From contig NZ_JNYZ01000030.1 of NCBI RefSeq assembly GCF_000717335.1, positions 46,515 through 110,514 of the forward strand: 64,000 nt of DNA, written 5' to 3'. The DNA is from Amycolatopsis jejuensis. Its GTDB lineage: Bacteria; Actinomycetota; Actinomycetes; Mycobacteriales; Pseudonocardiaceae. The notes under the pieces are model-generated. The model was not told the origin of the DNA, did no database searches, and was given only the letters and a program-made list of their open reading frames with translations. Shown here piece after piece: positions 1 through 64,000 of this stretch. Numbering within the stretch: position 1 is the first letter of the stretch; each line of letters opens with the position of its first letter. The position numbers were made by a program, and so were the translations under genes.

Positions 1-209
1 ACAGCGGTGAGCATCTCCTCGCGCGTGAGCCGTTGGCCGTCACCGCGGCCCAATGCCCACGAGACCCCGCCGCTGGTGGTCGCGACCGCGGGTGCGCCCG
101 CGCGTTCGATGGCCACCGCACTGCCCGCGTCCCACGCGTTCGGCAGCACCAGTACGCCGCTCGCGTGCTGTTCGCGGAAGAGCTTTGCCTTGTCTCGCAA
201 CGATTCCAT
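1..209 (-). CDS. Isocitrate lyase/PEP mutase family protein, 3' end cut by window edge
   Basis: About 69 N-terminal residues are visible. They match the start of the PEP mutase/isocitrate lyase superfamily: a short lead helix, then LPNAWDAGSA and ATTSGGVSWALG, the first strands of the TIM barrel that bind small 2-oxo acids or phosphonates. The ATG has a GGAGG box about 6 bases upstream. The catalytic loop lies beyond the edge, so lyase, mutase and hydrolase members cannot be told apart. It reads away from the deformylase gene behind it. Confidence 0.85.
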   Translation of the reverse strand, partial: MESLRDKAKLFREQHASGVLVLPNAWDAGSAVAIERAGAPAVATTSGGVSWALGRGDGQRLTREEMLTA

Positions 210-314
210 GAGGTTCCTCCCCGGACGTCACCCCGGGTGGGGCGACTGCGGAGCAACGTATCAGCGACCACCGACAAAAACCGGCGGCCGAGAATTCGAT
301 CAGGGCAGAACTCG

Positions 315-998
315 TCAGAAAAGTTCGAACCCCAGCGCTCGCGCGGCTTCCGCCGGGGTCGGTTGCGACCATCGGCGCGCGACGGCCTCGTGCGTGGACA
401 GCGAGCGCAACTCGGCCCGGTCGAGGTACAGGATTCCGTGCAGATGGTCCGTCTCGTGCTGGACGATTCGCGCCGGCCATCCCGACAGCTCCTCGTCCAC
501 CTCCGCACCCGTTTCGTCGTGCGCGCGCAGCCGGACCCGCAGCGCTCGCGACACCACTGCCTGCCAGCCCTGCACGCTGAGGCAACCCTCGAAGAACGCA
601 GCGCGCTCCTCGCCAACCCGCGTGTACGACGGGTTCACGAGCACGCGAAACGGCAACGGCGCGATCCCTCGAGTGGCGAGCGTGGCTTCCGGGACACCGG
701 GCCGCTCACGCGCGCCGTCCTCGACCACCGCGATCCGCACCGGCAGGCCGATCTGCGGCGCGGCGAGCCCGACGCCCGACGCGGCTCGCATGGTCGCCTT
801 CATACCCTCGACCAGCCCGCTCAGCGCCGTGTCGCTCAGCTCGCTGTCGTATGGTCGCGCGGCGGTACGCAGTACCGGATCCCCGGCTTGCACGATCGGC
901 CACGGCAATGGCGTGGCGAGCAGTTCGTCGACCTGTTCGGCGAGCACCGGCAGTCCCCTCTCCAACCCGGGGCCACCCAGCCGATGCCCCGCCCGCAT
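315..998 (-). CDS. def: Peptide deformylase
   Basis: Removes the N-formyl group from nascent proteins; a cytosolic metalloenzyme. All three signature motifs are visible: GVGLAAPQIG, EGCLS with the metal-binding Cys, and QHETDHLHG with the two His ligands and catalytic Glu. The N-terminal extension before the catalytic core resembles other actinobacterial deformylases. I chose the ATG at 998; an in-frame TTG at 1043 would add 15 residues but would crowd the divergent aminotransferase start at 1054, and neither start has a strong ribosome site. Probably a secondary copy, because no fmt gene is adjacent. Confidence 0.85.
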   Translation of the reverse strand: MRAGHRLGGPGLERGLPVLAEQVDELLATPLPWPIVQAGDPVLRTAARPYDSELSDTALSGLVEGMKATMRAASGVGLAAPQIGLPVRIAVVEDGARERPGVPEATLATRGIAPLPFRVLVNPSYTRVGEERAAFFEGCLSVQGWQAVVSRALRVRLRAHDETGAEVDEELSGWPARIVQHETDHLHGILYLDRAELRSLSTHEAVARRWSQPTPAEAARALGFELF

Positions 999-1053
999 GA
1001 TCGCACCCGCGCAGACCACGACACCCGGCCGGGGATCAGGCAAGCTGGCAGCC

Positions 1054-2250
1054 GTGGCCTACGACGTGAACGCAATCCGCAAGCATTTTCCCGCTCTCGA
1101 GGGCGGCGCCGCCCACTTCGACGGACCCGGTGGTACCCAGGTACCGGACGCGGTCGCCGAAGCAGTGTCCTCGACACTGTGCGCCGCAATCGCCAACCGC
1201 GGCACCGTCACAGCGGCCGAACGCCGCGCGGACGGCGTAGTGCGCGAAGCGCGGCAAGCCGCCGCCGACCTGCTCGGTGCTCGTCCTGAGGGCGTCGTAT
1301 TCGGGCGCAGCATGACGCAGCTGACGTACGACTTTTCGCGCGCGCTCGCGAAGGACTGGCGCGAGGGTGACGAGGTCGTGGTCACTCGTCTCGACCATGA
1401 CGCCAACATCCGTCCCTGGATGCAGGCTGCCGAGTCCAGGGGCGTGACCGTGCGCTGGGCGGACTTCGACCCAGCGACAGGCGAACTGTCGACGTCCTCG
1501 ATCTCTTCGCTGCTCACTGACCGGACGCGGCTGGTGGCAGTCACGGCTGCCGCGAACCTGCTCGGTACGCGTCCCGACATCCCCGCGATCACCGCAGCGG
1601 TCCGCGAAGCAGGTGCGCTCAGCTACGTCGACGGCGTGCACCTCACGCCGCACACGCCGGTCGACGTCGTGGCTCTCGGTGCCGATTTCTACGCCTGCTC
1701 GCCGTACAAGTTCCTCGGTCCGCACCACGGTCTCCTGGTAGCAGCGCCTGAGCTCCTGGAGACACTGCGTCCGGACAAGCTGTTGCCGTCGAGCAACGCC
1801 GTACCTGAGCGCTTCGAACTGGGCACGCTGCCGTACGAGCTCCTCGCCGGGACTACCGCTGCTGTTGACTTCCTCGCCGACCTCGTGCCAGGTGAAGGCG
1901 ACCGTCGCGAACGCCTGCGTACGTCGCTCGAAGCGCTGGAGGCGCACGAAGACGCGCTGCTGCAGCGTATGGACAACGGGCTCGCCCAGCTGTCGCGCGT
2001 AGTGCGTTACGGCTCGCCGACGCGCCGTCGTACACCGACTGTGCTCTTTTCTGTCACCGACAGCACGCCGCAAGCCGTGTACGAGCACCTCGCGACGCGT
2101 GGGGTCAACGCCCCCGCGTCGACGTTCTACGCCATCGAATGCTCACGGCATCTCGGCCTGGGCGACACAGGTGCCGTACGCGCAGGCATTGCGCCGTACA
2201 CGACCGCAGCGGAGGTCGACTTACTGCTGAACGCCGTCGCGGAGCTGTGA
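1054..2250 (+). CDS. Cysteine desulfurase-like PLP enzyme (class V aminotransferase fold)
   Basis: 398 residues in the class V aminotransferase fold. Segments FDGPGGTQVP, VVTRLDHDANI and ACSPYKFLGPHHG match the cysteine-desulfurase-like family modelled as TIGR01976; the Lys in SPYKF is the expected PLP Schiff-base residue. The true substrate of this family is not established. The start is GTG (VAYDVN); the frame is open far upstream over the deformylase gene, but that extension is non-protein-like. The stop overlaps the next ATG by one base, so it is probably co-translated with the enoyl-CoA hydratase. Confidence 0.85.
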   Translation: MAYDVNAIRKHFPALEGGAAHFDGPGGTQVPDAVAEAVSSTLCAAIANRGTVTAAERRADGVVREARQAAADLLGARPEGVVFGRSMTQLTYDFSRALAKDWREGDEVVVTRLDHDANIRPWMQAAESRGVTVRWADFDPATGELSTSSISSLLTDRTRLVAVTAAANLLGTRPDIPAITAAVREAGALSYVDGVHLTPHTPVDVVALGADFYACSPYKFLGPHHGLLVAAPELLETLRPDKLLPSSNAVPERFELGTLPYELLAGTTAAVDFLADLVPGEGDRRERLRTSLEALEAHEDALLQRMDNGLAQLSRVVRYGSPTRRRTPTVLFSVTDSTPQAVYEHLATRGVNAPASTFYAIECSRHLGLGDTGAVRAGIAPYTTAAEVDLLLNAVAEL

Positions 2251-2978
2251 TGAGCATCGAGACGACGGTCGACGGGCAAGTCACCACCATCACGATCAAC
2301 CGGCCCGAGAAGCGGAACGCCCTCACGAAGGCGATGTACACGGCCCTGGCAAAGGGCTTCGATGCCGTACGAACACCTGTCGTCGTGCTGACCGGCGCTG
2401 GCGGCACATTCACCGCAGGCAACGACCTCGGCGACTTCCTTGCGCACGAAGCCGGTGACCCGACGAAGACCCCCGTACGCGCCTTTCAGGAAGCACTGCT
2501 CGCGACGGAGGCCGTAGTCGTCGCGTCGGTCGACGGTCCGGCTGTCGGCATCGGCGCGACGTTGCTGTTGCACTGCGACCTCGTCTACGTCACAGAGCGC
2601 AGCTACCTCCAGTACCCGTTCGCGCGGCTGGGACTGGTGCCGGAATTCGGCAGCAGCTACGCCCTGCCACGCCGTGTGGGACCACAGCGTGCGGCAGAGC
2701 TACTCCTGTTCGGCGAGCGGCTACCTGCGCGCGAAGCAGCGCAGCTCGGGTTGGTCAACGAAGTGCTGTCAGACACCGCAGCGCTCAGCAAGCGGGTGTC
2801 GGAACGCACAGCGACGCTCGCCGAACGGTCAGTGCGCGCCCTAAAGTCAACACGCGCACTGCTGCGCGACCGCACGGATACGAGCGTCGAAGCGCGAATG
2901 GACACGGAAACGGCGTACTTCGCCGAACTGCTGCACGACCCCGACACTGTCGCATCCTTACGCGCGAAGCTCGGCTAG
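2250..2978 (+). CDS. Enoyl-CoA hydratase/isomerase family protein
   Basis: 242 residues of crotonase fold: NRPEKRNALT near the N-terminus, the first oxyanion strand and loop in TFTAGNDLGDF, and the second oxyanion segment in VDGPAVGIGATL. The usual second catalytic Glu region reads PFARLGLVPEFGSS. Likely acts on an acyl-CoA in beta-oxidation or a related pathway; hydratase versus isomerase cannot be decided. The ATG overlaps the TGA of the preceding PLP enzyme. It converges with the TetR gene, the two ends overlapping by 4 bases. Confidence 0.9.
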   Translation: MSIETTVDGQVTTITINRPEKRNALTKAMYTALAKGFDAVRTPVVVLTGAGGTFTAGNDLGDFLAHEAGDPTKTPVRAFQEALLATEAVVVASVDGPAVGIGATLLLHCDLVYVTERSYLQYPFARLGLVPEFGSSYALPRRVGPQRAAELLLFGERLPAREAAQLGLVNEVLSDTAALSKRVSERTATLAERSVRALKSTRALLRDRTDTSVEARMDTETAYFAELLHDPDTVASLRAKLG

Positions 2979-3571
2979 CGACGACGCCGCTTCTCGACTG
3001 CAGCATCGAGAAGCGGACCTAGCTCGACCACCACCGTGTCGAGTGGTGAGATGTCCCGCTGCGCACGCGCCAGCACAACAGCGCCTTCCAGAGTGCTGAT
3101 CATCAACACTGCCAGCGAAGCAGCGCGCGGCGCCGAGACGCCCATCTGCTCGAGCGCGGACACGATGGGCCTCCGCCATTGCGCGAAGGCGTCGTTCGCG
3201 CGTTCCCGCAACGGTTCGCTCGCCGCAGCCGTGTCGGTGACCGTCGCAACTAGCGGACAGCCACCGTCGTAGCCGATCTCGAGGAACTCTCGCCGCCACT
3301 GTTCGATAATTGCCGCGAAGAGCGCCGACGGCCTCGGGTCAGCGAGGGAATCGAGCGCACGTGTTACGCGGCGCGCGGCGTAACGGCCCGCCCAGTCGAC
3401 CGCTTCGGAGAACAGCTGCTCCTTACCCCCGGGGAAGTAGTGCTGAAGCGAACCCCGCGGGGCCTCGGCATGCGCCACCACTTCGCGCAGTCCGGTGCCG
3501 CTCAAGCCTTGCGTACGCAGCAGTTGCGCAGCGCTGTACACCATCCGGTCGCGCGCCGGCCGTTGCGTCAT
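2975..3571 (-). CDS. TetR/AcrR family regulator
   Basis: 198 residues. The N-terminal HTH is clear (VYSAAQLLRTQGLSGTGLRE, then VVAHAEAPRGSLQHYFPGGKEQLF) with a C-terminal ligand domain of the usual length. The ATG has a strong GGAGGAGG box. It lies downstream of, and overlaps by 149 bases, the GNAT gene on the same strand, so the two are probably co-transcribed. The likely operator is the pair of palindromes at 4021-4076, which lies at the start of the GNAT gene (inference). Confidence 0.9.
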   Translation of the reverse strand: MTQRPARDRMVYSAAQLLRTQGLSGTGLREVVAHAEAPRGSLQHYFPGGKEQLFSEAVDWAGRYAARRVTRALDSLADPRPSALFAAIIEQWRREFLEIGYDGGCPLVATVTDTAAASEPLRERANDAFAQWRRPIVSALEQMGVSAPRAASLAVLMISTLEGAVVLARAQRDISPLDTVVVELGPLLDAAVEKRRRR

Positions 3572-4034
3572 GGAGCACCTCCTCCGTCACCGTGAGTTCG
3601 AACTCGTTCTCGCCGGCGAAGGCCGGTGCGAAGCCGAACCCACACGCACGCAGCAATCCTTCCGCAGCGACGTTGCCCTGCTGCACGGTGGCGTGCAGCG
3701 TCCAGCCGCGCCACTGTGCACCCTCGGTGACCAGCGCGACCAGACCGCGGCCGATCCCGCGCCGCTGCCACCCATCGGCGACGAGCAGGCCAAGCTCGGC
3801 ACGGCGCTCGCCGTCCGGGACCGCGTTCAGCAGGCCCGCCGGGGTGCCCGCCACCTCGGCGACAAGCGCGGTGCCGGCAAGGAGGAACCGCTCGTACCGG
3901 GCCAGGACCGACCCGGGTTCGAGCGTGCGGGGCAGGGTGAACCGGCGGCGCAGCGACTCCGGGGAACACGCGTGCACGAGGTCGGCGACGGAACCGGCGG
4001 TGGCCGGACGAACGCTCGTCATGACAGTCGTCAT
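3423..4034 (-). CDS. GNAT-family N-acetyltransferase
   Basis: The acetyl-CoA loop is visible as QRRGIGRGL, followed by the terminal GNAT helix LLRACGFGF and strand. The recognisable domain ends almost exactly where the downstream TetR ATG begins; the last roughly 50 residues are read inside the TetR gene in another frame and look non-homologous. That suggests lost stop or frameshift, or a harmless tail. Start is uncertain: ATGs at 4034 and 4022 bracket a palindrome and neither has a ribosome site, so leaderless initiation is possible. Confidence 0.75.
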   Translation of the reverse strand: MTTVMTSVRPATAGSVADLVHACSPESLRRRFTLPRTLEPGSVLARYERFLLAGTALVAEVAGTPAGLLNAVPDGERRAELGLLVADGWQRRGIGRGLVALVTEGAQWRGWTLHATVQQGNVAAEGLLRACGFGFAPAFAGENEFELTVTEEVLHDATAGARPDGVQRCATAAYARLERHRTARSGGACRGPAGFASALLPRG

Positions 4035-4076
4035 AACGTCAGAGTGACACGTGACAGCCGCTATGACAAGCGTCAT
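4021..4076. promoter_or_regulatory. Two ATGAC-N4-GTCAT palindromes 42 bp apart
   Basis: Perfect 5-bp inverted repeats lie at 4021-4034 and 4063-4076, exactly four helical turns apart, with further GTCA/TGAC half-sites between them. They cover the start region of the GNAT-TetR pair, so they are good candidates for the TetR operator. This is inference from symmetry and position only. Confidence 0.42.
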
Positions 4077-4337
4077 GGAAAATGTCACGCTGCCGACACG
4101 GCTCGTGCCGCCCGCAACCCCCGGACCCGGCGACCAGCCACCGGTTTCGGGTAAGGCAAATTCACGTTTCGTATCCGCAGTACCCCATCGGCGGTAATTC
4201 CACCGATTAATCGGGCGATGACCACGATGCGTGTCCGGCGAGCCTCTTCGGGTGAAAACGGTTCCCGATACCTTCCGCGGACGTGATTTTTCCCTATCTT
4301 TGTCTTCGACGTTCCGGTAGGCGAAAGGGACACGGTC

Positions 4338-4760
4338 ATGACCCAGTCACTCGAGGTCCCGACCAAGGAATTCTGTCTCGACTGGACGATGGACGGCACC
4401 GAAGGCGGCCGGGTCCACTTCACGCTGTCCGGTCAGGTGAGCCTGCTCGACGACAAGCGGTTCTACAAGGTCGACGGCGTCTTGTACATCGCCGACGGCA
4501 GCGCGTACTGCCGGGAGATCGGGAACCCGCGGCTGCACGTCCGGCGCAACGGTGTCGAGGTGACCGGGCGGCAATGGGGCTGGGAACCGGTCAGCTCCCG
4601 CAAGAGCGCGAACCGGCTGTGCACCATGGACGGCTATTTCGTGCGCACCGGTTACTGGGCGCCCGCCGATCGCTCCATCCAGCTCGGAATCGTCGCCGAA
4701 CAGGGGATCACGCGGCGCCGTTCACACAGTGCGACCGCGACCATCCGATTGGTCGAATGA
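4338..4760 (+). CDS. Hypothetical protein, 140 aa
   Basis: Not recognised. The ORF has actinobacterial third-position bias and a purine-rich GAAAGGGA box before the ATG. The product is soluble, with no signal peptide or membrane segment, and rich in short beta-like stretches (VHFTLSGQVSLLDDKRFYKV, VDGVLYIADGSAYC). Four Cys and several Trp are spread along it without a zinc-type spacing. It is monocistronic between a 250-base gap and a 367-base gap, so context gives no function. Confidence 0.62.
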   Translation: MTQSLEVPTKEFCLDWTMDGTEGGRVHFTLSGQVSLLDDKRFYKVDGVLYIADGSAYCREIGNPRLHVRRNGVEVTGRQWGWEPVSSRKSANRLCTMDGYFVRTGYWAPADRSIQLGIVAEQGITRRRSHSATATIRLVE

Positions 4761-5127
4761 CCATTTCCCGAACGACGGGAAAATCCGGTTATTTGTTCGG
4801 AAATACGCGCTGGAAACGCCTGCCGTAAAAGGTTCCAGGACCAGGGCGCGGGGAAACACTGGATCAACATTCCGTGTCCGGCCGGGGAATCGCATTTCAC
4901 CCAGTGAAACACACAGGCGGAGACGGTCCATGCATTGTTGGTACCGCCCCGCAATCACGGCTGCGCCGTATTGCCCGGATTGGCCTGGACCACCTCCGGT
5001 CGATGTCACCCACACGTGTGGTCGACCGGGCGGGAAGTAAGGAGAAACACACCGAATCCCCAGGAAAAACGTGAAAAACGTTGTCCGGGACACAGCGCTC
5101 GCGCGCGCAGCGGAGGACCATGGAGGT
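4761..5127. other. Intergenic stretch without a recognisable gene
   Basis: About 370 bases of locally lower GC. No frame has a plausible start with coding bias. Nothing beyond possible promoter sequence for the gene at 5128 is seen. An in-frame GTG at 5071 preceded by AGGA is an alternative start for that gene. Confidence 0.5.
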
Positions 5128-5751
5128 ATGCGGAACAACTCTCGGGCAGGCAGACCACCACATCTCTGTAAACGATTGCTCCGGCGGCTCGGGGCAGCGC
5201 GCAATCCGCTCGTCCGCCGGTCGGACCGGGTCGAGGGCTTGCTCGCCGGAATTGCCGTGCTGATTGCTTTGCTGGCGGTTCCGTTCGCGATGGCGATCGG
5301 CAGCGCGGACATCGCGGCCGAAACCGCCGCATCGGACGCGCAGCTGCAGTCGCGGCACCAGGTCACCGCCACCGTGCTCACCACGGCCGCGCAACCGGTG
5401 GCCTCGGTCGGCGACACCGCGCCGATCGCCAACAACGCACGCGTGAACGCAGTCTGGCAGCCGATGAACGGCGCGACGCGCACCGGGATGATCACGGTCC
5501 CGAACGGCTCGGCGACCGAAGGCACCACCACGCCGATCTGGCTCGACCAGGCAGGCAAGCAGACCACCGCCCCGCTGACCCACGCGGACGCGGTCACGAA
5601 CGGAATCCTGGTCGGCGCGTTCACGTGGCTGTGCGTGGTCGCCGTGCTGGCAGGCGCGTTCTGGGTGGCGCGCCGGGTGCTGGACCATCGGCGGGCAGCC
5701 CGCTGGGCGGACGAATGGGCGCAGTTCGCCGGTCCGGAAGCCGTTCGCTGA
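5128..5751 (+). CDS. Rv1733c-like membrane protein
   Basis: 207 residues with the layout of the mycobacterial Rv1733c family: a basic N-terminus ending in NPLVRRSDRVEG, a first membrane helix (about residues 33-53), an extracytoplasmic region of about 100 residues, and a second helix (about 165-187) followed by a conserved-looking RRVLDHRRAARWADEW tail. Function is unknown in the family; in mycobacteria the gene belongs to the dormancy regulon. Start at 5128 chosen by resemblance to the family and nearby GGAGG boxes. Confidence 0.75.
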   Translation: MRNNSRAGRPPHLCKRLLRRLGAARNPLVRRSDRVEGLLAGIAVLIALLAVPFAMAIGSADIAAETAASDAQLQSRHQVTATVLTTAAQPVASVGDTAPIANNARVNAVWQPMNGATRTGMITVPNGSATEGTTTPIWLDQAGKQTTAPLTHADAVTNGILVGAFTWLCVVAVLAGAFWVARRVLDHRRAARWADEWAQFAGPEAVR

Positions 5752-6673
5752 GGTAGGCGGGCTTTTCAGGGGGACGTTCGCGCGGTTGCCCGCGCTCGGG
5801 GCCTCGGCTTCTCGCGGAGGGTTGAGTTGCCGGGGGTTAGGCGGGGTGGGGTCGTTCGCCGGGGGCGGGCTGGGGTTTCCGTGCCGTGCATCGGCGCACG
5901 GGCGGTCGGCAGAACGCATCCGGTGTCCGGGACGCTCGTCGGCGGACAAGCCATTCGTGGGGTGCACGGGCAGTCGGTGCAGTTCGCGGGCGCGCGGACG
6001 GTTAAAGCAGCTCGCTAGGGCACGGGCAGCGGATGCAGCCCGCCGACGCCCGAACGGACGGGGTCGGCCGGAGCAGCGCGGGTGGTCTGCGCAGCTCACC
6101 GACGGGCTCGGAGTGGCTCCCGACCGGCGACCGCGAGGGCAGTCCGTGCCACTCACCAACGCGCTGGCAACTGCACACAACCCGCTGCCGCGCGGGCGGT
6201 CTGCGCAGCTCACCCACAGGCTCGAAGTTGGTCCCGGCCCGCGACCGCGAGGGCAGTCCGTGCCACTCACCAACGCGCTGGCACTGCACACAACCCGCAG
6301 CCAAGCGGATGGTCCACGGCTCACCAACGCCCTGGCAACTGCGCACAACCCGCAACGGCGCGAATGTGTCCGCACAGCTCACCGACACGCACGCACGCCG
6401 CACAAAGCGCCAACTCGACCCCGCCCCACCCAGCCGCGACGAACCACCACCGGTGACCCATCAGCAACCCCCATTGACCCAGAGAAACCGCTATTCGCCG
6501 GCCCGGAGGCAGCCGTCGTCCCCCTGCTGCCTCCGGGCCCGGCTGCGGCGGACCGGCGGGGCGACACCCCCAGCGTCGCCCCGGGCGGTGCTACGCCTGC
6601 TGCATTGTCCGGGTCGGGCGAGTTAGCCACCAGCTAACCGGCCCGGGCACAGTCTTGTGGAGCGGCCGGGCGA
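5752..6673. other. Long intergenic region, mostly repeat
   Basis: Over 900 bases without a convincing gene. Long open frames on both strands are low-complexity (Arg/Pro/Ala) and shift relative to the repeat period, as expected of non-coding GC-rich sequence. The second half holds the tandem array listed separately; the last part is the promoter region of the EspR-like gene. Confidence 0.65.
6084..6360. repeat. Imperfect tandem array, unit about 114 bp, 2.5 copies
   Basis: Copies begin at 6084, 6198 and (truncated) 6311 with GGTCTGCGCAGCTCACC or a close variant. Each full unit also carries CGCGAGGGCAGTCCGTGCC and CACCAACGCGCTGGCA. The period is roughly constant, copies differ by scattered substitutions and small indels, and there is no intervening unique spacer. 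Confidence 0.7.
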
Positions 6674-6717
6674 TTGTCAACTCTCCGCTAATCTGAGATA
6701 GTTGCGTTAGCTGAGAG
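6674..6717 (+). promoter_or_regulatory. Promoter of the EspR-like/ImmA operon with overlapping dyad
   Basis: TTGTCA (6674-6679) and GATAGT (6697-6702) are separated by 17 bases. An 11-bp inverted repeat with one mismatch, CTCTCCGCTAA (6681-6691) and TTAGCTGAGAG (6707-6717), overlaps the promoter. The arrangement suggests repression, perhaps autoregulation by the gene at 6749 (inference). Confidence 0.5.
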
Positions 6718-6748
6718 CAATTAGTGAACAGGGGAGGGGCGGAGCAGC

Positions 6749-7198
6749 ATGTCCGAAGACACCGAGGCCGCAGATGCCCGGCCCACCCTGGCCGCCAGAC
6801 TCGACGACCTCTTCCGCACCGTGCGTCCGCAGGGGCGGCATTGGACGAACGCCGAGGTTGCGGCCGAGTTGAAGCGGGTGTCTCCGGAGCTGAAGGTCGG
6901 CGGGGTGTACCTCTCGCAGCTGCGCACCGGCAAGCGCACCAACCCGTCGCAGGAACTCCTCGCCGCGCTGGCGAAGTTCTTCGGGGTCTCGGTCGCCTAC
7001 TTCTTCGACGACGAGGTCGCCGGGTCCGTGTTGTCCGAGCTGGCCGCCGTGGAGGCGATGCGGCAGGCCGGGGTGCGCGCGGTCGCGATGCGTGCCGCCG
7101 GGATGCGCGAGGAGAACCTGCAGGCCATCACCACGATCATGGACCAGTACCGCAAGATGCAGGGCCTTCCGCCGGTCACCGACGAAGCGGCCCAGTGA
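6749..7198 (+). CDS. EspR-like helix-turn-helix DNA-binding protein
   Basis: 149 residues. It parallels mycobacterial EspR along its length: FAARL-type start (LAARLDDLFRTV), the winged helical HTH with YLSQLRTGKRTNPS, then FFGVSVAYFFDDE and a C-terminal dimerisation helix (MRQAGVRAVAMRAAGM). EspR is a nucleoid-associated regulator of ESX-1 genes; this homologue need not share that target. It overlaps the ImmA/IrrE gene by 4 bases (GTGA), a pairing typical of regulator plus protease modules in which the peptidase cleaves the repressor. Confidence 0.8.
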   Translation: MSEDTEAADARPTLAARLDDLFRTVRPQGRHWTNAEVAAELKRVSPELKVGGVYLSQLRTGKRTNPSQELLAALAKFFGVSVAYFFDDEVAGSVLSELAAVEAMRQAGVRAVAMRAAGMREENLQAITTIMDQYRKMQGLPPVTDEAAQ

Positions 7199-7737
7199 GC
7201 GGCACCCCGCCCGAAGCCCCGCAGCGGCGCGAGCAGCTGCGGCGGATGCGCGACGAGGGGGCCCGCCGGATCGCCGACCTCGGCCTCCCCGCGAAGTACG
7301 ACCTGGCCACACTGTGCGAGCGCCTCGGCGAGATCCGCGAACGGCCGATCACCCTCGTCCCGCTGCCCATGCCGGCGTCGCACCCGTGCGGCATGTGGGT
7401 GGCCGCACGGGGCGAAGACCTGATCTTCTTCGACGCCAACACCACCGGGGCGCACCAGGAGCACATCATCTTGCACGAGCTCGGTCACATCATCTGCTGT
7501 CATCGCGGCTCGGGCGTCCTGGACGACGAGAGCGCCCGCTCGCTCTTCCCCAACCTCGACCCGGACATCGTCCGCGACATGCTGATGCGTGCCACCTACG
7601 ACGACGTCCAGGAACAGGAAGCGGAAATCATCGCCTTCCTGCTGTCGGAACGCATGGGCACCCCGGCCGAGCCGATCGCCGACAAGCCCGCCGCCGGGGA
7701 GAAGCCCCTCGACCGGATCGAGCGCACCCTCCTCTGA
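7195..7737 (+). CDS. ImmA/IrrE family metallo-endopeptidase
   Basis: 180 residues with the zinc motif HELGH (in IILHELGHIICC) and a downstream acidic segment EQEAEIIAFLL that supplies the third ligand in this family. ImmA/IrrE peptidases cut HTH regulators in response to stress or signals, so the overlapping EspR-like protein is the obvious partner (family knowledge plus context). GTG start inside the stop of the previous gene. Its 3' end converges on the KS-ACP-AOS gene, leaving 87 bases between. Confidence 0.9.
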   Translation: MSGTPPEAPQRREQLRRMRDEGARRIADLGLPAKYDLATLCERLGEIRERPITLVPLPMPASHPCGMWVAARGEDLIFFDANTTGAHQEHIILHELGHIICCHRGSGVLDDESARSLFPNLDPDIVRDMLMRATYDDVQEQEAEIIAFLLSERMGTPAEPIADKPAAGEKPLDRIERTLL

Positions 7738-7824
7738 CCGAGCCGGTTGAGGCCTGGCGTACTTGCAGCCGCTCCCGCGCCGGGCACGTCGAGCTGAGGA
7801 CTCGGTGACGATCCCCGCCGTCCG

Positions 7825-10800
7825 CTACCGCAGCGCCGCCAGTTCGGCCGCCAGCGTTGACACCGCGTACTGCAGCTGGTCCTCGCGGTGTTCGCTGGTC
7901 AGGAAGAACCGCAAGCGGGTCTGCTCCTCGTCCACCGCCGGGTAAAGGATGGGGTCGACCACGATGCCGCGTTCGTACAGCGCCGTCGCCAGCCGCAGCG
8001 TCGTGGTGGAGTCGCCGACCACGCACGGGACGATCGGGGTGCCGCCGGACGAGCCCGTGGGGAGCTCGGCTTCGCGAGCCAGCTTCAAGAACAGGTCCGA
8101 GTTTTCCCGCAGCCGGACCAACCGCTGTGGCTCCGCACGCAAAATTTCCAATGCAGAAAGAGAAGCAGCCGCGTTTGCCGGGGTGATTCCCACACTGTAC
8201 ACGAAACCTGGCAGCGAGTACCGAAGCCAGCGCACAGTCCGCGCCGACCCCGCGAGGTAGCCACCGCATCCGGCGAGCGACTTCGACAACGTACCCATCC
8301 ACAGGTCGACCCCCGAGCGGTCGACGCCGAAGTGGTCCCCGATTCCGGCGCCACGCGGGCCGATCGTGCCGATGCTGTGTGCCTCGTCGACCATCAGCAG
8401 CGCGCCGTACCGCCGTTTGAGCTCGATCAGCTGCGGCAGGTCGGCGAGGTCACCGTCCATGCTGTACACGCCTTCGACCACGATCAGCACCCGGCGGAAC
8501 CGCGACCGCGTGCGGCGAAGCACGTCCTCCAGCCGCGTCATGTCGTTGTGCGGGAACGGTTGCCGCGTCGCGCCGGACAGCGCGCAGCCTTGCAGGATAC
8601 TGTCGTGCGCCAGTGAGTCGTGCAGGATGAGGTCGTCCGGACCGACCAGGTGGCCGATCGCCCCGACGTTCGTCGCGTGCCCGCTCACCAGCACCAAACT
8701 GTCTTCGGTACCCAGGAATCCGGCGATCTCCGTCTCCAGCTCGCGGGAAAGATCGCGGTCGCCGGCGAGCAGGCGGCTGCCGGAAACCGAAGTGCCGTAA
8801 CGGTCGACAGCCTCGTGCACCGCCGCCGTCACCGCCGGATGCCCGGCCAGGCCGAGGTAGTTATAGCTGGAGAAGGAAAGGTACTGCCGTCCGGCGACCG
8901 ACGTGGTGGCGTCGAGCCGTCCCTGGTGCTTGCGGAAGTACGGGTTCGGCACGCCGAGCCGGTCGAACTCGCTCAGCCGGGATTCGATCGCGGCTGCCTC
9001 CGGGAACTCCTCGATCGCGACCGTTGCAGAGTCCCAGGTCGGCGCAGCGGCAAGCGCTTGCGCCGGCACCGGTACCGGGCCGAGCAGCCCGGCCACCGCG
9101 CCGACGGTGAGCGCGTCCTCCTGCTCGATCGTCAGCGGCAAGCCCGGAAGACGTTTGCGCAGACGGGCTTCCAGTTCGGTGAGCATCAGCGAATCGAAAC
9201 CGAGGTCGTCCACGAGCAGGTGCCCGGGCTGTAGCTCGTCGACCGGGAACGCCGTGGTGCGGGCGATCTCCTCCAGGACGACGGCCAGCGCGTCACCAGC
9301 AGGCGTCGGCTCGGCGGCCGGAGCAAGCTTCGCGTCGTCGACCACCCAGTGGCGGCGCGGGCTGAGCGGGCTCGGCGGCAGCGTGCAGCGGGGCAGCCCG
9401 TCCGCAACCGGCCGCAGCCCGGCACCGGTCACCGCACGCGGGGCCAGCTCGGCCGGGACCCCGTCCGCGACCTGCTCTTCCCCAGGCGCGACAACCCCCG
9501 CGTACGCACCAGGTACCAGCTCACCGATCTGCCCGGACTCCAGCGCGACCGAAGCGGCGACGAGCTTGCTCACGGCGTCGGCAATGTCGTCCGCGGCCAC
9601 CGCGAGCCGCTCCGGGAACAGCGTGCGCCGGGCGAGAGTGCCGGCAACGGCGGCGAGCGGTGGATTCTCCCGGACGAGCGTCTCGGCGACCTCGCGAGCG
9701 TGCCGCGCCAGCCCGGCTCGATCCCGCGCGGTGAGCACGAGCAGCCGCGGCTCTTCCCCGCCAGCCAGCTCGCTCGCTGCCTCTTCCAGGACCACATGGA
9801 CATTCGAGCCACCGAATCCGAACGCGCTCACCCCGGCGCGGCGCGGACCTTCGCTCTCCCACGGCGTGACCGTACCCGCCACCCGCAGCCCCGCGTCGCC
9901 GAGCGCAAGGTGTGCTGCCTGCTCGAAATCCGGCTGCGGCAGGATCTGTCCCTTGTGGACGGCCAAAATGGACTTGATCAGCCCGGCCATTCCCGCGGTA
10001 CCCAGCGAATGCCCGACCACCGCCTTGGCCGCCCCCAGGTACGCGGGCTCGGCGGCGTCGCGGCGCAGCTCGCCAAGCGCGTTGATCTCGACGTCGTCGC
10101 CGACCGACGTGGCCGTGCCGTGTGCCTCCAGGTAACCGACCGATCCTGGCTCCACCCCGGCATCCGCGTACGCGCGGCGCAGCGCCATCAGCTGTCCGGC
10201 TTCCTGCGGCATCATGCCGCCTTTCACCGTGCCGTCATTGGACAATCCGACGCCGCGGATCACCGCATACACCCGATCGCCCGCGGCCACGGCGTCCGCA
10301 AGCGGGCGCAGCACCAGTACGCCGGCGCCCTCGCCGAGCACGAAACCGTCGGCGCGGCGGTCGAACGGGCGGCATTCTCCGGCCCGGGAAATCGCGCCGA
10401 TCCGGCACAATCCCACGAAAAGATCGGGTGTGAGAATCAGTTGCGCACCACCGGCAACCGCGATTTTGCACCGCCCCGCGCGCAACGCGAAGACTGCATT
10501 GGCCACCGCGGTGAGACCGCCGGAGCACGCCGAATCCAGCGCGTAACTCTCGCCGTGCAAATCGAAAACATTGCTGATCGAACTCGGTCCCATGTTGAGC
10601 AGCAACCCGGCCATTGCGGTCGCGTGCAACCCGCTGACCGCCGACGCCGTTTCGGCGAGCGCCGGGTCACCCGAGCGCCCGAACTCGCCGCCGGCCAGCT
10701 GCCGCAGCCGGATGTGCAGGGTGCTCATCTCGCGGTAGCCGCTGTCGCTGAGCGACATGATCACCGACGTGTCGTCGCGGTCGAATCCGGTGGATTCCCA

Positions 10801-11154
10801 GCCTGCGTCCTGCAAGGCCTCCCGGGTGAGGTCGACCAACAGGCGATGCTGCGGGTCGAGCGATTTCGCCCGCCGCGGCGGGATCCCGTAGTGCGTCGCG
10901 TCGAAGTCGCCGACGTCGTCCAGCAACGCCATCCGGTCGGAGTACGCCGCCGAACCGTCCCGGAAGTCCTCGCTGAAGAACGCGTCCCGGCGCCACCGGG
11001 AGTCAGGGACGCGGCGAAACTGCGGTTTCGGTTCGCTCAGCAGATCCCAGTACTCGTTGACGTTGCGGGCGCCCGGAAAACGGCACCCCATTCCGACGAC
11101 CGCGATGTCCTGGCCATTTCCGGATTTCCCCCACGCAGATCCTGCAGACGCCAT
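7825..11154 (-). CDS. KS-ACP-alpha-oxoamine synthase fusion protein
   Basis: 1109 residues. Ketosynthase at about 14-460 with Cys210 (DSACSG), His345 (EAHGT) and His382 (GHSLG). Residues 470-600 look like a shortened post-KS linker; no acyltransferase, ketoreductase or thioesterase is visible. Carrier domain at about 620-695 with Ser655 in LGFDSL. Alpha-oxoamine synthase (AONS/SPT/CqsA family) at about 725-1109 with DEAHS (923-927) and PLP Lys958 in GTLSKSLAG. Expected chemistry: extend an acyl chain on the carrier, then decarboxylatively condense it with an amino acid to release an alpha-aminoketone; the acyltransferase must act in trans. RBS GAGGAAG. The SDR gene 108 bases upstream is on the same strand. 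Confidence 0.92.
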   Translation of the reverse strand: MASAGSAWGKSGNGQDIAVVGMGCRFPGARNVNEYWDLLSEPKPQFRRVPDSRWRRDAFFSEDFRDGSAAYSDRMALLDDVGDFDATHYGIPPRRAKSLDPQHRLLVDLTREALQDAGWESTGFDRDDTSVIMSLSDSGYREMSTLHIRLRQLAGGEFGRSGDPALAETASAVSGLHATAMAGLLLNMGPSSISNVFDLHGESYALDSACSGGLTAVANAVFALRAGRCKIAVAGGAQLILTPDLFVGLCRIGAISRAGECRPFDRRADGFVLGEGAGVLVLRPLADAVAAGDRVYAVIRGVGLSNDGTVKGGMMPQEAGQLMALRRAYADAGVEPGSVGYLEAHGTATSVGDDVEINALGELRRDAAEPAYLGAAKAVVGHSLGTAGMAGLIKSILAVHKGQILPQPDFEQAAHLALGDAGLRVAGTVTPWESEGPRRAGVSAFGFGGSNVHVVLEEAASELAGGEEPRLLVLTARDRAGLARHAREVAETLVRENPPLAAVAGTLARRTLFPERLAVAADDIADAVSKLVAASVALESGQIGELVPGAYAGVVAPGEEQVADGVPAELAPRAVTGAGLRPVADGLPRCTLPPSPLSPRRHWVVDDAKLAPAAEPTPAGDALAVVLEEIARTTAFPVDELQPGHLLVDDLGFDSLMLTELEARLRKRLPGLPLTIEQEDALTVGAVAGLLGPVPVPAQALAAAPTWDSATVAIEEFPEAAAIESRLSEFDRLGVPNPYFRKHQGRLDATTSVAGRQYLSFSSYNYLGLAGHPAVTAAVHEAVDRYGTSVSGSRLLAGDRDLSRELETEIAGFLGTEDSLVLVSGHATNVGAIGHLVGPDDLILHDSLAHDSILQGCALSGATRQPFPHNDMTRLEDVLRRTRSRFRRVLIVVEGVYSMDGDLADLPQLIELKRRYGALLMVDEAHSIGTIGPRGAGIGDHFGVDRSGVDLWMGTLSKSLAGCGGYLAGSARTVRWLRYSLPGFVYSVGITPANAAASLSALEILRAEPQRLVRLRENSDLFLKLAREAELPTGSSGGTPIVPCVVGDSTTTLRLATALYERGIVVDPILYPAVDEEQTRLRFFLTSEHREDQLQYAVSTLAAELAALR

Positions 11155-11262
11155 CGCATGACTTCCTCGCGCCGATCCCCACTTCGGTCGGCACCGAGAT
11201 TGCCGGGTCGCGCCGGGATTTTCAAGCGGATTCGGAAAATTGCCGGAAAATGGGACCGGAAA

Positions 11263-12204
11263 TCAACGCTCGGTAGCCGCACGCTCACGCCACCACGTCA
11301 CCGTTTCGGCGGCCTGGTCCTTCTCCGGTGTCGGCCGCAAGCCCAGAAGATGTTGTGCGGCTTGGGAATCGACCACGAACGGGCGGTCGAACTGGTACCG
11401 GACCTCGGCCAGCTCCCGCAGCAACGGCGAAACGACTGCACCCACGCGCAGTAACACCGGAGAAAGGCGTTGCACACCCACTGGTGCCACTCCAGCCGCT
11501 TCACACAACAACGCCACCATCACGCGCGCGGACCGCGGTTCCCCGGTCGGCACATGCCACGCTTTGCCCCACGCCTTTTCTTCTTTCGCGACCGCGACGA
11601 GCGTGCGCGCGACATCCGGCAGGTACGTCCAGCTGTGCGGCGCATCCGGATCACCCATCACCTGGACCTTGCGTCCCTTCAGCACCAGCGGCACCACGCG
11701 GGAAGCGAGGTGCCCGCCATCGGTCACCCCGGGTCCGAAGAAGTCGGACGCCCGCACTTCCACCGCGCGGATCCGGCCCTCGGCGTGCAGCGTGTGCAGC
11801 TGATCCCACAGCCGCGCGCGCATCCGGCCCTTCGGACCGGTGGCTGCCAGCGGCAGGTTCTCGGTGAGCGGACCGTCGACCGGACCGTAGCCGTACAGGT
11901 TCCCGAGCGACACGAGCAGCGCGCCGGTGGCCTCGGCGGTGGTACAGATCGAGTCCGCGAGCGGGGGCCAGTCGTCGGCCCATTGGTGGTACGGCGGGCT
12001 CGCGCAGCTGTAGATCGCCGTCGCGCCCTTGGCCGCCGAGGTGAGCGCAGCATGGTCGGCGGCGTCGAGCACCACGTGCTCCAGGCCCGGCTCGCTCTCG
12101 CGCGGCGAGCGGCCGATCACCCGCACCCGCTCCCCTTGCCGGGCGAGCAGCCGCGCGGTCGCCGCCCCCGCCGGTCCGAACCCGATGACCACGTGAAGAC
12201 TCAT
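11263..12204 (-). CDS. Atypical NAD(P)-dependent epimerase/dehydratase-family SDR
   Basis: 313 residues. The N-terminal Rossmann motif is G8-F-G10-P-A-G13, with Arg32 after strand 2 favouring NADPH. The sequence continues with NLYGYGP, PKGRMRA and GDPDAPHSWTYLPDVART, as in the extended/atypical SDR group. The classical Tyr-x3-Lys pair is not evident, so reductase activity is not assured. It is first in an apparent operon with the KS-ACP-AOS gene, which suggests tailoring of its product (inference). A TAGGGT -10 lies just before the ATG, making leaderless initiation likely. Confidence 0.85.
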   Translation of the reverse strand: MSLHVVIGFGPAGAATARLLARQGERVRVIGRSPRESEPGLEHVVLDAADHAALTSAAKGATAIYSCASPPYHQWADDWPPLADSICTTAEATGALLVSLGNLYGYGPVDGPLTENLPLAATGPKGRMRARLWDQLHTLHAEGRIRAVEVRASDFFGPGVTDGGHLASRVVPLVLKGRKVQVMGDPDAPHSWTYLPDVARTLVAVAKEEKAWGKAWHVPTGEPRSARVMVALLCEAAGVAPVGVQRLSPVLLRVGAVVSPLLRELAEVRYQFDRPFVVDSQAAQHLLGLRPTPEKDQAAETVTWWRERAATER

Positions 12205-12211
12205 GGCCGAC

Positions 12212-12446
12212 ACCCTAGCGAGCATCCGGATTCGTGACTTCCGGTTCACCGTCCGGCCTGCCGGACCGCGGTCGGGGCGGGCCCCCGACACCCTCGGTCG
12301 ACCCGGTGTTAACCCAGGCCAGGACCCGTTTTCCGGCTCTAGTTCCGCCGCCTGCGGTCGTGTAGGGTCGCCGATCATGGACCGTTCCGCCGAGGAGGCC
12401 TATGCGCTCGCCTGACCTCGCCTGGCATACCCGGGGACCGGAGTGA
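12212..12446. promoter_or_regulatory. Divergent promoter region with two possible leader ORFs
   Basis: TAGGGT occurs as a -10 candidate on each strand: 12212-12217 (minus, 7 bases before the SDR ATG) and 12363-12368 (plus). On the plus strand a 12-codon ORF starts at 12377, and a 14-codon ORF at 12402 with GAGGAGG upstream ends inside the GTG of the DUF6545 gene. Such overlap suggests translational coupling. No strong -35 elements are seen. Confidence 0.35.
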
Positions 12447-13567
12447 ACGCACTGAAGATCGCGCTCTTCGCGCTGTCGGCGATCTCGTCGTACGCCGCGT
12501 TGCTGTACAAGCTGTTCTCGATGCGGCGGTCGTGGCGCGACCCGGCGTACATCGCGCTGATGACCACATTGATCCTGCAGTGCATCACGTTCACGCTCGG
12601 CGCGCTCTCGCTCAGCATCACCTCGGTCCTGGGGGTGCCGAACCTCGCGATCCTGATCCTGCACCTCGCGGCCGTCGCGTACTGCATCAGCGCGCAGATC
12701 CTGTTGCTGCTGTGGGCGAATGCACTCGACGAAATCCGCTCGACCGTGCGCGCGTGGATCATGTCCGGCGCAGCGCTGTACGCGGTGCTCATCGTGCTTT
12801 TCTTCATCGGCAACCGTCCGGGCACCCCGGCGACCGCGTTCGGGACCGGCAGCAGCAACCCGGTGATCCTCGCGTACCTGCTGCTGTTCATCGTTTCGCA
12901 GGCGGTGCCATGCGTCACGATCTACCTGCAGTGCCTGCCGTACGCGCGCAGCACGTCGAAACCATGGCTGCGCCGTACGTTGCGTACGCTCGCCGTCGGC
13001 GCAGTAGTGCTCTTTCTGTACTGCGCCGCGCGCACAGTGAACATTCTCAGCCCACTGTTGGGCTTCCGGATGGGCTCGTGGGCGATCGCGGCGTCGTTGT
13101 TCAGCGCGCTGGGCATCGTGATCGTGTCGTTCGGGCTCACCATGCCGTCGTGGGGCGAGCACGTTTCGAGTGTCGCGAGGTGGTTCCGCAACTACAGCTC
13201 CTACCGCGCGCTGTACCCGCTGTGGCATTCGCTGTACGAGTCTTCGCCGGGCATCGCGCTCGAACCGCCGACTGCCGGTGAGCGACGCTTGTCAGACCTG
13301 CACTACCGCCTGCACCGCCGCGTGATCGAGATCCGCGACGGCTGGCGCGCGTTGCGGCCGTACATGGATCGCGCCGAGACGAACGGCGCCGACCAGGCGG
13401 TGGCGGAGGCCACGAAGATCAAACAGGCGCTGCAGGCGAAGAACTCCGGCCTGACCCCGGCGCAGAACCACGATCCCGGCGCCTTCGACGACTACGACGC
13501 CAAGACGTTCGCCGCCGAAGTCGCCTGGCTGACGCAGGTTTCGGCCGCCTACGAGAGGCTCGGCTGA
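12443..13567 (+). CDS. DUF6545 / MAB_1171c-family putative transporter
   Basis: 374 residues. The first 230 hold about seven membrane helices (for example residues 5-20, 35-60, 65-90, 103-120, 134-155, 178-200, 208-230), followed by a cytoplasmic, charged C-terminal domain with MPSWGEHV and a helical ARWFRNYSSYRALYPLWHSL stretch. This matches the actinobacterial MAB_1171c family, whose transport role is only putative. In my recollection such genes often sit near XRE/ImmA pairs, as here. GTG start overlaps a 14-codon leader ORF. Its 3' end overlaps the convergent thioredoxin gene by 19 bases. Confidence 0.8.
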   Translation: MNALKIALFALSAISSYAALLYKLFSMRRSWRDPAYIALMTTLILQCITFTLGALSLSITSVLGVPNLAILILHLAAVAYCISAQILLLLWANALDEIRSTVRAWIMSGAALYAVLIVLFFIGNRPGTPATAFGTGSSNPVILAYLLLFIVSQAVPCVTIYLQCLPYARSTSKPWLRRTLRTLAVGAVVLFLYCAARTVNILSPLLGFRMGSWAIAASLFSALGIVIVSFGLTMPSWGEHVSSVARWFRNYSSYRALYPLWHSLYESSPGIALEPPTAGERRLSDLHYRLHRRVIEIRDGWRALRPYMDRAETNGADQAVAEATKIKQALQAKNSGLTPAQNHDPGAFDDYDAKTFAAEVAWLTQVSAAYERLG

Positions 13568-13875
13568 GACTCGAGCAGCTCGTCCAATCCGGCCAGCAGC
13601 TTCGCCTTCGGCCGGGCGCCCACGAAGGAAGCGACCGGCTTCCCGTCGCGGAAGAGCATCAACGTGGGCAACGACATCACCTCGTACGCGCGAGCAGTTT
13701 CGGGGTTCTCGTCGGTGTCGACCACGCGCACGGTGAGGCCGGGTCGTTCCGCCGCGATCTCGGCCAGCACCGGCGCGATCATCCGGCACGGCGGGCACCA
13801 ATCGGCGGTGAAGTCGACCAGTACGGGCTGGTGGTGCTGCAGAACGTCGGCGGCGAAGGTGGCGTCGGTGGTCAT
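13549..13875 (-). CDS. Thioredoxin
   Basis: 108 residues, the normal size of TrxA. Active site WCPPCRM with the preceding VDFTADW, and the cis-Pro loop MSLPTLMLF, are intact. The WCPPC variant of the usual WCGPC is common in secondary thioredoxins. Cytosolic disulfide reductase. ATG overlaps the stop of the MerR gene by 4 bases, so the regulator and thioredoxin are translated together; it is probably the target of that regulator. Confidence 0.92.
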   Translation of the reverse strand: MTTDATFAADVLQHHQPVLVDFTADWCPPCRMIAPVLAEIAAERPGLTVRVVDTDENPETARAYEVMSLPTLMLFRDGKPVASFVGARPKAKLLAGLDELLESQPSLS

Positions 13876-14252
13876 CGGGGCTCCTCGGTGCAGGGGTCGG
13901 CAGGGTGCGTGGCGGCGGCGAGCTTGTCCAGCAGCGCGGAGCGCACGGCGGCGAGGTCCCGCATGCAGGCCTCGACCTCGTCGAGCTTGCGCCGGTACAC
14001 CTCGACCGACGCCGGGCACGCGTCGCCGCTGGGATGCCCGGTGCGCAGGCAGTCGACGAACGGACGCGTGTCGTCGAGGCTGAAGCCGACCGTGCGCAGC
14101 GTCTGGATCTCGGTGACCAGGCGCAGGTCGTCCTCGTCGTATTCGCGATAGCCGTTCGCCGCCCGTTCCGCGGGGAGCAGGCCTTGCGCCTCGTAGAAGC
14201 GCAAGGCCCGCGTGGTGGTCCCGGTCCGCCGGGCGAGTTCGCCGATCCGCAT
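13872..14252 (-). CDS. MerR family regulator
   Basis: 126 residues: winged HTH MRIGELARRTGTTTRALRFY, ERAANGYREYDEDDL wing, then a dimerisation coiled coil. A Cys pair flanks the start of the coiled coil (DCLRTGHPSGDACP) and another Cys lies in the tail, consistent with thiol or metal sensing but not matching the SoxR cluster spacing. Co-transcribed with the overlapping thioredoxin, which supports an oxidative or electrophile signal (inference). It starts 29 bases after the stop of the FAD monooxygenase. Confidence 0.9.
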   Translation of the reverse strand: MRIGELARRTGTTTRALRFYEAQGLLPAERAANGYREYDEDDLRLVTEIQTLRTVGFSLDDTRPFVDCLRTGHPSGDACPASVEVYRRKLDEVEACMRDLAAVRSALLDKLAAATHPADPCTEEPR

Positions 14253-14281
14253 GTCATCGACCGTAAACCTTTCCGCTGGCG

Positions 14282-15481
14282 TCAAGGCAAGACGTTCACC
14301 CGCGACCGGGGATACTCGCGGAACTTGACGCTGTTGGCCGCGCGGTTGCCCAGGTACTGCCACACGCGGCGGCCGATCGGACCGGTCAACCTGCGGTACA
14401 TCCGGTTGCGCTTGCGCAGCGTCTCGGCAGTGGCGGGGACGAGGAAGTCGGCAGACCCGGCTCCGTTGCGCTGTCCGACGCGGGCGGGCTTGCGCAGCCG
14501 CTGCTCGTAACGGGCGAACGCCGTGACGTGGTCACCACCGGCTGCGGCCAGCTCACCGGCCAGCACCTGCGCACCCATCATGGCGAGCCCGGTCCCGGAA
14601 CCGCCCGGTCCGGCGCACCAGGCAGCGTCGCCGAGCAGCACCACCCGGCCGCGCGACCAGCTGTCGAGCTTGATCTGGCTGACAGTGTCGAAGTACAGGT
14701 CAGGCGCGTCGGCGACGGCGGTCATCAGCCGCGGGACCGCCCAGCCCGCCCCGGCGAAGACGTCGGTGAGGATGTCCTTCTGCCGGTCCAGGTCCGGACG
14801 TCCGTAGCCGTCGGGGTCACCGCGGAAGAAGAGGCCGACGGTGACCGTCGCCGGGTCGCGGTGGCTGGCGATCATCAGGCCGCGGCCGGGTTCGTTGTAC
14901 AGCAGGCCGGAGTGGTCGAGGCCGAGGTGGTTGGGCGCGGTGAAACCGGCGACGTGGAACCCGAGACCGGTGCGGAACCGCGACTCCGGGCCGAACGCCG
15001 CGGTGCGCACGCCGGAGTGCACGCCGTCCGCGCCGACGACCAGGTCGAACCGCCGGGGCGCGCCGTGGCGGAAGGTGACGTCGACGCCATCGGCCGTCTC
15101 GGTGAGCGAGGTGACGCGGTCACCGAAGACGTACTCGGTGTAGTCCTTCGTGTGGTCGTAGAGGATGCGGGCGAGGTCGCCGCGCAGGACCTCGAGCTCG
15201 CCATTGGTGAACCCGCTCGGCAACGTGAACGCGGGCTGGCCCGCCGGGTCGAGCTGCACCTGGTCGCCCAGTGCGGTTTCGTGCGCCCGCAGGTCGTCGA
15301 GCAGGCCCATCGCGGCGGCGAGCTTGACCTGCTCGCCACGGAAGTCGACAGCCTGTCCGCCCGGCCGCAGCGCAGGCGCGGCCTCGACGACGGTGACGGA
15401 GTAGCCGTAGTGGTGCAGCCAGTAAGCGGCGGACGGACCTGCCACGCTGGCGCCGGACACGAGAACGGTTTTGGTGGTCAT
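14282..15481 (-). CDS. FAD-dependent monooxygenase
   Basis: 399 residues of the PHBH fold: dinucleotide motif SGASVAGPSAAYWL at the N-terminus, the DG motif VVGADGVHS at about 155-165, and the GD motif VVLLGDAAWC at about 285-295. Family members hydroxylate aromatic or polyketide substrates or detoxify drugs such as tetracyclines and rifamycins; the substrate cannot be read from sequence. ATG overlaps nothing; 79 bases upstream is a MarR gene on the same strand, a usual arrangement for an inducible detoxification enzyme. Confidence 0.9.
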   Translation of the reverse strand: MTTKTVLVSGASVAGPSAAYWLHHYGYSVTVVEAAPALRPGGQAVDFRGEQVKLAAAMGLLDDLRAHETALGDQVQLDPAGQPAFTLPSGFTNGELEVLRGDLARILYDHTKDYTEYVFGDRVTSLTETADGVDVTFRHGAPRRFDLVVGADGVHSGVRTAAFGPESRFRTGLGFHVAGFTAPNHLGLDHSGLLYNEPGRGLMIASHRDPATVTVGLFFRGDPDGYGRPDLDRQKDILTDVFAGAGWAVPRLMTAVADAPDLYFDTVSQIKLDSWSRGRVVLLGDAAWCAGPGGSGTGLAMMGAQVLAGELAAAGGDHVTAFARYEQRLRKPARVGQRNGAGSADFLVPATAETLRKRNRMYRRLTGPIGRRVWQYLGNRAANSVKFREYPRSRVNVLP

Positions 15482-15560
15482 TTCTGCTCCCCTTGGATCG
15501 GATGACCCCAGGTTGCGGCGGACCGCTTACCGTTCCCGCACGAAGCGCTGACGGCGCCGG

Positions 15561-16040
15561 TCAGCGGTTGCAGGGACCCTCGTGATCGTCCTCGGTGAGC
15601 TGGGTGAGCATGCGGGTGAAGACGCGGCCGAGCACGTCGAGCTCGGCTGGGCTGACCTGGTCGAAGAAGTAGCGGCGCACGGTTTCGCGGTGCTGCCCTT
15701 GCGCGGCCTCGACGGCTTCGCGACCGGCGTCGGTGAGCCGGACGTTCGCACCCCGCGCGTCCTCGCTGCAGTTCTCGCGGACGACCAGCCCGCGCTTGAC
15801 CATCCGGCTGACGTGGTGCGACAGGCGGCTGCGGTCCCATTCGACGAGAAGGCCGAGCTCGCGCATCCGGAGCACGCCACCGGGCGTCCTGGCGAGCGGG
15901 ACGAGGAGCGCGTAGTCGGCCCCGGAGATCCCGGCATCCCGCTCCAGCTGCCGGTCGAGCGCACCGCCGAGCGCGCGGTGCAGCCGCTGGTAGGTGCACC
16001 AGACCTCCGCCTCGCGCCGATCGAACGTCTCGTCCGCCAT
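15561..16040 (-). CDS. MarR family regulator
   Basis: 159 residues. Winged HTH with LRMRELGLLVEWDRSRLSHH and the wing DARGANVRLTDAGRE, as in MarR proteins that bind small phenolic ligands. Ahead of the FAD monooxygenase on the same strand. Its own promoter (16047-16075) places the ATG only 6 bases after the -10, implying a leaderless transcript, and a perfect GTCC-N5-GGAC palindrome covers the -35, pointing to autoregulation. Confidence 0.9.
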   Translation of the reverse strand: MADETFDRREAEVWCTYQRLHRALGGALDRQLERDAGISGADYALLVPLARTPGGVLRMRELGLLVEWDRSRLSHHVSRMVKRGLVVRENCSEDARGANVRLTDAGREAVEAAQGQHRETVRRYFFDQVSPAELDVLGRVFTRMLTQLTEDDHEGPCNR

Positions 16041-16046
16041 CCGGTG

Positions 16047-16080
16047 ATTCTACAAAAGTCCTGGTCAGTCCACAAAGGAC
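16047..16080 (-). promoter_or_regulatory. marR promoter and operator
   Basis: On the minus strand, TTGTGG (16070-16075), 17 bases, TAGAAT (16047-16052). GTCCACAAAGGAC (16068-16080) is an inverted repeat GTCC-N5-GGAC over the -35, with another GTCC half at 16058-16061. Distance to the ATG implies a leaderless message. Confidence 0.55.
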
Positions 16081-16164
16081 AGTCAACCCCGGGTGGGTGG
16101 CGGACGTCACCTGCTGGCAGGATCCACGCCACTGACGTCACGGGTTCACGCCGAAAGGGCACGC

Positions 16165-17631
16165 ATGGGTTTGGGCAGGAAGCTGGCGATCGCCGGGATC
16201 ATCGCGCTGACCGCAGGAGTGACCGCGACACCGGCGACCGCAGCCGCCCCGATCGGCTGGAAACCGTGCCCCACCGCCCCCGGCGTCGAATGCGGCACGC
16301 TCACCGTGCCGCTCGACTGGGATCATCCGGACCGCGGGACCACGGGAATTGCGCTCGCGCGGCACAAAGCCACCGACCCCGCGCACCGGATCGGCTCGAT
16401 CCTCATGGACCCCGGCGGCCCGGGCGGCGCGGGCGCCGGCGAGGTACAGGACGGCTGGTCCCTTTCACCCCGCATCACTGCCCGGTTCGACACCGTCGGA
16501 TTCGATCCGCGCGGGGTCGGGCAGAGCACGCCGGTGCGCTGCGGTCTCGACGAAATCACCGCGGACCACCCACAGCTGCCCAAGAATTCCGCCGAATTCC
16601 AGCAGCTGGTCTCCTACAATCGGGCGCTTGGACGGAGTTGCCGGCGGATCACCGGGCCGCTCGCCGAGCACGTCGACACCCGCAGCGTCGTCCGGGACAT
16701 GGACGCGATCCGCGCCGCGCTCGGCGACGAGAAGCTGACGTACTACGGCGTCTCCTACGGCACGTTGATGGGCCAGCAGTACGCCGAGGCGTACCCGGAT
16801 CGCGTGCGCGCCCTTGTGCTCGACAGCAACATGGACCATTCGGTGGGGTCGACGTGGGACTTCCTGCGCACGGAAACCGTGGCGGCGCAAGAGTCGTTCG
16901 ACGAATTCGCCGCTTGGTGTGATCGGTCGAAGTCTTGCGCGTTGCACGGACAGGACGTGCGCGCCGTGATGGCCGACCTGTACTCCCGCGCGGAACGCGG
17001 CGACCTCGGTACCCCCGACGACCGGCTCGACCCGGTCGCGCTCGTCGGGCTGGTCAGCTCGAACTTCTACGGCCCGACCTGGGAAAAGCTGGCGAAAAAC
17101 ATGGTCGGCCTGCGAGCCGGGAAGCCCGCCGAATCCGGTTTCGCGATCAGCGTCCCGAGCGCGTTCGGCAGCATTTTCTGTTCCGACTGGAGGTTGCCGA
17201 TCACCAGCTACCCTCAGCTGGACGGCTACCGGCGCGCACTCGCCCACGTGTCCCCCGACCTGCGGTTTTCCCAGCTGGGCTGGACCTCGGCGGTCGGCTG
17301 CGCCGGCTGGCCGGGCCAGGTCCGCAACCCGCAGCACCCGCTGTCGATCCGGCCCGGAACGCCGCTGCTGCTGCTGAACAGCCGCTTCGACCCGGTGACG
17401 CCGTACGCGTGGGCCGCCCGTGCCGCGCAACAGGCCGGAGCCCCGCTGCTCACGTACGACGGCTGGGGCCACGCCGCGTACTTCAAGAAGAGCCACTGCG
17501 TCACCGACACGGCCGACGACTTCCTGCTGGACGGCACGAAACCCGGCGGGAGCAAGCATTGCCCGGCCGTCTCACCGGATGGGCAGTCCAGGATGGACGG
17601 TCCGAAGCCGCCGTCCACGGTGCTGTTCTGA
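16165..17631 (+). CDS. Secreted alpha/beta hydrolase, tripeptidyl aminopeptidase-like
   Basis: 488 residues. Sec-type signal peptide (MGLGRKLAIAG, hydrophobic core, cleavage near ATAAA). The mature part matches actinobacterial S33-type exported peptidases (SlpD/E, TAP): oxyanion segment MDPGGPGGAGAG, nucleophile Ser in YYGVSYGTLMG, a C-terminal TAP-like domain with NSRFDPVTPYAWA carrying the Asp, and the His in GWGHAAYF. It likely trims peptides outside the cell. Start chosen at the ATG after a GAAAGGG box. A strong hairpin terminator follows at 17636. Confidence 0.9.
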   Translation: MGLGRKLAIAGIIALTAGVTATPATAAAPIGWKPCPTAPGVECGTLTVPLDWDHPDRGTTGIALARHKATDPAHRIGSILMDPGGPGGAGAGEVQDGWSLSPRITARFDTVGFDPRGVGQSTPVRCGLDEITADHPQLPKNSAEFQQLVSYNRALGRSCRRITGPLAEHVDTRSVVRDMDAIRAALGDEKLTYYGVSYGTLMGQQYAEAYPDRVRALVLDSNMDHSVGSTWDFLRTETVAAQESFDEFAAWCDRSKSCALHGQDVRAVMADLYSRAERGDLGTPDDRLDPVALVGLVSSNFYGPTWEKLAKNMVGLRAGKPAESGFAISVPSAFGSIFCSDWRLPITSYPQLDGYRRALAHVSPDLRFSQLGWTSAVGCAGWPGQVRNPQHPLSIRPGTPLLLLNSRFDPVTPYAWAARAAQQAGAPLLTYDGWGHAAYFKKSHCVTDTADDFLLDGTKPGGSKHCPAVSPDGQSRMDGPKPPSTVLF

Positions 17632-17635
17632 GCCC

Positions 17636-17661
17636 GGGGGCTCCCGTTGCCGGGAGCCCCC
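17636..17661. terminator. Hairpin terminator between convergent genes
   Basis: An 11-bp perfect stem GGGGGCTCCCG / CGGGAGCCCCC with a TTGC loop, 4 bases after the hydrolase stop, followed by a short T-rich run. It can serve both converging genes. Confidence 0.72.
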
Positions 17662-17684
17662 GTTGCGTTTTCAGTAGTCGTCTT

Positions 17685-18092
17685 TCAGTAGTCGTCGCGC
17701 CCGGTGAACTGCTGCTCCAGCAACTCGGCCGACCCGGCGACCAGCTCGAGCGGATCGGTGAACTCGTTGAGATCGAGGTTCACGAGCGGAAGCGAATGCC
17801 GCAACACAACGTGCTCCCCCATCACCACAATCCCGCCGACCACGAGCGTCCGGCCGACCTCGGTGAGCACATGCAGCAGGTCGACCTCATCGACGCGCGC
17901 GAACGGGGTCGCAATCTGCACCCAGTCCTCCCGCCGGTCGAAAACCTCCCGCGCAATCACCACGACCTGCGCCCGCCCCTCGGTCTCGGGGTCCTCCCCG
18001 AACGAGACCCGAATGCGAATCTCGTCCGGATCGTCCCGGATCACCTTGTACTCGTGCCTGATGAACCCGACCAGATCGGTCCACTGCGCCAC
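17685..18092 (-). CDS. Conserved-type hypothetical protein, YbjN/chaperone-like
   Basis: 135 residues, soluble, acidic, alternating strands and helices (DEIRIRVSFGED, QVVVIAREVF, WVQIATPFA, VVLRHSLPL), resembling the YbjN/type III chaperone-like fold seen in many actinobacterial hypotheticals; this is a tentative fold resemblance. GTG start chosen because GGGAGG lies 7 bases upstream; a TTG 24 bases earlier lacks a site. The last codons and stop are tandemly duplicated downstream (17672-17699), which gives two consecutive in-register copies of the C-terminal DDY-stop sequence. Confidence 0.7.
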   Translation of the reverse strand: MAQWTDLVGFIRHEYKVIRDDPDEIRIRVSFGEDPETEGRAQVVVIAREVFDRREDWVQIATPFARVDEVDLLHVLTEVGRTLVVGGIVVMGEHVVLRHSLPLVNLDLNEFTDPLELVAGSAELLEQQFTGRDDY

Positions 18093-18145
18093 GCGCTTTC
18101 CTCCCGTTGGTAGCAACCGAAGATCAGCGTAATGCCGCGGCCCAT

Positions 18146-18198
18146 TCCGTGAAGGGAACCATCACGGAATCAGATTCCCTCATGGTTCCCTTCACGGA
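18146..18198. repeat. Nested perfect palindrome (17-bp outer arms, 6-bp inner arms)
   Basis: Outer arms 18146-18162 and 18182-18198 are perfectly complementary over 17 bp; inside the 19-base loop GGAATC-A-GATTCC forms a second stem. It lies between the aminotransferase stop and the start of the next gene on the same strand, so it may terminate that transcript. The quality of the symmetry looks like a dispersed element rather than an ordinary terminator. Confidence 0.8.
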
Positions 18199-18274
18199 CT
18201 TCCCTGGCACCCAAGCCGCACCCGCGCGCCCACCTGGCCCGGGCACCCAGCCCTGGCCCCGCCCACCCACGCCG

Positions 18275-19618
18275 TCACAGCAACTTCCAAGCCCCCATCA
18301 GCGCTTCCCGCAAAATCCCCTCCATCTCGTCGAACTCCCCCTGATCACACACCAGCGGCGGCGACAACTGCACCACCGGCTCAGCCCGATCATCAGCCCG
18401 GCAATACAACCCGCCCTCGAACAGCGCACTGGACAAATACCCGCGCAGAATCCGCTCCGACTCCTCCGCCGTGAACGTCTCCTTACTGGCCTTGTCCTTC
18501 ACCAGCTCGATACCGTAAAAGAACCCGGTCCCCCGCACATCACCGACAATGGGAAGATCGGTCAGCCGGTCGAGGGTCGCCCGGAAGGCGGATTCCTTCT
18601 CCAGCACGTGCCCGTAAAGATCCTCCCGTTCGATGAGATCGAGATTGGCCAGCGCAACCGCACACGAAACCGGATGACCGCCATACGTCGAGCCGTGCAT
18701 AAACGTCGCCGCGCCACCGGCGAACGGCTCCATCAGCCGATCGCTCACCAGCGCCGCACCCAACGGCGCATACCCCGAGGTCAGCCCCTTGGCTGTGGTG
18801 ATGATGTCCGGCTGGTAACCGTACCGCTTGGCCGCAAAGTCATATCCGACCCTCCCGAAAGCACAAATCACCTCGTCGGACACCAGCAGCACGTCATGCT
18901 TGTCGCAGATCTCCCGGACCCGCTCGAAATACCCCGGCGGCGGAACAAAGCAACCGCCGGTGTTCTGCACCGGTTCAAGGAAAACGGCCGCAACAGTATC
19001 GGCGCCCTCGAATTCGATAGCCTGCTCGATCTGATCAGCAGCCCACCGCCCGTAAGCCGCATAATCGTCCGCGTGTTCAGTGGCACGGTAGAAGTTCGTG
19101 TTCGGCACCCGCAGAGTACTCGGCACGAGCGGCTCGAAAGCAGCCTTGGCGCCCGGAATTCCGGTAATGGAAAGTGCCCCTTGCGACGTGCCGTGGTAGG
19201 CCAGCGCACGGCTGATCACCTTGTGCTTGGCAGGTTTCCCGACGAGCTTGAAATACTGCTTGGCGAGTTTCCACGCGGTCTCAACGGATTCCCCGCCGCT
19301 CACGGTGAAGAAGATCCGGTTCAGGTCCCCCGGCGAGGTGGCAGCAAGCCGCTCGGCCAACTCGATCGCAGGCGGATGCGCGTGCCCCCACAACGGGAAG
19401 TACGCGAGCTGTTTCGTCTGCCGCGCAGCAGCTTCGGCCAATTCCTCACGGCCGTGGCCGACCTGCACCGCGAACAGCCCGGCAAGACCGTCGAGGTAAC
19501 GCTTGCCGGTGTCGTCCCAGATGTAGGCGCCTTCGCCACGCACGATCACCGGGATGTCGTCGGCACCGCGATGGGGGGTGAAGTGCAGCCAGAGGTGGTC
19601 TTCGGCGGTCGTGGTCAT
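18275..19618 (-). CDS. Class III aminotransferase (omega-amino acid or polyamine type)
   Basis: 447 residues, full-length for the family. Visible features: YLDGLAGLFAVQVGHG near the N-terminus, FTVSGGESVETAWKLAKQY with the cofactor phosphate loop, SDEVICAFGRVG with the pyridine-binding Asp, and PLP Lys in ITTAKGLTSGYAPLGA. Transfers the amino group of omega-amino acids, GABA or diamines to pyruvate or 2-oxoglutarate. Next to an Lrp regulator and an APC permease, resembling the Streptomyces polyamine/GABA catabolic arrangement (inference). GAGGAG precedes the ATG. Confidence 0.92.
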   Translation of the reverse strand: MTTTAEDHLWLHFTPHRGADDIPVIVRGEGAYIWDDTGKRYLDGLAGLFAVQVGHGREELAEAAARQTKQLAYFPLWGHAHPPAIELAERLAATSPGDLNRIFFTVSGGESVETAWKLAKQYFKLVGKPAKHKVISRALAYHGTSQGALSITGIPGAKAAFEPLVPSTLRVPNTNFYRATEHADDYAAYGRWAADQIEQAIEFEGADTVAAVFLEPVQNTGGCFVPPPGYFERVREICDKHDVLLVSDEVICAFGRVGYDFAAKRYGYQPDIITTAKGLTSGYAPLGAALVSDRLMEPFAGGAATFMHGSTYGGHPVSCAVALANLDLIEREDLYGHVLEKESAFRATLDRLTDLPIVGDVRGTGFFYGIELVKDKASKETFTAEESERILRGYLSSALFEGGLYCRADDRAEPVVQLSPPLVCDQGEFDEMEGILREALMGAWKLL

Positions 19619-19786
19619 GGCTCCTCGAAACGGGCCTCGAAGCTGCCGGTGCGCCCCGTGGCACACCGGCCGGACTTCTCGGTTATCGCACGAGTCGCCG
19701 CCTCCACGCAAGCGAATCAGTCGACGGCGTCACCCAAGACGACTAATTTCATCTACGTTTCGCGAGTTGATCTTCGGATTTCGTCG

Positions 19787-20413
19787 TCACGCTCGGCGCA
19801 TCCCCCACTGGTACGCCTGTTTCCGCAGCTTGAGGTACACGAGCGTCTCCGCGGTGCGGACGCCGGGCAGCGTGCGGATGCGGTTGGAGATCACGTTGAG
19901 CAGGGCTTCGTCGTCGGCGCAGAGGACTTCACAGAGCACGTCGAAGCGACCGGCACACAGGACGACGTACTCGATCTCGTCCATTTCGGCGAGCGCGTCG
20001 GCGACCGGCTCGAGCGGGCCGTCCACCGTGATCGCGACCATCGCCTGCCGTAAAAGCCCGACCTGCAAGGGATCCGAGACCGCGACGATCTGGATCACGC
20101 CCGAATCGGACAGCCGCTGCACGCGCTGGCGCACCGCCGCCTCGGACAGCCCGACGGCCTTGCCGATCGTGGCGTAGGCCCGTCGCCCGTCCTCCTGCAA
20201 CTGCGCGATGATCTGCTTCGAAATGTCGTCGACGACCGGCGGCGCGGGCCGGCCCGGTTCCTGGCTCTGCACCCCGGGATCATCCCCGACCGGCCCCTCC
20301 GCAGGCAACGGGGATGGTCGCTCCGAGTGACCGGGGGGCCGCCGACCAGGGCAAGCGGCAACGGATTTCGTCGTCTTCGGCGCGTTGACAAGGGTGCCCG
20401 GGTCCTGTTCCAT
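19787..20413 (-). CDS. Lrp/AsnC family regulator
   Basis: HTH ISKQIIAQLQEDGRRAYATI with GLSEAAVRQRVQRL, then an RAM ligand domain (EYVVLCAGRFDVLCEV, IRTLPGVRTAETLVYLKL). The homologous core begins only about 65 residues into the frame, so the start is doubtful: ATG at 20413 adds a Pro/Ser-rich extension; a GTG at 20272 would give a conventional length. Lies between the aminotransferase (same strand, 168 bases downstream, AT-rich gap) and the divergent permease. It probably controls both in response to an amino acid. Confidence 0.85.
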   Translation of the reverse strand: MEQDPGTLVNAPKTTKSVAACPGRRPPGHSERPSPLPAEGPVGDDPGVQSQEPGRPAPPVVDDISKQIIAQLQEDGRRAYATIGKAVGLSEAAVRQRVQRLSDSGVIQIVAVSDPLQVGLLRQAMVAITVDGPLEPVADALAEMDEIEYVVLCAGRFDVLCEVLCADDEALLNVISNRIRTLPGVRTAETLVYLKLRKQAYQWGMRRA

Positions 20414-20451
20414 CCGTCGGATTCCAGCGCCGACGGAGGGATAGCCTGCCC

Positions 20452-21807
20452 ATGCCACCCCATCCGGTCCCCGTTCGGACAGTCGACGGCCCGCCCCGCT
20501 CGCTGACCCGCTCCATCGGCGTCGGCGGCGGCACCCTGCTGACGCTCAGCTGCGTGACCCCCGCGTCGTCGTTGTTCGTCCTCGTCCCGCCGCTGTTCGC
20601 CTCGCTGGGCACCGGGACTGCGCTGGCGATCGCGCTCGCGGTGCTGTTGTGCGTGGGTATTGCGTTCTGCTACTCCGAGCTCGGCACCCTGGTACCGAGC
20701 TCGGGCGGTGAGTACGCCATGGTCACGACGGTGCTCAACCGGTTCGCCGGATGGATCACGTTCATGGTGTCGTTCATCGTGATCCTGGTGGTACCGCCGA
20801 TCATCGCGATCGGGGTCGCCGAGTACCTGTCGGTGATCGTGCACGTCGACCCGTCGGTGGCGGGTGCGCTGGTGATGCTGGCGTCGACCGGGATCGGGCT
20901 GGTGAACCTGCGCTCGAACGCCTGGCTGACCGGGATCTTCCTGGTCATCGAGGTCCTCGCGATCATCGTGGTGTCAGTGCTCGGGTTCGCCCACACCGAC
21001 CGTGCCGCGGTGGTCCTCGTCCGGCCCAGCCTGGACGGCGTTCACCCGATCGCGCTCGTCTCGGTGATCGCCGGACTGGCCGTCGCCCTGTTTGTGGTAC
21101 AAGGGTTTTCCACTGCGGTCTACCTCGCGGAAGAGATGCGGGAGCCGCACAAAACGGTGTCGCGCACGGTATTGTGGACGCTGGGCATCAGTGCGGTGGT
21201 GATCCTGGTCCCGGTCGTCGCCATCACGCTCAGCGCACCGGACCTCGCCACGCTTGACCTCACCGCGCTGGTGGTGAGCTGGAGCAGTTCCACGTTCGGC
21301 ACGATCATCAGCCTGTGCATTGCAGCGGCGATCGTGAACGCGGTGATCGTGATGGTGATCCAGAACTCGCGCGTGCTGTACGCGTCCGGCCGCGATCGCG
21401 CGTGGCCGTCGCCGGTCAATCGCGCGTTGAGTGTGGTGAGCGAACGGTTCGGTGCGCCGTGGGTGGCGACGCTGGTGGTCGGGATTTCCGAGGCAGTGCT
21501 GTGTTTTGTGCCGGTGGAGACCCTGAGCGGGGTCACCGGAGTCGCCGTGGTGGCGCTGTATCTGGCGATCTCGGTGACCGTCCTGTGGGCGCGCCGCCCG
21601 CGCGTGTGGCGGCCTGAGGTCTGGCGAATGCCGGGGTGGCCGGTGATCCCGGTCGTGGCGGTACTCGTTCTGGCGTACGTGCTGGTCTCGCAGAATCTGC
21701 TGGATCTCGGCATCACAGCTGGGGTTTTGCTGGTGGCGGCGGGGTATTGGTGGACCTATCTGCGCCGTCGCGGCGATCGGTGGGTAGTGACCGTTCCGGA
21801 GCAGTGA
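20452..21807 (+). CDS. APC family amino acid permease
   Basis: 451 residues with about 12 membrane helices. The N-terminal helix carries IGVGGGTLL, the glycine-rich substrate loop of APC carriers, and EEMREPHKTVSRTVLW is the conserved cytoplasmic loop between helices. Imports an amino acid or amine, probably the substrate of the neighbouring aminotransferase. Starts 38 bases from the divergent Lrp gene, so one short regulatory interval serves both. GGAGGGA lies 10 bases before the ATG. Confidence 0.92.
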   Translation: MPPHPVPVRTVDGPPRSLTRSIGVGGGTLLTLSCVTPASSLFVLVPPLFASLGTGTALAIALAVLLCVGIAFCYSELGTLVPSSGGEYAMVTTVLNRFAGWITFMVSFIVILVVPPIIAIGVAEYLSVIVHVDPSVAGALVMLASTGIGLVNLRSNAWLTGIFLVIEVLAIIVVSVLGFAHTDRAAVVLVRPSLDGVHPIALVSVIAGLAVALFVVQGFSTAVYLAEEMREPHKTVSRTVLWTLGISAVVILVPVVAITLSAPDLATLDLTALVVSWSSSTFGTIISLCIAAAIVNAVIVMVIQNSRVLYASGRDRAWPSPVNRALSVVSERFGAPWVATLVVGISEAVLCFVPVETLSGVTGVAVVALYLAISVTVLWARRPRVWRPEVWRMPGWPVIPVVAVLVLAYVLVSQNLLDLGITAGVLLVAAGYWWTYLRRRGDRWVVTVPEQ

Positions 21808-21847
21808 GCGTTTTTTGTCGGTGCTGGGTGACACACTGCGCTTCCCA

Positions 21848-21870
21848 AGGTGACCGGTAAGGAGTCACCT
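21848..21870. promoter_or_regulatory. Inverted repeat AGGTGAC-N9-GTCACCT
   Basis: Perfect 7-bp arms at 21848-21854 and 21864-21870, 24 bases before the preferred GTG of the MFS gene. It may be an operator or a leader hairpin. Its presence also argues against the in-frame GTG at 21850, which falls inside the left arm. Confidence 0.35.
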
Positions 21871-21894
21871 GTTCGCTCGGGAGGAGCGTCCGCA

Positions 21895-23124
21895 GTGATT
21901 GCCGCCAAACCCCGGCTGCCACGGCACTTTCTCGGATGGTTGAGCGGCGCGCTCGCCTCGCAACTCGGGGACGTCGTCTTAGCCTTCGCTTTGGGATGGG
22001 CAGCTTCGGCTCATGGCGGCGTGGTGGCCGGTGTCGTCGTCTCCGCCGTGTCGTTGCCGCAGATGGTGCTGCTGCTGCTCGGCGGCGCCGTCGGTGACCG
22101 GCTCGGCGCACGCCAGGTGATGATCGTGGGCGACGCGGTCATGCTGGTCGTGGCGGTGGCTGTCGCGGTGAACTGGATGGGAACCCCACCGGTGCTGCTG
22201 GTCGTCGTGGCCCTGATCATCGGTACGAACAATGCGTTTTACCTACCGTCCGAAGGATCGATGCCCCGGCTGCTGGTCGGCGGCGATCAACTCGCCCGAG
22301 CCCTGGCGCTGCGGCAGAGCGGAAGCCAGCTTGTGTCGATGATCGGTGCACCGCTCGGCGGTCTGCTGACCGCCTTCGCCGGGCTGCGTACCGCCGCGGG
22401 CGCCGACGCGTTGACGTTCGCGATCGTGCTGATCGTCCTCATCCGCATTCGCCCGCGATACACCCGAGGCCCGCCCGGCCAACGCGCCCACCTGCTGCGA
22501 GAAGCTGCCGAGGGCGTGCGGCTGGCCTTGACGACTGCCGCGGTGCGCTCTCCGCTTCTCCTCGTCGCAGGAGCTGCCGGGTTGATCCTGCCGTTCGCCA
22601 GCATTCTCATCCCGTTGGTGGCCCGGGAACACTCGTGGAACTCGAGTTTCGCCGGTGTGCTGGTCGGTGCGCAGAGCCTTGGCACCATTGTCGCCACGCT
22701 GGTCATCAGCAGGCGCGGTGCTGGAGCCCGTCCCGGCTTGGCCGCGCTGGGTGCACTGGTGGTCGTCGGCGCAGGTCAGCTATGCGTTGCGCTGAGCACC
22801 CTTTTCGGGCTCATCATCGCGGGCGCATTCCTCGCCGGTGCCGGAACGGGGGTGTTCGTCAGCAACCTCAGCCCGATCATGCTCGGCGCTGCGCCGGTCG
22901 CGTACGTCGCTCGCGTACAGGCATTGCTGGGTTTGGTGCAAAGCGCAGCGCTGCTGTTCGCGACCAATGCGCTGGGGTCTCTCGCACACGCGGCGGGGCC
23001 CGAGACAGCGATTGTGGTGAGCGCCGGTGCGCTCGGATGCTGCGCGATCGCCGGGTTCGTGAGCGCGCCTGTTCGCCGCCTCACCTCGGCAGGAAGGGAG
23101 GTCGTCCGGCTGCCTGCCCGTTGA
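21895..23124 (+). CDS. MFS transporter (enterobactin exporter-like)
   Basis: 409 residues, about 12 membrane helices. The loop between helices 2 and 3 reads GGAVGDRLGARQVMI, the MFS signature, and FYLPSEGSMPRLL follows in helix 4, as in the EntS-like MFS_3 subgroup. Probably a small-molecule exporter. GTG at 21895 chosen because GGGAGGAG is 8 bases upstream; 21850 is an alternative. No adjacent regulator on the same strand; the APC gene upstream is 87 bases away and may be transcribed separately. Confidence 0.85.
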   Translation: MIAAKPRLPRHFLGWLSGALASQLGDVVLAFALGWAASAHGGVVAGVVVSAVSLPQMVLLLLGGAVGDRLGARQVMIVGDAVMLVVAVAVAVNWMGTPPVLLVVVALIIGTNNAFYLPSEGSMPRLLVGGDQLARALALRQSGSQLVSMIGAPLGGLLTAFAGLRTAAGADALTFAIVLIVLIRIRPRYTRGPPGQRAHLLREAAEGVRLALTTAAVRSPLLLVAGAAGLILPFASILIPLVAREHSWNSSFAGVLVGAQSLGTIVATLVISRRGAGARPGLAALGALVVVGAGQLCVALSTLFGLIIAGAFLAGAGTGVFVSNLSPIMLGAAPVAYVARVQALLGLVQSAALLFATNALGSLAHAAGPETAIVVSAGALGCCAIAGFVSAPVRRLTSAGREVVRLPAR

Positions 23125-23195
23125 CCCTCATCATGCCGTCAGCACCGCCTTGGCGGGCTTCGGAGCAGGTCGCCTGATGGGCTAGACTTGCCAAG

Positions 23196-24032
23196 ATGGG
23201 GCGGGAAAAGCACCAGATTGCGTTGTTCGCCGAGCTGTGCAGTGCGGTCAGCCGCGTGGCTCCGCTCGCCGACGCGCACATCGGCATCGCGCTGGCCGCA
23301 TGTGATCAGATCGAGAACAAACATCGCTGGCATGCGCAAGCCACCGAAATGTGGGCGTTGTCGATGCCCAGCCCGCGAGATCGCTCCCTGATCGCTGCAC
23401 TGGTGGCCTTCTATTACGCCCCATTGCTGTCCGATGTGCACGTGCTGCTCGCCGACGACGAAGAGGCGGAGCGGGACGTCGAGATGTACCGGGACATCGG
23501 TGAGGAACTGGGGTTCGGTGAGGTCGGGCTGATCACTCCTCGGCAGAGCACGACGGCCCGGCGGTCTGCCTACGCCGCCTCGGTCACCCTTGGCTCGGTG
23601 GATGCCGTCAGCCTCGATCCACCTCGAATGTCCACCGGATTGGGTATCTTCCGGGTCAAGTCCGCCCCGGAATCCTTGCAGCGCCGATACCGGCTGGCGA
23701 GCCGATTACCCGAACCCACGAGACTTTCGCTGTTCCCCGAGGAGGAACGCCGGACCGCTGACTCCGTGCCGTGCCCCGAATTCGCCGAGCGGCGGGTGAA
23801 AGCCATCCGCGACCGGTGCGCGGGTTCCGGCGCGGAACTCGGTCAACGGGTGACCCAGGTCTTGTTCTCCCTGCAGTTCACGGATCGCAAGAACGGAAAA
23901 CGAGTGGCCGCCGACGCAGGTTTGCTCGAGGCGCTGCTCGCAAAGCATGGCCGGTTGGATCTGCTCGACGCGCCGTATCACGCCGGATCGACGCCGGACG
24001 GCGGGTACGAGATCAAGTTCATCGCCGAGTAG
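23196..24032 (+). CDS. Hypothetical protein, 278 aa
   Basis: Not recognised. Soluble, no signal or membrane helix, GC lower than its neighbours. The first 80 residues are helical with clustered His/Cys/Trp (VAPLADAHIGIALAACDQIE, KHRWHAQATEMWAL), followed by FYYAPLLSDVHVLLADDEE; the C-terminal 80 residues contain a basic FTDRKNGKR stretch. A TAGACT box 7 bases before the ATG suggests leaderless transcription. It converges with the second rho gene, the two stops lying 1 base apart, so the pair shares its 3' region. Confidence 0.68.
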   Translation: MGREKHQIALFAELCSAVSRVAPLADAHIGIALAACDQIENKHRWHAQATEMWALSMPSPRDRSLIAALVAFYYAPLLSDVHVLLADDEEAERDVEMYRDIGEELGFGEVGLITPRQSTTARRSAYAASVTLGSVDAVSLDPPRMSTGLGIFRVKSAPESLQRRYRLASRLPEPTRLSLFPEEERRTADSVPCPEFAERRVKAIRDRCAGSGAELGQRVTQVLFSLQFTDRKNGKRVAADAGLLEALLAKHGRLDLLDAPYHAGSTPDGGYEIKFIAE

Positions 24033-24033
24033 G

Positions 24034-25101
24034 TCAAGCGGCTACTGTGGACGGTGCGCCGAGGGAAGCGCTGACCCGGGCGACGAATTCCGCATTGGAC
24101 CTCGTGGTACGCACCTGGTCGAGAAACTGCTCGACGGCGCGCTTCGGATCCTGACCGGACAGCGCCCGCCGGACCTCGGCCATCACCGTGAGCTCGGCAG
24201 CGGGAACGATCAGCTCGTCGCGGCGAGTGCCGGAGCCGAACAGGTCGACCGCGGGGAACACACGGTGGTCGGCGAGGGTGCGGTCGAGGCGGAGTTCGGA
24301 GTTTCCGGTGCTCTTGAGCTCTTCGAAGAACACGGTGTCGGCAAGCGATCCGGTACCGACCAGCGCAGTAGCGATGATGGTGAGCGACCCACCGCCCTCG
24401 ATATTCCTTGCCGCACCGAGGATTTTCTTCATCGGATGCAACGCACCGGCGTCGACCCCACCCGAGAGCACCCGCCCGGACGGCCGCGCCGCGAGATTGT
24501 ACGCACGGCCGAGACGCGTGAGAGAATCGAGCAGCAGCACCACGTCACGACCAGTTTCCACCAGCCGTTTCGCGCGCTCCACCGCAAGCTCGGCCACGGC
24601 GGTGTGCTCAGCAGGTTTACGGTCGAAAGTGGACGCGACGACTTCGCCCCGCACCGACCGCTGCATGTCCGTGACCTCCTCCGGCCGCTCGTCGGCGAGC
24701 AGCACCATGAGGTGCGCCTCGGGATGATTGACCGCGACCGCCTGCGCAATTTCCTGCAACACAACGGTTTTCCCAGTCCGAGGCGGCGCGACGATCAACG
24801 CCCGCTGCCCCTTCCCGAGCGGCGCGACAAGGTCGAGCACGCGATTGGTCAGCTGGTGGCGTGTGGTTTCGAGAACCAGCCGCTCGTCCGGGTGAAGAGG
24901 AGTGAGCTTTTCGAATTCGGGCCGCTTTTGTGCCGGCGCAGCCCCATTGACGGACACCACCACCCCGTCCTCGAGGACGACTTCATCGCCCCGTCGCAGC
25001 CCGTTCGCACGAACCACGGTCATCGGCACGACAGGACCGCCAGGCCCGTAACCGAGGCTGGCGTTCTTGCCGTGGATGTCAAGAATTCCTTGCTGTTTCA
25101 T
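24034..25101 (-). CDS. Compact second transcription termination factor Rho
   Basis: 355 residues against about 419 in E. coli and 600 or more in housekeeping actinobacterial Rho. The RecA-like motor is intact: Walker A APPRTGKT (105-112), Walker B VVLLLDSLTR (187-196), SGGVDAGALHPMKK, then GGGSLTIIATAL and EELKSTGNSEL, the RNA-translocating Q/R-loop region. The N-terminal RNA-binding domain is reduced to about 60 residues and lacks the FGF and ERY aromatic/charged residues that hold pyrimidines in E. coli Rho. ATG chosen with AGGAG 9 bases upstream. A specialised or antagonistic Rho is possible. Confidence 0.9.
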   Translation of the reverse strand: MKQQGILDIHGKNASLGYGPGGPVVPMTVVRANGLRRGDEVVLEDGVVVSVNGAAPAQKRPEFEKLTPLHPDERLVLETTRHQLTNRVLDLVAPLGKGQRALIVAPPRTGKTVVLQEIAQAVAVNHPEAHLMVLLADERPEEVTDMQRSVRGEVVASTFDRKPAEHTAVAELAVERAKRLVETGRDVVLLLDSLTRLGRAYNLAARPSGRVLSGGVDAGALHPMKKILGAARNIEGGGSLTIIATALVGTGSLADTVFFEELKSTGNSELRLDRTLADHRVFPAVDLFGSGTRRDELIVPAAELTVMAEVRRALSGQDPKRAVEQFLDQVRTTRSNAEFVARVSASLGAPSTVAA

Positions 25102-25390
25102 AGTTGTGACTCCTGAAGAGAAGGCGGTCGACGCACTCTTATCGGCGGACCGCGAAAGACGAAGCAAGCCGGACGGCAAGCTTCGAAGATGTGCCCCCAT
25201 GCGCGAGCTTCCAACGAAACCGTCGCGCAGCTCCCGCAACATCTATGCGAGGGTTCGAAGCGATGAACTCCCCCAGGGCGGCGGGGCCGACATCCTGGGC
25301 TTGAGGAGAGCGTAGCGCATGCCAGAACGGATGCACAACAGGTTTGTGATCCACGCCTGTCTGCGCTGGCGTGTTCTCCCCTACGTCAGT

Positions 25391-25684
25391 TTCCGGCCCT
25401 CAGCCATCGACGCCTTTCCCCGCGGTGGCGCGTTCCTTCCGGCGGCAGTCTCCAGCTCTAAGCCATCCACACCCGTCCCGCAGCGGCGCTTCCTTTCCGG
25501 CGGCGGTCTCAGCCCCCAGCCATCCACACCAATCCCGCAGCGGCACGTCCTATCCTGCGGCGGTCTCCAGCTCCCAGCCATCCACACCTATCCCGCAGCG
25601 GCGCGTCCTTTCCGACGGCAGTCTCCAGCCCCCAGGCATCCACACCCGTCCCGCAGCGGCGCTTCCTTTCCGACGTCAGCCCCC
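25391..25684. repeat. Tandem array, unit about 58 bp, 5 copies
   Basis: The marker AGCCATC (or AGGCATC) starts at 25402, 25461, 25518, 25577 and 25634, alternating 59 and 57 bases. Each unit contains CCGCAGCGGCG and a pyrimidine-rich half. The period is not a multiple of 3. The array fills most of the 658-base gap upstream of the rho gene; the remaining 25102-25390 holds two TTCGAAG motifs 72 bases apart and no gene. Confidence 0.85.
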
Positions 25685-25759
25685 TGACCGTCGTGCGCCT
25701 TTCGCGCATACTGGATGGCGACCGTGAACCCAGCCGAATCATCCAGAAGGAGGCGAACC

Positions 25760-26044
25760 GTGCACCTGCTGCCACACTTCGTCCTCCTCATGCTGCCATT
25801 CTCGGTAGCATCATGGTCCGGATCGGCGGCGGTGGTCACGCTAGTTGCTGCAGCGCTGGTCATCGTTCTCATGACCGCACCCACAAACCGCGGCGAGCCT
25901 GCGCACTGGACAGTCCCGGTGCAGGCCCACCGCACAGCGCTCCATGAACGTTCCCGCCGAGCCGCATACCTGCGTCTCCGCGATCCCGCCGCACCCGGCC
26001 GCCCCCAGCCACGCGCTCCCGGCGCGAATTCCCTGACTGCCTAG
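25760..26044 (+). CDS. DUF6412 family protein
   Basis: 94 residues. An N-terminal hydrophobic hairpin (LLPHFVLLMLPFSVASW and SAAVVTLVAAALVIVLM) is followed by a basic tail ERSRRAAYLRLRDPAAPGR, the hallmark of actinobacterial DUF6412 proteins, which usually sit directly upstream of a YidC/Oxa1 insertase. GTG start with AAGGAGG 6 bases upstream. Here the partner insertase is 971 bases away, separated by repeats. Function unknown; a role in membrane insertion is inferred from pairing. Confidence 0.75.
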   Translation: MHLLPHFVLLMLPFSVASWSGSAAVVTLVAAALVIVLMTAPTNRGEPAHWTVPVQAHRTALHERSRRAAYLRLRDPAAPGRPQPRAPGANSLTA

Positions 26045-26129
26045 CCCCGCCTGCGAGCGGTCGCGCAAATCCCCAGCGCCACAACGGCAACCCTTCCGCC
26101 GGATAGTCCCGACGCCAGACCGGCCACGG

Positions 26130-26540
26130 GAGTTGCACCAGACGGCGTCTGGTGACACAACAGCAAGCCGCAGTTGTACCGGACGACGCCTGCCTGAAAA
26201 CGGCAAGCCGCGACTGCGCCGGACCACGCGTGCCGACCGGACGGCAAGGGCTGGCCACACCGGACCACGCCTACCCACACCGCCGCAAACCGCGACTGTG
26301 TCAGACCACGCCTGCCAACAGGACGGCAGGGGCTGGCCATACCGGGTAGCACCTACCCACACAGCCGCAAACCTCGACCGCGCCAGACCACACCTGCCCG
26401 CACAGCCGCAAACCGCGACTGCGCCAGACCACGCCCACAGGACGCCAAGCGCAGGCTGCACTGGACAGCGCCTGACAACACAATCGCAAGTCGCGACTGC
26501 GCCGGACTAACACGACGGTAAGCCGTGGCCCTGCGGGACC
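26130..26540. repeat. Degenerate tandem repeat tract between DUF6412 and yidC
   Basis: Repeated words include CAGACCACGCCTGCC and variants, GGACGGCAAGGGCTGGCC and GCCGCAAACCGCGACTG, recurring every roughly 35 to 80 bases with frequent indels. Frames on both strands stay open only because stops are rare in this composition. Copies are more diverged than in the other arrays. Confidence 0.6.
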
Positions 26541-27015
26541 GCACCTGTCAGCACAACGCCAAGGGATGGCTGCGCCGGATCACGCTCCGGTACCACGGCA
26601 AACGGATGGTTGCTCCTGACACCACAAACACAACCGTCGATTCCGTAGGCCGAGACGGAAGCGAGCGAGCTGTGGCCGGTAACCCCGACGGGTCAACGGA
26701 ATCTCGCAACGCCGAACCGTCAACTCCCGCTTCCCGACGCACCCTCCACACAATGGCGGCTCTCACGCTTGCCGCACAACGCCAGTTGGGAGAGGTCCGG
26801 CCAAGCAAGGTCCACCGTGCGCGATCGGGCCGCGCGCCGATGATTCAACCCCGAAGGATCAGGCTCCGTTCGTGCGACGCACGCCGCGAGGCGTCTCCAG
26901 TCTTGAAACCAGCATGCCACCAGTACCGACGACACCCAGTCTTCCGCGACAGCCCAAGAGGGACCGTCCTTTCAGACCATGTCAACGAAAAGCCTTTCAC
27001 CCAAGGAGTTCCACG
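26541..27015. other. Intergenic remainder before yidC
   Basis: About 470 bases of mixed composition with no recognisable gene. AAGGAG at 27003-27008 is the ribosome site of the insertase gene. No convincing promoter was identified. Confidence 0.5.
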
Positions 27016-27675
27016 ATGCCCACACTCCTGGAAGCACCGATCGACGGCGCATATCACGTCGTCCGCTGGCTCGTGGCCAGTACTGAGCCGGTCGCCGGGT
27101 CATTCGCGACTGCGCTCGCGATCATCCTGTTCACCGTCGCCATCCGGCTGCTGCAGGTGCCGTTCGCCCGGGCTGCGGCTCGTGGTGCTCGACGGCGGGA
27201 GGCGCTCCTGCCGGAGATTCGTGCGCTGCAAGACAAGCACCGCAACGACCCTCGGAGGCTTGCCGCCGAAATGGCCGAGCTTCAGCCCGGATCGTCCTTC
27301 TTGGCCGGATGCCTGCCGATGCTCGCCCAGTTACCGTTTTTCTGGGTGATGTACCACCTGTTCAGCTCGGCCGTGGTGGCCGGCGCGCCGAACGCACTGC
27401 TGAGCAGCAGCTTGCTCGGCGTGTCGATGGGCGCTTCTGGGCTGGCTGCCACACCGGTGGTCATTGCCGTGGCGGGCCTGCTCGCTGTGGTCGCCTGGTG
27501 CTCGATTCACTGGCAGGACCGAACGCGCGACTTCTCGGCCCCCGCAGCCCGGCTGATCCGCCTCCTTCCCTACTCAACGATCGTGGTCACCGCTTTTGTT
27601 CCCCTGGCCGCGTCGCTGTATCTGCTGACCACCACGACGTGGACGGTGGTGGAGCGCACGATCCTGTACCGCTGA
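27016..27675 (+). CDS. YidC/Oxa1 family membrane insertase (short paralogue)
   Basis: 219 residues. Features of the YidC core: a first helix with the groove arginine (ILFTVAIRLLQVPF), the cytoplasmic coiled loop RREALLPEIRALQDKH, then LPMLAQLPFFWVMYHLF and further helices. It lacks the large periplasmic domain and the basic C-terminal tail of the housekeeping protein encoded near rpmH, so it is a second copy. Inserts membrane proteins alone or with SecYEG. DUF6412 upstream is its usual companion. A clear AAGGAG precedes the ATG. Confidence 0.9.
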   Translation: MPTLLEAPIDGAYHVVRWLVASTEPVAGSFATALAIILFTVAIRLLQVPFARAAARGARRREALLPEIRALQDKHRNDPRRLAAEMAELQPGSSFLAGCLPMLAQLPFFWVMYHLFSSAVVAGAPNALLSSSLLGVSMGASGLAATPVVIAVAGLLAVVAWCSIHWQDRTRDFSAPAARLIRLLPYSTIVVTAFVPLAASLYLLTTTTWTVVERTILYR

Positions 27676-27711
27676 ACCCAGGTTCCGGCGCGCGGCCTAC
27701 CCATAGCGGAC

Positions 27712-28092
27712 CTACCGGTCGATCATCGTCACCAAGGCGGAGACGAGTCCGTCCGCCGGGACACGCCATCTCTCCGCGGAAAAGTGCCCGCTGACCTCCA
27801 TGCCCGTGATCCTGTACGCGCTGGTCAACAGCAGCGCCGTGAACCGCTTGACATGCCGCGCGCCCACGACGTCGCCGACGATCGCGAAGAACTCGTCCTG
27901 TGCCCGGTCTGCCGCCCCGACCGCCGCCACGACGGCGGCCGGGGCGCAGCCATGCTCGCCTGCCTCTCGCGCGTACTCACCGACCGAATGCTCGACCGCC
28001 TGTTCTCCTCCCTCCGCCGCCATTACCCGAAAACAGCCCACCGCATGGCGCCCCACCGACCTTGGTTCACCAAGCCCTACAACGCCATCCAC
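27712..28092 (-). pseudogene. Possible remnant resembling a TetR C-terminal domain
   Basis: A 126-codon frame with reasonable third-position GC. The last 60 residues (FTALLLTSAYRITGMEV, FSAERWRVPADGLVSALVTM) read like the end of a TetR ligand domain, but no HTH precedes them: the first 25 residues look random. Either a 5'-truncated regulator or a short unknown gene. Evidence is weak. Confidence 0.3.
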
Positions 28093-28111
28093 TTCCGACG
28101 GCGACCTCCGA

Positions 28112-28876
28112 TCACGGCATCTCCCACGGGTTCTCCGGCAGCGGATGCCCGGTCTCCAGCAACGACTTCAAGTTCGACAGCACCGCCGCCCACCCACCGG
28201 ACACGTCTTCGTGCGCCTTTTCATCGGCGAGGTCCTCATGGGTCACCGTGAGACGGACAATGCCCTCGTGCTGCTCGATGTCAAAAGTCGCGCGGGATGA
28301 TTGCTGATCTTTCGGCCCGTCCGGATCGAGCCAGGTCGTGACCAGGCGCTTGGGCGGAACGGACTCGATGACCTCACCCACGACGTCGGCGACTCCCGAA
28401 CCGTCCGTGCGCACGTGGGCCCACTGCGAGCCCTCGTTCCAGTCGGACTCGTTGCGATGCCCCCAATATGCCGCGGTCAGGTCCGGGTCGGTGAGCGCAT
28501 GCCACACCTTCTCCGGAGTACTCTCGATGTAGGTCACGTATACGAAACTCGGCTTCATGGCTTCCTCTGCTCGACATTTGACCGCATTCAGCACCTGCAG
28601 CCGGGGGCGTTCGAAACGGTCCACCCACCGTTCCTGCATGTCGTGCAACGGCACCGGATTCAGGTAGTGCAACTTCTCCCGGCCACGGCGCACAGTGCTC
28701 ACCAGGTTCGCCCCCTCCAGCACGGCCAGGTGCTGAGTGGCCGACTGGCGCGTCATCTCCAGTCGCTCACACAGCTCACCCAGCGTCTGCCCGTTGTCCC
28801 TGCGCAGCTGGTCGAGCAGGTACCGGCGAGTCGGGTCGGACAGCGCCTTGAACACTTTGTCCAGGTCGTATTGCAC
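28112..28876 (-). CDS. ArsR-type HTH fused to SRPBCC (AHSA1) domain
   Basis: 254 residues. N-terminal ArsR winged helix (FKALSDPTRRYLLDQL, LEMTRQSATQHLAVLE) without the Cys metal sites of classical ArsR, then at about residue 105 an SRPBCC domain (VYVTYIESTPEKVWHALTD, WNEGSQW, SGGWAAVLSNLKSLLETG). These two parts are often separate adjacent genes; here they are one protein, so a lipophilic ligand may control DNA binding directly. I place the start at GTG 28876, immediately after a consensus promoter; the upstream ATG at 28906 lies within the -35. Confidence 0.85.
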   Translation of the reverse strand: MQYDLDKVFKALSDPTRRYLLDQLRRDNGQTLGELCERLEMTRQSATQHLAVLEGANLVSTVRRGREKLHYLNPVPLHDMQERWVDRFERPRLQVLNAVKCRAEEAMKPSFVYVTYIESTPEKVWHALTDPDLTAAYWGHRNESDWNEGSQWAHVRTDGSGVADVVGEVIESVPPKRLVTTWLDPDGPKDQQSSRATFDIEQHEGIVRLTVTHEDLADEKAHEDVSGGWAAVLSNLKSLLETGHPLPENPWEMP

Positions 28877-28881
28877 ACATA

Positions 28882-28911
28882 CAGTAAGGCAGGTGATGGA
28901 CTGCATGTCAA
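28882..28911 (-). promoter_or_regulatory. Promoter of the ArsR-SRPBCC gene
   Basis: On the minus strand, consensus TTGACA (28906-28911), 18 bases, TTACTG (28882-28887). GTG at 28876 starts 5 bases after the -10, so the transcript is probably leaderless. Confidence 0.6.
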
Positions 28912-29330
28912 CCCTTGTAAGCGGGAGATCCGCAAAAGACCTGTTCAGAGCTTGGATATTCGCCGGATCGGGCGGTGGCGCACCCTCGACTCTTTACGCG
29001 ATGGTCACTCATCGTGATATGCTTGAGGCAACGAGGGCGGCGGGCGCACTCCTCCCCGGTGGGCGGCCGGGCGTGGCGCGAGGGGTGTTCGCGCACGCAG
29101 TGGTGTCCGCTGGGTGGACCGTGGTTCTCAGCCTGCTCGACCTGAAACGGCCGATCCGGGACGGGATCATCGCGGGTGTGGCCATCGCGGCGCTCGACCT
29201 CGAGGTGATCGGGCGGCACTACCCGGCGATCCGGGCGCTGCCGCGTGGTGCGCAATGGGCGGACCACGTGGCGTTCGGGATCTTGGTGGCAGTGTCACTC
29301 GGAAGGCGGCCGGTGGCAGGAAGGAGGTGA
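28905..29330 (+). CDS. Small membrane protein of unknown function
   Basis: 141 residues with two or three hydrophobic segments (GVFAHAVVSAGWTVVLSLL, DGIIAGVAIAALDLEVIG, ADHVAFGILVAVSLG) and a conserved-looking GAPSTLYAMVTHRDMLEATR segment before them, an arrangement I associate with actinobacterial hypothetical membrane proteins. Start uncertain: ATGs at 28896 and 28905 overlap the divergent ArsR promoter. Divergent from the ArsR-SRPBCC gene and possibly regulated by it. Confidence 0.6.
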   Translation: MSTLVSGRSAKDLFRAWIFAGSGGGAPSTLYAMVTHRDMLEATRAAGALLPGGRPGVARGVFAHAVVSAGWTVVLSLLDLKRPIRDGIIAGVAIAALDLEVIGRHYPAIRALPRGAQWADHVAFGILVAVSLGRRPVAGRR

Positions 29331-29402
29331 GGTGTCGGAATGTGAGGCGGTGGCATGGTTCTGGAGTGAGGATGGGGTTTAGCGGCGAGGTGGGATGGAG
29401 AA

Positions 29403-29822
29403 TCAGTTGGGCAGGTAGAGGTTCCGGACAACGTCCGGAGAAGGACGGCGCGTTGGGTGGACCAGGTCGAGCGTGACAGGTTTCCGGCTCCGCAAACGGG
29501 AGCAGGCAGCCACCGAGGCCTCCTTCGCCGTGGTCATCGGGTCGACGCAGGCGCATACGCAGGAAGGATCTATCCTGTCCACAGTGGACACAACAGGGGA
29601 GGGCTCGGCACGGAGCATGAGATACTGACCTCGGGTGAGGTTGCCAGCGAGCGGAGTTGCCGCTGGAACGGGCACGGATCGGCCAGGCTGGGTGGCGATG
29701 GGGCTCGCGGAAGGTCTGTGCGTGAGCGGCGGCATGCGCGTCGCCATGAGCCGCGGCTGCGCCAGGGAATCCATGCCCACATTGGTGACACCGACGACGG
29801 AGAGCTGGCCGTTCGGCATCAC
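29403..29822 (-). CDS. Doubtful ORF, 139 aa
   Basis: Not recognised. The frame has moderate third-position GC (about 75 percent by eye), a natural-looking end (PTRRPSPDVVRNLYLPN) and several Cys in CVCACVD, but no good ribosome site. It could be a small real gene or chance. It contains the palindrome at 29577-29589. Confidence 0.25.
   Translation of the reverse strand: MMPNGQLSVVGVTNVGMDSLAQPRLMATRMPPLTHRPSASPIATQPGRSVPVPAATPLAGNLTRGQYLMLRAEPSPVVSTVDRIDPSCVCACVDPMTTAKEASVAACSRLRSRKPVTLDLVHPTRRPSPDVVRNLYLPN
29577..29589. repeat. Dispersed palindrome GTCCACAGTGGAC
   Basis: Perfect 13-base palindrome; one of four copies of the TCCACWGTGGA core in this window. Confidence 0.6.
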
Positions 29823-29984
29823 GATTCCGGGAACACCTCATCGGTCGGACGATCCGTACTGCGAGGTGGGCGGCCAGGCATTGTCCGGTGGACAATGACG
29901 GGTTAGGCCGCGCTGAGGCGAACGGGCTACCTGCGAGATCTGCCAGAACGCGGATCCATCGGCAGGCAGGTCGGTCGACACCCG

Positions 29985-30160
29985 GGGTCGGACGGCACCC
30001 GGATTCGTCGGACACGCAGCGGCACCCGAGTCGGCCAGCACCCGGATCCGTCGGGCACGCAGCGACACCCGGATCAGGCGGTACTCGGATTCGTCAGAGG
30101 CGCCCGGGTCGGGCAGCACCCGGATCCGTCAGACACACAGCGACACCCGGATCGGCCGAG
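29985..30160. repeat. Imperfect repeats built on CACCCGGAT
   Basis: CACCCGGAT recurs five times or more between 29997 and 30155, alternating with CGTCGGACACGCAGCG-like words at irregular 27 to 50 base spacing. Degenerate array in the gap before menG. The rest of 29823-30164 holds only a perfect 8-bp inverted repeat (29879-29897) with a 3-base loop. Confidence 0.55.
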
Positions 30161-30164
30161 TGGG

Positions 30165-30201
30165 GATCACCGGCGGTATCCGTTGATCACCTGCGGTGAT
30201 C
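30165..30201. promoter_or_regulatory. Tandem operator-like sites upstream of menG
   Basis: GATCACCTGCGGTGATC (30185-30201) has perfect 7-bp arms; a near copy, GATCACCGGCGGTATC, begins exactly 20 bases earlier (30165). Two sites two helical turns apart, upstream of a TATACC -10 candidate at 30250-30255, suggest cooperative binding of a dimeric regulator (inference). Confidence 0.45.
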
Positions 30202-30288
30202 GGTACGGTGGAGTCCTCTGTGGACCGTCGAGGTCGGGTGTCTCCTGGGTATACCCTGTGGCGACCGGATGGAGCCGGGGGGCACAGG

Positions 30289-30981
30289 ATGCGGGCGGAG
30301 CTGGACAAGCGGGCTGACCAGGTGTCGGCCATGTTCGACGAGGTTGCGGACGGCTATGACCGCACGCGATCGGTCCTGTGGTTCGGGCAGATGGGCCGGT
30401 GGGGCCGTGCGGTGGCGCGGGCGCTGGAGCTGACGCCGGGGCAGCGGGTGCTGGACGTGGCGGCCGGTACCGGTACCTCGTCGCGGGTGCTGGCCGGGCC
30501 GGGGGTCGAGGTCGTCGGCTGTGACTTCTCCGCGGGGATGCTGCGGGTCGCCCGGCGGCGGGTGCCCGAGATCGCGTTCGTGCCGGGCGATGCGATGAGT
30601 CTGCCGTTCGCCGAGGCGGCCTTCGATGCTGCGACGATTTCCTTCGGGCTTCGGAACGTCGCGGACCGGGTGCGTGCGCTCGCCGAGATGCGGCGCGTGG
30701 TGCGGCCGGGCGGACGGGTGGTCGTCGCGGAATACAGTCATCCTGCCTCTGCGCTCACGAACGCCGCTTTTCAGACCTACCTGCGCAAGGCCGCCCCGCG
30801 CATTGCCCGTGCGCTCAGCACCAACGCACCCGCCTACGACTACCTCGCCGACTCCATTCTCGCCTGGCCCACCCAGCTCGAACTCGCCGCGGACCTGCAG
30901 CGTGCCGGATGGGAACGGGTCGCCTGGCGCGACCTGTCCGGGGGCGTCGTCGCGCTGCACCGCGGGTTCAGGCCACAGTGA
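30289..30981 (+). CDS. menG: Demethylmenaquinone methyltransferase (UbiE/MenG type)
   Basis: 230 residues. Methylates demethylmenaquinone to menaquinone using SAM. N-terminal RADQVSAMFDEVADGYDRTR and motif I LDVAAGTGTSS are typical of UbiE/MenG; NVADRVRALAEMRRVVRPGG and AYDYLADSILAWP are the family's C-terminal marks. Length is normal. ATG after a GGGG-rich site. Next gene on the same strand is an MBL-fold protein 126 bases on, with its own promoter features. Confidence 0.85.
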   Translation: MRAELDKRADQVSAMFDEVADGYDRTRSVLWFGQMGRWGRAVARALELTPGQRVLDVAAGTGTSSRVLAGPGVEVVGCDFSAGMLRVARRRVPEIAFVPGDAMSLPFAEAAFDAATISFGLRNVADRVRALAEMRRVVRPGGRVVVAEYSHPASALTNAAFQTYLRKAAPRIARALSTNAPAYDYLADSILAWPTQLELAADLQRAGWERVAWRDLSGGVVALHRGFRPQ

Positions 30982-31048
30982 CCAGGCGCGCCGCCGCACC
31001 GGAACCGGTGCGTGAGCGTAGTCTCCTCCCAGCTGACACGAGGTGATT

Positions 31049-31060
31049 TGGTCTATACCA
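31049..31060. promoter_or_regulatory. DasR/GntR-like operator TGGTCTATACCA
   Basis: One mismatch from the dre core TGGTCTAGACCA bound by GntR/HutC regulators such as DasR. It contains a TATACC -10 candidate and lies 48 bases before the preferred MBL start. No GntR gene is in the window. Confidence 0.35.
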
Positions 31061-31107
31061 TTCTCATGATCAACCACCCGGCGACCCGCGGTCCACGAGG
31101 GGATCCC

Positions 31108-32052
31108 ATGCCCGTCATCAGGCGTAACATCGTCCCGCTCCGGTACTCCGACCCGAGCGTGGTCGCGTACGTACGCAGCCCGAGCGACTGGATGGTATCC
31201 AACTGCGGGTGGATCCGCGGCCGCGACGGGGTGCTGCTCGTCGACACCTGCGGCACCGAACGCGACACTCTCGACCTGGTCAGCGACGTCCGCAAGTACT
31301 CGACCGTCGAAATGCCGCTCACCCTCGTGGTCACGCACGCGCACGGCACGCACCACAACGGCGCCGGGGTCGCGCTGCGCAACGGTGGCCGGATCCTGGC
31401 CGCGCCGTCCGCGGTGCCGATCGTGCGCGCCGGACCGCAACGCAACGACGAGGCCTTCCGTTGTACGCATTGGGGCAGGCTGGAACCGCCGCGTCCGGAG
31501 TCCGTGCACGCGGTCATCGAGCCGGTCGAAGTGGATCTCGGTGGCGTGGTCGTGGAGGTCGTGCCGTTCCCGGGGACTGCGCACACCGACGGCGACCTCG
31601 TGCTTTTCGAACCCCGCACCGGCACGCTGTTCACCGGTGACCTCCTGTCCGTCGGGTCCACGCCGATGGCCGTGCACGGTTCGGTGCCCGGCTGGCTGAC
31701 CGCGCTCGATTGGCTCGACAAAATGTTCCCCGACGTCCGCACCTTCGTGCCCGGCCACGGCGGGCTGAGCCATCCGGGAAGTTTCCCGGTGGCCGTGCTG
31801 CGGACCTACCTGCATTGGCTGCTCGACGCGACCGCAGGCACCGGCACCCCGGATTTCCCCGGCCTCGCCGCAATCGCCCGCCGCCGCTGGCCGACGTGGA
31901 CCATTCCGGAACGGCACATCGGCAACCTGATGCGCGCACACGCCGATCAGCACGGGGAACGCCTCCCGCCGGGCGCGGCAATGCGTGCCATCCTGGACGC
32001 CGTCGGCGGCAAAATCGATCTTGACGCGCGCCTCGGCCTCGGTAAGCCGTAG
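31108..32052 (+). CDS. MBL-fold hydrolase with altered metal motif
   Basis: 314 residues of metallo-beta-lactamase fold. The signature reads THAHGTHHNG where the family has T-H-x-H-x-D-H: the Asp that binds the second zinc is Thr (codon ACG at the sequence level). Downstream ligands appear intact: PGTAHTDGD, the GDLLS Asp, and PGHGG. Such a change could leave a single-metal or inactive enzyme. Start at 31108 chosen for GAGGGGA just upstream; ATG 31066 is also possible and would be leaderless. C-terminal 90 residues are helical. Confidence 0.85.
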   Translation: MPVIRRNIVPLRYSDPSVVAYVRSPSDWMVSNCGWIRGRDGVLLVDTCGTERDTLDLVSDVRKYSTVEMPLTLVVTHAHGTHHNGAGVALRNGGRILAAPSAVPIVRAGPQRNDEAFRCTHWGRLEPPRPESVHAVIEPVEVDLGGVVVEVVPFPGTAHTDGDLVLFEPRTGTLFTGDLLSVGSTPMAVHGSVPGWLTALDWLDKMFPDVRTFVPGHGGLSHPGSFPVAVLRTYLHWLLDATAGTGTPDFPGLAAIARRRWPTWTIPERHIGNLMRAHADQHGERLPPGAAMRAILDAVGGKIDLDARLGLGKP

Positions 32053-32111
32053 CGGGAAATCGATTCCCCGAACGGATCGGGGCTTGGGGCGGAGCATCGT
32101 CGGCGGGTGGC

Positions 32112-32463
32112 GGAGTCAGCCCGTGAGGACCGGCCTGGGCCAATTCGGTGGCGCGATCGCTGCGGACGGCCAGTGCCGTTCCGGCGGGAGCGGGAGAGCG
32201 GAGTCAGCCCGCGAGGACCGGCCTGGGCCAATTCGGTGGCGCGATCGCCGTGGACGGGCAGTGCCGTTCCGGCGGGAGCGGGAGAGCGGAGTCAGCCCGC
32301 GAGGACCGGCCTGGGCCAATTCGGTGGCGCGATCGCTGCGGACGGCCAGTGCCGTTCCGGCGGGAGCGGGAGAGCGGAGTCAGCCCGCGAGGGCCGGTCT
32401 GGGCCAATTCGGTGGGGCGATCGCTGTGGACGGGCAGTGCTGTTCCGGCGGGAGCGGGAGACC
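32112..32463. repeat. Near-perfect tandem array, 88-bp unit, 4 copies
   Basis: GTCAGCCC starts at 32115, 32203, 32291 and 32379: exactly 88 bases each time. Copies are nearly identical; copies 1 and 3 share one variant in the middle (CTGCGGACGGCCAG), copies 2 and 4 another (GTGGACGGGCAG), suggesting duplication of a 176-bp dimer. 88 is not a multiple of 3, and all three forward frames run open through it, so it is not coding. Confidence 0.92.
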
Positions 32464-33436
32464 CGGGGTGCGGTCAGGACGGCTTCGGCGGGCGAGATGC
32501 CTCGCGGTGGCCAATGGAGACGAGCCTGGGGAACGGACTGACTCAGCCCGGTGGGTAAGCAGATTGGGCTCCGTAGGCAAGCCGTGCCAATATGACAAGG
32601 TGGTGTGGCGGTTTCGAGAGCGGGAACAGCGAATTAGGCAGGCGGCAGACACGCCCTACATGGCGAACACTGCCAACTAGCGCAAGACAGAAACGATCTT
32701 CATCGAGCAGAACCAATCAGACAAGCAGCAGACACGCCCCTACGCGGCGAACACGGCAGTTCGTTGCGGAGACGGCCGATCAAGCGACAGAGGGGTTTTC
32801 GCCAGCAGATGCGGCTCATCAGGTGGGCGGCGGAATGCGTATTGGCAGGCGGGGATGGTCAGGCAGGTGGAGCGATGCAGCAGGTTCGCTGACAGGTGAG
32901 GTCAATCGGGCGGACAGCAGCAGTCTTCGGCCGATGGCAGAGTCTCGGCAGCTAAAAGCAACGGCGGTTTCCGCGGGCGGATATCGCCAATCGGCGACCA
33001 GCGACGGCATCTGCGCGTGGAGGCGCTGCTGACGCAGACAGTGCTGAATCGGCAGGCAGCGCCCAATCTGCCGAACAGCACTGAAACGGCAAGGAGACGA
33101 GAGGTGATCTTGCGCAGATAAGTGTCTGCGTCGCACGCAAGCAGTAGCGCGAATTCGTGCGGGAAATTTGTAATTATTCGCAGGATGGTCAACCCGGAGG
33201 TCAGATGGAGAGAATCCGATTGGTGAGCAGAACCTTTGTGCAGCAACGGAATACCGCGGCGAATCAGGACCGACGATGAGCAGAAAAGGGCATCGCAGGT
33301 AAAGGAGCGCCGCGGGAAAAGGATGCAACGAGAAGAAGGAAAACCATCAGAAAAGCCCCGCAAGAAGGAAAGGCGCCTCCAGAAGAAAGGGGGCGCCCCA
33401 CCACCTGTTCCCGTGGCTAAACCCGCACTCCGGAAA
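32464..33436. other. Gene-free, AT-richer region downstream of lsr2
   Basis: About 970 bases with no plausible gene on either strand and clearly lower GC than the surroundings. A 35-base word beginning GGCGGCAGACACGCC at 32647 recurs in variant form near 32725. The most AT-rich part is near 33150-33190. Palindromic GGGGCGCCCC at about 33390 may belong to the lsr2 terminator. Xenogeneic or decayed sequence is possible. Confidence 0.55.
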
Positions 33437-33832
33437 TCAGGCCTTCTTCCGGCCTCCGCGTTTGCGGACCGGCTTCGCAGGTTCCTCGGTTCCCCGTTCC
33501 TCATACGCCTTTACGATTTCCGCGGGGAGGCGGCCTCGGTCGGAGACCTGGAAGCCGTTGGCTTCGGCCCATTCGCGCATCTGTTTGTTGCGTTCCCGGT
33601 CGGCGGTGGTTGCCGTTGGGCGCGGGGGCTGGCCGGGGGCCAGCTTGACCTTGCGGCCGCCTACTCGGCGGGACACCGAGACGTAGCGGGCCAGCTCGTC
33701 TCGCAGTACTGTGGCGTGTTCTTCGGACAGGTCGATCTCGTAGCTCACGCCGTCGAGGCTGAAGGGGACAGTCTGGTCGGCGATGCTGCCGTCGATGTCG
33801 TCCACCATCTCGACATGGACTTTCTGCGCCAT
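33437..33832 (-). CDS. lsr2: Lsr2 nucleoid-associated protein
   Basis: 131 residues. N-terminal oligomerisation domain MAQKVHVEMVDDIDG and IDLSEEHATVLRDEL, a proline/basic linker, and the C-terminal DNA-binding domain NKQMREWAEANGFQVSDRGR, with the RGR loop that enters the AT-rich minor groove. Lsr2 silences AT-rich and foreign genes. It has a lysine/arginine-rich C-terminal tail longer than the mycobacterial protein. GAAGGAA precedes the ATG. Actinomycetes often carry several copies; which this is cannot be told here. Confidence 0.95.
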   Translation of the reverse strand: MAQKVHVEMVDDIDGSIADQTVPFSLDGVSYEIDLSEEHATVLRDELARYVSVSRRVGGRKVKLAPGQPPRPTATTADRERNKQMREWAEANGFQVSDRGRLPAEIVKAYEERGTEEPAKPVRKRGGRKKA

Positions 33833-33919
33833 GATTCGCGTTCCTTCACGTTCTACAGGATGTTCCTTCGATTACCCTATCGTGTCGAGTGAACCCGTCG
33901 GAACGATACCGGAAACACC

Positions 33920-33951
33920 GAAGGCCACCGGGGACGAACCCGGTGGCCTTC
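33920..33951. terminator. Strong hairpin terminator after the phosphoesterase gene
   Basis: 13-bp perfect stem (33920-33932 with 33939-33951) and a 6-base loop, 17 bases past the stop of the minus-strand phosphoesterase. It also separates this operon from lsr2. Confidence 0.75.
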
Positions 33952-33968
33952 AACGCAGCAGGGAGAGT

Positions 33969-35585
33969 CTAGCGGCGCGCACCCGTGACCGGGTCCAGCG
34001 GGAGTTTGTCCGCCTGTGGCCACCAGAAGCCGAACATATTCCACAGCCCGCCGGCGCGGGTGTCGAATGAACCATCGCCTACGTGGCCGGCAAACCAGTT
34101 GTCCTCGATGAACTTGAGTACCGAGGTCTGGTCCGTGCGGGTGTGGTCGACGTAGTTCACCTTGCTGTACGGCGAGATGACCAGCAGCGGCAGCCGCGGG
34201 CCGTAGCCGCAGCGGTCGGCGTATCCGCCCAGTCCGGCTGCCTTTCCGGTGCACACTGCCTGGTCCTGCGACGCGTCCTGCGAACCGTTGACGATCGCCG
34301 GGTTGACGTGGTCGTACCAGCCGTCGGAATCGTCGTAGGCGAGCACGATCGCCGTCGAGCGCCATTCCGGCGACTGCTGGATCTTGTTGATCTCGTTCAC
34401 CACGAAGTGCTGTTCGTCGAGCGGGTCGGAATAGCCGGCGTGGCCGTCCTGGTACTCCGGCGCCTTCAGGAAGCTCACCGCGGGCATCGAGCCTGCCTTG
34501 AGCGAATCGTCGAAGTCGCTGATGTCGTACTGGTGGTTGGCCTGGTCGGTCTGCCCGATCGCCTGCGCCGACGACGGCGGCAGGTGGTGCGGGTTCGAGG
34601 TGGACCGGTAGTACTGGAACGGCTGGTGGTGCGGGCTGTAGTCGACGGAAGCCTGGTTGCCGATGTTCGCGTGCTTCTGCCCGCAGACCGCGTACCCGTT
34701 CGCGGTGCCGGTGGGCCGGAAGCCGCCCTGGAACCAGCCCCACGTGACGTGCCGGTCGTTCAGCAGGTCACCGACATTGCGGCCGGACATCGCGCCGAGA
34801 TTGTCCTTGGCGGTGTGGTTCTTGTCCGAACAATCGTCCCACGCCGGGTCCGGGTCGTTGATCACGGTGCCGACGCCCTGCGCATTCGGCGACGCGACGA
34901 CGTACGAGTCGCTCTTCGGCTCGTGCGTGACCGGGTCGACCGCCTGGATCCCGTGCGTCTGCCCGGAGATCAGGTTGATCGCGCCCGGGGTGGACGGGCC
35001 GAACACGGTGTTGAAGGAATTGTCACTCATTGCGTAGTGCTGGGCGTAATTCCACATTCCGGTGACCGTGTTGCCGTCGTAATAGTCCATGACCAGACCC
35101 GGTTCGCCGAAGAGAATCGGCTGGCCGGTGCACTTGTCGGTCTCGGTCTTTTCGACGAACTTGTCCATCTTGCCGCCGTTGAACGCGGCCTGTTCGGCGC
35201 CGTAGTTGTGGTTCTGGTCGCAGGTCAGCGCCTGGTCAGGGCCGAGCCGCTTCGGGTTGTACGCGTTCGGGTTGCCAGTCAGGAGCTGGTGGTCCAGACC
35301 GTTGACCTTCGGCGTGTGCCGCGCGGCCTGGAACGGCGTGCCGTTCTCGTTGGTCGCATTCGGGTAGGTGCCGAAGTAGTGGTCGAACGAAATGTTCTCG
35401 CCGAAAATGACCACGACGTGCTTGATCGGAGTGAGAGTGGGCAGCCACGCCGCGGGCAGCGGGTGCAGCGGCCGGGCGTCCGCGGTCGAGGCCGCGGAGC
35501 CGGTGACGATGGCGAGCGCCGCCGCTGAGGCGAGCGCGCCCGCCCCGAGCAGGCGACGGCGCCGTCTGCCGAATGCTTTGACCAC
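33969..35585 (-). CDS. Secreted alkaline-phosphatase-superfamily phosphoesterase (AcpA/phospholipase C type)
   Basis: 538 residues. N-terminal signal with an RRRRR cluster and hydrophobic core, ending near ASTADA; Tat or Sec. The mature start HVVVIFGENISFDHYFGTYP is the metal-binding segment of the AcpA/non-haemolytic phospholipase C family; DDSDGWYDHV and GYGPRLPLLVISPYSKVNYV are the C-terminal metal and substrate loops. Likely releases phosphate from phosphoesters or phospholipids outside the membrane. AGGAGG 8 bases before a GTG start. Last gene of the efeO-efeB operon by orientation (45-base gap) and followed by a terminator. Confidence 0.88.
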   Translation of the reverse strand: MVKAFGRRRRRLLGAGALASAAALAIVTGSAASTADARPLHPLPAAWLPTLTPIKHVVVIFGENISFDHYFGTYPNATNENGTPFQAARHTPKVNGLDHQLLTGNPNAYNPKRLGPDQALTCDQNHNYGAEQAAFNGGKMDKFVEKTETDKCTGQPILFGEPGLVMDYYDGNTVTGMWNYAQHYAMSDNSFNTVFGPSTPGAINLISGQTHGIQAVDPVTHEPKSDSYVVASPNAQGVGTVINDPDPAWDDCSDKNHTAKDNLGAMSGRNVGDLLNDRHVTWGWFQGGFRPTGTANGYAVCGQKHANIGNQASVDYSPHHQPFQYYRSTSNPHHLPPSSAQAIGQTDQANHQYDISDFDDSLKAGSMPAVSFLKAPEYQDGHAGYSDPLDEQHFVVNEINKIQQSPEWRSTAIVLAYDDSDGWYDHVNPAIVNGSQDASQDQAVCTGKAAGLGGYADRCGYGPRLPLLVISPYSKVNYVDHTRTDQTSVLKFIEDNWFAGHVGDGSFDTRAGGLWNMFGFWWPQADKLPLDPVTGARR

Positions 35586-35630
35586 TGGGGAATCCTCCTG
35601 GGGGTGGTTGGGGCACTGCTGGGGCGCACC

Positions 35631-36827
35631 TCAGGCGAGGAGCGTCCGGCCGAGGTGGTCGCCGGGACCGGTGACGCCCGGCAGCGCGAAGAAATAGCCG
35701 CCGCCGAACGGGGAGAGGTAATCGACGAGCGGCTCGTCGACGAGCCGTTTCTGTACCGCCTCGAACTGCCGCTCGAGATCCTGCTGATAACAGGTGAAAA
35801 CGAGACCCATATCGAGGTTGCCATTCGCGTCGACGCCGCGGTCGTAATTGACGGCGCGACGCAGAATGCGGCTGGCGTCGGTTTCCGGGGTCCGCGGGTT
35901 TGCTTTGCGGATGTGGCTGGTGAGCGGGATGACAGTACCGATCGGGTCGTCGCCGTAGCGCGGTTCGTCCTGCTCGGCGGCACCGTCGAGCGGAGCGCCG
36001 GTGTCGCGGCGGCGGCCGAACATGTTCTCCTGTTCGGTGAGCGAAACCCGGTCCCAGAATTCGACGAGCATCCGGATCAAGCGGACGACCTGGTAGCTGC
36101 CGCCGGTGGTCCACGCGGGCTCGCCGCCGCCGGACACCCACACCAGCCGGTCCAGTTCGGACTCCCCCGGGTTCGCGATGCCGTCTTTGAAGCCCATCAG
36201 GTTCCGCGGGGTTCCCGATGGGCGGGACGGCGAGCTGAAACCGTTGATCTTCCAGCGCAATTGCATTCCGCCGCGGGTTGCGCGGGTGAGGTCACGCAGG
36301 GCGTGCAGCACGGTGTCGGTGGATCCGGCGGACAGCGTCAGCGACAGGTCCCCGTGACATTGCGCGGCGTCGAGCGCGTCGTTGGGGAACATGGTCATCG
36401 GCTTGAGCTTCCGCGGCTTGCGGTCGGCGAGCCCGTACCGGCTGTCGAAAAGGGACGATCCGACGCCGACGATCACCCCGAGGTCGCTGTGTGGGACCAC
36501 GGGACCGAGTACGCCGGAATCGGCGGGCGGAGCGGTGATCCCGAGTGCAGCCGGGGCGCCACCGGAAGTGAGGAAACGTGCGCGATCGGTGATTTCGCGG
36601 AACAACTGGGTCAGCTCGGCGCGATTCTCGGCAATGACGTCGAATGTGGCGACAATGCTTTGTGCCGGTGGTTGACGCAGAATTGCCGCTTGCCGAGGAC
36701 CGTGGAACGGGACCGTACCTGGGTCTTCCGCAGCGCTCGCGGTAGCCCCGGCTCCGGCGACCGCAGCAATTCCGGCGCCGGCCACGGTGCGGCGCAGGAA
36801 GGTCCGGCGGGAGGATTCTGTGGTCAC
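35631..36827 (-). CDS. efeB: Tat-exported DyP-type haem peroxidase EfeB
   Basis: 398 residues. Tat signal [15 protein letters not shown]. DyP signature GFKDGIANP (the GxxDG motif with catalytic Asp) and a C-terminal region with the haem-ligand environment ([11 protein letters not shown]). EfeB supports ferrous or haem iron acquisition with EfeO. GTG start chosen with GGAGGATTTC upstream and because it begins the Tat motif; it overlaps the EfeO stop by 4 bases, so the two are translationally coupled. Confidence 0.92.
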
Positions 36828-37996
36828 GAAATCCTCCGAGGTTCGGCAATGGCGGCAATCGGGGCGAGCTGTTCGGTCAATTCGCTGACGTCGCCATTGA
36901 GTTTCTGCCGTTGCTGCGTCGACAGCTGACTCACCGGAGTCCACGAGCCGGCCCCGTCGAGTGCCGTGGCGGTCCGTTTCAACCAAGACTCCACAGTGGA
37001 CAGTGCCGGGTAACGTGGCGTGAGGACGGGTCGCAAGACATCGAGCACCGCCTGGACCCCGTCGAGGTTGGCGCGAGCAGTGGCAAGATTGGTGCCACTG
37101 CCGTAATCGGTGCGTGCGGTGAGTTCGAATTGCAGGGTGTTCTCCACGATCTCGTGTGCCCTCAGGCCAAGGTCATTCGGGTCGACCTGACTGTCCGCAA
37201 AGGACCTCCGCAAAGCTTGGACACCGTTGTCCAGTTGGTCGGCTACGGCACCCACAGACGAGAGATCCTCGTTGTGCCACAGGCCGTATTCGATGCGATG
37301 GAAGCCGGTGAAGCCGGAATCCCCTACCCCATCAGGTAGACCGGCAGTGGTGCCGTTGATTGCGTGATCGGAATCGCCGAAGGCGTTGTACGCCGCGCCG
37401 AGGCGTTCGTAATCGAGATGCGCGACCAGCCAGGCGGACTCACTCGCGCCACGGTCACCGCTGCGCAAAGCATTCTTCAGCGTTCCCACGTCGGCCGACA
37501 GCTGGTCCAAACCTTGCGTGACATGCGCTTGGTACGCCTTGAGCGGGCCGAGCAGGTCGTTCTGCGTCACCGGCGCGACTCCCGGGCCACGTTCGGCGCC
37601 GCCGGTCACCGTGACGGCCGGTCCGACGATCGCCGCGGAATCCTCGGGCAGGCAACGGAACGCGTAGGTCCCGTTGCCGAGCGTGACCTGCAGGGGGCGG
37701 CTCGTTCCGGTGCCGAGCCCTTCGACCTCGCCGTAGATCACGCCGGACGCCGGGTCGATCAGGTCGGCCTCGGCGGTGACCGACCCGGTGTTGCGCAGGT
37801 GGAAGGTCTGGACCCCCGGCTGCGGATCGGACCAGCCCTGTCCGCAGGACGACCGCGAGATCTGGATCTCGGGATCCTGCGCCGGCGCGCCATCGGGCCA
37901 GACCGCGACCGCGATGCCCACCGCCACGGCGACAGCCCCGGCGGCACCCGCCATCCAGCGGGTGCGTACTGACCCCGGCACACTGCCCCCTGCCAC
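36824..37996 (-). CDS. efeO: EfeO, cupredoxin plus M75 (imelysin) iron-uptake protein
   Basis: 390 residues: a signal-anchor helix ([20 protein letters not shown]), a cupredoxin-like domain to about residue 130, then the M75/EfeO domain with [14 protein letters not shown] containing the HxxE metal motif. Exported iron-binding component of the Efe system. The start is uncertain between GTGs at 37996 and 37981. No EfeU permease gene precedes it; upstream lies a divergent pobA. The palindrome at 36990 lies inside this gene. Confidence 0.9.
36990..37000. repeat. Dispersed palindrome TCCACAGTGGA
   Basis: Copy of the 11-base core, inside efeO, followed by C as in the other copies. Confidence 0.55.
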
Positions 37997-38184
37997 TCGT
38001 TCGGACTACCGGAACGGAATTATGCGGGCGGCAGGCGAAGAAAACGGGGCGGTCCACCCGGGAATTCACCAGGACTTCAGCCGGAAATCGAAGGAATGGG
38101 ATATAGCCCGCCAAAACACCTGGTAGCGGCACGTCCGGTTCGCCGCGTATGGTGTGTTCGCTGGAGGTACGCCGGGGAGGGCGC

Positions 38185-39360
38185 ATGGGGGCAAACCGGA
38201 CGTCGGTTGCGGTGGTGGGAGCGGGCCCGGCCGGGCTCACGGTGGCGAACCTGCTGCAGTCGGCCGGGATCGGCACTGTCGTGGTGGAAACGGAAACGCG
38301 GGAGTTCATCGAACAGCGGCCGCGCGCGGGATTCATCGAGGAATGGGTGGTCCGTGCGCTCGAAGAAAACGGGCTCGCAAACCGGCTGCTCGATTCGGCA
38401 CAACGGCACGATTCGTTCGAATTCCGCTACCGCGGGCAGCGGCATCTCGTGCCGTTCACCGATCTCGTCGGACAGCACCATTTCGTCTATCCGCAGCAGG
38501 AACTCGTCACGGACCTGGCGGCTGCCTATGCCGGTGACGCCCGGTTCGGCGCGACCGACGTGCGGCTGCACGACCTCGAATCGGACCATCCGTCGGTCAC
38601 CTACCGGTCGGCCGAGGGTACGGCGGAACGCATCGACTGCGATTTCGTCGCCGGGTGCGACGGCGCCCGCGGGGTCACGCGCGGTTACCTGCCACCGGAG
38701 TCGACGCTGGTCGCGCAGCATGACTACGGCTTCGGCTGGCTCGCGTTGCTGGCGCAGGCGCCGCCGTCGGCCGAGCGGGTGGTGTTCGGCATCCACCCGC
38801 GCGGGTTCGCCGCGCACATGGCGCGCACGCCGACGGTCACCCGGTACTACCTGCAGACCGACCTCGCCGACACCGCGGAAGACTGGCCCGACGAGCGTGT
38901 GTGGCGGGAGCTGCACACCCGGCTCGCGGTGCCGGACAGCCCGGTCGCCGAGGGTCCGCTGATCGAGAAACGCGTGCTGGACATGCACAATTACGTGACC
39001 GAGCCGATGTCGCACGGCCGGCTGTACCTGGCGGGCGAATCGGCGCATCTGGTGGCCCCGATCGCGGCGAAGGGGATGAACCTGGCGATCCACGACGCGC
39101 TGCTGCTCGTCCGCGGCCTGCGTGACTGGTACGCCGGCGCGCCCGAAACGCTGGCCCGCTACAGCGCGGACTGCCTGCCGCGGGTGTGGCAGTACCAGGA
39201 GTTTTCGCTGTGGCTGTCGGAAGTCTTCCACCACACCCCCGCGTCGACCGACCCGTTCCTGGCCCGCGTGGCGGAAGCACGCCTCCGCCGGCTGCTGGGT
39301 TCGCCGACCGTGGCGACAGCGTTCGCGGACATGTTCACCGGGAAGGACGCGGATTTCTGA
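38185..39360 (+). CDS. pobA: 4-hydroxybenzoate 3-monooxygenase (PobA)
   Basis: 391 residues aligning end to end with Pseudomonas PobA: VVGAGPAGLTVANLLQSAG, CDFVAGCDGARGVTR (DG motif), FGWLALLAQAPP, HPRGFA, TRYYLQ with the substrate-contact Tyr, and YLAGESAHLVAP with PIAAKGMNLA. The GD motif is GES and the active-site Thr of PTGAKG is Ile here, so a related benzoate may be the true substrate. Hydroxylates 4-hydroxybenzoate to protocatechuate. GGGGAGG before the ATG. First of three genes (VOC and RraA-like follow). Confidence 0.85.
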   Translation: MGANRTSVAVVGAGPAGLTVANLLQSAGIGTVVVETETREFIEQRPRAGFIEEWVVRALEENGLANRLLDSAQRHDSFEFRYRGQRHLVPFTDLVGQHHFVYPQQELVTDLAAAYAGDARFGATDVRLHDLESDHPSVTYRSAEGTAERIDCDFVAGCDGARGVTRGYLPPESTLVAQHDYGFGWLALLAQAPPSAERVVFGIHPRGFAAHMARTPTVTRYYLQTDLADTAEDWPDERVWRELHTRLAVPDSPVAEGPLIEKRVLDMHNYVTEPMSHGRLYLAGESAHLVAPIAAKGMNLAIHDALLLVRGLRDWYAGAPETLARYSADCLPRVWQYQEFSLWLSEVFHHTPASTDPFLARVAEARLRRLLGSPTVATAFADMFTGKDADF

Positions 39361-39403
39361 CCCGGCGTTTGCGCGCGGCCCCGGAAGCGGGTTGGCTCAC
39401 GGG

Positions 39404-39769
39404 ATGAGCATGTCCCACGTCATCGTCCGGATGGTGGTCCCGGACACCGCCGCAGCGGTGGCCTTCCTGCGCGACGTTTTCGGTGCGATCGGCGACGTTC
39501 CCGCAGACCGCCCCGCCGACGTCCGGCTCGGCGATTCGCATCTGCTGATCTCGTCCGCTTCGGCCGAGCGCGAGGTGTTCCCGGCGTTCCTGTACGTCTA
39601 CGTGGACGACGTCGAAGACACCCACACGCGCGCGCTGGCCGCCGGTGCGTCGGAGATCGAAGAACCCTGGCGCACCCCGTACGGTGATTTCCGTTCGATG
39701 GTGCGCGATCCGTCCGGTAACGTGTTCCAGCTGGCACGAAAGGCGGGCGAATGGACAACAACGAGCTGA
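39404..39769 (+). CDS. VOC/glyoxalase-family protein (PhnB-like)
   Basis: 121 residues, one VOC repeat pair: HVIVRMVVPDTAAAVAFLRD, LLISSASAERE, FLYVYVDDVEDTHTRALAAG and YGDFRSMVRDPSGNVFQLA. Members are metal-dependent dioxygenases, isomerases or resistance proteins; no function can be assigned. It lies 43 bases after pobA and overlaps the RraA-like gene by 19 bases, so it belongs to the aromatic operon. Confidence 0.85.
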   Translation: MSMSHVIVRMVVPDTAAAVAFLRDVFGAIGDVPADRPADVRLGDSHLLISSASAEREVFPAFLYVYVDDVEDTHTRALAAGASEIEEPWRTPYGDFRSMVRDPSGNVFQLARKAGEWTTTS

Positions 39770-40458
39770 CGCGCCGGTTCGAGGCGCTCACCACCGCGCA
39801 CCTCGCGGACGGCTGTCTGCGGGCGCGGTTGAAGGTGCGGTGTGCGCCGGCCGGGACGCGAGCCGTCGTACCCGGGCAGCGCGTTTCCGGGCGGGTCCTG
39901 CCGGCGCGGCATGCGGGTAGCGTCGACGTGTTCCTCGAAGCAATCGCGTCCGCGCAGCCGGGTGACGTGCTCGTCGTCGACAACCGCGGACGGCACGACG
40001 AAAGCTGTGTCGGCGACCTCGTCACGGCGGAGGTCGCGGCGGCCGGGCTGGGCGGCATCGTGATCTGGGGGTTGCACCGCGACACGGCGGAGCTGCGCGA
40101 GATCGGGCTGCCGGTGTTCAGCCTCGGGTCGATTTCCACCGGACCGCTGCATCTGGCCGACCGCCCCTCCAACGCGCTGGAATCCGCCACCGTCGGCCGC
40201 TGGACCCTGATCACCGAGGACCTGGTCTTCGGCGACGACGACGGCGTGCTTTTCGTTCCCGCCGCGGAGGCCGAGGACGTGTTCCGGCTGGCCGAGTCCA
40301 TTCGCGACACTGAACGCAGGCAAGCGGACCGCATCCGCGCGGGGGTTTCGCTGCGGGAGCAGGTCGGGTTCGACGAGTTCCTGGCGCGCCGGGAAAGCGA
40401 TGGGTCGTACACGTTCCGGCAGCATCTGCGGACGGTGGGCGGCGCGGTCGAGGAATGA
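39751..40458 (+). CDS. RraA-like / 4-hydroxy-4-methyl-2-oxoglutarate aldolase family protein
   Basis: 235 residues. GDLVTAEVAAAGLGGIVIWG followed by HRDTAEL supplies the conserved Arg-Asp that bind Mg and pyruvate enolate in class II HMG/CHA aldolases; GLPVFSLGSISTGP follows. RraA proteins without aldolase activity share this fold, but the catabolic neighbourhood favours an aldolase cleaving a ring-fission product into pyruvate or oxaloacetate. Translationally coupled to the VOC gene. Confidence 0.85.
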   Translation: MDNNELTRRFEALTTAHLADGCLRARLKVRCAPAGTRAVVPGQRVSGRVLPARHAGSVDVFLEAIASAQPGDVLVVDNRGRHDESCVGDLVTAEVAAAGLGGIVIWGLHRDTAELREIGLPVFSLGSISTGPLHLADRPSNALESATVGRWTLITEDLVFGDDDGVLFVPAAEAEDVFRLAESIRDTERRQADRIRAGVSLREQVGFDEFLARRESDGSYTFRQHLRTVGGAVEE

Positions 40459-40461
40459 CGC

Positions 40462-41547
40462 TCAGCTGAAGTCGCGGGCCAGTTGCTTTGCGCGGACCTG
40501 CAGGAGCGCGCGGGCGTCGGCGACGCAGCGGTGTTCGTCCGGCTCCAGATCGGTCAGCGCGTACACCCCGGCGAACCCGGCAGCCTGCCATTCCGGCGGG
40601 GTCAGCAGGCATCGGCCGGCCAGCGCGACCACCGGAGTACCGCCAGCCGCGCGGAGGACGCCGACCGGGGCTTTTCCGTGCAGGGACTGGGTATCCAGCG
40701 AACCTTCGCCGGTGATCACGAGCCGGGCGTCGCGCGCGGCGGCCGGGAAGCCGAGGAGGTCCAGGAGCAGTTCGATCCCCGGCCGGATACGGGCGCCGAG
40801 TCCGGTCAGGACCCCGAATCCGACGCCGCCTGCCGCGCCTGCGCCCGGTACCTCGGCCTCAGATGGGCCCATGACCTCGGCCCACCGGTGCAGGCCACGT
40901 TCCAAAAGGGCAACGTCTTCCCGGCCAGCGCCCTTTTGTGGTCCATAGACCGCGGCTGCTCCGTCCGCACCGAGCAACGGATTGTCCACATCGGACGCGA
41001 GGACGATGTCCACTTCGGGCAGTCCACTGCGATCCACTGTGGACAACTCGGCCAGCGCCGCGCCACCCGGGGGCAACGGGGCGCCGGAGGCGTCTAGAAG
41101 ACGTGCGCCCAAAGCGGTCAGCAATCCGGCGCCGCCGTCGGTGCACGCGCTCCCGCCGACGCCCAGGACGATCTGCGTGGCACCGGCGGCACGAGCGGCA
41201 GCGATCAGCTCGCCCGTGCCGTAGCTCGACGCGGTCAGGGGTTCCGGGAGTCCGCCAGGCAGCCGGTGAAGACCCGATGCCTCCGCCAGTTCGACCACGG
41301 CGACCCGGCCGCGCAAGGCGAAATACGCGGTGATGCGACGTCCGGTCGGGCCGGACACGCGCACCGGCACCCGGCGGAATCCGGCAGCGACGGCGGCGGC
41401 GACTGTGCCGTCGCCGCCGTCCGCCACCGGCAGCTGCCGCACCGGCTCGCCCGGCGCGACCTCGGCGAATGCCGTGGCCACCACCTCCGCGACCTCGGCC
41501 GCGGTGAGCGAGCCCTTGAACTTGTCCGGCGCGACCAGCACAGTCAC
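40462..41547 (-). CDS. glxK: Glycerate kinase
   Basis: 361 residues, GlxK/GarK type: APDKFKGSLTAAEVAE at the N-terminus, ADGGDGTV, GVGGSACTDGGAGLL and TGEGSLDTQSLHGKAP are the family's binding loops. Phosphorylates D-glycerate, the last step of glyoxylate assimilation after purine or allantoin breakdown. Its ATG overlaps the stop of the AtzF-C-like gene by 4 bases and it ends the purine operon. Three bases separate its stop from the convergent RraA-like gene. Confidence 0.92.
   Translation of the reverse strand: MTVLVAPDKFKGSLTAAEVAEVVATAFAEVAPGEPVRQLPVADGGDGTVAAAVAAGFRRVPVRVSGPTGRRITAYFALRGRVAVVELAEASGLHRLPGGLPEPLTASSYGTGELIAAARAAGATQIVLGVGGSACTDGGAGLLTALGARLLDASGAPLPPGGAALAELSTVDRSGLPEVDIVLASDVDNPLLGADGAAAVYGPQKGAGREDVALLERGLHRWAEVMGPSEAEVPGAGAAGGVGFGVLTGLGARIRPGIELLLDLLGFPAAARDARLVITGEGSLDTQSLHGKAPVGVLRAAGGTPVVALAGRCLLTPPEWQAAGFAGVYALTDLEPDEHRCVADARALLQVRAKQLARDFS
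41033..41043. repeat. Dispersed palindrome TCCACTGTGGA
   Basis: Copy of the core, inside glxK, within a 60-base stretch that also has three further GTCCAC words. Confidence 0.55.
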
Positions 41548-41927
41548 GCCGGGGTCCCGGCCCGGAACGTCCGCCAGTCGCCGATTTCCGTGATGTCGCG
41601 CAGCTGCACGTGCGACGTCTGCGGCCGCCGGAGCAGCATGGCGAACGCGGAGCTGCCGTCGGCCAGTTCGATCACGCCCAGCTCCAGCTCCGGCGGTTCC
41701 GCGGGCAACACCCGGTCGCGCAGCTGGTCCAGCGTCAGGTCGTACACCTCACCGGCGATTTCCGCCCCGCCGTGCGCGACCGGGACCAGCGCAGGGCACT
41801 GGCCGCCGACCGAGTAGAACCGGTACTTCGCCGCCGTGGTCGTCTCGGCGACCAGCGGGGCGCCGTCGAGCAGGTGGTGCAGCGGTTCGCCGCGCATGGC
41901 GCCGCCGTTCAGGAACATCAAGGGCAT
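41544..41927 (-). CDS. Stand-alone AtzF C-terminal-like (gamma-glutamylcyclotransferase fold) protein
   Basis: 127 residues: MFLNGGAMRGEPLHHLLDGA, AKYRFYSVGGQCPALVPV and GEVYDLTLDQLRDRVL resemble the C-terminal domain of allophanate hydrolase (AtzF/DUR1), which has a cyclotransferase-like fold, but the amidase half is absent. In a purine operon it may act on a ureido intermediate or aid another enzyme; that is inference. Coupled to glycerate kinase by a 4-base overlap. Confidence 0.75.
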   Translation of the reverse strand: MPLMFLNGGAMRGEPLHHLLDGAPLVAETTTAAKYRFYSVGGQCPALVPVAHGGAEIAGEVYDLTLDQLRDRVLPAEPPELELGVIELADGSSAFAMLLRRPQTSHVQLRDITEIGDWRTFRAGTPA

Positions 41928-41956
41928 TTCGAGAAGTCCTTTCCGCTCGGAAGCGC

Positions 41957-43399
41957 TCAGAGGATCGCCTTCACCACGTCGATTCCGAAGTAGACAGTGA
42001 ACACCAGCGCGAGCACGGTGAGAATCCAGCCCGCCTCGCGCCATTTGCCGCGGAACGTCTTGATCAGCACGAACGCGATCAGGCCCGCGCCCACTCCGTT
42101 GGTGATGGAATAGGTGAACGGGATCAGCGCGACGGTGAGGAACACCGGAATCGTGTAATCCGGGTCGTTCCACGGGATATTGCGGCACTGCGCCACCATC
42201 ATCCCGCCGATCACGACCAGCGCTGGTGCGGCGGCTTGCGCCGGGACAATTCCCGCAATCGGCGTGAACAACAGGGTCGCGGCGAAAAGCAGCCCGGTCA
42301 CCACACTGGCCAGCCCGGTTCGCGCGCCCTCCCCCACACCCGCCGCGGATTCCAGGAAAACCGTATTCGGCGACGACCCGGTCATTCCACCGGCAATCGC
42401 CCCGGCACCGTCCACGAACAGGATCCGGCCCATTCGCGGGACCCGGCCGTTCTTCGACAGCCCGGCCTCGTCCGAGACGCTGGTGATCGTGCCCATGGCG
42501 TCGAAGAATCCGGAAAGCACCAGCGTGAACAGGAAGATCGTTGCGGTGAGGGCACCGGCCGAGGCGAACCCGCCGAAGAGGTCGACGTGCCCGAACAAGC
42601 CGAAATCAGGGGCGGCCACCACGGAATTCGGCAGGGTCGGAGTGGTCAATCCCCATTCCCCGACGCCGAATCCGTCGTGCAATACCACCGCCAGTACGGT
42701 CGCGGCGGCAATGCTGATCAGTACCGCGCCCGGTACTTTCCGCGACATCAGCACCGTCATCAGCAGCAAACCGAAGCAGAACACCGCAATCGGCCAGCCA
42801 TTGAGGTGCCCGTCGAGGCCGAGCCGCACCGGGACCGTCGAATGCGCGGCATCCGGGGTCCGCGTCACAAATCCCGCGCTCACGAGTCCGACGAGCGCGA
42901 TGTAAAGCCCGATCCCGACGGTGATCGCGGTTTTGAGCGGACCCGGGATCGCATTCATGATGCGTTCCCGCACGCCGCTCACGGCCATCAAGACAATACA
43001 AACACCTTCGAGGACAACGAGTCCGAAGGCCTGCGCCCACGTCATCGACGGCGCCATCTGGAACGCCACGATGCCGTTGATCCCGAGGCCCGCGGCCAGC
43101 GCAAGCGGTGCGTTCCCGATGAGTCCCATGAGGACAGTCATCACCGCGGCGGCGAGCGCGGTCGCCGTGGTGACCTGGGCGGCGCTGAGTTTGGCGCCGG
43201 TGATGTCGGCGGAAGCACCGAGGATGAGCGGGTTGAGCAGGACGATATAGGCCATCGCGACGAACGTGGTCACCCCGCCGCGTACTTCACGGCCGACGGT
43301 GGTGTTCCGCGTCCGCAGCTCGAAGACTCGCTCTGCAACGGACTTCCGCCGCGGTCCGGGAGCCGAGGTCACCGCTTCGTCGAGGCGTACCTGGGTCAT
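41957..43399 (-). CDS. NCS2 family purine permease (AzgA/PbuG-like)
   Basis: 480 residues, about 13 membrane segments. REVRGGVTTFVAMAYIVLLNP, GLGINGIVAFQ, VLSGFFDAMGTITSVSDEAG and GSSPNTVFLESAAGVGEGAR are diagnostic for the AzgA-like adenine/guanine/hypoxanthine branch of NCS2. Takes up purine bases for the operon. GGAGAGGA before the ATG. A much longer frame reads upstream over guaD, but the start here matches the family length. Confidence 0.92.
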   Translation of the reverse strand: MTQVRLDEAVTSAPGPRRKSVAERVFELRTRNTTVGREVRGGVTTFVAMAYIVLLNPLILGASADITGAKLSAAQVTTATALAAAVMTVLMGLIGNAPLALAAGLGINGIVAFQMAPSMTWAQAFGLVVLEGVCIVLMAVSGVRERIMNAIPGPLKTAITVGIGLYIALVGLVSAGFVTRTPDAAHSTVPVRLGLDGHLNGWPIAVFCFGLLLMTVLMSRKVPGAVLISIAAATVLAVVLHDGFGVGEWGLTTPTLPNSVVAAPDFGLFGHVDLFGGFASAGALTATIFLFTLVLSGFFDAMGTITSVSDEAGLSKNGRVPRMGRILFVDGAGAIAGGMTGSSPNTVFLESAAGVGEGARTGLASVVTGLLFAATLLFTPIAGIVPAQAAAPALVVIGGMMVAQCRNIPWNDPDYTIPVFLTVALIPFTYSITNGVGAGLIAFVLIKTFRGKWREAGWILTVLALVFTVYFGIDVVKAIL

Positions 43400-43430
43400 G
43401 CGTCCTCTCCTTGCCGGTGGGGGTGGGGAC

Positions 43431-43919
43431 TCAGTACTCGATCCGGTCGGCCCGGCCGAGCCACGCGGCGAACGGGGCGAAGTTGTCCTTTGTGGACACC
43501 TGGGAAACCGGGACCTGCCACGTTTCGCGCGGGTGTTCGAAAAGCTCGTAGAAGGCCCGGTCGTCGAACCCGGCCCGGGCGGCGTCGTTGCGGTCGGCCG
43601 CGTACAGGACCCGGTCGAGGCGCGCCCAGAGCGACGACGCCAGGCACATCGGGCACGGCTCGCACGACGACACGAGCACGCATCCGGCCAGGCTGAACGT
43701 GCCGAGTGCCTGGCAGGCGGCGCGGATCGCGACCACCTCGGCGTGTGCGGTCGGGTCGAGTGACGGGGTGACGCGGTTGACCCCGGTCGAGACGATTTTT
43801 CCGTCCTTCGCGACGAGCGCGCCGAACGGGCCGCCGCCGTCGGCGACATTCTGCTCCGCGATCCGCACGCTTTCGGCGAGCCAGGTGCGTTCGAGATCGG
43901 CGTCGGTGGAAACGGTCAT
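43431..43919 (-). CDS. guaD: Guanine deaminase-type nucleoside deaminase
   Basis: 162 residues of the cytidine-deaminase fold. Zinc motifs HAEV and SCEPCPMCLAS with catalytic Glu are intact; DRAFYELFEHPRETWQVPV matches the domain-swapped C-terminal helix of Bacillus GuaD. Converts guanine to xanthine and ammonia, feeding the uricase route through xanthine oxidation encoded elsewhere. Between uricase and the permease, gaps of about 30 bases. Confidence 0.9.
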   Translation of the reverse strand: MTVSTDADLERTWLAESVRIAEQNVADGGGPFGALVAKDGKIVSTGVNRVTPSLDPTAHAEVVAIRAACQALGTFSLAGCVLVSSCEPCPMCLASSLWARLDRVLYAADRNDAARAGFDDRAFYELFEHPRETWQVPVSQVSTKDNFAPFAAWLGRADRIEY

Positions 43920-43949
43920 CGGAATGCTCCTCCCTGCAAGTCGTCGGGG

Positions 43950-44822
43950 TCAGGACCAGGCCGGACCGGCAGATGGGGCGTCGTCGCGCAGGACGGTGCC
44001 CTCGATCAGGCCGTATGGCCGGTCGGCGGCGTAGAACACCTCGCCGGGGTTGTCGAGGCCGAACGGCTCGAGGTCGACGAGGAAGTGGTGTTTGTTCGGC
44101 AGCGAAAGGCGGACCTCGACGATCTCCGGTACCGCTTCGAGCACCGCCTGGCCCATCGCGTACAGCGTCTGCTGCAGCGACTGGCTGTGCGTGCCGCCGA
44201 ACGCGTCGAGCAGAGCGGCGAGGGCGGTTTCGTGCGCGCGGGTCCAGTCGGCTTCCTCGACGGAGAACCGCCAGGTCGCGGACACCGCGGTGGCCAGAAT
44301 CCGGTCCTTCGTCTCGGCCAGCGTCGTGTACCTCTCGCGGGGGAAGCCCCAGAATTCGGACCCGGTGGAGTTGAGCACGGTCAGGTCGTCGACGCCGCCG
44401 AGCACCCACGCGCGCTGCCCGTCGTAGGTGACCCGCGTGGTGCGCGTGCCGGCCCCGGAACGGGCGAACGAATGATGCGCCGGCTGTCCGCCGACCTGCA
44501 GCCGCTGCCACGGATGGGCGACGACGGAGACCCGCGCGGTGTCGATGCTCGGCTGCGTCGTGACGAAGTGCCGGGCCAGCCGCAGCGCGAAGTCCTCGAT
44601 CTCGCCGATCCCGTCGCGGGCGAAGGCGAACACCGTGTTCTTCTGCGTGTCGGTGGCGAGGACCTTGTCGTTGGCCCCGGTCAGGTGGGTGTCGCTCATG
44701 TCGCCGGACAGCGACACGCTCACGGTGAGATCGGTGATCCGGTGCTCGTCACCGTCGCGGTCGACGCGCACCAGCCGGTTCTCGGCCTTCCCGTAGCGGT
44801 TGTCACCCAGCACGATCGCCAT
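43950..44822 (-). CDS. uox: Urate oxidase (uricase)
   Basis: 290 residues, full length for cofactor-free uricase. Tandem T-fold marks: GDNRYGKAENRLVRV with the catalytic Lys, TDTQKNTVFAFA with the active-site Thr, VLNSTGSEFWGF, and LPNKHHFLVDLEPFG with the His. Oxidises urate to 5-hydroxyisourate. First gene of the operon, divergent from pucR with 160 bases between. Hydroxyisourate hydrolase and OHCU decarboxylase are not in the window. Confidence 0.95.
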   Translation of the reverse strand: MAIVLGDNRYGKAENRLVRVDRDGDEHRITDLTVSVSLSGDMSDTHLTGANDKVLATDTQKNTVFAFARDGIGEIEDFALRLARHFVTTQPSIDTARVSVVAHPWQRLQVGGQPAHHSFARSGAGTRTTRVTYDGQRAWVLGGVDDLTVLNSTGSEFWGFPRERYTTLAETKDRILATAVSATWRFSVEEADWTRAHETALAALLDAFGGTHSQSLQQTLYAMGQAVLEAVPEIVEVRLSLPNKHHFLVDLEPFGLDNPGEVFYAADRPYGLIEGTVLRDDAPSAGPAWS

Positions 44823-44982
44823 TGGTCATCCCTTCCTTCGCTCGCCGAGTGAGTACACACGCCGCGACGTGGCGCGGACCACGGCAGATCCGCCGAAAGC
44901 AACCACCGCCGGGTACCCGATTTTCGTAGTTTCCTCCAAACCGCTCCGATGTGAGGTACTGATGGGACGGAAGGAGGCGCGC

Positions 44983-46497
44983 ATGCGGCTGGGTGCACTG
45001 CTGGACACCCCTGACCTGGGGCTGCGGCTGCTGGTGGGCGCGGGCGCCCGCGACCGCGAGTTCGGGCGCGTCTTCCAAGCGACCCTGAAGGACCCGACGC
45101 GCTACCTCGACGGCGGCGAGATCGTGCTGTGCGGCCTGCGCTGGCTGCCCGGGCCGGACGACGCGGACGAGTTCGTCGCCAAGCTCGCCGCCGCGGAAGT
45201 GGCTGCGCTCGGCGCCGGGACGGCCGAGGTCGGCGGCCCGGTGCCGGACTACCTGGTGGCGGCCTGCGAGCGCGCCGGGCTGCCGCTTTTCGAGGTGCCG
45301 ATCTCGGTGTCGTTCGCGACCGTGGCCGAGCGGGTGATCCTGGGTCTCGCGGCGGAACGTTCGGCGCCGGCCCGCGATTCGCACCGGCGGCTGGTGGCCG
45401 CGGTGACGTCCGGACGCGGGCTGTCCGCGCTGGTCGAAGCAGGGGCGGAGGAGCTGGGTACCGGCTGCGTGGTGCTGAGTGCGACCGGACGGCCGCTGGC
45501 CGGTGGACCCGAAATACCCGCAGCGAGGCGTACCGCGCTGGCCCGCCGGTTCCTGCGCGCGGAACGGCTGCCGTGCCAGGACGGTCCGGTGACGCTGCTC
45601 GGCGCGGCGGGGCGGTCCGGGCATCGGGTGGCAAGCTGGTTTCTCGTGGTGGACGGCGATCCGAGCGGATGGTCGGCCGAGCTGGCGCAGGAGCTCGCGG
45701 CCCTGATCGGGCTGGAGCGCTCGCGGCTGGAGGAGGCCCGGCTGATCGAGAACCGGGCCGCCGAACCGCTGCTGCGCCTGGCCCTGTCCGACGACGCGGC
45801 GCCGGGCGAGCTGGGCTCCCGGCTGGCCGCCTCCGGGTTCGCGCCGCAGGACCCGGTGAGCACGCTTGCGGCGGAGGTCCGCGGCGGCGGGCCGGGGCTG
45901 GCGCAGGTGCTGGTGGAGGAACTGCTCGCGGCGGCCGGGGCGCCGGTGCTGGTGGCGACTGTCGGGAGCGAGACGTTCGGCCTGTTCCCCGCGCCGTACG
46001 ACGCCGAAGCGCTGCGAGAGGCCGTGCACACCATCGAACCCGCGCTCGGTTCGGCCCGGCTGGCGCTCGGGCTCAGCCGCGCCCCGGACGCCGCCGGCCT
46101 GCGCTCCGGCGTGCAGGAAGCCCGGCACGCGCGCGCTCTCGCGGCGATGAGCCCGGGCCGCGCGACCGTGGTGTCCGGCGACGAGGTGGCGTCGCACCTG
46201 CTGCTGCTCGCCGCGGTTCCCGAGGAGCTGCGGCGGTCGTTCGGCGAGAAGGTGCTCGGCCCGGTGCTCGCCTACGACGCCGCGCACGGGTCCGAGCTGA
46301 TGACCACGCTCAAAGCCTTCCTGGAGCATTCCGGCTCCTGGACCCAGACGTCGGCCGCGCTGCACCTGCACGTCAACACCCTGCGGTACCGGATCACCCG
46401 GATCGGCGAGCTGACCGGGCGCGACCTCGGCCGCTTCGCCGACCGCGTCGACCTCTACCTCGCCGGATGCTTCACCCGCAACTGGGGCTGGTCCTGA
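44983..46497 (+). CDS. pucR: PucR family regulator of purine catabolism
   Basis: 504 residues: N-terminal purine catabolism regulatory domain (LLVGAGARDREFGRVFQATL, DYLVAACERAGLPLFEVP), a central GGDEF-like CdaR region, and a C-terminal PucR HTH (HSGSWTQTSAALHLHVNTLRYRI). Senses a purine intermediate and controls the divergent uox operon. ATG with AAGGAGG 5 bases upstream; ATG at 44962 is less likely. Last 43 bases overlap the convergent membrane gene. Confidence 0.9.
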   Translation: MRLGALLDTPDLGLRLLVGAGARDREFGRVFQATLKDPTRYLDGGEIVLCGLRWLPGPDDADEFVAKLAAAEVAALGAGTAEVGGPVPDYLVAACERAGLPLFEVPISVSFATVAERVILGLAAERSAPARDSHRRLVAAVTSGRGLSALVEAGAEELGTGCVVLSATGRPLAGGPEIPAARRTALARRFLRAERLPCQDGPVTLLGAAGRSGHRVASWFLVVDGDPSGWSAELAQELAALIGLERSRLEEARLIENRAAEPLLRLALSDDAAPGELGSRLAASGFAPQDPVSTLAAEVRGGGPGLAQVLVEELLAAAGAPVLVATVGSETFGLFPAPYDAEALREAVHTIEPALGSARLALGLSRAPDAAGLRSGVQEARHARALAAMSPGRATVVSGDEVASHLLLLAAVPEELRRSFGEKVLGPVLAYDAAHGSELMTTLKAFLEHSGSWTQTSAALHLHVNTLRYRITRIGELTGRDLGRFADRVDLYLAGCFTRNWGWS

Positions 46498-47369
46498 CCG
46501 AGCCGGGACACCGCCACCAGGCCCGTTCCGGCCAGCACCGCGAGCGACACCGCCGACAGGACCAGGTACGGCACCGGCGCGGCGAACGGCGGAATCCCGG
46601 CGAACGCCTCCACCCCGATCACCGCGGTGAACACCGCGTCCGCGGCAATCGCGATGCGTACCAATAGCATCCGGCGTGCTTCGGGCAGGTCGGTGAACCG
46701 CAGCAGCCACGCCAGACCGGGTAGCACGAGGATCGCGTGCATGGCCACGGCGTGCAGCGGTTTGAGCGAACCCGCTGTGGTGTAAGCCAATTGCGGATCA
46801 CCGCTGCGCGTGGCCGTGACCCCGCGGGCGATCATCACCGCGCCGGTGGCGAGTGCGACCATCAGCACCACCAATCCGGCGCGCACGGCCAGCCGCAAAC
46901 TCGGCGATTCCGTGCCGGGAGAACGGAATGCGGCCACGGTGAAACCGAGCGCAGTCACGACCAGAACTGCGCCGCCGATGGCCAAGGTCATCGAAACCGT
47001 GGTGTCGAAGGAAGTCGCGAAGTTGAAGTGCGATGGAACTCCGCGCCAGGCTTGCATCGTCACCAGGATCACTTCGATCACCGAAGCGCCCAAGAATGCG
47101 CCGAGCAGTGTCTTGCGGGCACGAGAACCGAGTACGAGAAAACTGCTCACGCACGCGACTGTTGCCAGAGTGAGACCGAATGACAAACCGAACGTGACCG
47201 CCTTGCGCAGCGAAAGCGGACCGAGCCAGGTACCGCCGGAAGCCAGCAGTACCACGGCGTTCACCATGCCGCTCGTGAAGAGCACCGCACCGGTGCCGTA
47301 GGCCAGCCGCTCGACCGGTCTGCCTTCGTGCCAAAACCGGCGGACTGCCGCCGCATACAGGGAAGTCAT
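46455..47369 (-). CDS. Integral membrane protein of unknown function
   Basis: 304 residues with eight or so predicted helices over nearly the full length and few charged loops (for example VLFTSGMVNAVVLLA, LSFGLTLATVACVSSFLVLG, PYLVLSAVSLAVLAGTGLV). No transporter signature recognised. Segments MQAWRGVPSHFNFAT and PLHAVAMHAILVLPGLAWLL contain conserved-looking His that could bind haem or metal. GAGGACC precedes the ATG. Overlaps the pucR end convergently. Confidence 0.72.
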   Translation of the reverse strand: MTSLYAAAVRRFWHEGRPVERLAYGTGAVLFTSGMVNAVVLLASGGTWLGPLSLRKAVTFGLSFGLTLATVACVSSFLVLGSRARKTLLGAFLGASVIEVILVTMQAWRGVPSHFNFATSFDTTVSMTLAIGGAVLVVTALGFTVAAFRSPGTESPSLRLAVRAGLVVLMVALATGAVMIARGVTATRSGDPQLAYTTAGSLKPLHAVAMHAILVLPGLAWLLRFTDLPEARRMLLVRIAIAADAVFTAVIGVEAFAGIPPFAAPVPYLVLSAVSLAVLAGTGLVAVSRLGQDQPQLRVKHPAR

Positions 47370-47572
47370 GGTCCTCAGTGTCACGCCGCGGCCACCCGGT
47401 GTCGTCCGTCCGGTGTCGACACCTCCATACGCAAATTTGCGTACGCCGGACCGGAATTCAAACAGTACGCTTATCCGTAAAGAATTATTGGGATTACTTG
47501 ACCAACGGATGACACTCGCCCGACACTCGGGAGGAGGATGCAACTTCCGGCACGGAGTTCTACCCTGACCTC

Positions 47573-47872
47573 ATGTACATCGCATTGCTGTCATACACAG
47601 CACCTCGAAACGAAGTCGACTACGCGCTGGCCGAACATGCCGACTGGCTGCGCACCCAGTTCGCGCACGGATTGTTCCTCGTTTCCGGAAAAGGGAACGA
47701 GGACGCCGACCAGGTGATCATCTCCCGCCCGTGCCTGCGCGGCAAGCTCGACGCCGTGCTCGCCACCGACCCGCTCGTGCTGCAACGCCTCGCGCATTAC
47801 CGCGTGATCGAATTCTCCGCCACCCGCACCGCCGTCGAGTTCCACACCGTCAACGAGGCGCTCGCCTCCTGA
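47573..47872 (+). CDS. YciI-like protein
   Basis: 99 residues of the YciI/dimeric alpha-beta barrel type: MYIALLSYTAPRNEVDYALA, ADWLRTQFAHGLFLVSGKG and an acidic-His pattern as in YciI, where His and Asp form the putative active site. Role unknown; muconolactone-isomerase-like chemistry is known for relatives. Divergent from the membrane gene at 47369 and followed by folP2 after 140 bases. Confidence 0.8.
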   Translation: MYIALLSYTAPRNEVDYALAEHADWLRTQFAHGLFLVSGKGNEDADQVIISRPCLRGKLDAVLATDPLVLQRLAHYRVIEFSATRTAVEFHTVNEALAS

Positions 47873-48012
47873 TCTCCCCGCTCCGCCTGATCAGTTCGAA
47901 CGCCCGGACGCAGGTGGCCTCCGGATCGCTCCGCCCGCCACCTGCCGGCGCTGCTCCCGCCGTGAACTCGCCTATGATCGCGGGAGATCGACGTTCCGGC
48001 CCGGGAGACCTC

Positions 48013-48882
48013 ATGTACACGCCCGACCTCGTTTTCCGAGGCCGTCGCCTCACCAGTGACCGCGCCCTGGTGATGGCCATCGTGAATCGCACGCCCGATT
48101 CCTTCTATGACAACGGCGCCACCTTCGAAGAAGCACCCGCGCAGACCGCGATCCGCCGCGCCTGCGCCGAGGGTGCCGACCTCATCGACATCGGCGGCGT
48201 ACCCGCGGGCAAGGGCCCCGAGGTCACCGCCGCGGAAGAGATCCGCCGGGTCGTGCCCACCGTCGCGTGGGCCCGCGAAACCTTCCCCGACCTGGTGATC
48301 AGCGTCGACACGTACCGCGCGGAGGTCGCCGACGCGGTGTGTCGCGCGGGTGCCGACCTGGTCAACGACAACTGGGCCGCGGTCGAGCCCGAGATCCTCG
48401 ACGTCGCCGCCGAGCACGGCGCGGGCTACATCTGCGCGCACACCAACGGCCTGGTCCCGCGCACCGAGGCGGTGCGGCCGGTGTACGACGACGTGGTGGC
48501 CGCGGTCATCGACGGCACCACCTCGCTGGCCGAACGCGCAGTGGCCGCGGGCGTGCCGCGCGAGGGGATCATGATCGACCCCTGCATCGACTTCGGGAAG
48601 AACTCGTACCAGTCGCTGGAACTGCTGCGGCACGTCGACGCGCTGGTCGCCACCGGCTGGCCGGTGCTGATGGCGCTGTCGAACAAGGACGTGGTCGGCG
48701 AGACGCTCGACGCCCCGGTGGGCGAGCGGGTCATCGGCACGCTGGCCGCCACCGCGGTGTCGGCGCTGCACGGCGCGGCGATGTTCCGCGCGCACCAGGT
48801 CCGCGAGACGCGGCAGGTGGCGGAGATGGTGGCGAGCATCGTGGGCACCCGGCCGCCCGCGAACGTGGTGCGGTCGGTCTGA
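48013..48882 (+). CDS. Dihydropteroate synthase paralogue (FolP2-like)
   Basis: 289 residues of the DHPS barrel. Retained: VMAIVNRTPDSFYDNG, SVDTYRAEVADAV, and DPCIDFGKN. Altered: the sulfonamide-contact loop DIGGESTRPG reads DIGGVPAGKG, the GxSRK loop reads ALSNKD, and the last motif RVHDV reads RAHQV. This pattern fits mycobacterial FolP2, shown in the literature to lack DHPS activity, rather than FolP1. GGGAGA precedes the ATG. Overlaps the RibD-like gene by 1 base. Confidence 0.85.
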   Translation: MYTPDLVFRGRRLTSDRALVMAIVNRTPDSFYDNGATFEEAPAQTAIRRACAEGADLIDIGGVPAGKGPEVTAAEEIRRVVPTVAWARETFPDLVISVDTYRAEVADAVCRAGADLVNDNWAAVEPEILDVAAEHGAGYICAHTNGLVPRTEAVRPVYDDVVAAVIDGTTSLAERAVAAGVPREGIMIDPCIDFGKNSYQSLELLRHVDALVATGWPVLMALSNKDVVGETLDAPVGERVIGTLAATAVSALHGAAMFRAHQVRETRQVAEMVASIVGTRPPANVVRSV

Positions 48883-49700
48883 TGCGTGAGATCTTCCCCG
48901 GCACCCGCGACCTCACCGACGCCGAGGTCGAGCAGCGCTACGTCTACCCGGACGGGCCGAGGTGGCTCGCGGTGAACTTCGTGTCCAGCGCGGACGGCGG
49001 AATCACCATCGACGGCCGCTCGGGCGGGCTGTCCACGCCTGCCGACCGCGTGGTGTACCGGCTGGGCAACGACCTGGCCGACGTCGTCCTGGTCGGCTCG
49101 GGCACCGCGATGGCCGAGGGCTTCGAGGGCATGCGGCCGAACGAACGGACCGCTGAACGCCGTCGCCGGCACGGCTTGGCCCCGATCGCGCCGGTCGCGG
49201 TGGTCAGCACCGGCCGGTCGCTGCCGCCGGACGCGCCGGTGATCACGAAGGCCGCGGTACCGACGATCGTCATCACGAGCGCGGCGACGGACCCGGCGCT
49301 GCGGGCGGCCTGGGCGAGGTCCGGGGCAGACGTCCTGCTCGCCGGGACGGGCGACCCAGCCCTGCACGAGGCCACCGGCGATCCGGCCCTGCACGCGCGC
49401 CCGGACGAACCCCGTCCCCACGCCCGGCACGGCGACGTGGACCTCCGCGGGGCGATCGACGAGCTGGCCCGCCGAGGCCTCCGCCGGATCGACTGCGAAG
49501 GCGGGCCGCACCTGTTCGCGTCCCTGCTGGCCGCCGGAGTGGTGGACGAGCTGCGGCTGACCATCGCGCCGATGCTGGTCGCCGGGGATGCGCCAAGGGT
49601 CGCGATGGGGGCGGGGATTGATCCGCAGCAATTGGAGCTGCTGTCGATCATTGAGGACGACGGGTCTCTGCTGCTGCGTTACCGGGTTCAGGCGCGCTGA
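48882..49700 (+). CDS. Pyrimidine reductase family protein (RibD C-terminal/DHFR-like)
   Basis: 272 residues: LAVNFVSSADGGITIDGRSG, VLVGSGTAMAEGFEGM, and IDCEGGPHLFASLLAAGVVDEL with LTIAPML match the reductase half of RibD, which uses NADPH. Residues 165-195 hold a low-complexity insertion with the repeat TGDPALH (two copies). Coupled to the FolP2-like gene, so the pair may modify a pterin or related heterocycle (inference). Converges with the coiled-coil gene, overlapping 13 bases. Confidence 0.85.
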   Translation: MREIFPGTRDLTDAEVEQRYVYPDGPRWLAVNFVSSADGGITIDGRSGGLSTPADRVVYRLGNDLADVVLVGSGTAMAEGFEGMRPNERTAERRRRHGLAPIAPVAVVSTGRSLPPDAPVITKAAVPTIVITSAATDPALRAAWARSGADVLLAGTGDPALHEATGDPALHARPDEPRPHARHGDVDLRGAIDELARRGLRRIDCEGGPHLFASLLAAGVVDELRLTIAPMLVAGDAPRVAMGAGIDPQQLELLSIIEDDGSLLLRYRVQAR

Positions 49701-50473
49701 ACCGCGTCGTCCGCTTCCTCGAACGTCACCTGCGCCTTCGCCAGATCCGTGGCCGCCCGAGCAGCCCGTTCCTCCGCTTCCGCCAGCCGATCCCGCAGCT
49801 CCGTCACCCGCGCGTCAGCCTGTTCTGCCGTCCGTTCCGCCCGCTGGAGGTTGCGCTCAGCCTCCGCACGAGCCCGGACCGCCTGGCGTCGCTCCAAGGC
49901 CCGGATGCGCGCCTCCTCCTCCGCCCGCAGCCGCTCTTCCTCGGCCTTCCGGTCCTTTTCGGACTGTCGCTTCTTCTTGATCGGCACGGGATTCTGCGGC
50001 AGCGACAGCCATTGGTCGGCATCCTGGCGGGCCTTGGACGTCAGCCGTCCGGCGAGGGCGAGCCGGGCCACATCCGCGTCGGCGACGACGGCCTCCAGCG
50101 TCTCCTCCACCTCGCGCGCCACGGACTCACTCAGCCCGGACGCGTCCCGCACGATCCGCTGTACCAGCTCCGCCCGCTGCTGTGCCAGTTCGCGTAAGCG
50201 GGACCCGTCGAGCTGCTCGTGCGCCGTCCGCAGCTGCTCGCCCAAGGCGGCCAGCTCGGACAATGGCGTGGAGCCGTCGCGGGCCAGCCGGTTGACGTAC
50301 GCCGCGGCGGCGGTCGGTTTGCGCAGCGCGCGGATGCGGCTGGCCAGGTCGGCGTCGCCGGCGTCCTTGGCTGCGCGGGCGGCAGCGGTGCGCTCCGCGA
50401 CGAAATCCGCCGGCTGCCCTGCGTACAGGCGGTCGGCGACGGTGTCGAAATCCGAGGTGGCCACGTGTGTCAC
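49688..50473 (-). CDS. Coiled-coil hypothetical protein, 261 aa
   Basis: No enzyme motif. An N-terminal 60-residue segment (VADRLYAGQPADFVAERTAA, RKPTAAAAYVNRLAR) precedes a long Ala/Arg/Glu coiled coil (about 155-255) with EEERLRAEEEARIRALERR. It resembles actinobacterial hypothetical proteins annotated only by the coiled coil. Start GTG 50473 or 50464. Divergent from the LuxR gene with 84 bases between. Confidence 0.75.
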   Translation of the reverse strand: MTHVATSDFDTVADRLYAGQPADFVAERTAAARAAKDAGDADLASRIRALRKPTAAAAYVNRLARDGSTPLSELAALGEQLRTAHEQLDGSRLRELAQQRAELVQRIVRDASGLSESVAREVEETLEAVVADADVARLALAGRLTSKARQDADQWLSLPQNPVPIKKKRQSEKDRKAEEERLRAEEEARIRALERRQAVRARAEAERNLQRAERTAEQADARVTELRDRLAEAEERAARAATDLAKAQVTFEEADDAVQRA

Positions 50474-50557
50474 AGAACCACACGAGTAGTCCGAACGCGA
50501 CGCAACGCGTACCGTGGACGCTCACCACACAAGGTCGAGTGAAGCAGGACGGTGCCC

Positions 50558-51376
50558 ATGACGCCTCCGGGCCGGCTCGCGCTGACGGCCAGCCCCCTGG
50601 TCACCGGCGCGCTGAAAGCACTGCAGGTCGCGACTGCGCTGCCGGTCGCAATGGGCGGTCCGGTGTCGGCGGCGTCGCGATCGCTCGTGATCGACCAGCT
50701 TCGCGGCACCGCGACGCGGTCGATGCAGCACCTGCACGTGGACACCGGCGCCGGGCTCGGCGGCAAGGCGGTGGCGCTGGCCAGGCCGTCCACTGTGGTC
50801 GACTACCTCAACGCGCAAGGCATCACCCACAAGTACGACCATGCGGTCGCTCCTGAGCAGCTGCGCGCGATGGTCGCGCTGCCGGTGCGCGTCAGCGAAA
50901 CCACGCGCGCGGTGCTGTACGCAGCTTCGCGCGAATCGATCACCTTCGGCGACCGCGTGCTCCGGGCAGCGGCGGCGGTGGTGGCGCGGCTGGAGCGGGA
51001 CATCGAGGTGGAGGAAGAGGTACGGCGGCGGCTCACCGAGCCCGAAGTGGTCCCCGCGGCCGAACGCGGCGACCTGCATGCCGAGCTCACCGCGATCGCC
51101 GGGTCGATCCACGACGAAAGCGCGCGGCAGCGGCTGCTGGCGGTGTGCGAACGGCTGCGTCCGGAGCTCGACCTGCCGGGGGTCACCCTCACGCCGCGCG
51201 AAGTCGACGTGCTGCGGCTGGTGGGCGAAGGCTGTACCAATGACGAGATCTCCGATCGGCTGGGGCTGCTGCCGAACACCGTCAAGTCGTACCTGAAGCA
51301 CGCGATGCGGAAACTGGCCGTGTCGAACCGGGTACAGGCGGTGAACCGCGCTCGCGCCGCCGGATTGCTGCGCTGA
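50558..51376 (+). CDS. GAF-LuxR family regulator
   Basis: 272 residues: a GAF-like sensor (about 20-140; QHLHVDTGAGLGGKAVALAR, YDHAVAPEQLRAMVALPV), a helical linker and a C-terminal LuxR HTH (LTPREVDVLRLVGEG, NTVKSYLKHAMRKLAV). Such regulators commonly sit before acyl-CoA ligase genes and respond to small ligands. ATG at 50558 chosen because AGGA is 8 bases upstream; the GTG at 50552 is too close. The acyl-CoA synthetase starts 90 bases downstream on the same strand. Confidence 0.88.
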   Translation: MTPPGRLALTASPLVTGALKALQVATALPVAMGGPVSAASRSLVIDQLRGTATRSMQHLHVDTGAGLGGKAVALARPSTVVDYLNAQGITHKYDHAVAPEQLRAMVALPVRVSETTRAVLYAASRESITFGDRVLRAAAAVVARLERDIEVEEEVRRRLTEPEVVPAAERGDLHAELTAIAGSIHDESARQRLLAVCERLRPELDLPGVTLTPREVDVLRLVGEGCTNDEISDRLGLLPNTVKSYLKHAMRKLAVSNRVQAVNRARAAGLLR

Positions 51377-51466
51377 CCACCCACTTAGTGGGGTGGCACA
51401 CTCGCTGAAGCGGGGACAAAATCGCCGCACGGGCAGTGCGGCCCGCTGACGCGAAGGGATCGGCAC

Positions 51467-52993
51467 GTGTTCTACGACCTCGGTGTCCGCGATTTCCTCG
51501 ACCGCGCGGAGACGGTGTACCCGGACCGCATCGCGGTGGTGGACGAACCCGCTCAGCCTGCCGAATCGTGGGGTTCGGTGACCTACCGCGAGCTCGCCCG
51601 GCGGGCCCGCGCGCAGGCGGCGAACCTCGACGCGCTCGGTGTCCCGGCCGGTGGCCGCGTGGCGATCGTGTCGCACAACTCGGCCCGGCTGCTCACGTCG
51701 TTCTTCGGCGTTTCGGGCTGGGGCAGGATTCTGGTGCCGGTGAACTTCCGCCTCGCGCCCGCCGAGGTGAACTACATCGTCGAGCACTCGGGGTCCGAGG
51801 TGCTGATGATCGACCCCGAGCTGAAACCGTTGCTGGACACGGTAACCGCGAAGCACGTCTTCATCCTCGGCGAGGACGACGACAAGATCTGGGGCGGTGA
51901 CGGCGAACCGCAGCCGTGGGCGGCCGACGAATCGGCCACCGCCACGATCAACTACACGTCCGGCACCACGGCGCGCCCCAAGGGCGTCCAGCTCACGCAC
52001 CGCAACCTTTGGCTCAACGCAGCCACTTTCGGCTTGCACACCACGCTCAGCGACAACGACGTCCTGCTGCACACGCTCCCGATGTTCCACGCGAACGGCT
52101 GGGGAATGCCGTACGCGGTCACCGGTCTCGGCGGGCGGCACATCGTGCTGCGCAAGGTCGACGGCACGGAAATCCTGCGGCGCATACAGGAGCACGGCGT
52201 CACGATCATGTGTGCCGCACCCGCGGTCGTCACCGCTGCGCTGGACGGCGCGGCAACGTGGGAAGGCGAAATCCCGGGCCGCGACCGCGTCCGGATCGTG
52301 GTGGCCGGTGCGCCGCCGCCGACCCGCACGATCGAGCGCGTGCGCGCGGAACTGGGCTGGGAGTTCATCCAGATTTACGGCCTCACCGAGACGTCGCCGC
52401 TGGTCACCGTGAACCGCTTCCGCAGCGAATGGGCCGACCTCGAACCGTACGAGCAGGCCAAGCTGCTCGGCCGGGCAGGCGCGCCGGCGCTCGGCGTGCG
52501 GGTGGCGATCGACACCGACGGCGAGGTGCTGACCCAGAGCAACCACAACCTCGACGGCTACTGGGAAAACCCGGAGGAGACCGCGCGGGTCCAGGAGGGC
52601 GGCTGGTTCCACACCGGCGACGGCGGCAGCTTCACCGACGGGTACCTCACGATCGCCGACCGCAAGAAGGACGTGATCATCACCGGCGGCGAGAACGTGT
52701 CGTCCATCGAGGTGGAGGACGCGCTGAACTCGCATCCGGCCGTCCGCGAGGTCGCCGTGATCGGCATCCCGGACGAGAAGTGGGGCGAACTCGTCACGGC
52801 GCTCGTGGTGACCGACGGCACCGAGGTGACCGGCGACGAGCTGATCACCCACTGCCGCGGCCATCTCGCCGGGTACAAATGCCCGAAGCGCGTGGAGTTC
52901 CTGGCCGAGCTCCCGCGGACGGCAACCGGGAAGGTCCAGAAGTTCAAGCTGCGCCAGCCGTTCTGGGAGAACCAGGAGCGCCAGGTCAACTAG
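51467..52993 (+). CDS. Acyl-CoA synthetase (AMP-dependent, FadD-like)
   Basis: 508 residues of the ANL superfamily. P-loop TINYTSGTTARPKGVQLTHR, MFHANGWGMPY, IQIYGLTETSP, the hinge GDGGSFTDGYLTIADRKKD and the catalytic Lys in PRTATGKVQKFKL are all present. Activates a medium-chain or aromatic acid as its CoA thioester. GTG start with AAGGGA 8 bases upstream. Under probable control of the preceding LuxR protein. Confidence 0.92.
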   Translation: MFYDLGVRDFLDRAETVYPDRIAVVDEPAQPAESWGSVTYRELARRARAQAANLDALGVPAGGRVAIVSHNSARLLTSFFGVSGWGRILVPVNFRLAPAEVNYIVEHSGSEVLMIDPELKPLLDTVTAKHVFILGEDDDKIWGGDGEPQPWAADESATATINYTSGTTARPKGVQLTHRNLWLNAATFGLHTTLSDNDVLLHTLPMFHANGWGMPYAVTGLGGRHIVLRKVDGTEILRRIQEHGVTIMCAAPAVVTAALDGAATWEGEIPGRDRVRIVVAGAPPPTRTIERVRAELGWEFIQIYGLTETSPLVTVNRFRSEWADLEPYEQAKLLGRAGAPALGVRVAIDTDGEVLTQSNHNLDGYWENPEETARVQEGGWFHTGDGGSFTDGYLTIADRKKDVIITGGENVSSIEVEDALNSHPAVREVAVIGIPDEKWGELVTALVVTDGTEVTGDELITHCRGHLAGYKCPKRVEFLAELPRTATGKVQKFKLRQPFWENQERQVN

Positions 52994-53047
52994 ATCTCGT
53001 GAGGGTGCGCGAGTACTGGTCCGATTGCGGGTATTCCCCGAGCTGGG

Positions 53048-53068
53048 GCCGGAAGTCGATCTTCCGGC
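53048..53068. terminator. Hairpin after the acyl-CoA synthetase
   Basis: GCCGGAAG-TCGAT-CTTCCGGC, an 8-bp perfect stem with a 5-base loop, 55 bases after the stop and without a T run. It may be a terminator of the I-shaped kind or lie in the crp leader. Confidence 0.4.
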
Positions 53069-53109
53069 GCTACGCTGGGTGGACAGTCCGGTGATCGACG
53101 AGGGGCAGC

Positions 53110-53793
53110 GTGCGGCGCGAAGACGACCGACGGCAGGTCCCGTTCCTGCAGCGGCTGCCCGGACCGGATCGGGCGGCACTGCTGAAACTGGGAACCGGGC
53201 ACCGGCTCCAGGTGACCCAGCCGGTGCTGCGGCTCGGCTCTCCCGGCACCGAGGTCGTGCTGCTGGAAGCCGGGTACGTCAAAGTGGCCTCGACCGACCC
53301 GGAAGCCCACTACGTCATCCTCGACATCGGCGGCCCGGGCGAGCTCTACGGCGAGGCGGCAGTGATCTCCGGGCGGCCGAGGATGGCCGACGTCGTCGCG
53401 CTCAGTGCGCTTTCGCTGCGCCGGATCGACGCGGACAGCTTCCGGCTGTACCTCCGCACGCACCCGGCCGCCATGTACGAGCTGCTGCGCCAGCTGGCCG
53501 ACCGGCTGTCGGCCGCCCAGCAGCAGCGCACGCACACGCGCACGCCCGACACGATCACCCGGGTCGCGCGGCGGCTGGTCTATCTGGTGGACATCTGCGC
53601 CACCGAGACCGCGACCGGCTGGCGGCTCGACGCGCCGCTGAGCCAGGACGAGCTGGCGGCGTTCATCCCGCTCGGCCGCACCGCGTTCGCCACCACGCTG
53701 GAGCGGCTGCGGGAGATGGGCGTGATCAGCACCCGGCGGCGGGCCTTGTCGGTACTCGACCTGGAACGGCTGCACTGCCTTGCCCATATGTGA
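53110..53793 (+). CDS. Crp/Fnr family regulator
   Basis: 227 residues. The cyclic-nucleotide pocket is recognisable: PGELYGEAAVISGRPRMADV, with the Gly-Glu and the Arg that bind ribose and phosphate in CRP. C-terminal winged helix LSQDELAAFIPLGRTAFATT-LERL carries the recognition helix. No Fnr-type Cys. GTG start with GAGGGG. A perfect CRP-type box overlaps its stop codon, and a cyclase-like gene follows on the same strand. Confidence 0.9.
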   Translation: MRREDDRRQVPFLQRLPGPDRAALLKLGTGHRLQVTQPVLRLGSPGTEVVLLEAGYVKVASTDPEAHYVILDIGGPGELYGEAAVISGRPRMADVVALSALSLRRIDADSFRLYLRTHPAAMYELLRQLADRLSAAQQQRTHTRTPDTITRVARRLVYLVDICATETATGWRLDAPLSQDELAAFIPLGRTAFATTLERLREMGVISTRRRALSVLDLERLHCLAHM

Positions 53794-53804
53794 TGTAGAT
53801 CACA
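53789..53804. promoter_or_regulatory. Perfect CRP-type site TGTGA-N6-TCACA
   Basis: Positions 53789-53804 match the classical CRP palindrome at all ten specified bases. It overlaps the stop codon of the Crp/Fnr gene and lies 110 bases before the cyclase-like ATG. The downstream gene is its likely target, making a regulator-to-cyclase circuit (inference). Confidence 0.65.
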
Positions 53805-53913
53805 CTGCCGAAGATGATCTACGGTCAGTTCTGTTCGGCGGCGGATGGAACTGCGTGCGGCCAGTCGCGAGACTCCCCCTTACTCACCGAGAAAGTCCGC
53901 GGGAGGACCACGA

Positions 53914-54660
53914 ATGACCTCGCTCACGTCCAGTCACTACTGCGCTCAGACGAGGGCGGTGATCGCAGTGGACATCGTCGGCTCGTCGCAAGCCAGCGAC
54001 GATCTGCTCGATCCGATGAAGACGGAGATGGAAACGCTGCTCGAACAGTCCCTCGCCACGGTCGGCCTGTCGTGGGCGCAGGCCGAACACGTGCGGGAGA
54101 CCGGCGACGGGGCCATGCTGGCCTTCCCCGACCACCGCGCGGGGCAGGTGGCCGAGGTGGTGTTCTACCTCGATCACCTGCTGCGGGCCCGCAACCGGGA
54201 CCGGCGCGTGCCGATGCGGGCGCGGGTGGCTGTCCACTTGGGACCGATGACCGACCACCACCGGTACCACCGCACCTACATCACGCTGACCCGGCTGCTT
54301 TCCTCGGCGGTTTTCGGTGACGTGGTCCGGCACTGGTGCCGCGCCGATCCGTCCGGGGAACGCTTCGGTGCCGGGCTGGTGATGTCGGAGGCGGTCTGGC
54401 AGTCGGTCGTCGAACCGTTCTCGGTCGCGCTCGTCCCGCCTGCCCGGTGCTCCCCCATCGACGTGGTCACCGCGGACTTCACCGGGAACGCCTGGATCCA
54501 CCTGCCCGGCCTCGACAGCGACGACACGCTCGAGCGCATCCGGTACCCGGTGCCTGCCATGCCGCAGTTCTCCGGTCCGTTCATCCCGGGCCAGTCCCGC
54601 CCCGCCGCGTCCCCGGGGGTGCCGGATCTCGACGGGGACGGGCTGGGGGTCGGGGCCTGA
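53914..54660 (+). CDS. Class III nucleotide cyclase-like protein
   Basis: 248 residues with one cyclase-like domain. The two metal Asp are visible, in AVIAVDIVGSS (about residue 20) and ETGDGAMLAF (about 67), followed by MRARVAVHLGP. The usual VNxAAR stretch carrying transition-state Asn and Arg reads YITLTRLLSSAV, so Asn is lost and only Arg may remain. It resembles actinobacterial cyclase-like proteins of about 200 residues whose activity is unproven. Tail from about 215 is Pro/Gly-rich. GGGAGGA before the ATG. Confidence 0.8.
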   Translation: MTSLTSSHYCAQTRAVIAVDIVGSSQASDDLLDPMKTEMETLLEQSLATVGLSWAQAEHVRETGDGAMLAFPDHRAGQVAEVVFYLDHLLRARNRDRRVPMRARVAVHLGPMTDHHRYHRTYITLTRLLSSAVFGDVVRHWCRADPSGERFGAGLVMSEAVWQSVVEPFSVALVPPARCSPIDVVTADFTGNAWIHLPGLDSDDTLERIRYPVPAMPQFSGPFIPGQSRPAASPGVPDLDGDGLGVGA

Positions 54661-54697
54661 GCCCCGCCGGTCCGACCAGGTATCCGGAGGTTCATCC

Positions 54698-55003
54698 GTG
54701 CGGATCCACGGGAAAATCGTCATGCGTCGGCCGCCCCCGCGTCGCCGGGGGCTTTCCGACGAGATTCTCGCCATCCTTTCCGCGGACGGCGATCCGAAGG
54801 CGTTCGAACTGCTGGTCCGCCGGTACTGCTCGGCCGTGTACCGGCTGGTGTCCGGGCATGTCCACTGCAGTGACGAAGCCGAGAAGATCGTCATCGACGT
54901 TTTCGCGGTGCTGCGGTGGGAACTGCGTACCGCCCGGGAGGCGCGTCCGGTGTGCACGGTGCTCAGCCGGATAATCGCGGATCGGCTGCCCGGAGCGCGG
55001 TGA
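54698..55003 (+). CDS. Mini-protein resembling sigma-70 region 2 only
   Basis: 101 residues. DPKAFELLVRRYCSAVYRLV, then DEAEKIVIDVFAVLRWEL and a short SRIIADRLPG segment follow the order of ECF sigma region 2 (2.1 to 2.4). No linker or region 4 follows: the protein stops. The N-terminus is basic (VMRRPPPRRRG). It might bind RNA polymerase clamp helices without -35 recognition, or be a truncated gene. GTG start with GGAGG 9 bases upstream. It follows the cyclase-like gene by 37 bases. Confidence 0.62.
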   Translation: MRIHGKIVMRRPPPRRRGLSDEILAILSADGDPKAFELLVRRYCSAVYRLVSGHVHCSDEAEKIVIDVFAVLRWELRTAREARPVCTVLSRIIADRLPGAR

Positions 55004-55046
55004 GCTGCGGGCCGTCGTTCGCCGTTCGGCTGGCGGCGGCCCGCGT

Positions 55047-56090
55047 TCAGCCGGGTATTTGCCGTATTGCATCAAGCGCGCGGCCCAGGGTGGTGAGCCG
55101 CGCGTCGAGCGTGTCGCCTGCCGGATAGAGCCGGACCGTGTCGACCCCTTTGGCGTGCCACACACGTAGCCGCTCGCGGACCATGTCCTCGGTGCCGATG
55201 AGGGTGGTGGCGAGCACCATCTCGTCGGTGACAAATGCGGCGGCCCCGTCGCGATCTCCTGCCTGCCAGCGTTCCCACACCTGCGCGGCGACGTCGGCCC
55301 AGCCTTGGCGGCGGTACGCGTCGTGGTAGAAGTTCGTGCTGGCCGATCCCATGCCGCCCAAGGAAAACGCGAGCTCCTTCTTCCGCCCACCGACCATCGT
55401 CCGCAGCTCGTCCTCGTCGGCCGCGAACGCGACTTCGGCGCCTTGGCACACCACGAGGTCGCTGCGACGGCGACCGGCTTTCGCGAGCCCGGCGTCGAGG
55501 TACCGGAAGTAGGCGTCGGCGCCCTCGGGGACGAAACTGGTCCCGAGCCAGCCGTCGGCGATCTCGCCGGTGAGCTCGAGCATCCGCGGCGACAGCGAAG
55601 CCAGGTAGATCGGGATGTCCTCGTTCGGCAGGCTCGACAGCCGCATCGGCCGGGACTCGCCGGGGAGCGGGATCTGGAAAGCCTTGCCGGAGAAGGAAAT
55701 CTTCTCCCCCGCGAAGGCACTGCGGATGATCTCCACGGTCTCGCGCATGCGGGTGAACGGCTTCGCGAACGGGACCCCGTGCAGGCCTTCGACGACCTGC
55801 GGACCGGACGGTCCGAGCCCGAGCGAGAACCGGCCGTCCGACATTTCGGCGAGCGTGAGCGCGGTTTGCGCGACCGCGACCGGCGTGCGGACGCCGAGCT
55901 GCATGATGCCGGATCCGAGCCGCAGCCGGTCCGTGCGCGCGGCGAGGTAGCCGAGCACCGACGGCGCGTCCGAACCCCACGCTTCGGCCACCCAGCATTC
56001 GTCGAGCCCGAGTTTTTCGGCCTCCAGCACGAAATCCCGCGTACCGGACCAATCGGCGGAGACTTCGACGGTGGTGGCCGTGCGCATCAT
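55047..56090 (-). CDS. LLM-class F420-dependent oxidoreductase
   Basis: 347 residues of the luciferase-like TIM barrel. WVAEAWGSDAPSVLGYLAAR, LGSGIMQLGVRTPVAVAQTA, FSLGLGPSGPQVVEGLHG and YLASLSPRMLELTGEIADGW are typical of actinobacterial F420-dependent enzymes (cofactor inferred from subgroup, not shown). Substrate unknown. Its ATG overlaps the stop of the SRPBCC gene by 4 bases, so the two are coupled. Confidence 0.9.
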   Translation of the reverse strand: MMRTATTVEVSADWSGTRDFVLEAEKLGLDECWVAEAWGSDAPSVLGYLAARTDRLRLGSGIMQLGVRTPVAVAQTALTLAEMSDGRFSLGLGPSGPQVVEGLHGVPFAKPFTRMRETVEIIRSAFAGEKISFSGKAFQIPLPGESRPMRLSSLPNEDIPIYLASLSPRMLELTGEIADGWLGTSFVPEGADAYFRYLDAGLAKAGRRRSDLVVCQGAEVAFAADEDELRTMVGGRKKELAFSLGGMGSASTNFYHDAYRRQGWADVAAQVWERWQAGDRDGAAAFVTDEMVLATTLIGTEDMVRERLRVWHAKGVDTVRLYPAGDTLDARLTTLGRALDAIRQIPG

Positions 56091-56749
56091 CCCGCTTCCT
56101 GGACGTGATCTGTCTGGACGCCGTCTGTCTGGACGCGGTCTGGCTCGATGCCGTCTGCCTCGACGCGACTCGCCTCAACGCCGTCTGGCTCGATGCCGTC
56201 TGCCTCGACGCGATTCGCCTCGACGCCGTCTGCCTCAACGTGATCTGTCTCGACGCGGTCCTTGATCGCGCCGACGGTGGCGGTCATCGCGTCCTCGAAC
56301 TCGCGCAGCCGGACGTGCACGATTTTCTGTTCCTTGTCCGGCATCCGCTCGATCACCTGCGAAATCCCGGACGGCCCCGGCCCCATCTGCGCCCACTGGG
56401 TGAGCCGCGTCCCGCCCTCCTCCGGGGTGAGCGTGAAGCGCCAGACCGCGGTCGGATTCGCCGGGTCGGTGACCGCCCAGGCGAACACGCGGGGCTCCTC
56501 GCACTCGACGATGTACGACGTGGTCTCCCATTCGCCGCGCGCCCGATGCCGGTTGCGCCCGATGAACGCGCGGCCGAGCGCAGGCGTGGCCCCCTCGTCG
56601 CACCACCGGATTTCCTGCAGCTCACCGCTGAGCTGCGGCATGAGCGCGACGTCCGAGGCGAACCGCCAGACGGCCTCGGGCGGGCCGTCGATCCACGCGT
56701 CCACCTGCACGGTGGGGGCGTCCGCGTACCGCGCGCCGGTCCACTCCAT
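56087..56749 (-). CDS. SRPBCC-family protein with a five-residue repeat tail
   Basis: 220 residues. The first 150 form a polyketide-cyclase/START-like fold (VDAWIDGPPEAVWRFASD, RRxxGEWETTSY-like core, TRLTQWAQMGPGPSG). From about residue 165 to the end the sequence is a pentad repeat, roughly [RG]-[VI]-E-[AP]-D, about ten copies, with E replaced by Q in the last ones. Such a hydrophilic acidic tail is unusual for this fold. Start chosen with GGAGGAGG; it has a consensus-like promoter at 56783. Coupled to the F420-type oxidoreductase. Confidence 0.85.
   Translation of the reverse strand: MEWTGARYADAPTVQVDAWIDGPPEAVWRFASDVALMPQLSGELQEIRWCDEGATPALGRAFIGRNRHRARGEWETTSYIVECEEPRVFAWAVTDPANPTAVWRFTLTPEEGGTRLTQWAQMGPGPSGISQVIERMPDKEQKIVHVRLREFEDAMTATVGAIKDRVETDHVEADGVEANRVEADGIEPDGVEASRVEADGIEPDRVQTDGVQTDHVQEAG
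56105..56262. repeat. 15-bp tandem repeat within the SRPBCC gene, about 10 copies
   Basis: Plus-strand words such as GTCTGCCTCGACGCG and GTCTGGCTCGATGCC repeat every 15 bases, also grouping in 30- and 60-bp higher-order units. Because 15 is a multiple of 3 the gene stays open; on the opposite strand it would encode an LDAVC-like pentad. Confidence 0.82.
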
Positions 56750-56782
56750 CGGGTGCCTCCTCCGCACTGCGCCTGGGTCAGG

Positions 56783-56812
56783 ATAGTTGCGTAGATAGAC
56801 CCAGCATGTCAA
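56783..56812 (-). promoter_or_regulatory. Promoter of the SRPBCC-LLM operon
   Basis: On the minus strand TTGACA (56807-56812), 18 bases, AACTAT (56783-56788), 33 bases before the ATG with its GGAGGAGG site. Confidence 0.5.
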
Positions 56813-56830
56813 ACGGCTTCCGGCTGCTAC

Positions 56831-56859
56831 TTGTAAGATGCATCAATGCATCTTAGAGT
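56831..56859 (+). promoter_or_regulatory. Promoter with a 22-bp perfect operator palindrome in its spacer
   Basis: TTGTAA (56831-56836), 17 bases, TAGAGT (56854-56859). The palindrome TAAGATGCAT-CA-ATGCATCTTA occupies 56834-56855, filling the spacer. A bound dimer would block polymerase at the operon 56898-58326. MarR, TetR and HxlR proteins use sites of this form; the HxlR gene downstream is one candidate (inference). Confidence 0.62.
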
Positions 56860-56897
56860 GGGAGTTGATCAACTCGGGAACCGGAAGGGAGCCTCCG

Positions 56898-57605
56898 ATG
56901 AGCACCACCGCCGACGGCCAAGCCGCCACCGTGGACGTGCACACCCTTGGCGGCACGTTCGACGAAGCGGCGGTCGACCAGTGGGAACTGGCCGCCGCCC
57001 AGCGCGCATTGAAGAATTTGAAGGCGGTGGCCAGCGGACAGGTGATGGTCGACCTGCTCGCCGACCAGATCGAGGCCGGGGACCAGCACGTCAAGGAGCT
57101 GCTCGCTGCTTCGGATGGGACATATCGGGAGTCGCGCACTGAATTCACCGTGCGCGGGCTCACCGGAACCGGACTGGCCGAATGGTTCCAGTCCCAATGG
57201 CGTAAATCGCAGGCCGACGCCGATTTCGACAACAAGACGCTGTTCTTCAACGCCCACCCCGAGCATTATGGTGCCCCGCCGCATTACCGCGGTGGAAATG
57301 TCGAAATGATCGGCGGCCACCTCATCAGATTCAAAGCAGTCGCCTTGTCCGAACTGCCCGTCGAGGTGAGGTCCTTCTATGCCCCGGAATATCCGGTACC
57401 CTTGATGAATGCCCTCCTGACTCTCGACGACGACACCCCGTTCGCGTATTGCGTCCATCAAGCGCGGGACACTGAAACCGGGTCGGACGTCGTGGTCCGC
57501 GTCCTTTACCCGTCCGCGGCCCCGGACTCGCTGATCGAGGGCCATTGCCGGCATTTGGCCATCGAATTCCGCACGTGGATCCGCAGCGCAGCGGCGGGAC
57601 GGTGA
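56898..57605 (+). CDS. Hypothetical protein, 235 aa, in operon with SDR
   Basis: Not recognised. Soluble; helical first third (VDQWELAAAQRALKNLKAVA, VDLLADQIEAGDQHVKELL), then a beta-rich part with TEFTVRGLTGTGLAEWFQSQ and FNAHPEHYGAPPHYRGGNVE containing several His that could bind metal, and a C-terminal half beginning with VPLMNALLTLDDDTPFAYCV. It may be an enzyme of lipid or secondary metabolism acting with the SDR. GGGAG precedes the ATG. One base separates its stop from the SDR ATG. Confidence 0.75.
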   Translation: MSTTADGQAATVDVHTLGGTFDEAAVDQWELAAAQRALKNLKAVASGQVMVDLLADQIEAGDQHVKELLAASDGTYRESRTEFTVRGLTGTGLAEWFQSQWRKSQADADFDNKTLFFNAHPEHYGAPPHYRGGNVEMIGGHLIRFKAVALSELPVEVRSFYAPEYPVPLMNALLTLDDDTPFAYCVHQARDTETGSDVVVRVLYPSAAPDSLIEGHCRHLAIEFRTWIRSAAAGR

Positions 57606-57606
57606 C

Positions 57607-58326
57607 ATGGACTTCGCCGGAAAGAGGGCACTGATCACCGGTTCCGGATCTCTCGGCGGACTCGGTCACGCCGTGGCGAAACTCCTCGTCACCGGCGGCG
57701 CGGACGTCGTAATCACCGGCCGCGATCCGGAACGGGGCGCGCAGGTGGTCGACGATCTCGGGGACCACGCCGGTTTCATTCAAGCCGACCTGGCCGACCG
57801 GGAAGATGCGCAGGAGCTTGCCGAAAAAGCCGGTCCGGTCGATATCCTGATCAACAATGCCGCGCTGTCTTTTGGCACCGCAAAAGATCTGGAAAGCTAC
57901 GACGCTACTTTTGCCGTCAATGTTCGGCTGCCGTTCATTCTCACTCAAGCTTTGGCGCCGAAAATGGCTTCAAACGGCGGTGGCAGTATCGTGAATGTCT
58001 CGTCCACTGCCGCCGGAATCGGAATGCCCGAGCTGACGGTCTACGGCGCAAGCAAAGCCGCACTGGAATCCCTGACGCGGGCTTGGGCTACGGAATTCGC
58101 TGATGGGAAAGTGCGAGTCAACGCGGTTTCGCCGGGCCCGATGCGGACGTCGAAGGTAGTCGCCGCATTGGGCGAGGACATGGGCGGCTGGGGCGAAACC
58201 GTGCCACTTTCCCGCGCGGCCGACCCAGCGGAGGTCGCGGAGGTGATCGCCTTCGTCGCCAGCGAACGAGCAAGCTTCATGACCGGCGCGATCGTAGCCG
58301 CAGACGGCGGGAGGTCGGCTATTTGA
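57607..58326 (+). CDS. Short-chain dehydrogenase/reductase
   Basis: 239 residues of classical SDR: TGSGSLGGLG for the dinucleotide, NNAALSFG, SIVNVSSTAAG with the catalytic Ser, YGASKAAL with Tyr and Lys, and the C-terminal GAIVAADGG. Resembles 3-oxoacyl-ACP reductase-type enzymes; substrate unknown. Second gene of the operon from the operator-bearing promoter at 56831. Confidence 0.92.
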   Translation: MDFAGKRALITGSGSLGGLGHAVAKLLVTGGADVVITGRDPERGAQVVDDLGDHAGFIQADLADREDAQELAEKAGPVDILINNAALSFGTAKDLESYDATFAVNVRLPFILTQALAPKMASNGGGSIVNVSSTAAGIGMPELTVYGASKAALESLTRAWATEFADGKVRVNAVSPGPMRTSKVVAALGEDMGGWGETVPLSRAADPAEVAEVIAFVASERASFMTGAIVAADGGRSAI

Positions 58327-58440
58327 GTGGGCTTGGTTCCGGCTGCTTGCCCGGCGCAATCGTCCGCCAGTCTGTTCTTTGAGGTGGTCTCCCCATCCGC
58401 CTACTGGACCCGGCAGCTGCCCGGAACTCCCCGTCCGACA

Positions 58441-58730
58441 ACTTGACCGGAGCGATCGTCGGCGACAGATGCTGGCCGGTCGGCAATTTGACGCGGGCTT
58501 CCCATCTGACTGCCCGATCGGCGCGATCGTCCGCGGCAGATGCTGGCCGGTCGGCTATGTGACGCGGCCTCCCGGTCCGGCTGCTTCACCGGGCAACCGC
58601 CCGCCGCAACGGCACCCGACCAGCCATCTGACTCGAGCTCCCCGCCCGGCCACTTCACTGGGCAGCCGTCCGCCGCAAACAGCACCCGACCAGCCATCTG
58701 ATCGGCGCGTCCGGTTCGGCTATTTGACCG
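58441..58730. repeat. Imperfect tandem array, period about 70 bp
   Basis: GCGATCGTC at 58452 and 58523 heads one pair of units (period 71); GCACCCGACCAGCCATCTGA at 58612 and 58682 marks a second pair (period 70). All share a GGTCGGC/GACGCGG-like half. The array occupies most of the 393-base gap and touches the 3' end of the HxlR gene. Confidence 0.55.
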
Positions 58731-59265
58731 GAGCTTCCTGCTCAGCGAACCCAGCCTCGGCCGCTTCCTGCTCGGCGAACCTGGCCTCGACGTCCGGGCG
58801 GTGCGCCAGCCGTTCCGGGAAACCCGGGCCACGCCGCATCCGGGTGTCCTCCGCCGACAGCGGCTCGCCGCACTCCGCGCACACCACTTTTGCCTGAGTG
58901 TCGTGCCCGCAAGCCTCGTGGTGCAGGGTGATCGGCGGACCCGCTTCGGCCGACAGCCAGCGGTCGCCCCACGCGGTCATTGCCGCCAGGACGCTCCAGA
59001 AGTCGCGCCCCTTCTCGGTGAGGACGTAGTCGTATCGGACGGGCTCGGCCTGGTAAGCACGTTTCTCCAGCAAACCCTCGTCGACCAGCCTGCGCAGCCG
59101 GTCGGCGAGGGTGTTGCGGGCGATGCCCAGCGCCTGCTGGAACTCGTCGAAGCGGCGGACGCCGTAGAACGCGTCGCGCAGCACCAGCGGGGTCCACCAG
59201 TCCCCCAGCAGGTCCATGGTCCGGGCGATCGAGCACGGCCACTGCGCGAAGGAGGTGCGTTTCAT
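58720..59265 (-). CDS. HxlR family regulator with zinc-ribbon-like tail
   Basis: 181 residues. HxlR winged helix: CSIARTMDLLGDWWTPLVLR, GVRRFDEFQQALGIARNTL, LTEKGRDFW. About residues 115-140 add HEACGHD and VCAECGEPL, a CxxH/CxxC pair like a small zinc ribbon, found in some actinobacterial HxlR proteins. The last 20 residues repeat FAEQEA. A candidate regulator of the operon upstream (56898-58326), which it converges on. Confidence 0.92.
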   Translation of the reverse strand: MKRTSFAQWPCSIARTMDLLGDWWTPLVLRDAFYGVRRFDEFQQALGIARNTLADRLRRLVDEGLLEKRAYQAEPVRYDYVLTEKGRDFWSVLAAMTAWGDRWLSAEAGPPITLHHEACGHDTQAKVVCAECGEPLSAEDTRMRRGPGFPERLAHRPDVEARFAEQEAAEAGFAEQEAPVK

Positions 59266-59713
59266 GGCCTCGAGGATACGCCGTCCCAGTGTGCAACCCA
59301 GCAGGTCAGACGCGATGGCTCGGCGGTGACAACGTGCCGGTCGGTCCGATCCCCGTCCTTCGACGACGTCGTGGTCGCTTGTCGTGCCGGACACCTCACT
59401 CCATCCGATACCGGCAGGCACCTCCATCCCGCCACTGGCCGTCGCAATCTCGCCACGACCTCATACAGCCAGACCGGGCGGCGCCGGAAGCGTCTCGGCA
59501 CTGTCCACAGTGGACTCCCGAGATTGGACTACTCCATTCGGCCCAATCAGGGAACGCGCCGGTTAAGTCCCGATGACCGGAATCCCACCAAGGTTTTATG
59601 CCAGACGAACGAAAGTTGGCCGGAACGGACAGAATTCGCGGCAACCCTGACCGGAGGGGGTGAAGATCCGCTAGCTTGACGACAGATCGGCCGAGCAGAA
59701 CGGGGAGTCGCAC
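59266..59713. other. Intergenic region between hxlR and the transglycosylase
   Basis: About 450 bases with no plausible gene. It holds a copy of the TCCACAGTGGA palindrome (59504-59514) and a locally AT-richer stretch around 59560-59620 that probably contains the promoter of the gene at 59714. Confidence 0.5.
59504..59514. repeat. Dispersed palindrome TCCACAGTGGA
   Basis: Intergenic copy; with flanking bases it reads GTCCACAGTGGAC, as at 29577. Confidence 0.58.
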
Positions 59714-61480
59714 ATGGCCAGACGCAGGCCACGCCGCGCCGGGAAGCAGTCCACCCGGAGCGAGACGGACCGCGTCCCACTGCAGGCGGCTTCGAACGAG
59801 GTCGACCCGACGCAGGCTGACCAGGTAGTAACACCGGCCGCCCCGACCGCAGAGCGACCGGCGACCCGGGCCGAAGAGGACCGCTCCGAAATGCAGGCGA
59901 CCGAGCGCGGGCGAGGCGACGAGCAGTTCGCCGACAACCAGGACGACCGCGCCGAACCGCACGAGACCGAAGCCGCCTGCGCCGCAATGCAGACCACCCA
60001 ACCCGGCCGAGGCGACGAGCAGTTCACCGGTAACCACGACGACCGCTCCGAAATGCAGGCGACCGAGCGCGGGCGAGGCGACGAGCAATACCCCGCCAGC
60101 CAGGTCGACCGCGCCGCAGCGCACGGGTCCGAAACCGCCAGTGCCGGAACGCACACGACCGAGCCTGACCGGAACCGCGAGCAATACCCCACCAGCCAGA
60201 ACGACCCTGCCGAAAACCAGTCGGCCCTCCGCCACGACGTTGCCGGGAACGAGTCGGGACCGGGCGAATCCGAGGTCGTCGAAGGTCGGATGGCTCGGCG
60301 GCTCACTCACCGAGCCGGGAATCGGGCTGTGCGTCGGCGGGCGGAGCGGGCCGGGCGGCAGTCCGCGCGGACGCGGGCGGTTGCGGCGCTTGCCGGGGGT
60401 GCGTTGGTGGTGCTGCCGACCGTCACGTCGTCCGGGCTGCCGATTTCCCTGCATTCGCCGAGCACGGTTCCGGTCGCGCAGCCTGCGCCGTCGTCGCCGT
60501 GGCTGCCGCCGGGGGTCACGCTGCCGCCGATCGGGGTTGACGGCAGTCTGCCGCAACCGCCCGTACCGCAGGCACTCGCCGTGCCGGGTTATCCGAACGG
60601 GCCTGGTTCGGCCACGCCGTCCGGACCGCTGGGTATTCCCGGCAGCATGCTCAAGGCCTACCACAATGCGGCCGACATCCTGGCCCGCGAACAGCCCGGC
60701 TGCCACGTCGACTGGGCACTGATCGCGGCCATCGGGCGGGTCGAGTCGAACCACGCGCGCGGCGGGTACGTCGATGCGCACGGCACCACCCTCGAACGCA
60801 TCCTCGGCCCGGTCCTCGACGGCTCCGGCGGTTTCGCCGCAATCCGCGACACCGACGGCGGCCGCTACGACGGCGACCGGGTGTGGGACCGCGCCGTCGG
60901 CCCGACCCAGTTCATCCCGTCGACGTGGGCGTCCTACGCGTCCGACGGCAACGGCGACGGCGTGTCCGACCCGAACAACATCTACGACGAGACCCTCGCC
61001 AGCGGCCGCTACCTGTGCTCCGGAGGTCTGGACCTCTCCAGCGACGCCATGCAGCGAGTCGCGGTGCGCCGGTACAACAACTCACAGTCCTATGTGGACA
61101 CAGTGATGGGATACGCGGCGGGCTACCGCGGCGGCGTGTCGCAGCTGCCGGACAGCCCGGTCCCGATCGGCGCCCCACCCGGACCGGGCGCAGTCGAGGC
61201 AGCGGCAGGCAGCCCGGCCGGGGACACCGCCCCTCCGGCACCACCACCCGCCACCCCACCCGCGACGCCCCAGCAACCGGGCAAGCCGACGCAGCTGCCG
61301 GGCAGCAGCACAGCCCCGAGCACACCGACCAGCCCCCCGGCGACGACGCCGAGCGCGCCTTCGTCCACACCTGCACCCACGTCGACGCCGAGCAGTACCA
61401 CCCCGCCGCCGACCACTAGCACTACGACCACCACGACGACCACGTCGAGCTCCACTACCGAGGCTGCGCCGACGCACTGA
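59714..61480 (+). CDS. Membrane-anchored lytic transglycosylase with N-terminal repeats
   Basis: 588 residues. Residues 54-168 are a hydrophilic repeat: MQATERGRGDEQF-type words at 60, 92, 114 and 146 (spacing 32, 22, 32). A basic stretch precedes a single membrane helix (about 222-240). The extracytoplasmic part has a Pro-rich linker, then an MltB-like catalytic domain (about 310-470) with Glu344 in IGRVESNH, WDRAVGPTQFIPSTW and a Ser/Thr/Pro tail from 490. Cleaves peptidoglycan glycan strands, probably at sites of growth. The cytosolic repeat is unlike usual family members. GGGGAG precedes the ATG. Confidence 0.88.
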   Translation: MARRRPRRAGKQSTRSETDRVPLQAASNEVDPTQADQVVTPAAPTAERPATRAEEDRSEMQATERGRGDEQFADNQDDRAEPHETEAACAAMQTTQPGRGDEQFTGNHDDRSEMQATERGRGDEQYPASQVDRAAAHGSETASAGTHTTEPDRNREQYPTSQNDPAENQSALRHDVAGNESGPGESEVVEGRMARRLTHRAGNRAVRRRAERAGRQSARTRAVAALAGGALVVLPTVTSSGLPISLHSPSTVPVAQPAPSSPWLPPGVTLPPIGVDGSLPQPPVPQALAVPGYPNGPGSATPSGPLGIPGSMLKAYHNAADILAREQPGCHVDWALIAAIGRVESNHARGGYVDAHGTTLERILGPVLDGSGGFAAIRDTDGGRYDGDRVWDRAVGPTQFIPSTWASYASDGNGDGVSDPNNIYDETLASGRYLCSGGLDLSSDAMQRVAVRRYNNSQSYVDTVMGYAAGYRGGVSQLPDSPVPIGAPPGPGAVEAAAGSPAGDTAPPAPPPATPPATPQQPGKPTQLPGSSTAPSTPTSPPATTPSAPSSTPAPTSTPSSTTPPPTTSTTTTTTTTSSSTTEAAPTH

Positions 61481-61499
61481 CCTGGGGCTGTGTCCCGCG

Positions 61500-61990
61500 G
61501 TGTTGGCAGCGGGTACGTGCCGGTGTGGCGGGGCTGGTCGATACGCGGGCTGCGTCGGCTGGGTCGCGACCGCGGGGTACGTAGCGGCGTGGCGGGACCG
61601 GTCGAAGCGCAGGCTGCGTTGGTGAAGTGGGCCGGGTAGGTGCGGCTGAAGCTACGTGCGCAGGTGTGGCAGGGCCAATCGACGCGCAGGCTGCGTCGGC
61701 GGAGTCGGCCGGGTGAGCCGACCGAAGCTACGTGCCTGCATGGGATTCTTCGATGCGCGGGCTGCGTTCACGGGGTCAGCTGATGACTGTGACTGCAGCG
61801 GTCCGTGCAGGAGTGGCAGGACTGGTCGAAGCGCGGGCTGCGTTGACGAGGTCGGTCGGGTGAGTGTGACCGCAGGGGTACATGCCGGTGTGGTGCAAGC
61901 GGTCGATGCGCGGGCTGCGTTGGTGGAATGGGCCGGGGCGGTCGAAGCGGTGCGTCGGGCGAGGCGGGTGTGTTGGCGTTCATGGGGGCG
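61500..61990. repeat. Imperfect tandem array, period 64-77 bp, 6 copies
   Basis: GCTGCGT starts at 61549, 61613, 61690, 61761, 61837 and 61914, preceded each time by GCGCGGG or GCGCAGG and a GGTCGA word. Copies are 70 to 85 percent alike by eye. It fills the gap between the transglycosylase and the SDR gene; no coding frame is credible there. Confidence 0.62.
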
Positions 61991-62206
61991 TTCTGGCGTT
62001 CGTGAGGGATGTGGTCAAGTGCGTCGGTGACTCCGTTCCTTGCCATGGGTTGCAGGGGCAGGCCGACGTAAGGTCGCTGCCGCTTGGTTGGGCCTGTTCA
62101 TCGCGGGTTGTGTGGCATCCGCGCCGGTGGGGCGCTGCTTCAGCTTGGCCGAACGCCGGTTTCGTATAGTCCGGGCTGAACTGGCGGCGGACTGTGGGGA
62201 GCGAAC

Positions 62207-63121
62207 GTGGTGTGGAATCCCCGGGTGCTGCCTGATCTGTCTGGTCGGGTGTATGCCGTCACTGGGGGTACTGCTGGGATCGGCTACTTCATCACCGAGC
62301 AGTTGGCCGCGGCCGGGGCGCGGGTGGTTGTGCTTGGGCGCGATCCGGGGCGGTTGCGGGCTGCCGTCGCCATGGTGCGGAGCCGGACCGGGAACACTGG
62401 GGTCAGCACGGTTCTGCTCGATCTTGCCGATCTGGATTCCGTCGCGGGGGCTGCCGAGGAGCTCAGCCGGCTCGGGCACGTTGACGCGCTGATCGAGAAC
62501 GCTGGTATCACCGGTCCGGGGCCAGCGCGGCGAACGACCAAGCAAGGCCTGGAGTTGGCCGTCGGGACCAACCACTTCGGGCATTTCGCCCTCACTGCGC
62601 TCTCGATGCCCTTGCTGACCGCCTCGGCCGCGCGCGTGGTGCTGGCGGGGAGCCTGATCACTCGGATGTACCCGTTCGACCTCGACGATCTTCAAAGCGA
62701 GCGCAAATACTCCGATTTCCGCGCGTATTCGCTGTCAAAGCACGCCGTGCAGTCGTTCGCGATCGAACTCGACCGCCGGTTACGGGCGGTGAATTCGCCG
62801 GTACAGGCGATTCTTGCGCATCCGGGGTTCAGCCTGGAACGTACCAGTCCAGAACGGCGGGGAATCACCGAACCGGTTCCGGCGATGCGTTTTCTCGCAC
62901 CGTTTACCCACGGCAAAGACCACGGCGCGTGGTCCGCGGTCCGAGCCGCGATCGACCCGACGGCTACTGGCGGTACCAGTTACGGTCCGGCTTTCGGCGG
63001 GGTCGGCCGCCCTCGCGCGGGACGGGCGATGGCAGCTTCGCGGGACCCTGAACGCGGGCGTCGGTTGTGGACGTTGTCGGAGGAGGTGACCGGGGTCCGC
63101 TTTTCGCTGGGCAGGAACTGA
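62207..63121 (+). CDS. Short-chain dehydrogenase/reductase (retinol dehydrogenase-like)
   Basis: 304 residues: TGGTAGIGYFITEQLAAAGA nucleotide motif, LDLADLDSV, ENAGITGPG, and the catalytic pair in YSLSKHAVQ. Length and the HPGFSLERTS segment fit the RDH/WWOX-like subgroup. Substrate unknown. GTG start. Preceded by 215 bases beyond the repeat array; no neighbouring gene suggests a pathway. Confidence 0.85.
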   Translation: MVWNPRVLPDLSGRVYAVTGGTAGIGYFITEQLAAAGARVVVLGRDPGRLRAAVAMVRSRTGNTGVSTVLLDLADLDSVAGAAEELSRLGHVDALIENAGITGPGPARRTTKQGLELAVGTNHFGHFALTALSMPLLTASAARVVLAGSLITRMYPFDLDDLQSERKYSDFRAYSLSKHAVQSFAIELDRRLRAVNSPVQAILAHPGFSLERTSPERRGITEPVPAMRFLAPFTHGKDHGAWSAVRAAIDPTATGGTSYGPAFGGVGRPRAGRAMAASRDPERGRRLWTLSEEVTGVRFSLGRN

Positions 63122-63130
63122 GGGTGCGTT

Positions 63131-64000
63131 TCATGTGGTGCTGCGCAATGGGGTGTCCTGCTTTGCGTTCGTGGTGCGTGGTCGGCGGGTGATCCGGATC
63201 GGTCTTGCGGTGCGCAAGGTCGATGAGACTGGGAGACGCATTCGGTGGGTGCGGCGCCGTTCCGCTTCCGTTGCGGGAGCGTGCGGCTCGTCAGTGGGGC
63301 CGGGCGGTGCGGTCCGGGGTGGGTTGTGGGCGGTGTTGCGGAGGGGTTTTTGTTCGGGGTCGAGGATTGTGGGTGGGATCCAGTGGACGATGTCGTCGGT
63401 GATGGTGATGTCCCAGGATGCGGGGTGGTCCATTTCGGGCCGCGGTCACAGCCCGGGAAGGTGCAGCCTCGGTCCCGGATCGCCAACGCACGGCGTTGAG
63501 TGGGGGTGGCGGTGCGGGCGGAACGACCCAAGTCCAGGACCTGGCTGTCGGTGCCCAGGACGGCGGGGTAGATCTTGGCATCGCAGAGCAGACGGCGCAG
63601 GTCGGCGATGGGGAGGGGGGTGTGGTCGTCCAGGAACACCGTTTTCGCCGCGGCCTGCAGATCGCTCAAGGCCACGGTGACGGTGGCGACGGCGCGTTCT
63701 CCTGCTTTCACCGGGAGGTCGGGGGCGCGGGCGGCCAGGTCGGCGATCGCGGCGATCGCGTCTCCGTGACGTTCGGCGGTCGTGCGGGGGTCCGGAGCGC
63801 CGGACCGGTCCGCGGGATCCGGGGCAGCGAGCGGGACCAGTAACTGTTCCAGGACAGTGCCGGTCTCGGGGTCGACATTGCCGGTGAAGTGGAACCGGCC
63901 GCCCCGGGTCCAGTGGTAGCGGAACTCCCGCCACGGGCGGGCCGAGGCGTCCGCGTGGTCGGCCGGTGGGGTGCCTTCGTGGTCCCAGTAGGCGCGTAAC
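63131..64000 (-). pseudogene. DUF222/HNH (13E12-type) gene with internal deletion, 5' end outside window
   Basis: From the right edge the frame reads a normal DUF222 body (WREFRYHWTRGGRFHFTG, GTVLEQLLVPLA, KAGERAVATVTVALSDL) up to RALAIRDRGCTFPGCDRGPKW near 63440. In intact relatives the HNH core (HHxxxW...NL..LC..HH) follows. Here the sequence jumps, in another frame, to HPASWDITITDDIVHWIPP, which normally comes after the core. About 30 to 45 codons are therefore missing with a frame change, so the nuclease is dead or truncated. Confidence 0.8.

Follow-up and report, generated by a model that had tools for sequence, protein, structure and literature searches.

A KS-ACP-AOS synthase without an acyltransferase in Amycolatopsis jejuensis and its conserved neighbourhood of sensor-like genes

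The 64,000-nucleotide stretch of DNA from the soil bacterium Amycolatopsis jejuensis analysed here (the window) encodes a protein that joins a ketosynthase (KS), an acyl carrier domain (ACP) and an alpha-oxoamine synthase (AOS) without an acyltransferase (AT). What does this enzyme make, and is its product a signal, a lipid or an ordinary metabolite? Many drugs come from Streptomyces and Amycolatopsis, and few chemical signals of these bacteria are known. The new result is the conserved gene neighbourhood of the AT-less synthase (Table 1).

Table 1. Positions of the synthase, its domains and its neighbours in the window
Feature	Position	Strand	Evidence or detail
Three operator-like repeats upstream of XRE	6623-6721	+	Repeat 1 unique in the genome at up to 2 mismatches
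Repeat 1, TTAGCCACCAGCTAA	6623-6637	+	
Repeat 2, TCAACTCTCCGCTAA	6677-6691	+	
Repeat 3, TTAGCTGAGAGCAAT	6707-6721	+	
EspR-like XRE regulator	6749-7198	+	HTH_3; EspR structures, E 1.5e-23
IrrE/M78-type metallopeptidase-like protein	7195-7737	+	HELGH and QEQEAE motifs; GTG start is a candidate
KS-ACP-AOS protein, AT-less	7825-11154	-	ORF, Pfam, catalytic residues, orthologues
AOS domain, residues 758-1100	7855-8883	-	PLP Lys958 at 8281-8283
Acyl carrier domain, residues 625-689	9088-9282	-	PP-binding, E 1.3e-5
Carrier phosphopantetheine Ser655 codon	9190-9192	-	
Post-AT-type linker motif LPPSPLSPRRHW, residues 592-603	9346-9381	-	KS flank to carrier
KS N and C domains, residues 16-410	9925-11109	-	Pfam, residue alignment
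KS H382 codon	10009-10011	-	
KS K377 codon	10024-10026	-	
KS H345 codon	10120-10122	-	
KS C210 codon	10525-10527	-	
SDR/epimerase-like gene EPI, upstream of the synthase, same strand	11263-12204	-	PF01370, E 2.5e-13
7TM membrane protein, MAB_1171c family/DUF6545 C-terminal domain	12443-13567	+	NF042915, 336.7 bits; PF20182

The synthase gene is an intact ORF of 1109 residues, preceded by a ribosome-site-like GAGGAAG before its ATG. The first-pass annotation had placed the ORF correctly and left its strand unstated; the minus strand carries it, and the plus-strand reading gives 3 stops. The Pfam spans (KS N 16-288, KS C 296-410, KAsynt_C_assoc 417-505, PP-binding 625-689 and Aminotran_1_2 758-1100) bear out the order of KS, carrier and AOS described there, as well as the absence of acyltransferase, reductase and thioesterase, with no Pfam match to the AT, KR, DH, ER or TE families at E 0.001. 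No acyltransferase was found with Pfam among the 20 neighbour ORFs scanned. A condensing KS with C/H/H and without a cis AT, which are features of a trans-AT PKS module, is present; the best PDB match of the KS is 7zma (460 bits), presumably the KS of a trans-AT PKS.

The homologues of the synthase are far more numerous than chance would give: 7990 candidates were scored and 2534 of them reach E<=0.001. The residue counts were taken from the best 120 of these 2534. The KS residues C210, H345, K377 and H382 are present, the carrier S655 sits in LGFDSL and the PLP lysine K958 in GTLSK, and H850, D923, H926, R1080 and R1082 are found in the AOS domain. AOS enzymes use a PLP lysine, a stacking His, a PLP-binding Asp and His, and conserved Arg. 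These catalytic residues are kept in 120/120 of the listed homologues, the window protein among them (R1080 and R1082 in 119, with one gap). Loss of KS or PLP catalytic residues had been named beforehand as grounds for rejecting the annotation; the alignment shows none lost, and the conserved residues rule out an inactive or decaying gene. Pfam detects the carrier weakly (PF00550 is precomputed for only 2/120 of the best homologues), whereas the carrier serine is invariant in 120/120; PF00698 (AT) is precomputed for 0/120. A looser form of the linker motif was matched at its place in 116/120 homologues, and in 4/14 KS-AOS relatives whose KS and carrier lie further apart. Relatives of the synthase are found in Amycolatopsis, Streptomyces, Kitasatospora and Sciscionella; judged by these homologues, the synthase is a member of a widespread actinobacterial family, which the first-pass annotation had missed.

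The AOS domains of the AT-less proteins form one clade in the tree (which takes in 17 of the 24 AT-less loci; L006, the nearest stand-alone AOS paralogue in the genome, is outside it), and this clade stands beside actinobacterial KS-AT-ACP-AOS proteins. These sister enzymes are about 35-52% identical in the KS and 55-67% in the AOS, and keep the same catalytic residues (14/14 longer-spaced relatives), but they hold an AT, seen with Pfam for two and by spacing for the others. A 34-row group (100/99) includes two stand-alone PKS-linked AOS proteins and 15 rows of the KS-AT-ACP-AOS type, and stands apart from Kbl and BioF of E. coli. With two stand-alone AOS proteins of Paraburkholderia and Pseudomonas, encoded beside type I PKS genes, the window AOS shares 50-53% identity.

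Close similarity to a characterised enzyme would also have counted against the first-pass annotation, and it was not seen among the 25 listed NCBIfam models (6 further matches lie outside that list). No listed model reaches its cut-off; bioF is nearest (351 of 426 bits), the autoinducer-synthase model scores 175.5 vs a cut-off of 428, and the PigJ model matches the window KS at 151 bits with a cut-off of 900. A BioF, Kbl or ALAS identity is rejected on these models, and the tree also separates Kbl and BioF. The best solved relative of the AOS is an SPT (3a2b, 247 bits), whereas the CAI-1 synthase structures score 111 bits. This difference, together with the lack of a kinase family match in the linked membrane protein, rejects membership of the CqsA group.

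Substrates and product can be predicted from known chemistry. The synthase would act as an AT-less single-module PKS that offloads through its own AOS. The carrier would be malonyl-loaded by an acyltransferase in trans, probably FabD; the KS would accept an acyl starter and add one or more C2 units; and the AOS would join a small amino acid to the beta-ketoacyl-ACP with loss of CO2. A short fatty chain would thereby become linked to the amino acid. Serine is the first guess for this amino acid, and a weak one because the NCBIfam bioF model outscores the SPT models on the synthase (351 vs 331 bits). The resulting 1-amino-2,4-dione may close to a 3-pyrrolinone or hydroxypyrrole, as with RedL and PigJ/PigH, and the SDR-like partner EPI may modify the product.

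Compared by description, RedL of the undecylprodiginine pathway in Streptomyces coelicolor unites the chemistry of a KS, a carrier and an oxoamine synthase in a single protein, and the KS-carrier-AOS order of this pyrroline synthase is present in the window synthase. With its adenylation and first (loading) carrier domains, RedL recruits and loads a fatty acid by itself, whereas the window synthase begins at the KS. RedL uses glycine, and the amino acid of the window synthase may differ. The prodigiosin bipyrrole enzymes PigJ/PigH and RedX/RedN likewise combine a KS with a carrier-AOS, but on two proteins where the window has one fused protein; PigH has two carriers. In PMC12654105 and PMC11188435, RedL is described as joining a beta-ketoacyl-ACP with glycine to give 4-keto-2-undecylpyrroline, on which a partner enzyme then acts, and PigJ/PigH as performing a malonyl extension followed by serine release to a hydroxypyrrole. 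Similarly, PMC12134224 gives SgaA of Pseudomonas fluorescens as a separate iterative PKS that builds the chain and SgaB as having SPT activity with long acyl-CoAs, the product being a sphinganine. SgaB, compared by description, is a PKS-linked AOS as in the window, but a separate protein. A Streptomyces griseoviridis protein is given as CP-CP-PLP2 in PMC3870968. RedL, PigJ/PigH and SgaB are precedents for the earlier prediction that the chain is extended and leaves the enzyme as an alpha-aminoketone. EPI, set by description beside RedK, the RedL partner that reduces the pyrroline, is SDR-like (its start was chosen by orthologues; the ORF extends to 12378), and by reading the EPI protein of the window has no YxxxK motif, which weakens a RedK-like reductase role.

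The genes for a 7TM protein (MAB_1171c/DUF6545), an EspR-like XRE and an IrrE-type peptidase are found in all 24 AT-less loci examined, and EPI in 21 of them (3/24 are without it). This count leaves out L034 and L036, copies of L082 and L078 that both have the full cassette, and a match split over contigs (G518) is outside the locus set. At the other AOS loci, including those of the KS-AT-ACP-AOS proteins, no 7TM, XRE, IrrE or EPI gene was found (0/19). In a tree with 39 unlinked 7TM proteins, the 24 linked ones group as a single clade (100/100); the family itself is common, in 36/41 g46 genomes. The fixed 7TM/XRE/IrrE/SDR-like neighbourhood, which had been overlooked, is the most informative feature of the locus. 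Every related genome examined has this set of sensor, switch and protease genes beside the synthase gene, and the synthase product may accordingly be a signal. The options listed earlier were a lipid, a signal or a pyrazine precursor; the neighbourhood favours the signal but does not prove it, and nothing points to a pyrazine precursor.

The predicted model of the 7TM protein has seven long helices; no kinase family was matched in Pfam or NCBIfam, and the NCBIfam name for the MAB_1171c family is only 'putative transporter'. Sequence search found no solved relatives of the 7TM or IrrE protein. The IrrE protein is below the PF06114 cut-off (16.7 vs 22 bits), and its HELGH and QEQEAE motifs are invariant in 24 rows. 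With the candidate GTG at 7195 as start codon, the XRE and IrrE genes would overlap by 4 nt. In the pairs CapH/CapP, ImmR/ImmA and DdrO/IrrE, an XRE gene is also followed directly by an IrrE/M78-like gene. These are repressor-peptidase pairs, and CapH works with a peptidase. By gene order and motifs, the window XRE and IrrE form a putative pair of this kind; unlike those pairs, the XRE has EspR as its nearest solved structure and the 7TM gene is linked in 24/24 loci.

The first of the repeats upstream of XRE, a near-palindrome in the promoter, is unique in the 10.1 Mb genome at up to 2 mismatches. The putative operator occurs at one place in the 10.1 Mb vs 12 for a reversed-pattern control, and 3 mismatches add one further window match, at 32885. 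This predicted, operator-like element is conserved and unique in the genome. It was also looked for before EPI and the synthase and found only before XRE, and an operator shared by regulator and synthase is rejected on this ground.

The likeliest reading, with a rough probability of 0.45, is a pyrrolinone/hydroxypyrrole-type synthase bound to a dedicated sensory unit, most likely an autoinducer or hormone-like circuit. A small diffusible metabolite made by the synthase would be read by the linked 7TM protein, and the IrrE peptidase would relieve repression by the EspR-like XRE. This signalling step stays conditional, because related sensor genes are also found at places that lack the synthase, and the operator lies before XRE only. 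CqsA/CqsS offers a parallel, an AOS-made alpha-aminoketone beside a membrane receptor gene. CqsA has neither KS nor carrier, whereas the window synthase has both; and CqsS is a histidine kinase, in place of which stand a 7TM-DUF6545 protein, an XRE and a peptidase. The fuller claim, a new actinobacterial communication system with a pyrrolinone or aminoketone autoinducer, a cognate 7TM-DUF6545 receptor, IrrE, an EspR-like repressor and a dedicated operator, is somewhat unlikely; if true, other 7TM-XRE-IrrE family members would be receptors for other small molecules.

A quite possible alternative is that the synthase makes an ordinary specialised metabolite, such as an alkyl-pyrrolinone, alkylpyrrole or pyrazine precursor that acts as an antibiotic or in some other way, while the 7TM-XRE-IrrE unit acts as pathway regulator or in self-protection without cell-cell signalling. 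The RedL and PigJ/PigH precedents fit this equally, and biosynthetic gene clusters usually include a regulator of their own. Among 41 other sensor-gene places examined, IrrE was matched in 35, XRE in 22 and AOS in none; the unit may therefore serve in general regulation. A TetR gene is also near in 10/11 g46 loci and in L083 and L084. However, beyond the cassette no neighbour cluster was common to most of the 11 g46 loci (with a crude gene finder), and the XRE is better conserved between genera than the enzyme (77-84% identity of the window protein to those of the 11 g46 loci, vs 65-71% for KS and AOS).

It is improbable that the KS performs one long-chain extension and the AOS adds serine to give a 3-ketosphinganine-like lipid, with the 7TM protein sensing membrane lipid state. 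The SPT structure as closest solved relative of the AOS, its likeness to the stand-alone AOS proteins beside type I PKS genes and the SPT activity of SgaB are consistent with such a sphingoid base; whereas the SgaAB chain is built by the separate SgaA, and none of the Pfam-scanned neighbours suggests ceramide synthesis. Moreover, without KR, DH and ER a beta-keto group remains beside the new ketone, so cyclisation would be favoured over a sphingoid base.

A stress or defence switch of the CapH/CapP or IrrE/DdrO kind, with the product as response effector and not an intercellular signal, is very improbable: the XRE matches the PADLOC capH model (6.8e-8), the IrrE motifs are intact and such pairs answer damage elsewhere, but the other four cassette proteins match no PADLOC model at E 0.01 (which also rejects an anti-phage system), and with the operator before XRE only, no control of the synthase by the switch is visible.

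In the open PMC literature (most subscription journals and bioRxiv preprints are outside this scope), no listed title or abstract start names the KS-ACP-AOS order with the 7TM-XRE-IrrE cassette, and no paper was found that connects Streptomyces with MAB_1171c or DUF6545. The pairing of a compact synthase with a membrane sensor, which recurs in enough species for comparison, would be a candidate new signal class, and it offers the 7TM proteins of the MAB_1171c/DUF6545 family a candidate for their first assigned function. With its predicted activity, the fused enzyme may also be useful in biocatalysis, as a small and complete module that forms aminoketones.

Two minor observations concern single loci and clusters. 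An ABC-ATPase-like cluster (c18) is present in four of the 11 g46 loci, and L084 joins the g46 rows in the tree of AOS domains but Amycolatopsis in the 7TM tree.

Gene-neighbour clustering and tblastn, by which the cassette was defined, show that its parts are linked: the gene of the AT-less KS-ACP-AOS protein (the synthase) sits in a fixed cassette with the 7TM, XRE and IrrE genes, and mostly with EPI (see table). Twenty-four AT-less loci with distinct sequences were taken: the window, eight genus genomes (L077-L084), four named Amycolatopsis (L031, L032, L033 and L035) and eleven loci of g46, the genus group taken as Streptomyces. L034 duplicates L082 and L036 duplicates L078, and neither was included. 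The 7TM, XRE and IrrE genes were present in all 24 loci, and EPI in 21 (all except L081, L084 and L102). A TetR gene lies nearby in 10 of the 11 g46 loci, and also in L083 and L084. Among 19 other AOS loci (L087-L095 and L105-L114), none matched 7TM, XRE, IrrE or EPI at 1e-6, and one has a distant TetR; 17 of these stretches were 20 kb long, and L089 (at a contig end) and L113 were shorter.

Features of the synthase and its cassette in the window
Feature	Position	Strand	Basis
Synthase, 1109 residues	11154 down to 7825	-	ORF
KS, condensing	residues 16-410 and C-terminal extension	-	Pfam
Carrier	residues 625-689	-	Pfam
Aminotran_1_2 domain	residues 758-1100	-	Pfam
EPI (SDR-like)	11263..12204	-	
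7TM (MAB_1171c/DUF6545)	12443..13567	+	
XRE (EspR-like regulator)	6749..7198	+	
IrrE (M78-type peptidase-like)	7195..7737	+	
Operator-like repeats	three, upstream of XRE		

Members of the MAB_1171c family occur in 36 of 41 g46 genomes, often in multiple copies; the own genome has two, and the second adjoins IrrE-like and XRE-like genes. At 41 non-cassette places (40 from g46 and this second copy), 7TM was matched in 39, IrrE in 35, XRE in 22, EPI in one, KS in one (a separate KS gene) and AOS in none. Thus, these sensor genes form a general module, to which the AOS cassette gives one stable use. The 7TM tree, which carries a long-branch warning for the free rows, placed the 24 linked proteins in one group (100/100) and the 39 free proteins outside it; the linked and free labels required one change versus 19.5 with shuffled labels. 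When the 11 g46 loci were compared with the window, best-match identities were 77-84% for XRE, 66-74% for IrrE, 66-71% for KS, 65-71% for AOS and 48-58% for 7TM, and 63-67% for EPI (10 loci). L084, an Amycolatopsis-genus locus which also has no EPI, is discordant: the AOS tree puts it among g46, the 7TM tree among Amycolatopsis, and its synthase may have been replaced.

The second 7TM-IrrE-XRE set of the own genome (G000:C31:41905-43411; ~9863-12043 of L120) adjoins an epimerase-like gene (26%) and what reads as the gene of a large membrane protein; AOS was not found within 20 kb around it. In the g46 locus L134 (11891-12829), EPI (72%) lies beside 7TM of the unlinked type, IrrE and XRE, and KS-ACP-AOS was not found within 19 kb; EPI may be a partner of the sensor and not of the enzyme.

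The synthase described in the first-pass annotation is a real and complete ORF, preceded by a ribosome-site-like GAGGAAG. Pfam matched none of AT, KR, DH, ER and TE in it, in agreement with the missing acyltransferase, reductase and thioesterase noted there. All 25 listed of its 31 NCBIfam matches fall under their own cut-offs, and thus no curated name fits; among them, the top AOS model is bioF (351 of 426 bits), and an SPT model scores 331. The KS is nearest to the solved PKS 7zma (460 bits), a trans-AT bimodule. Among the secondary KS matches was also a very large type I PKS region of the own genome, modular and rich in KS domains (G000:C6, ~180000-282000).

The protein search scored 7990 candidates, of which 2534 reached E<=0.001. 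The best 120 of these are 1071-1372 aa long, with 87-100% of the query covered by the best local alignment, save three (54, 54 and 63%); they include Amycolatopsis, Streptomyces, Kitasatospora and Sciscionella. The named Amycolatopsis orthologues are 84-85% identical to the synthase. Of 60 relatives, nine matched at 1e-100: the own genome, 8 of 35 others in its genus and none of 24 outside it. At 1e-150, matches were found in 11 of 394 genomes of the class-wide sample (own included; several of the longer or split kind) and in 19 of 150 g46 genomes. Ten of the latter gave AT-less loci examined here (L085, L096 and L097-L104); the eleventh g46 locus, L086, is from genome G388 of the class-wide sample. 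In A. echigonensis (L034 and L082), the match ends near residue 965 of 1109, which suggests that the frame is broken or the C-terminus divergent there.

The best 120 homologues, window protein included, were aligned with 14 KS-AOS relatives of longer KS-carrier spacing. The loss of catalytic residues that the first-pass annotation had proposed to look for was not found: the KS cysteine, two histidines and lysine are invariant, as are the carrier serine and the AOS lysine, histidines and aspartate. Two C-terminal arginines are kept in 119/120 homologues and 14/14 longer-spaced relatives. With these intact residues the synthase looks functional. The carrier is weak as a Pfam match (PF00550 precomputed in 2 of the 120 listed homologues), and AT (PF00698) is precomputed in none of the 120. 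A post-AT-type linker motif, LPPSPLSPRRHW (residues 592-603), lies between the KS flank and the carrier, and a looser pattern occurs there in 116/120 homologues and 4/14 longer-spaced relatives; this fits an AT that was lost or is supplied in trans.

In the 37-row AOS tree, the 17 AT-less AOS domains used formed a single group (100/99), and the 15 rows of the KS-AT-ACP-AOS kind also formed one group when ungrouped rows were set aside; the AT of these 15 is Pfam-shown in two and inferred from spacing elsewhere, and in one, L088, KS and AOS are encoded by separate genes. Two stand-alone AOS from Paraburkholderia and Pseudomonas plasmids fell with both kinds in a 34-row group, outside which were E. 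coli Kbl, BioF and one genome paralogue. The longer PKS-AOS genes (L095, L107, L109, L112 and others) have recurrent neighbours of their own (clusters c15, c16, c17 and c22); by reading of L095, they encode an MMPL transporter, a Ser/Thr kinase, and PAS-phosphatase-like and PPTase-like proteins, and an MMPL neighbour is annotated on an S. anthocyanicus plasmid.

The plasmid AOS are 53 and 50% identical to the window AOS, and both adjoin type I PKS genes, an arrangement like SgaA/SgaB. SPT activity of SgaB has been measured (PMC12134224). The best solved relative of the window AOS is SPT 3a2b (247 bits, versus 220 for a Kbl), with which it shares the GSR signature around R794; 90 of the 120 homologues have ASR instead. 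Because of this best relative, the shared signature and the kinship to PKS-linked AOS, serine is ranked first among the candidate amino acids, with alanine favoured by the bioF score and glycine as a further possibility.

In published accounts of prodiginine enzymes, a beta-ketoacyl thioester formed by RedL is joined by the same enzyme to glycine, yielding 4-keto-2-undecylpyrroline, and RedK then carries out reduction and dehydration of this pyrroline; PigJ/PigH perform a comparable reaction with serine to give hydroxybipyrrole. On these precedents, and from a KS without a reductive domain followed by an AOS, the synthase product should be a 1-amino-2,4-dione closing to a pyrrolinone or hydroxypyrrole. 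The YxxxK motif was not found by reading in the window EPI, and thus a RedK-like reduction is unsupported by the EPI motif.

The XRE protein resembles EspR (E 1.5e-23 against EspR structures), and its match to the CapH repressor model is weak. IrrE is under the Pfam M78 cut-off, yet HELGH and QEQEAE are kept in 24/24 rows. In the predicted 7TM structure (mean pLDDT 84.6, pTM 0.67), seven long helices are accompanied by a C-terminal domain that is also helical. Peptidases relieve repression in CapH/CapP, ImmR/ImmA and DdrO/IrrE. We think that the cassette would make a small aminoketone-derived metabolite, that the 7TM protein would read it back, and that IrrE would relieve XRE repression; the product, the sensing and the proteolysis are what we infer here. 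Almost equally likely, the product is an ordinary metabolite and the other genes are its pathway regulator. The cassette might work like CqsA/CqsS; membership of that system was rejected because two defining features fail, the CqsA-family synthase and the sensor histidine kinase receptor.

The pattern TTAGCTGNCAGCTAA (<=3 mismatches, + strand) gave 61 matches across the 24 loci, of which 57 lie immediately upstream of XRE, versus 2 in one first-order shuffle per locus; it was derived from the same promoters, and these locus counts are partly by construction, with genome uniqueness unaffected. On both strands of the window, 3 matches were found at 3 mismatches versus 0.37 expected, the third at 32885, away from the XRE promoter. 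At <=2 mismatches, its single occurrence in the 10.1 Mb genome is at window 6623-6637, versus 12 for the reversed pattern. Since no TTAGCTGNCAGCTAA match was seen ahead of EPI or the synthase gene, XRE is read as a likely regulator of itself and not of the synthase. Directly 5' of the EPI start (window ~12205-12225), a conserved GCTAG(G/T)GTG-like stretch, present in most Amycolatopsis and g46 loci shown, looks like the -10 box of a leaderless transcript.
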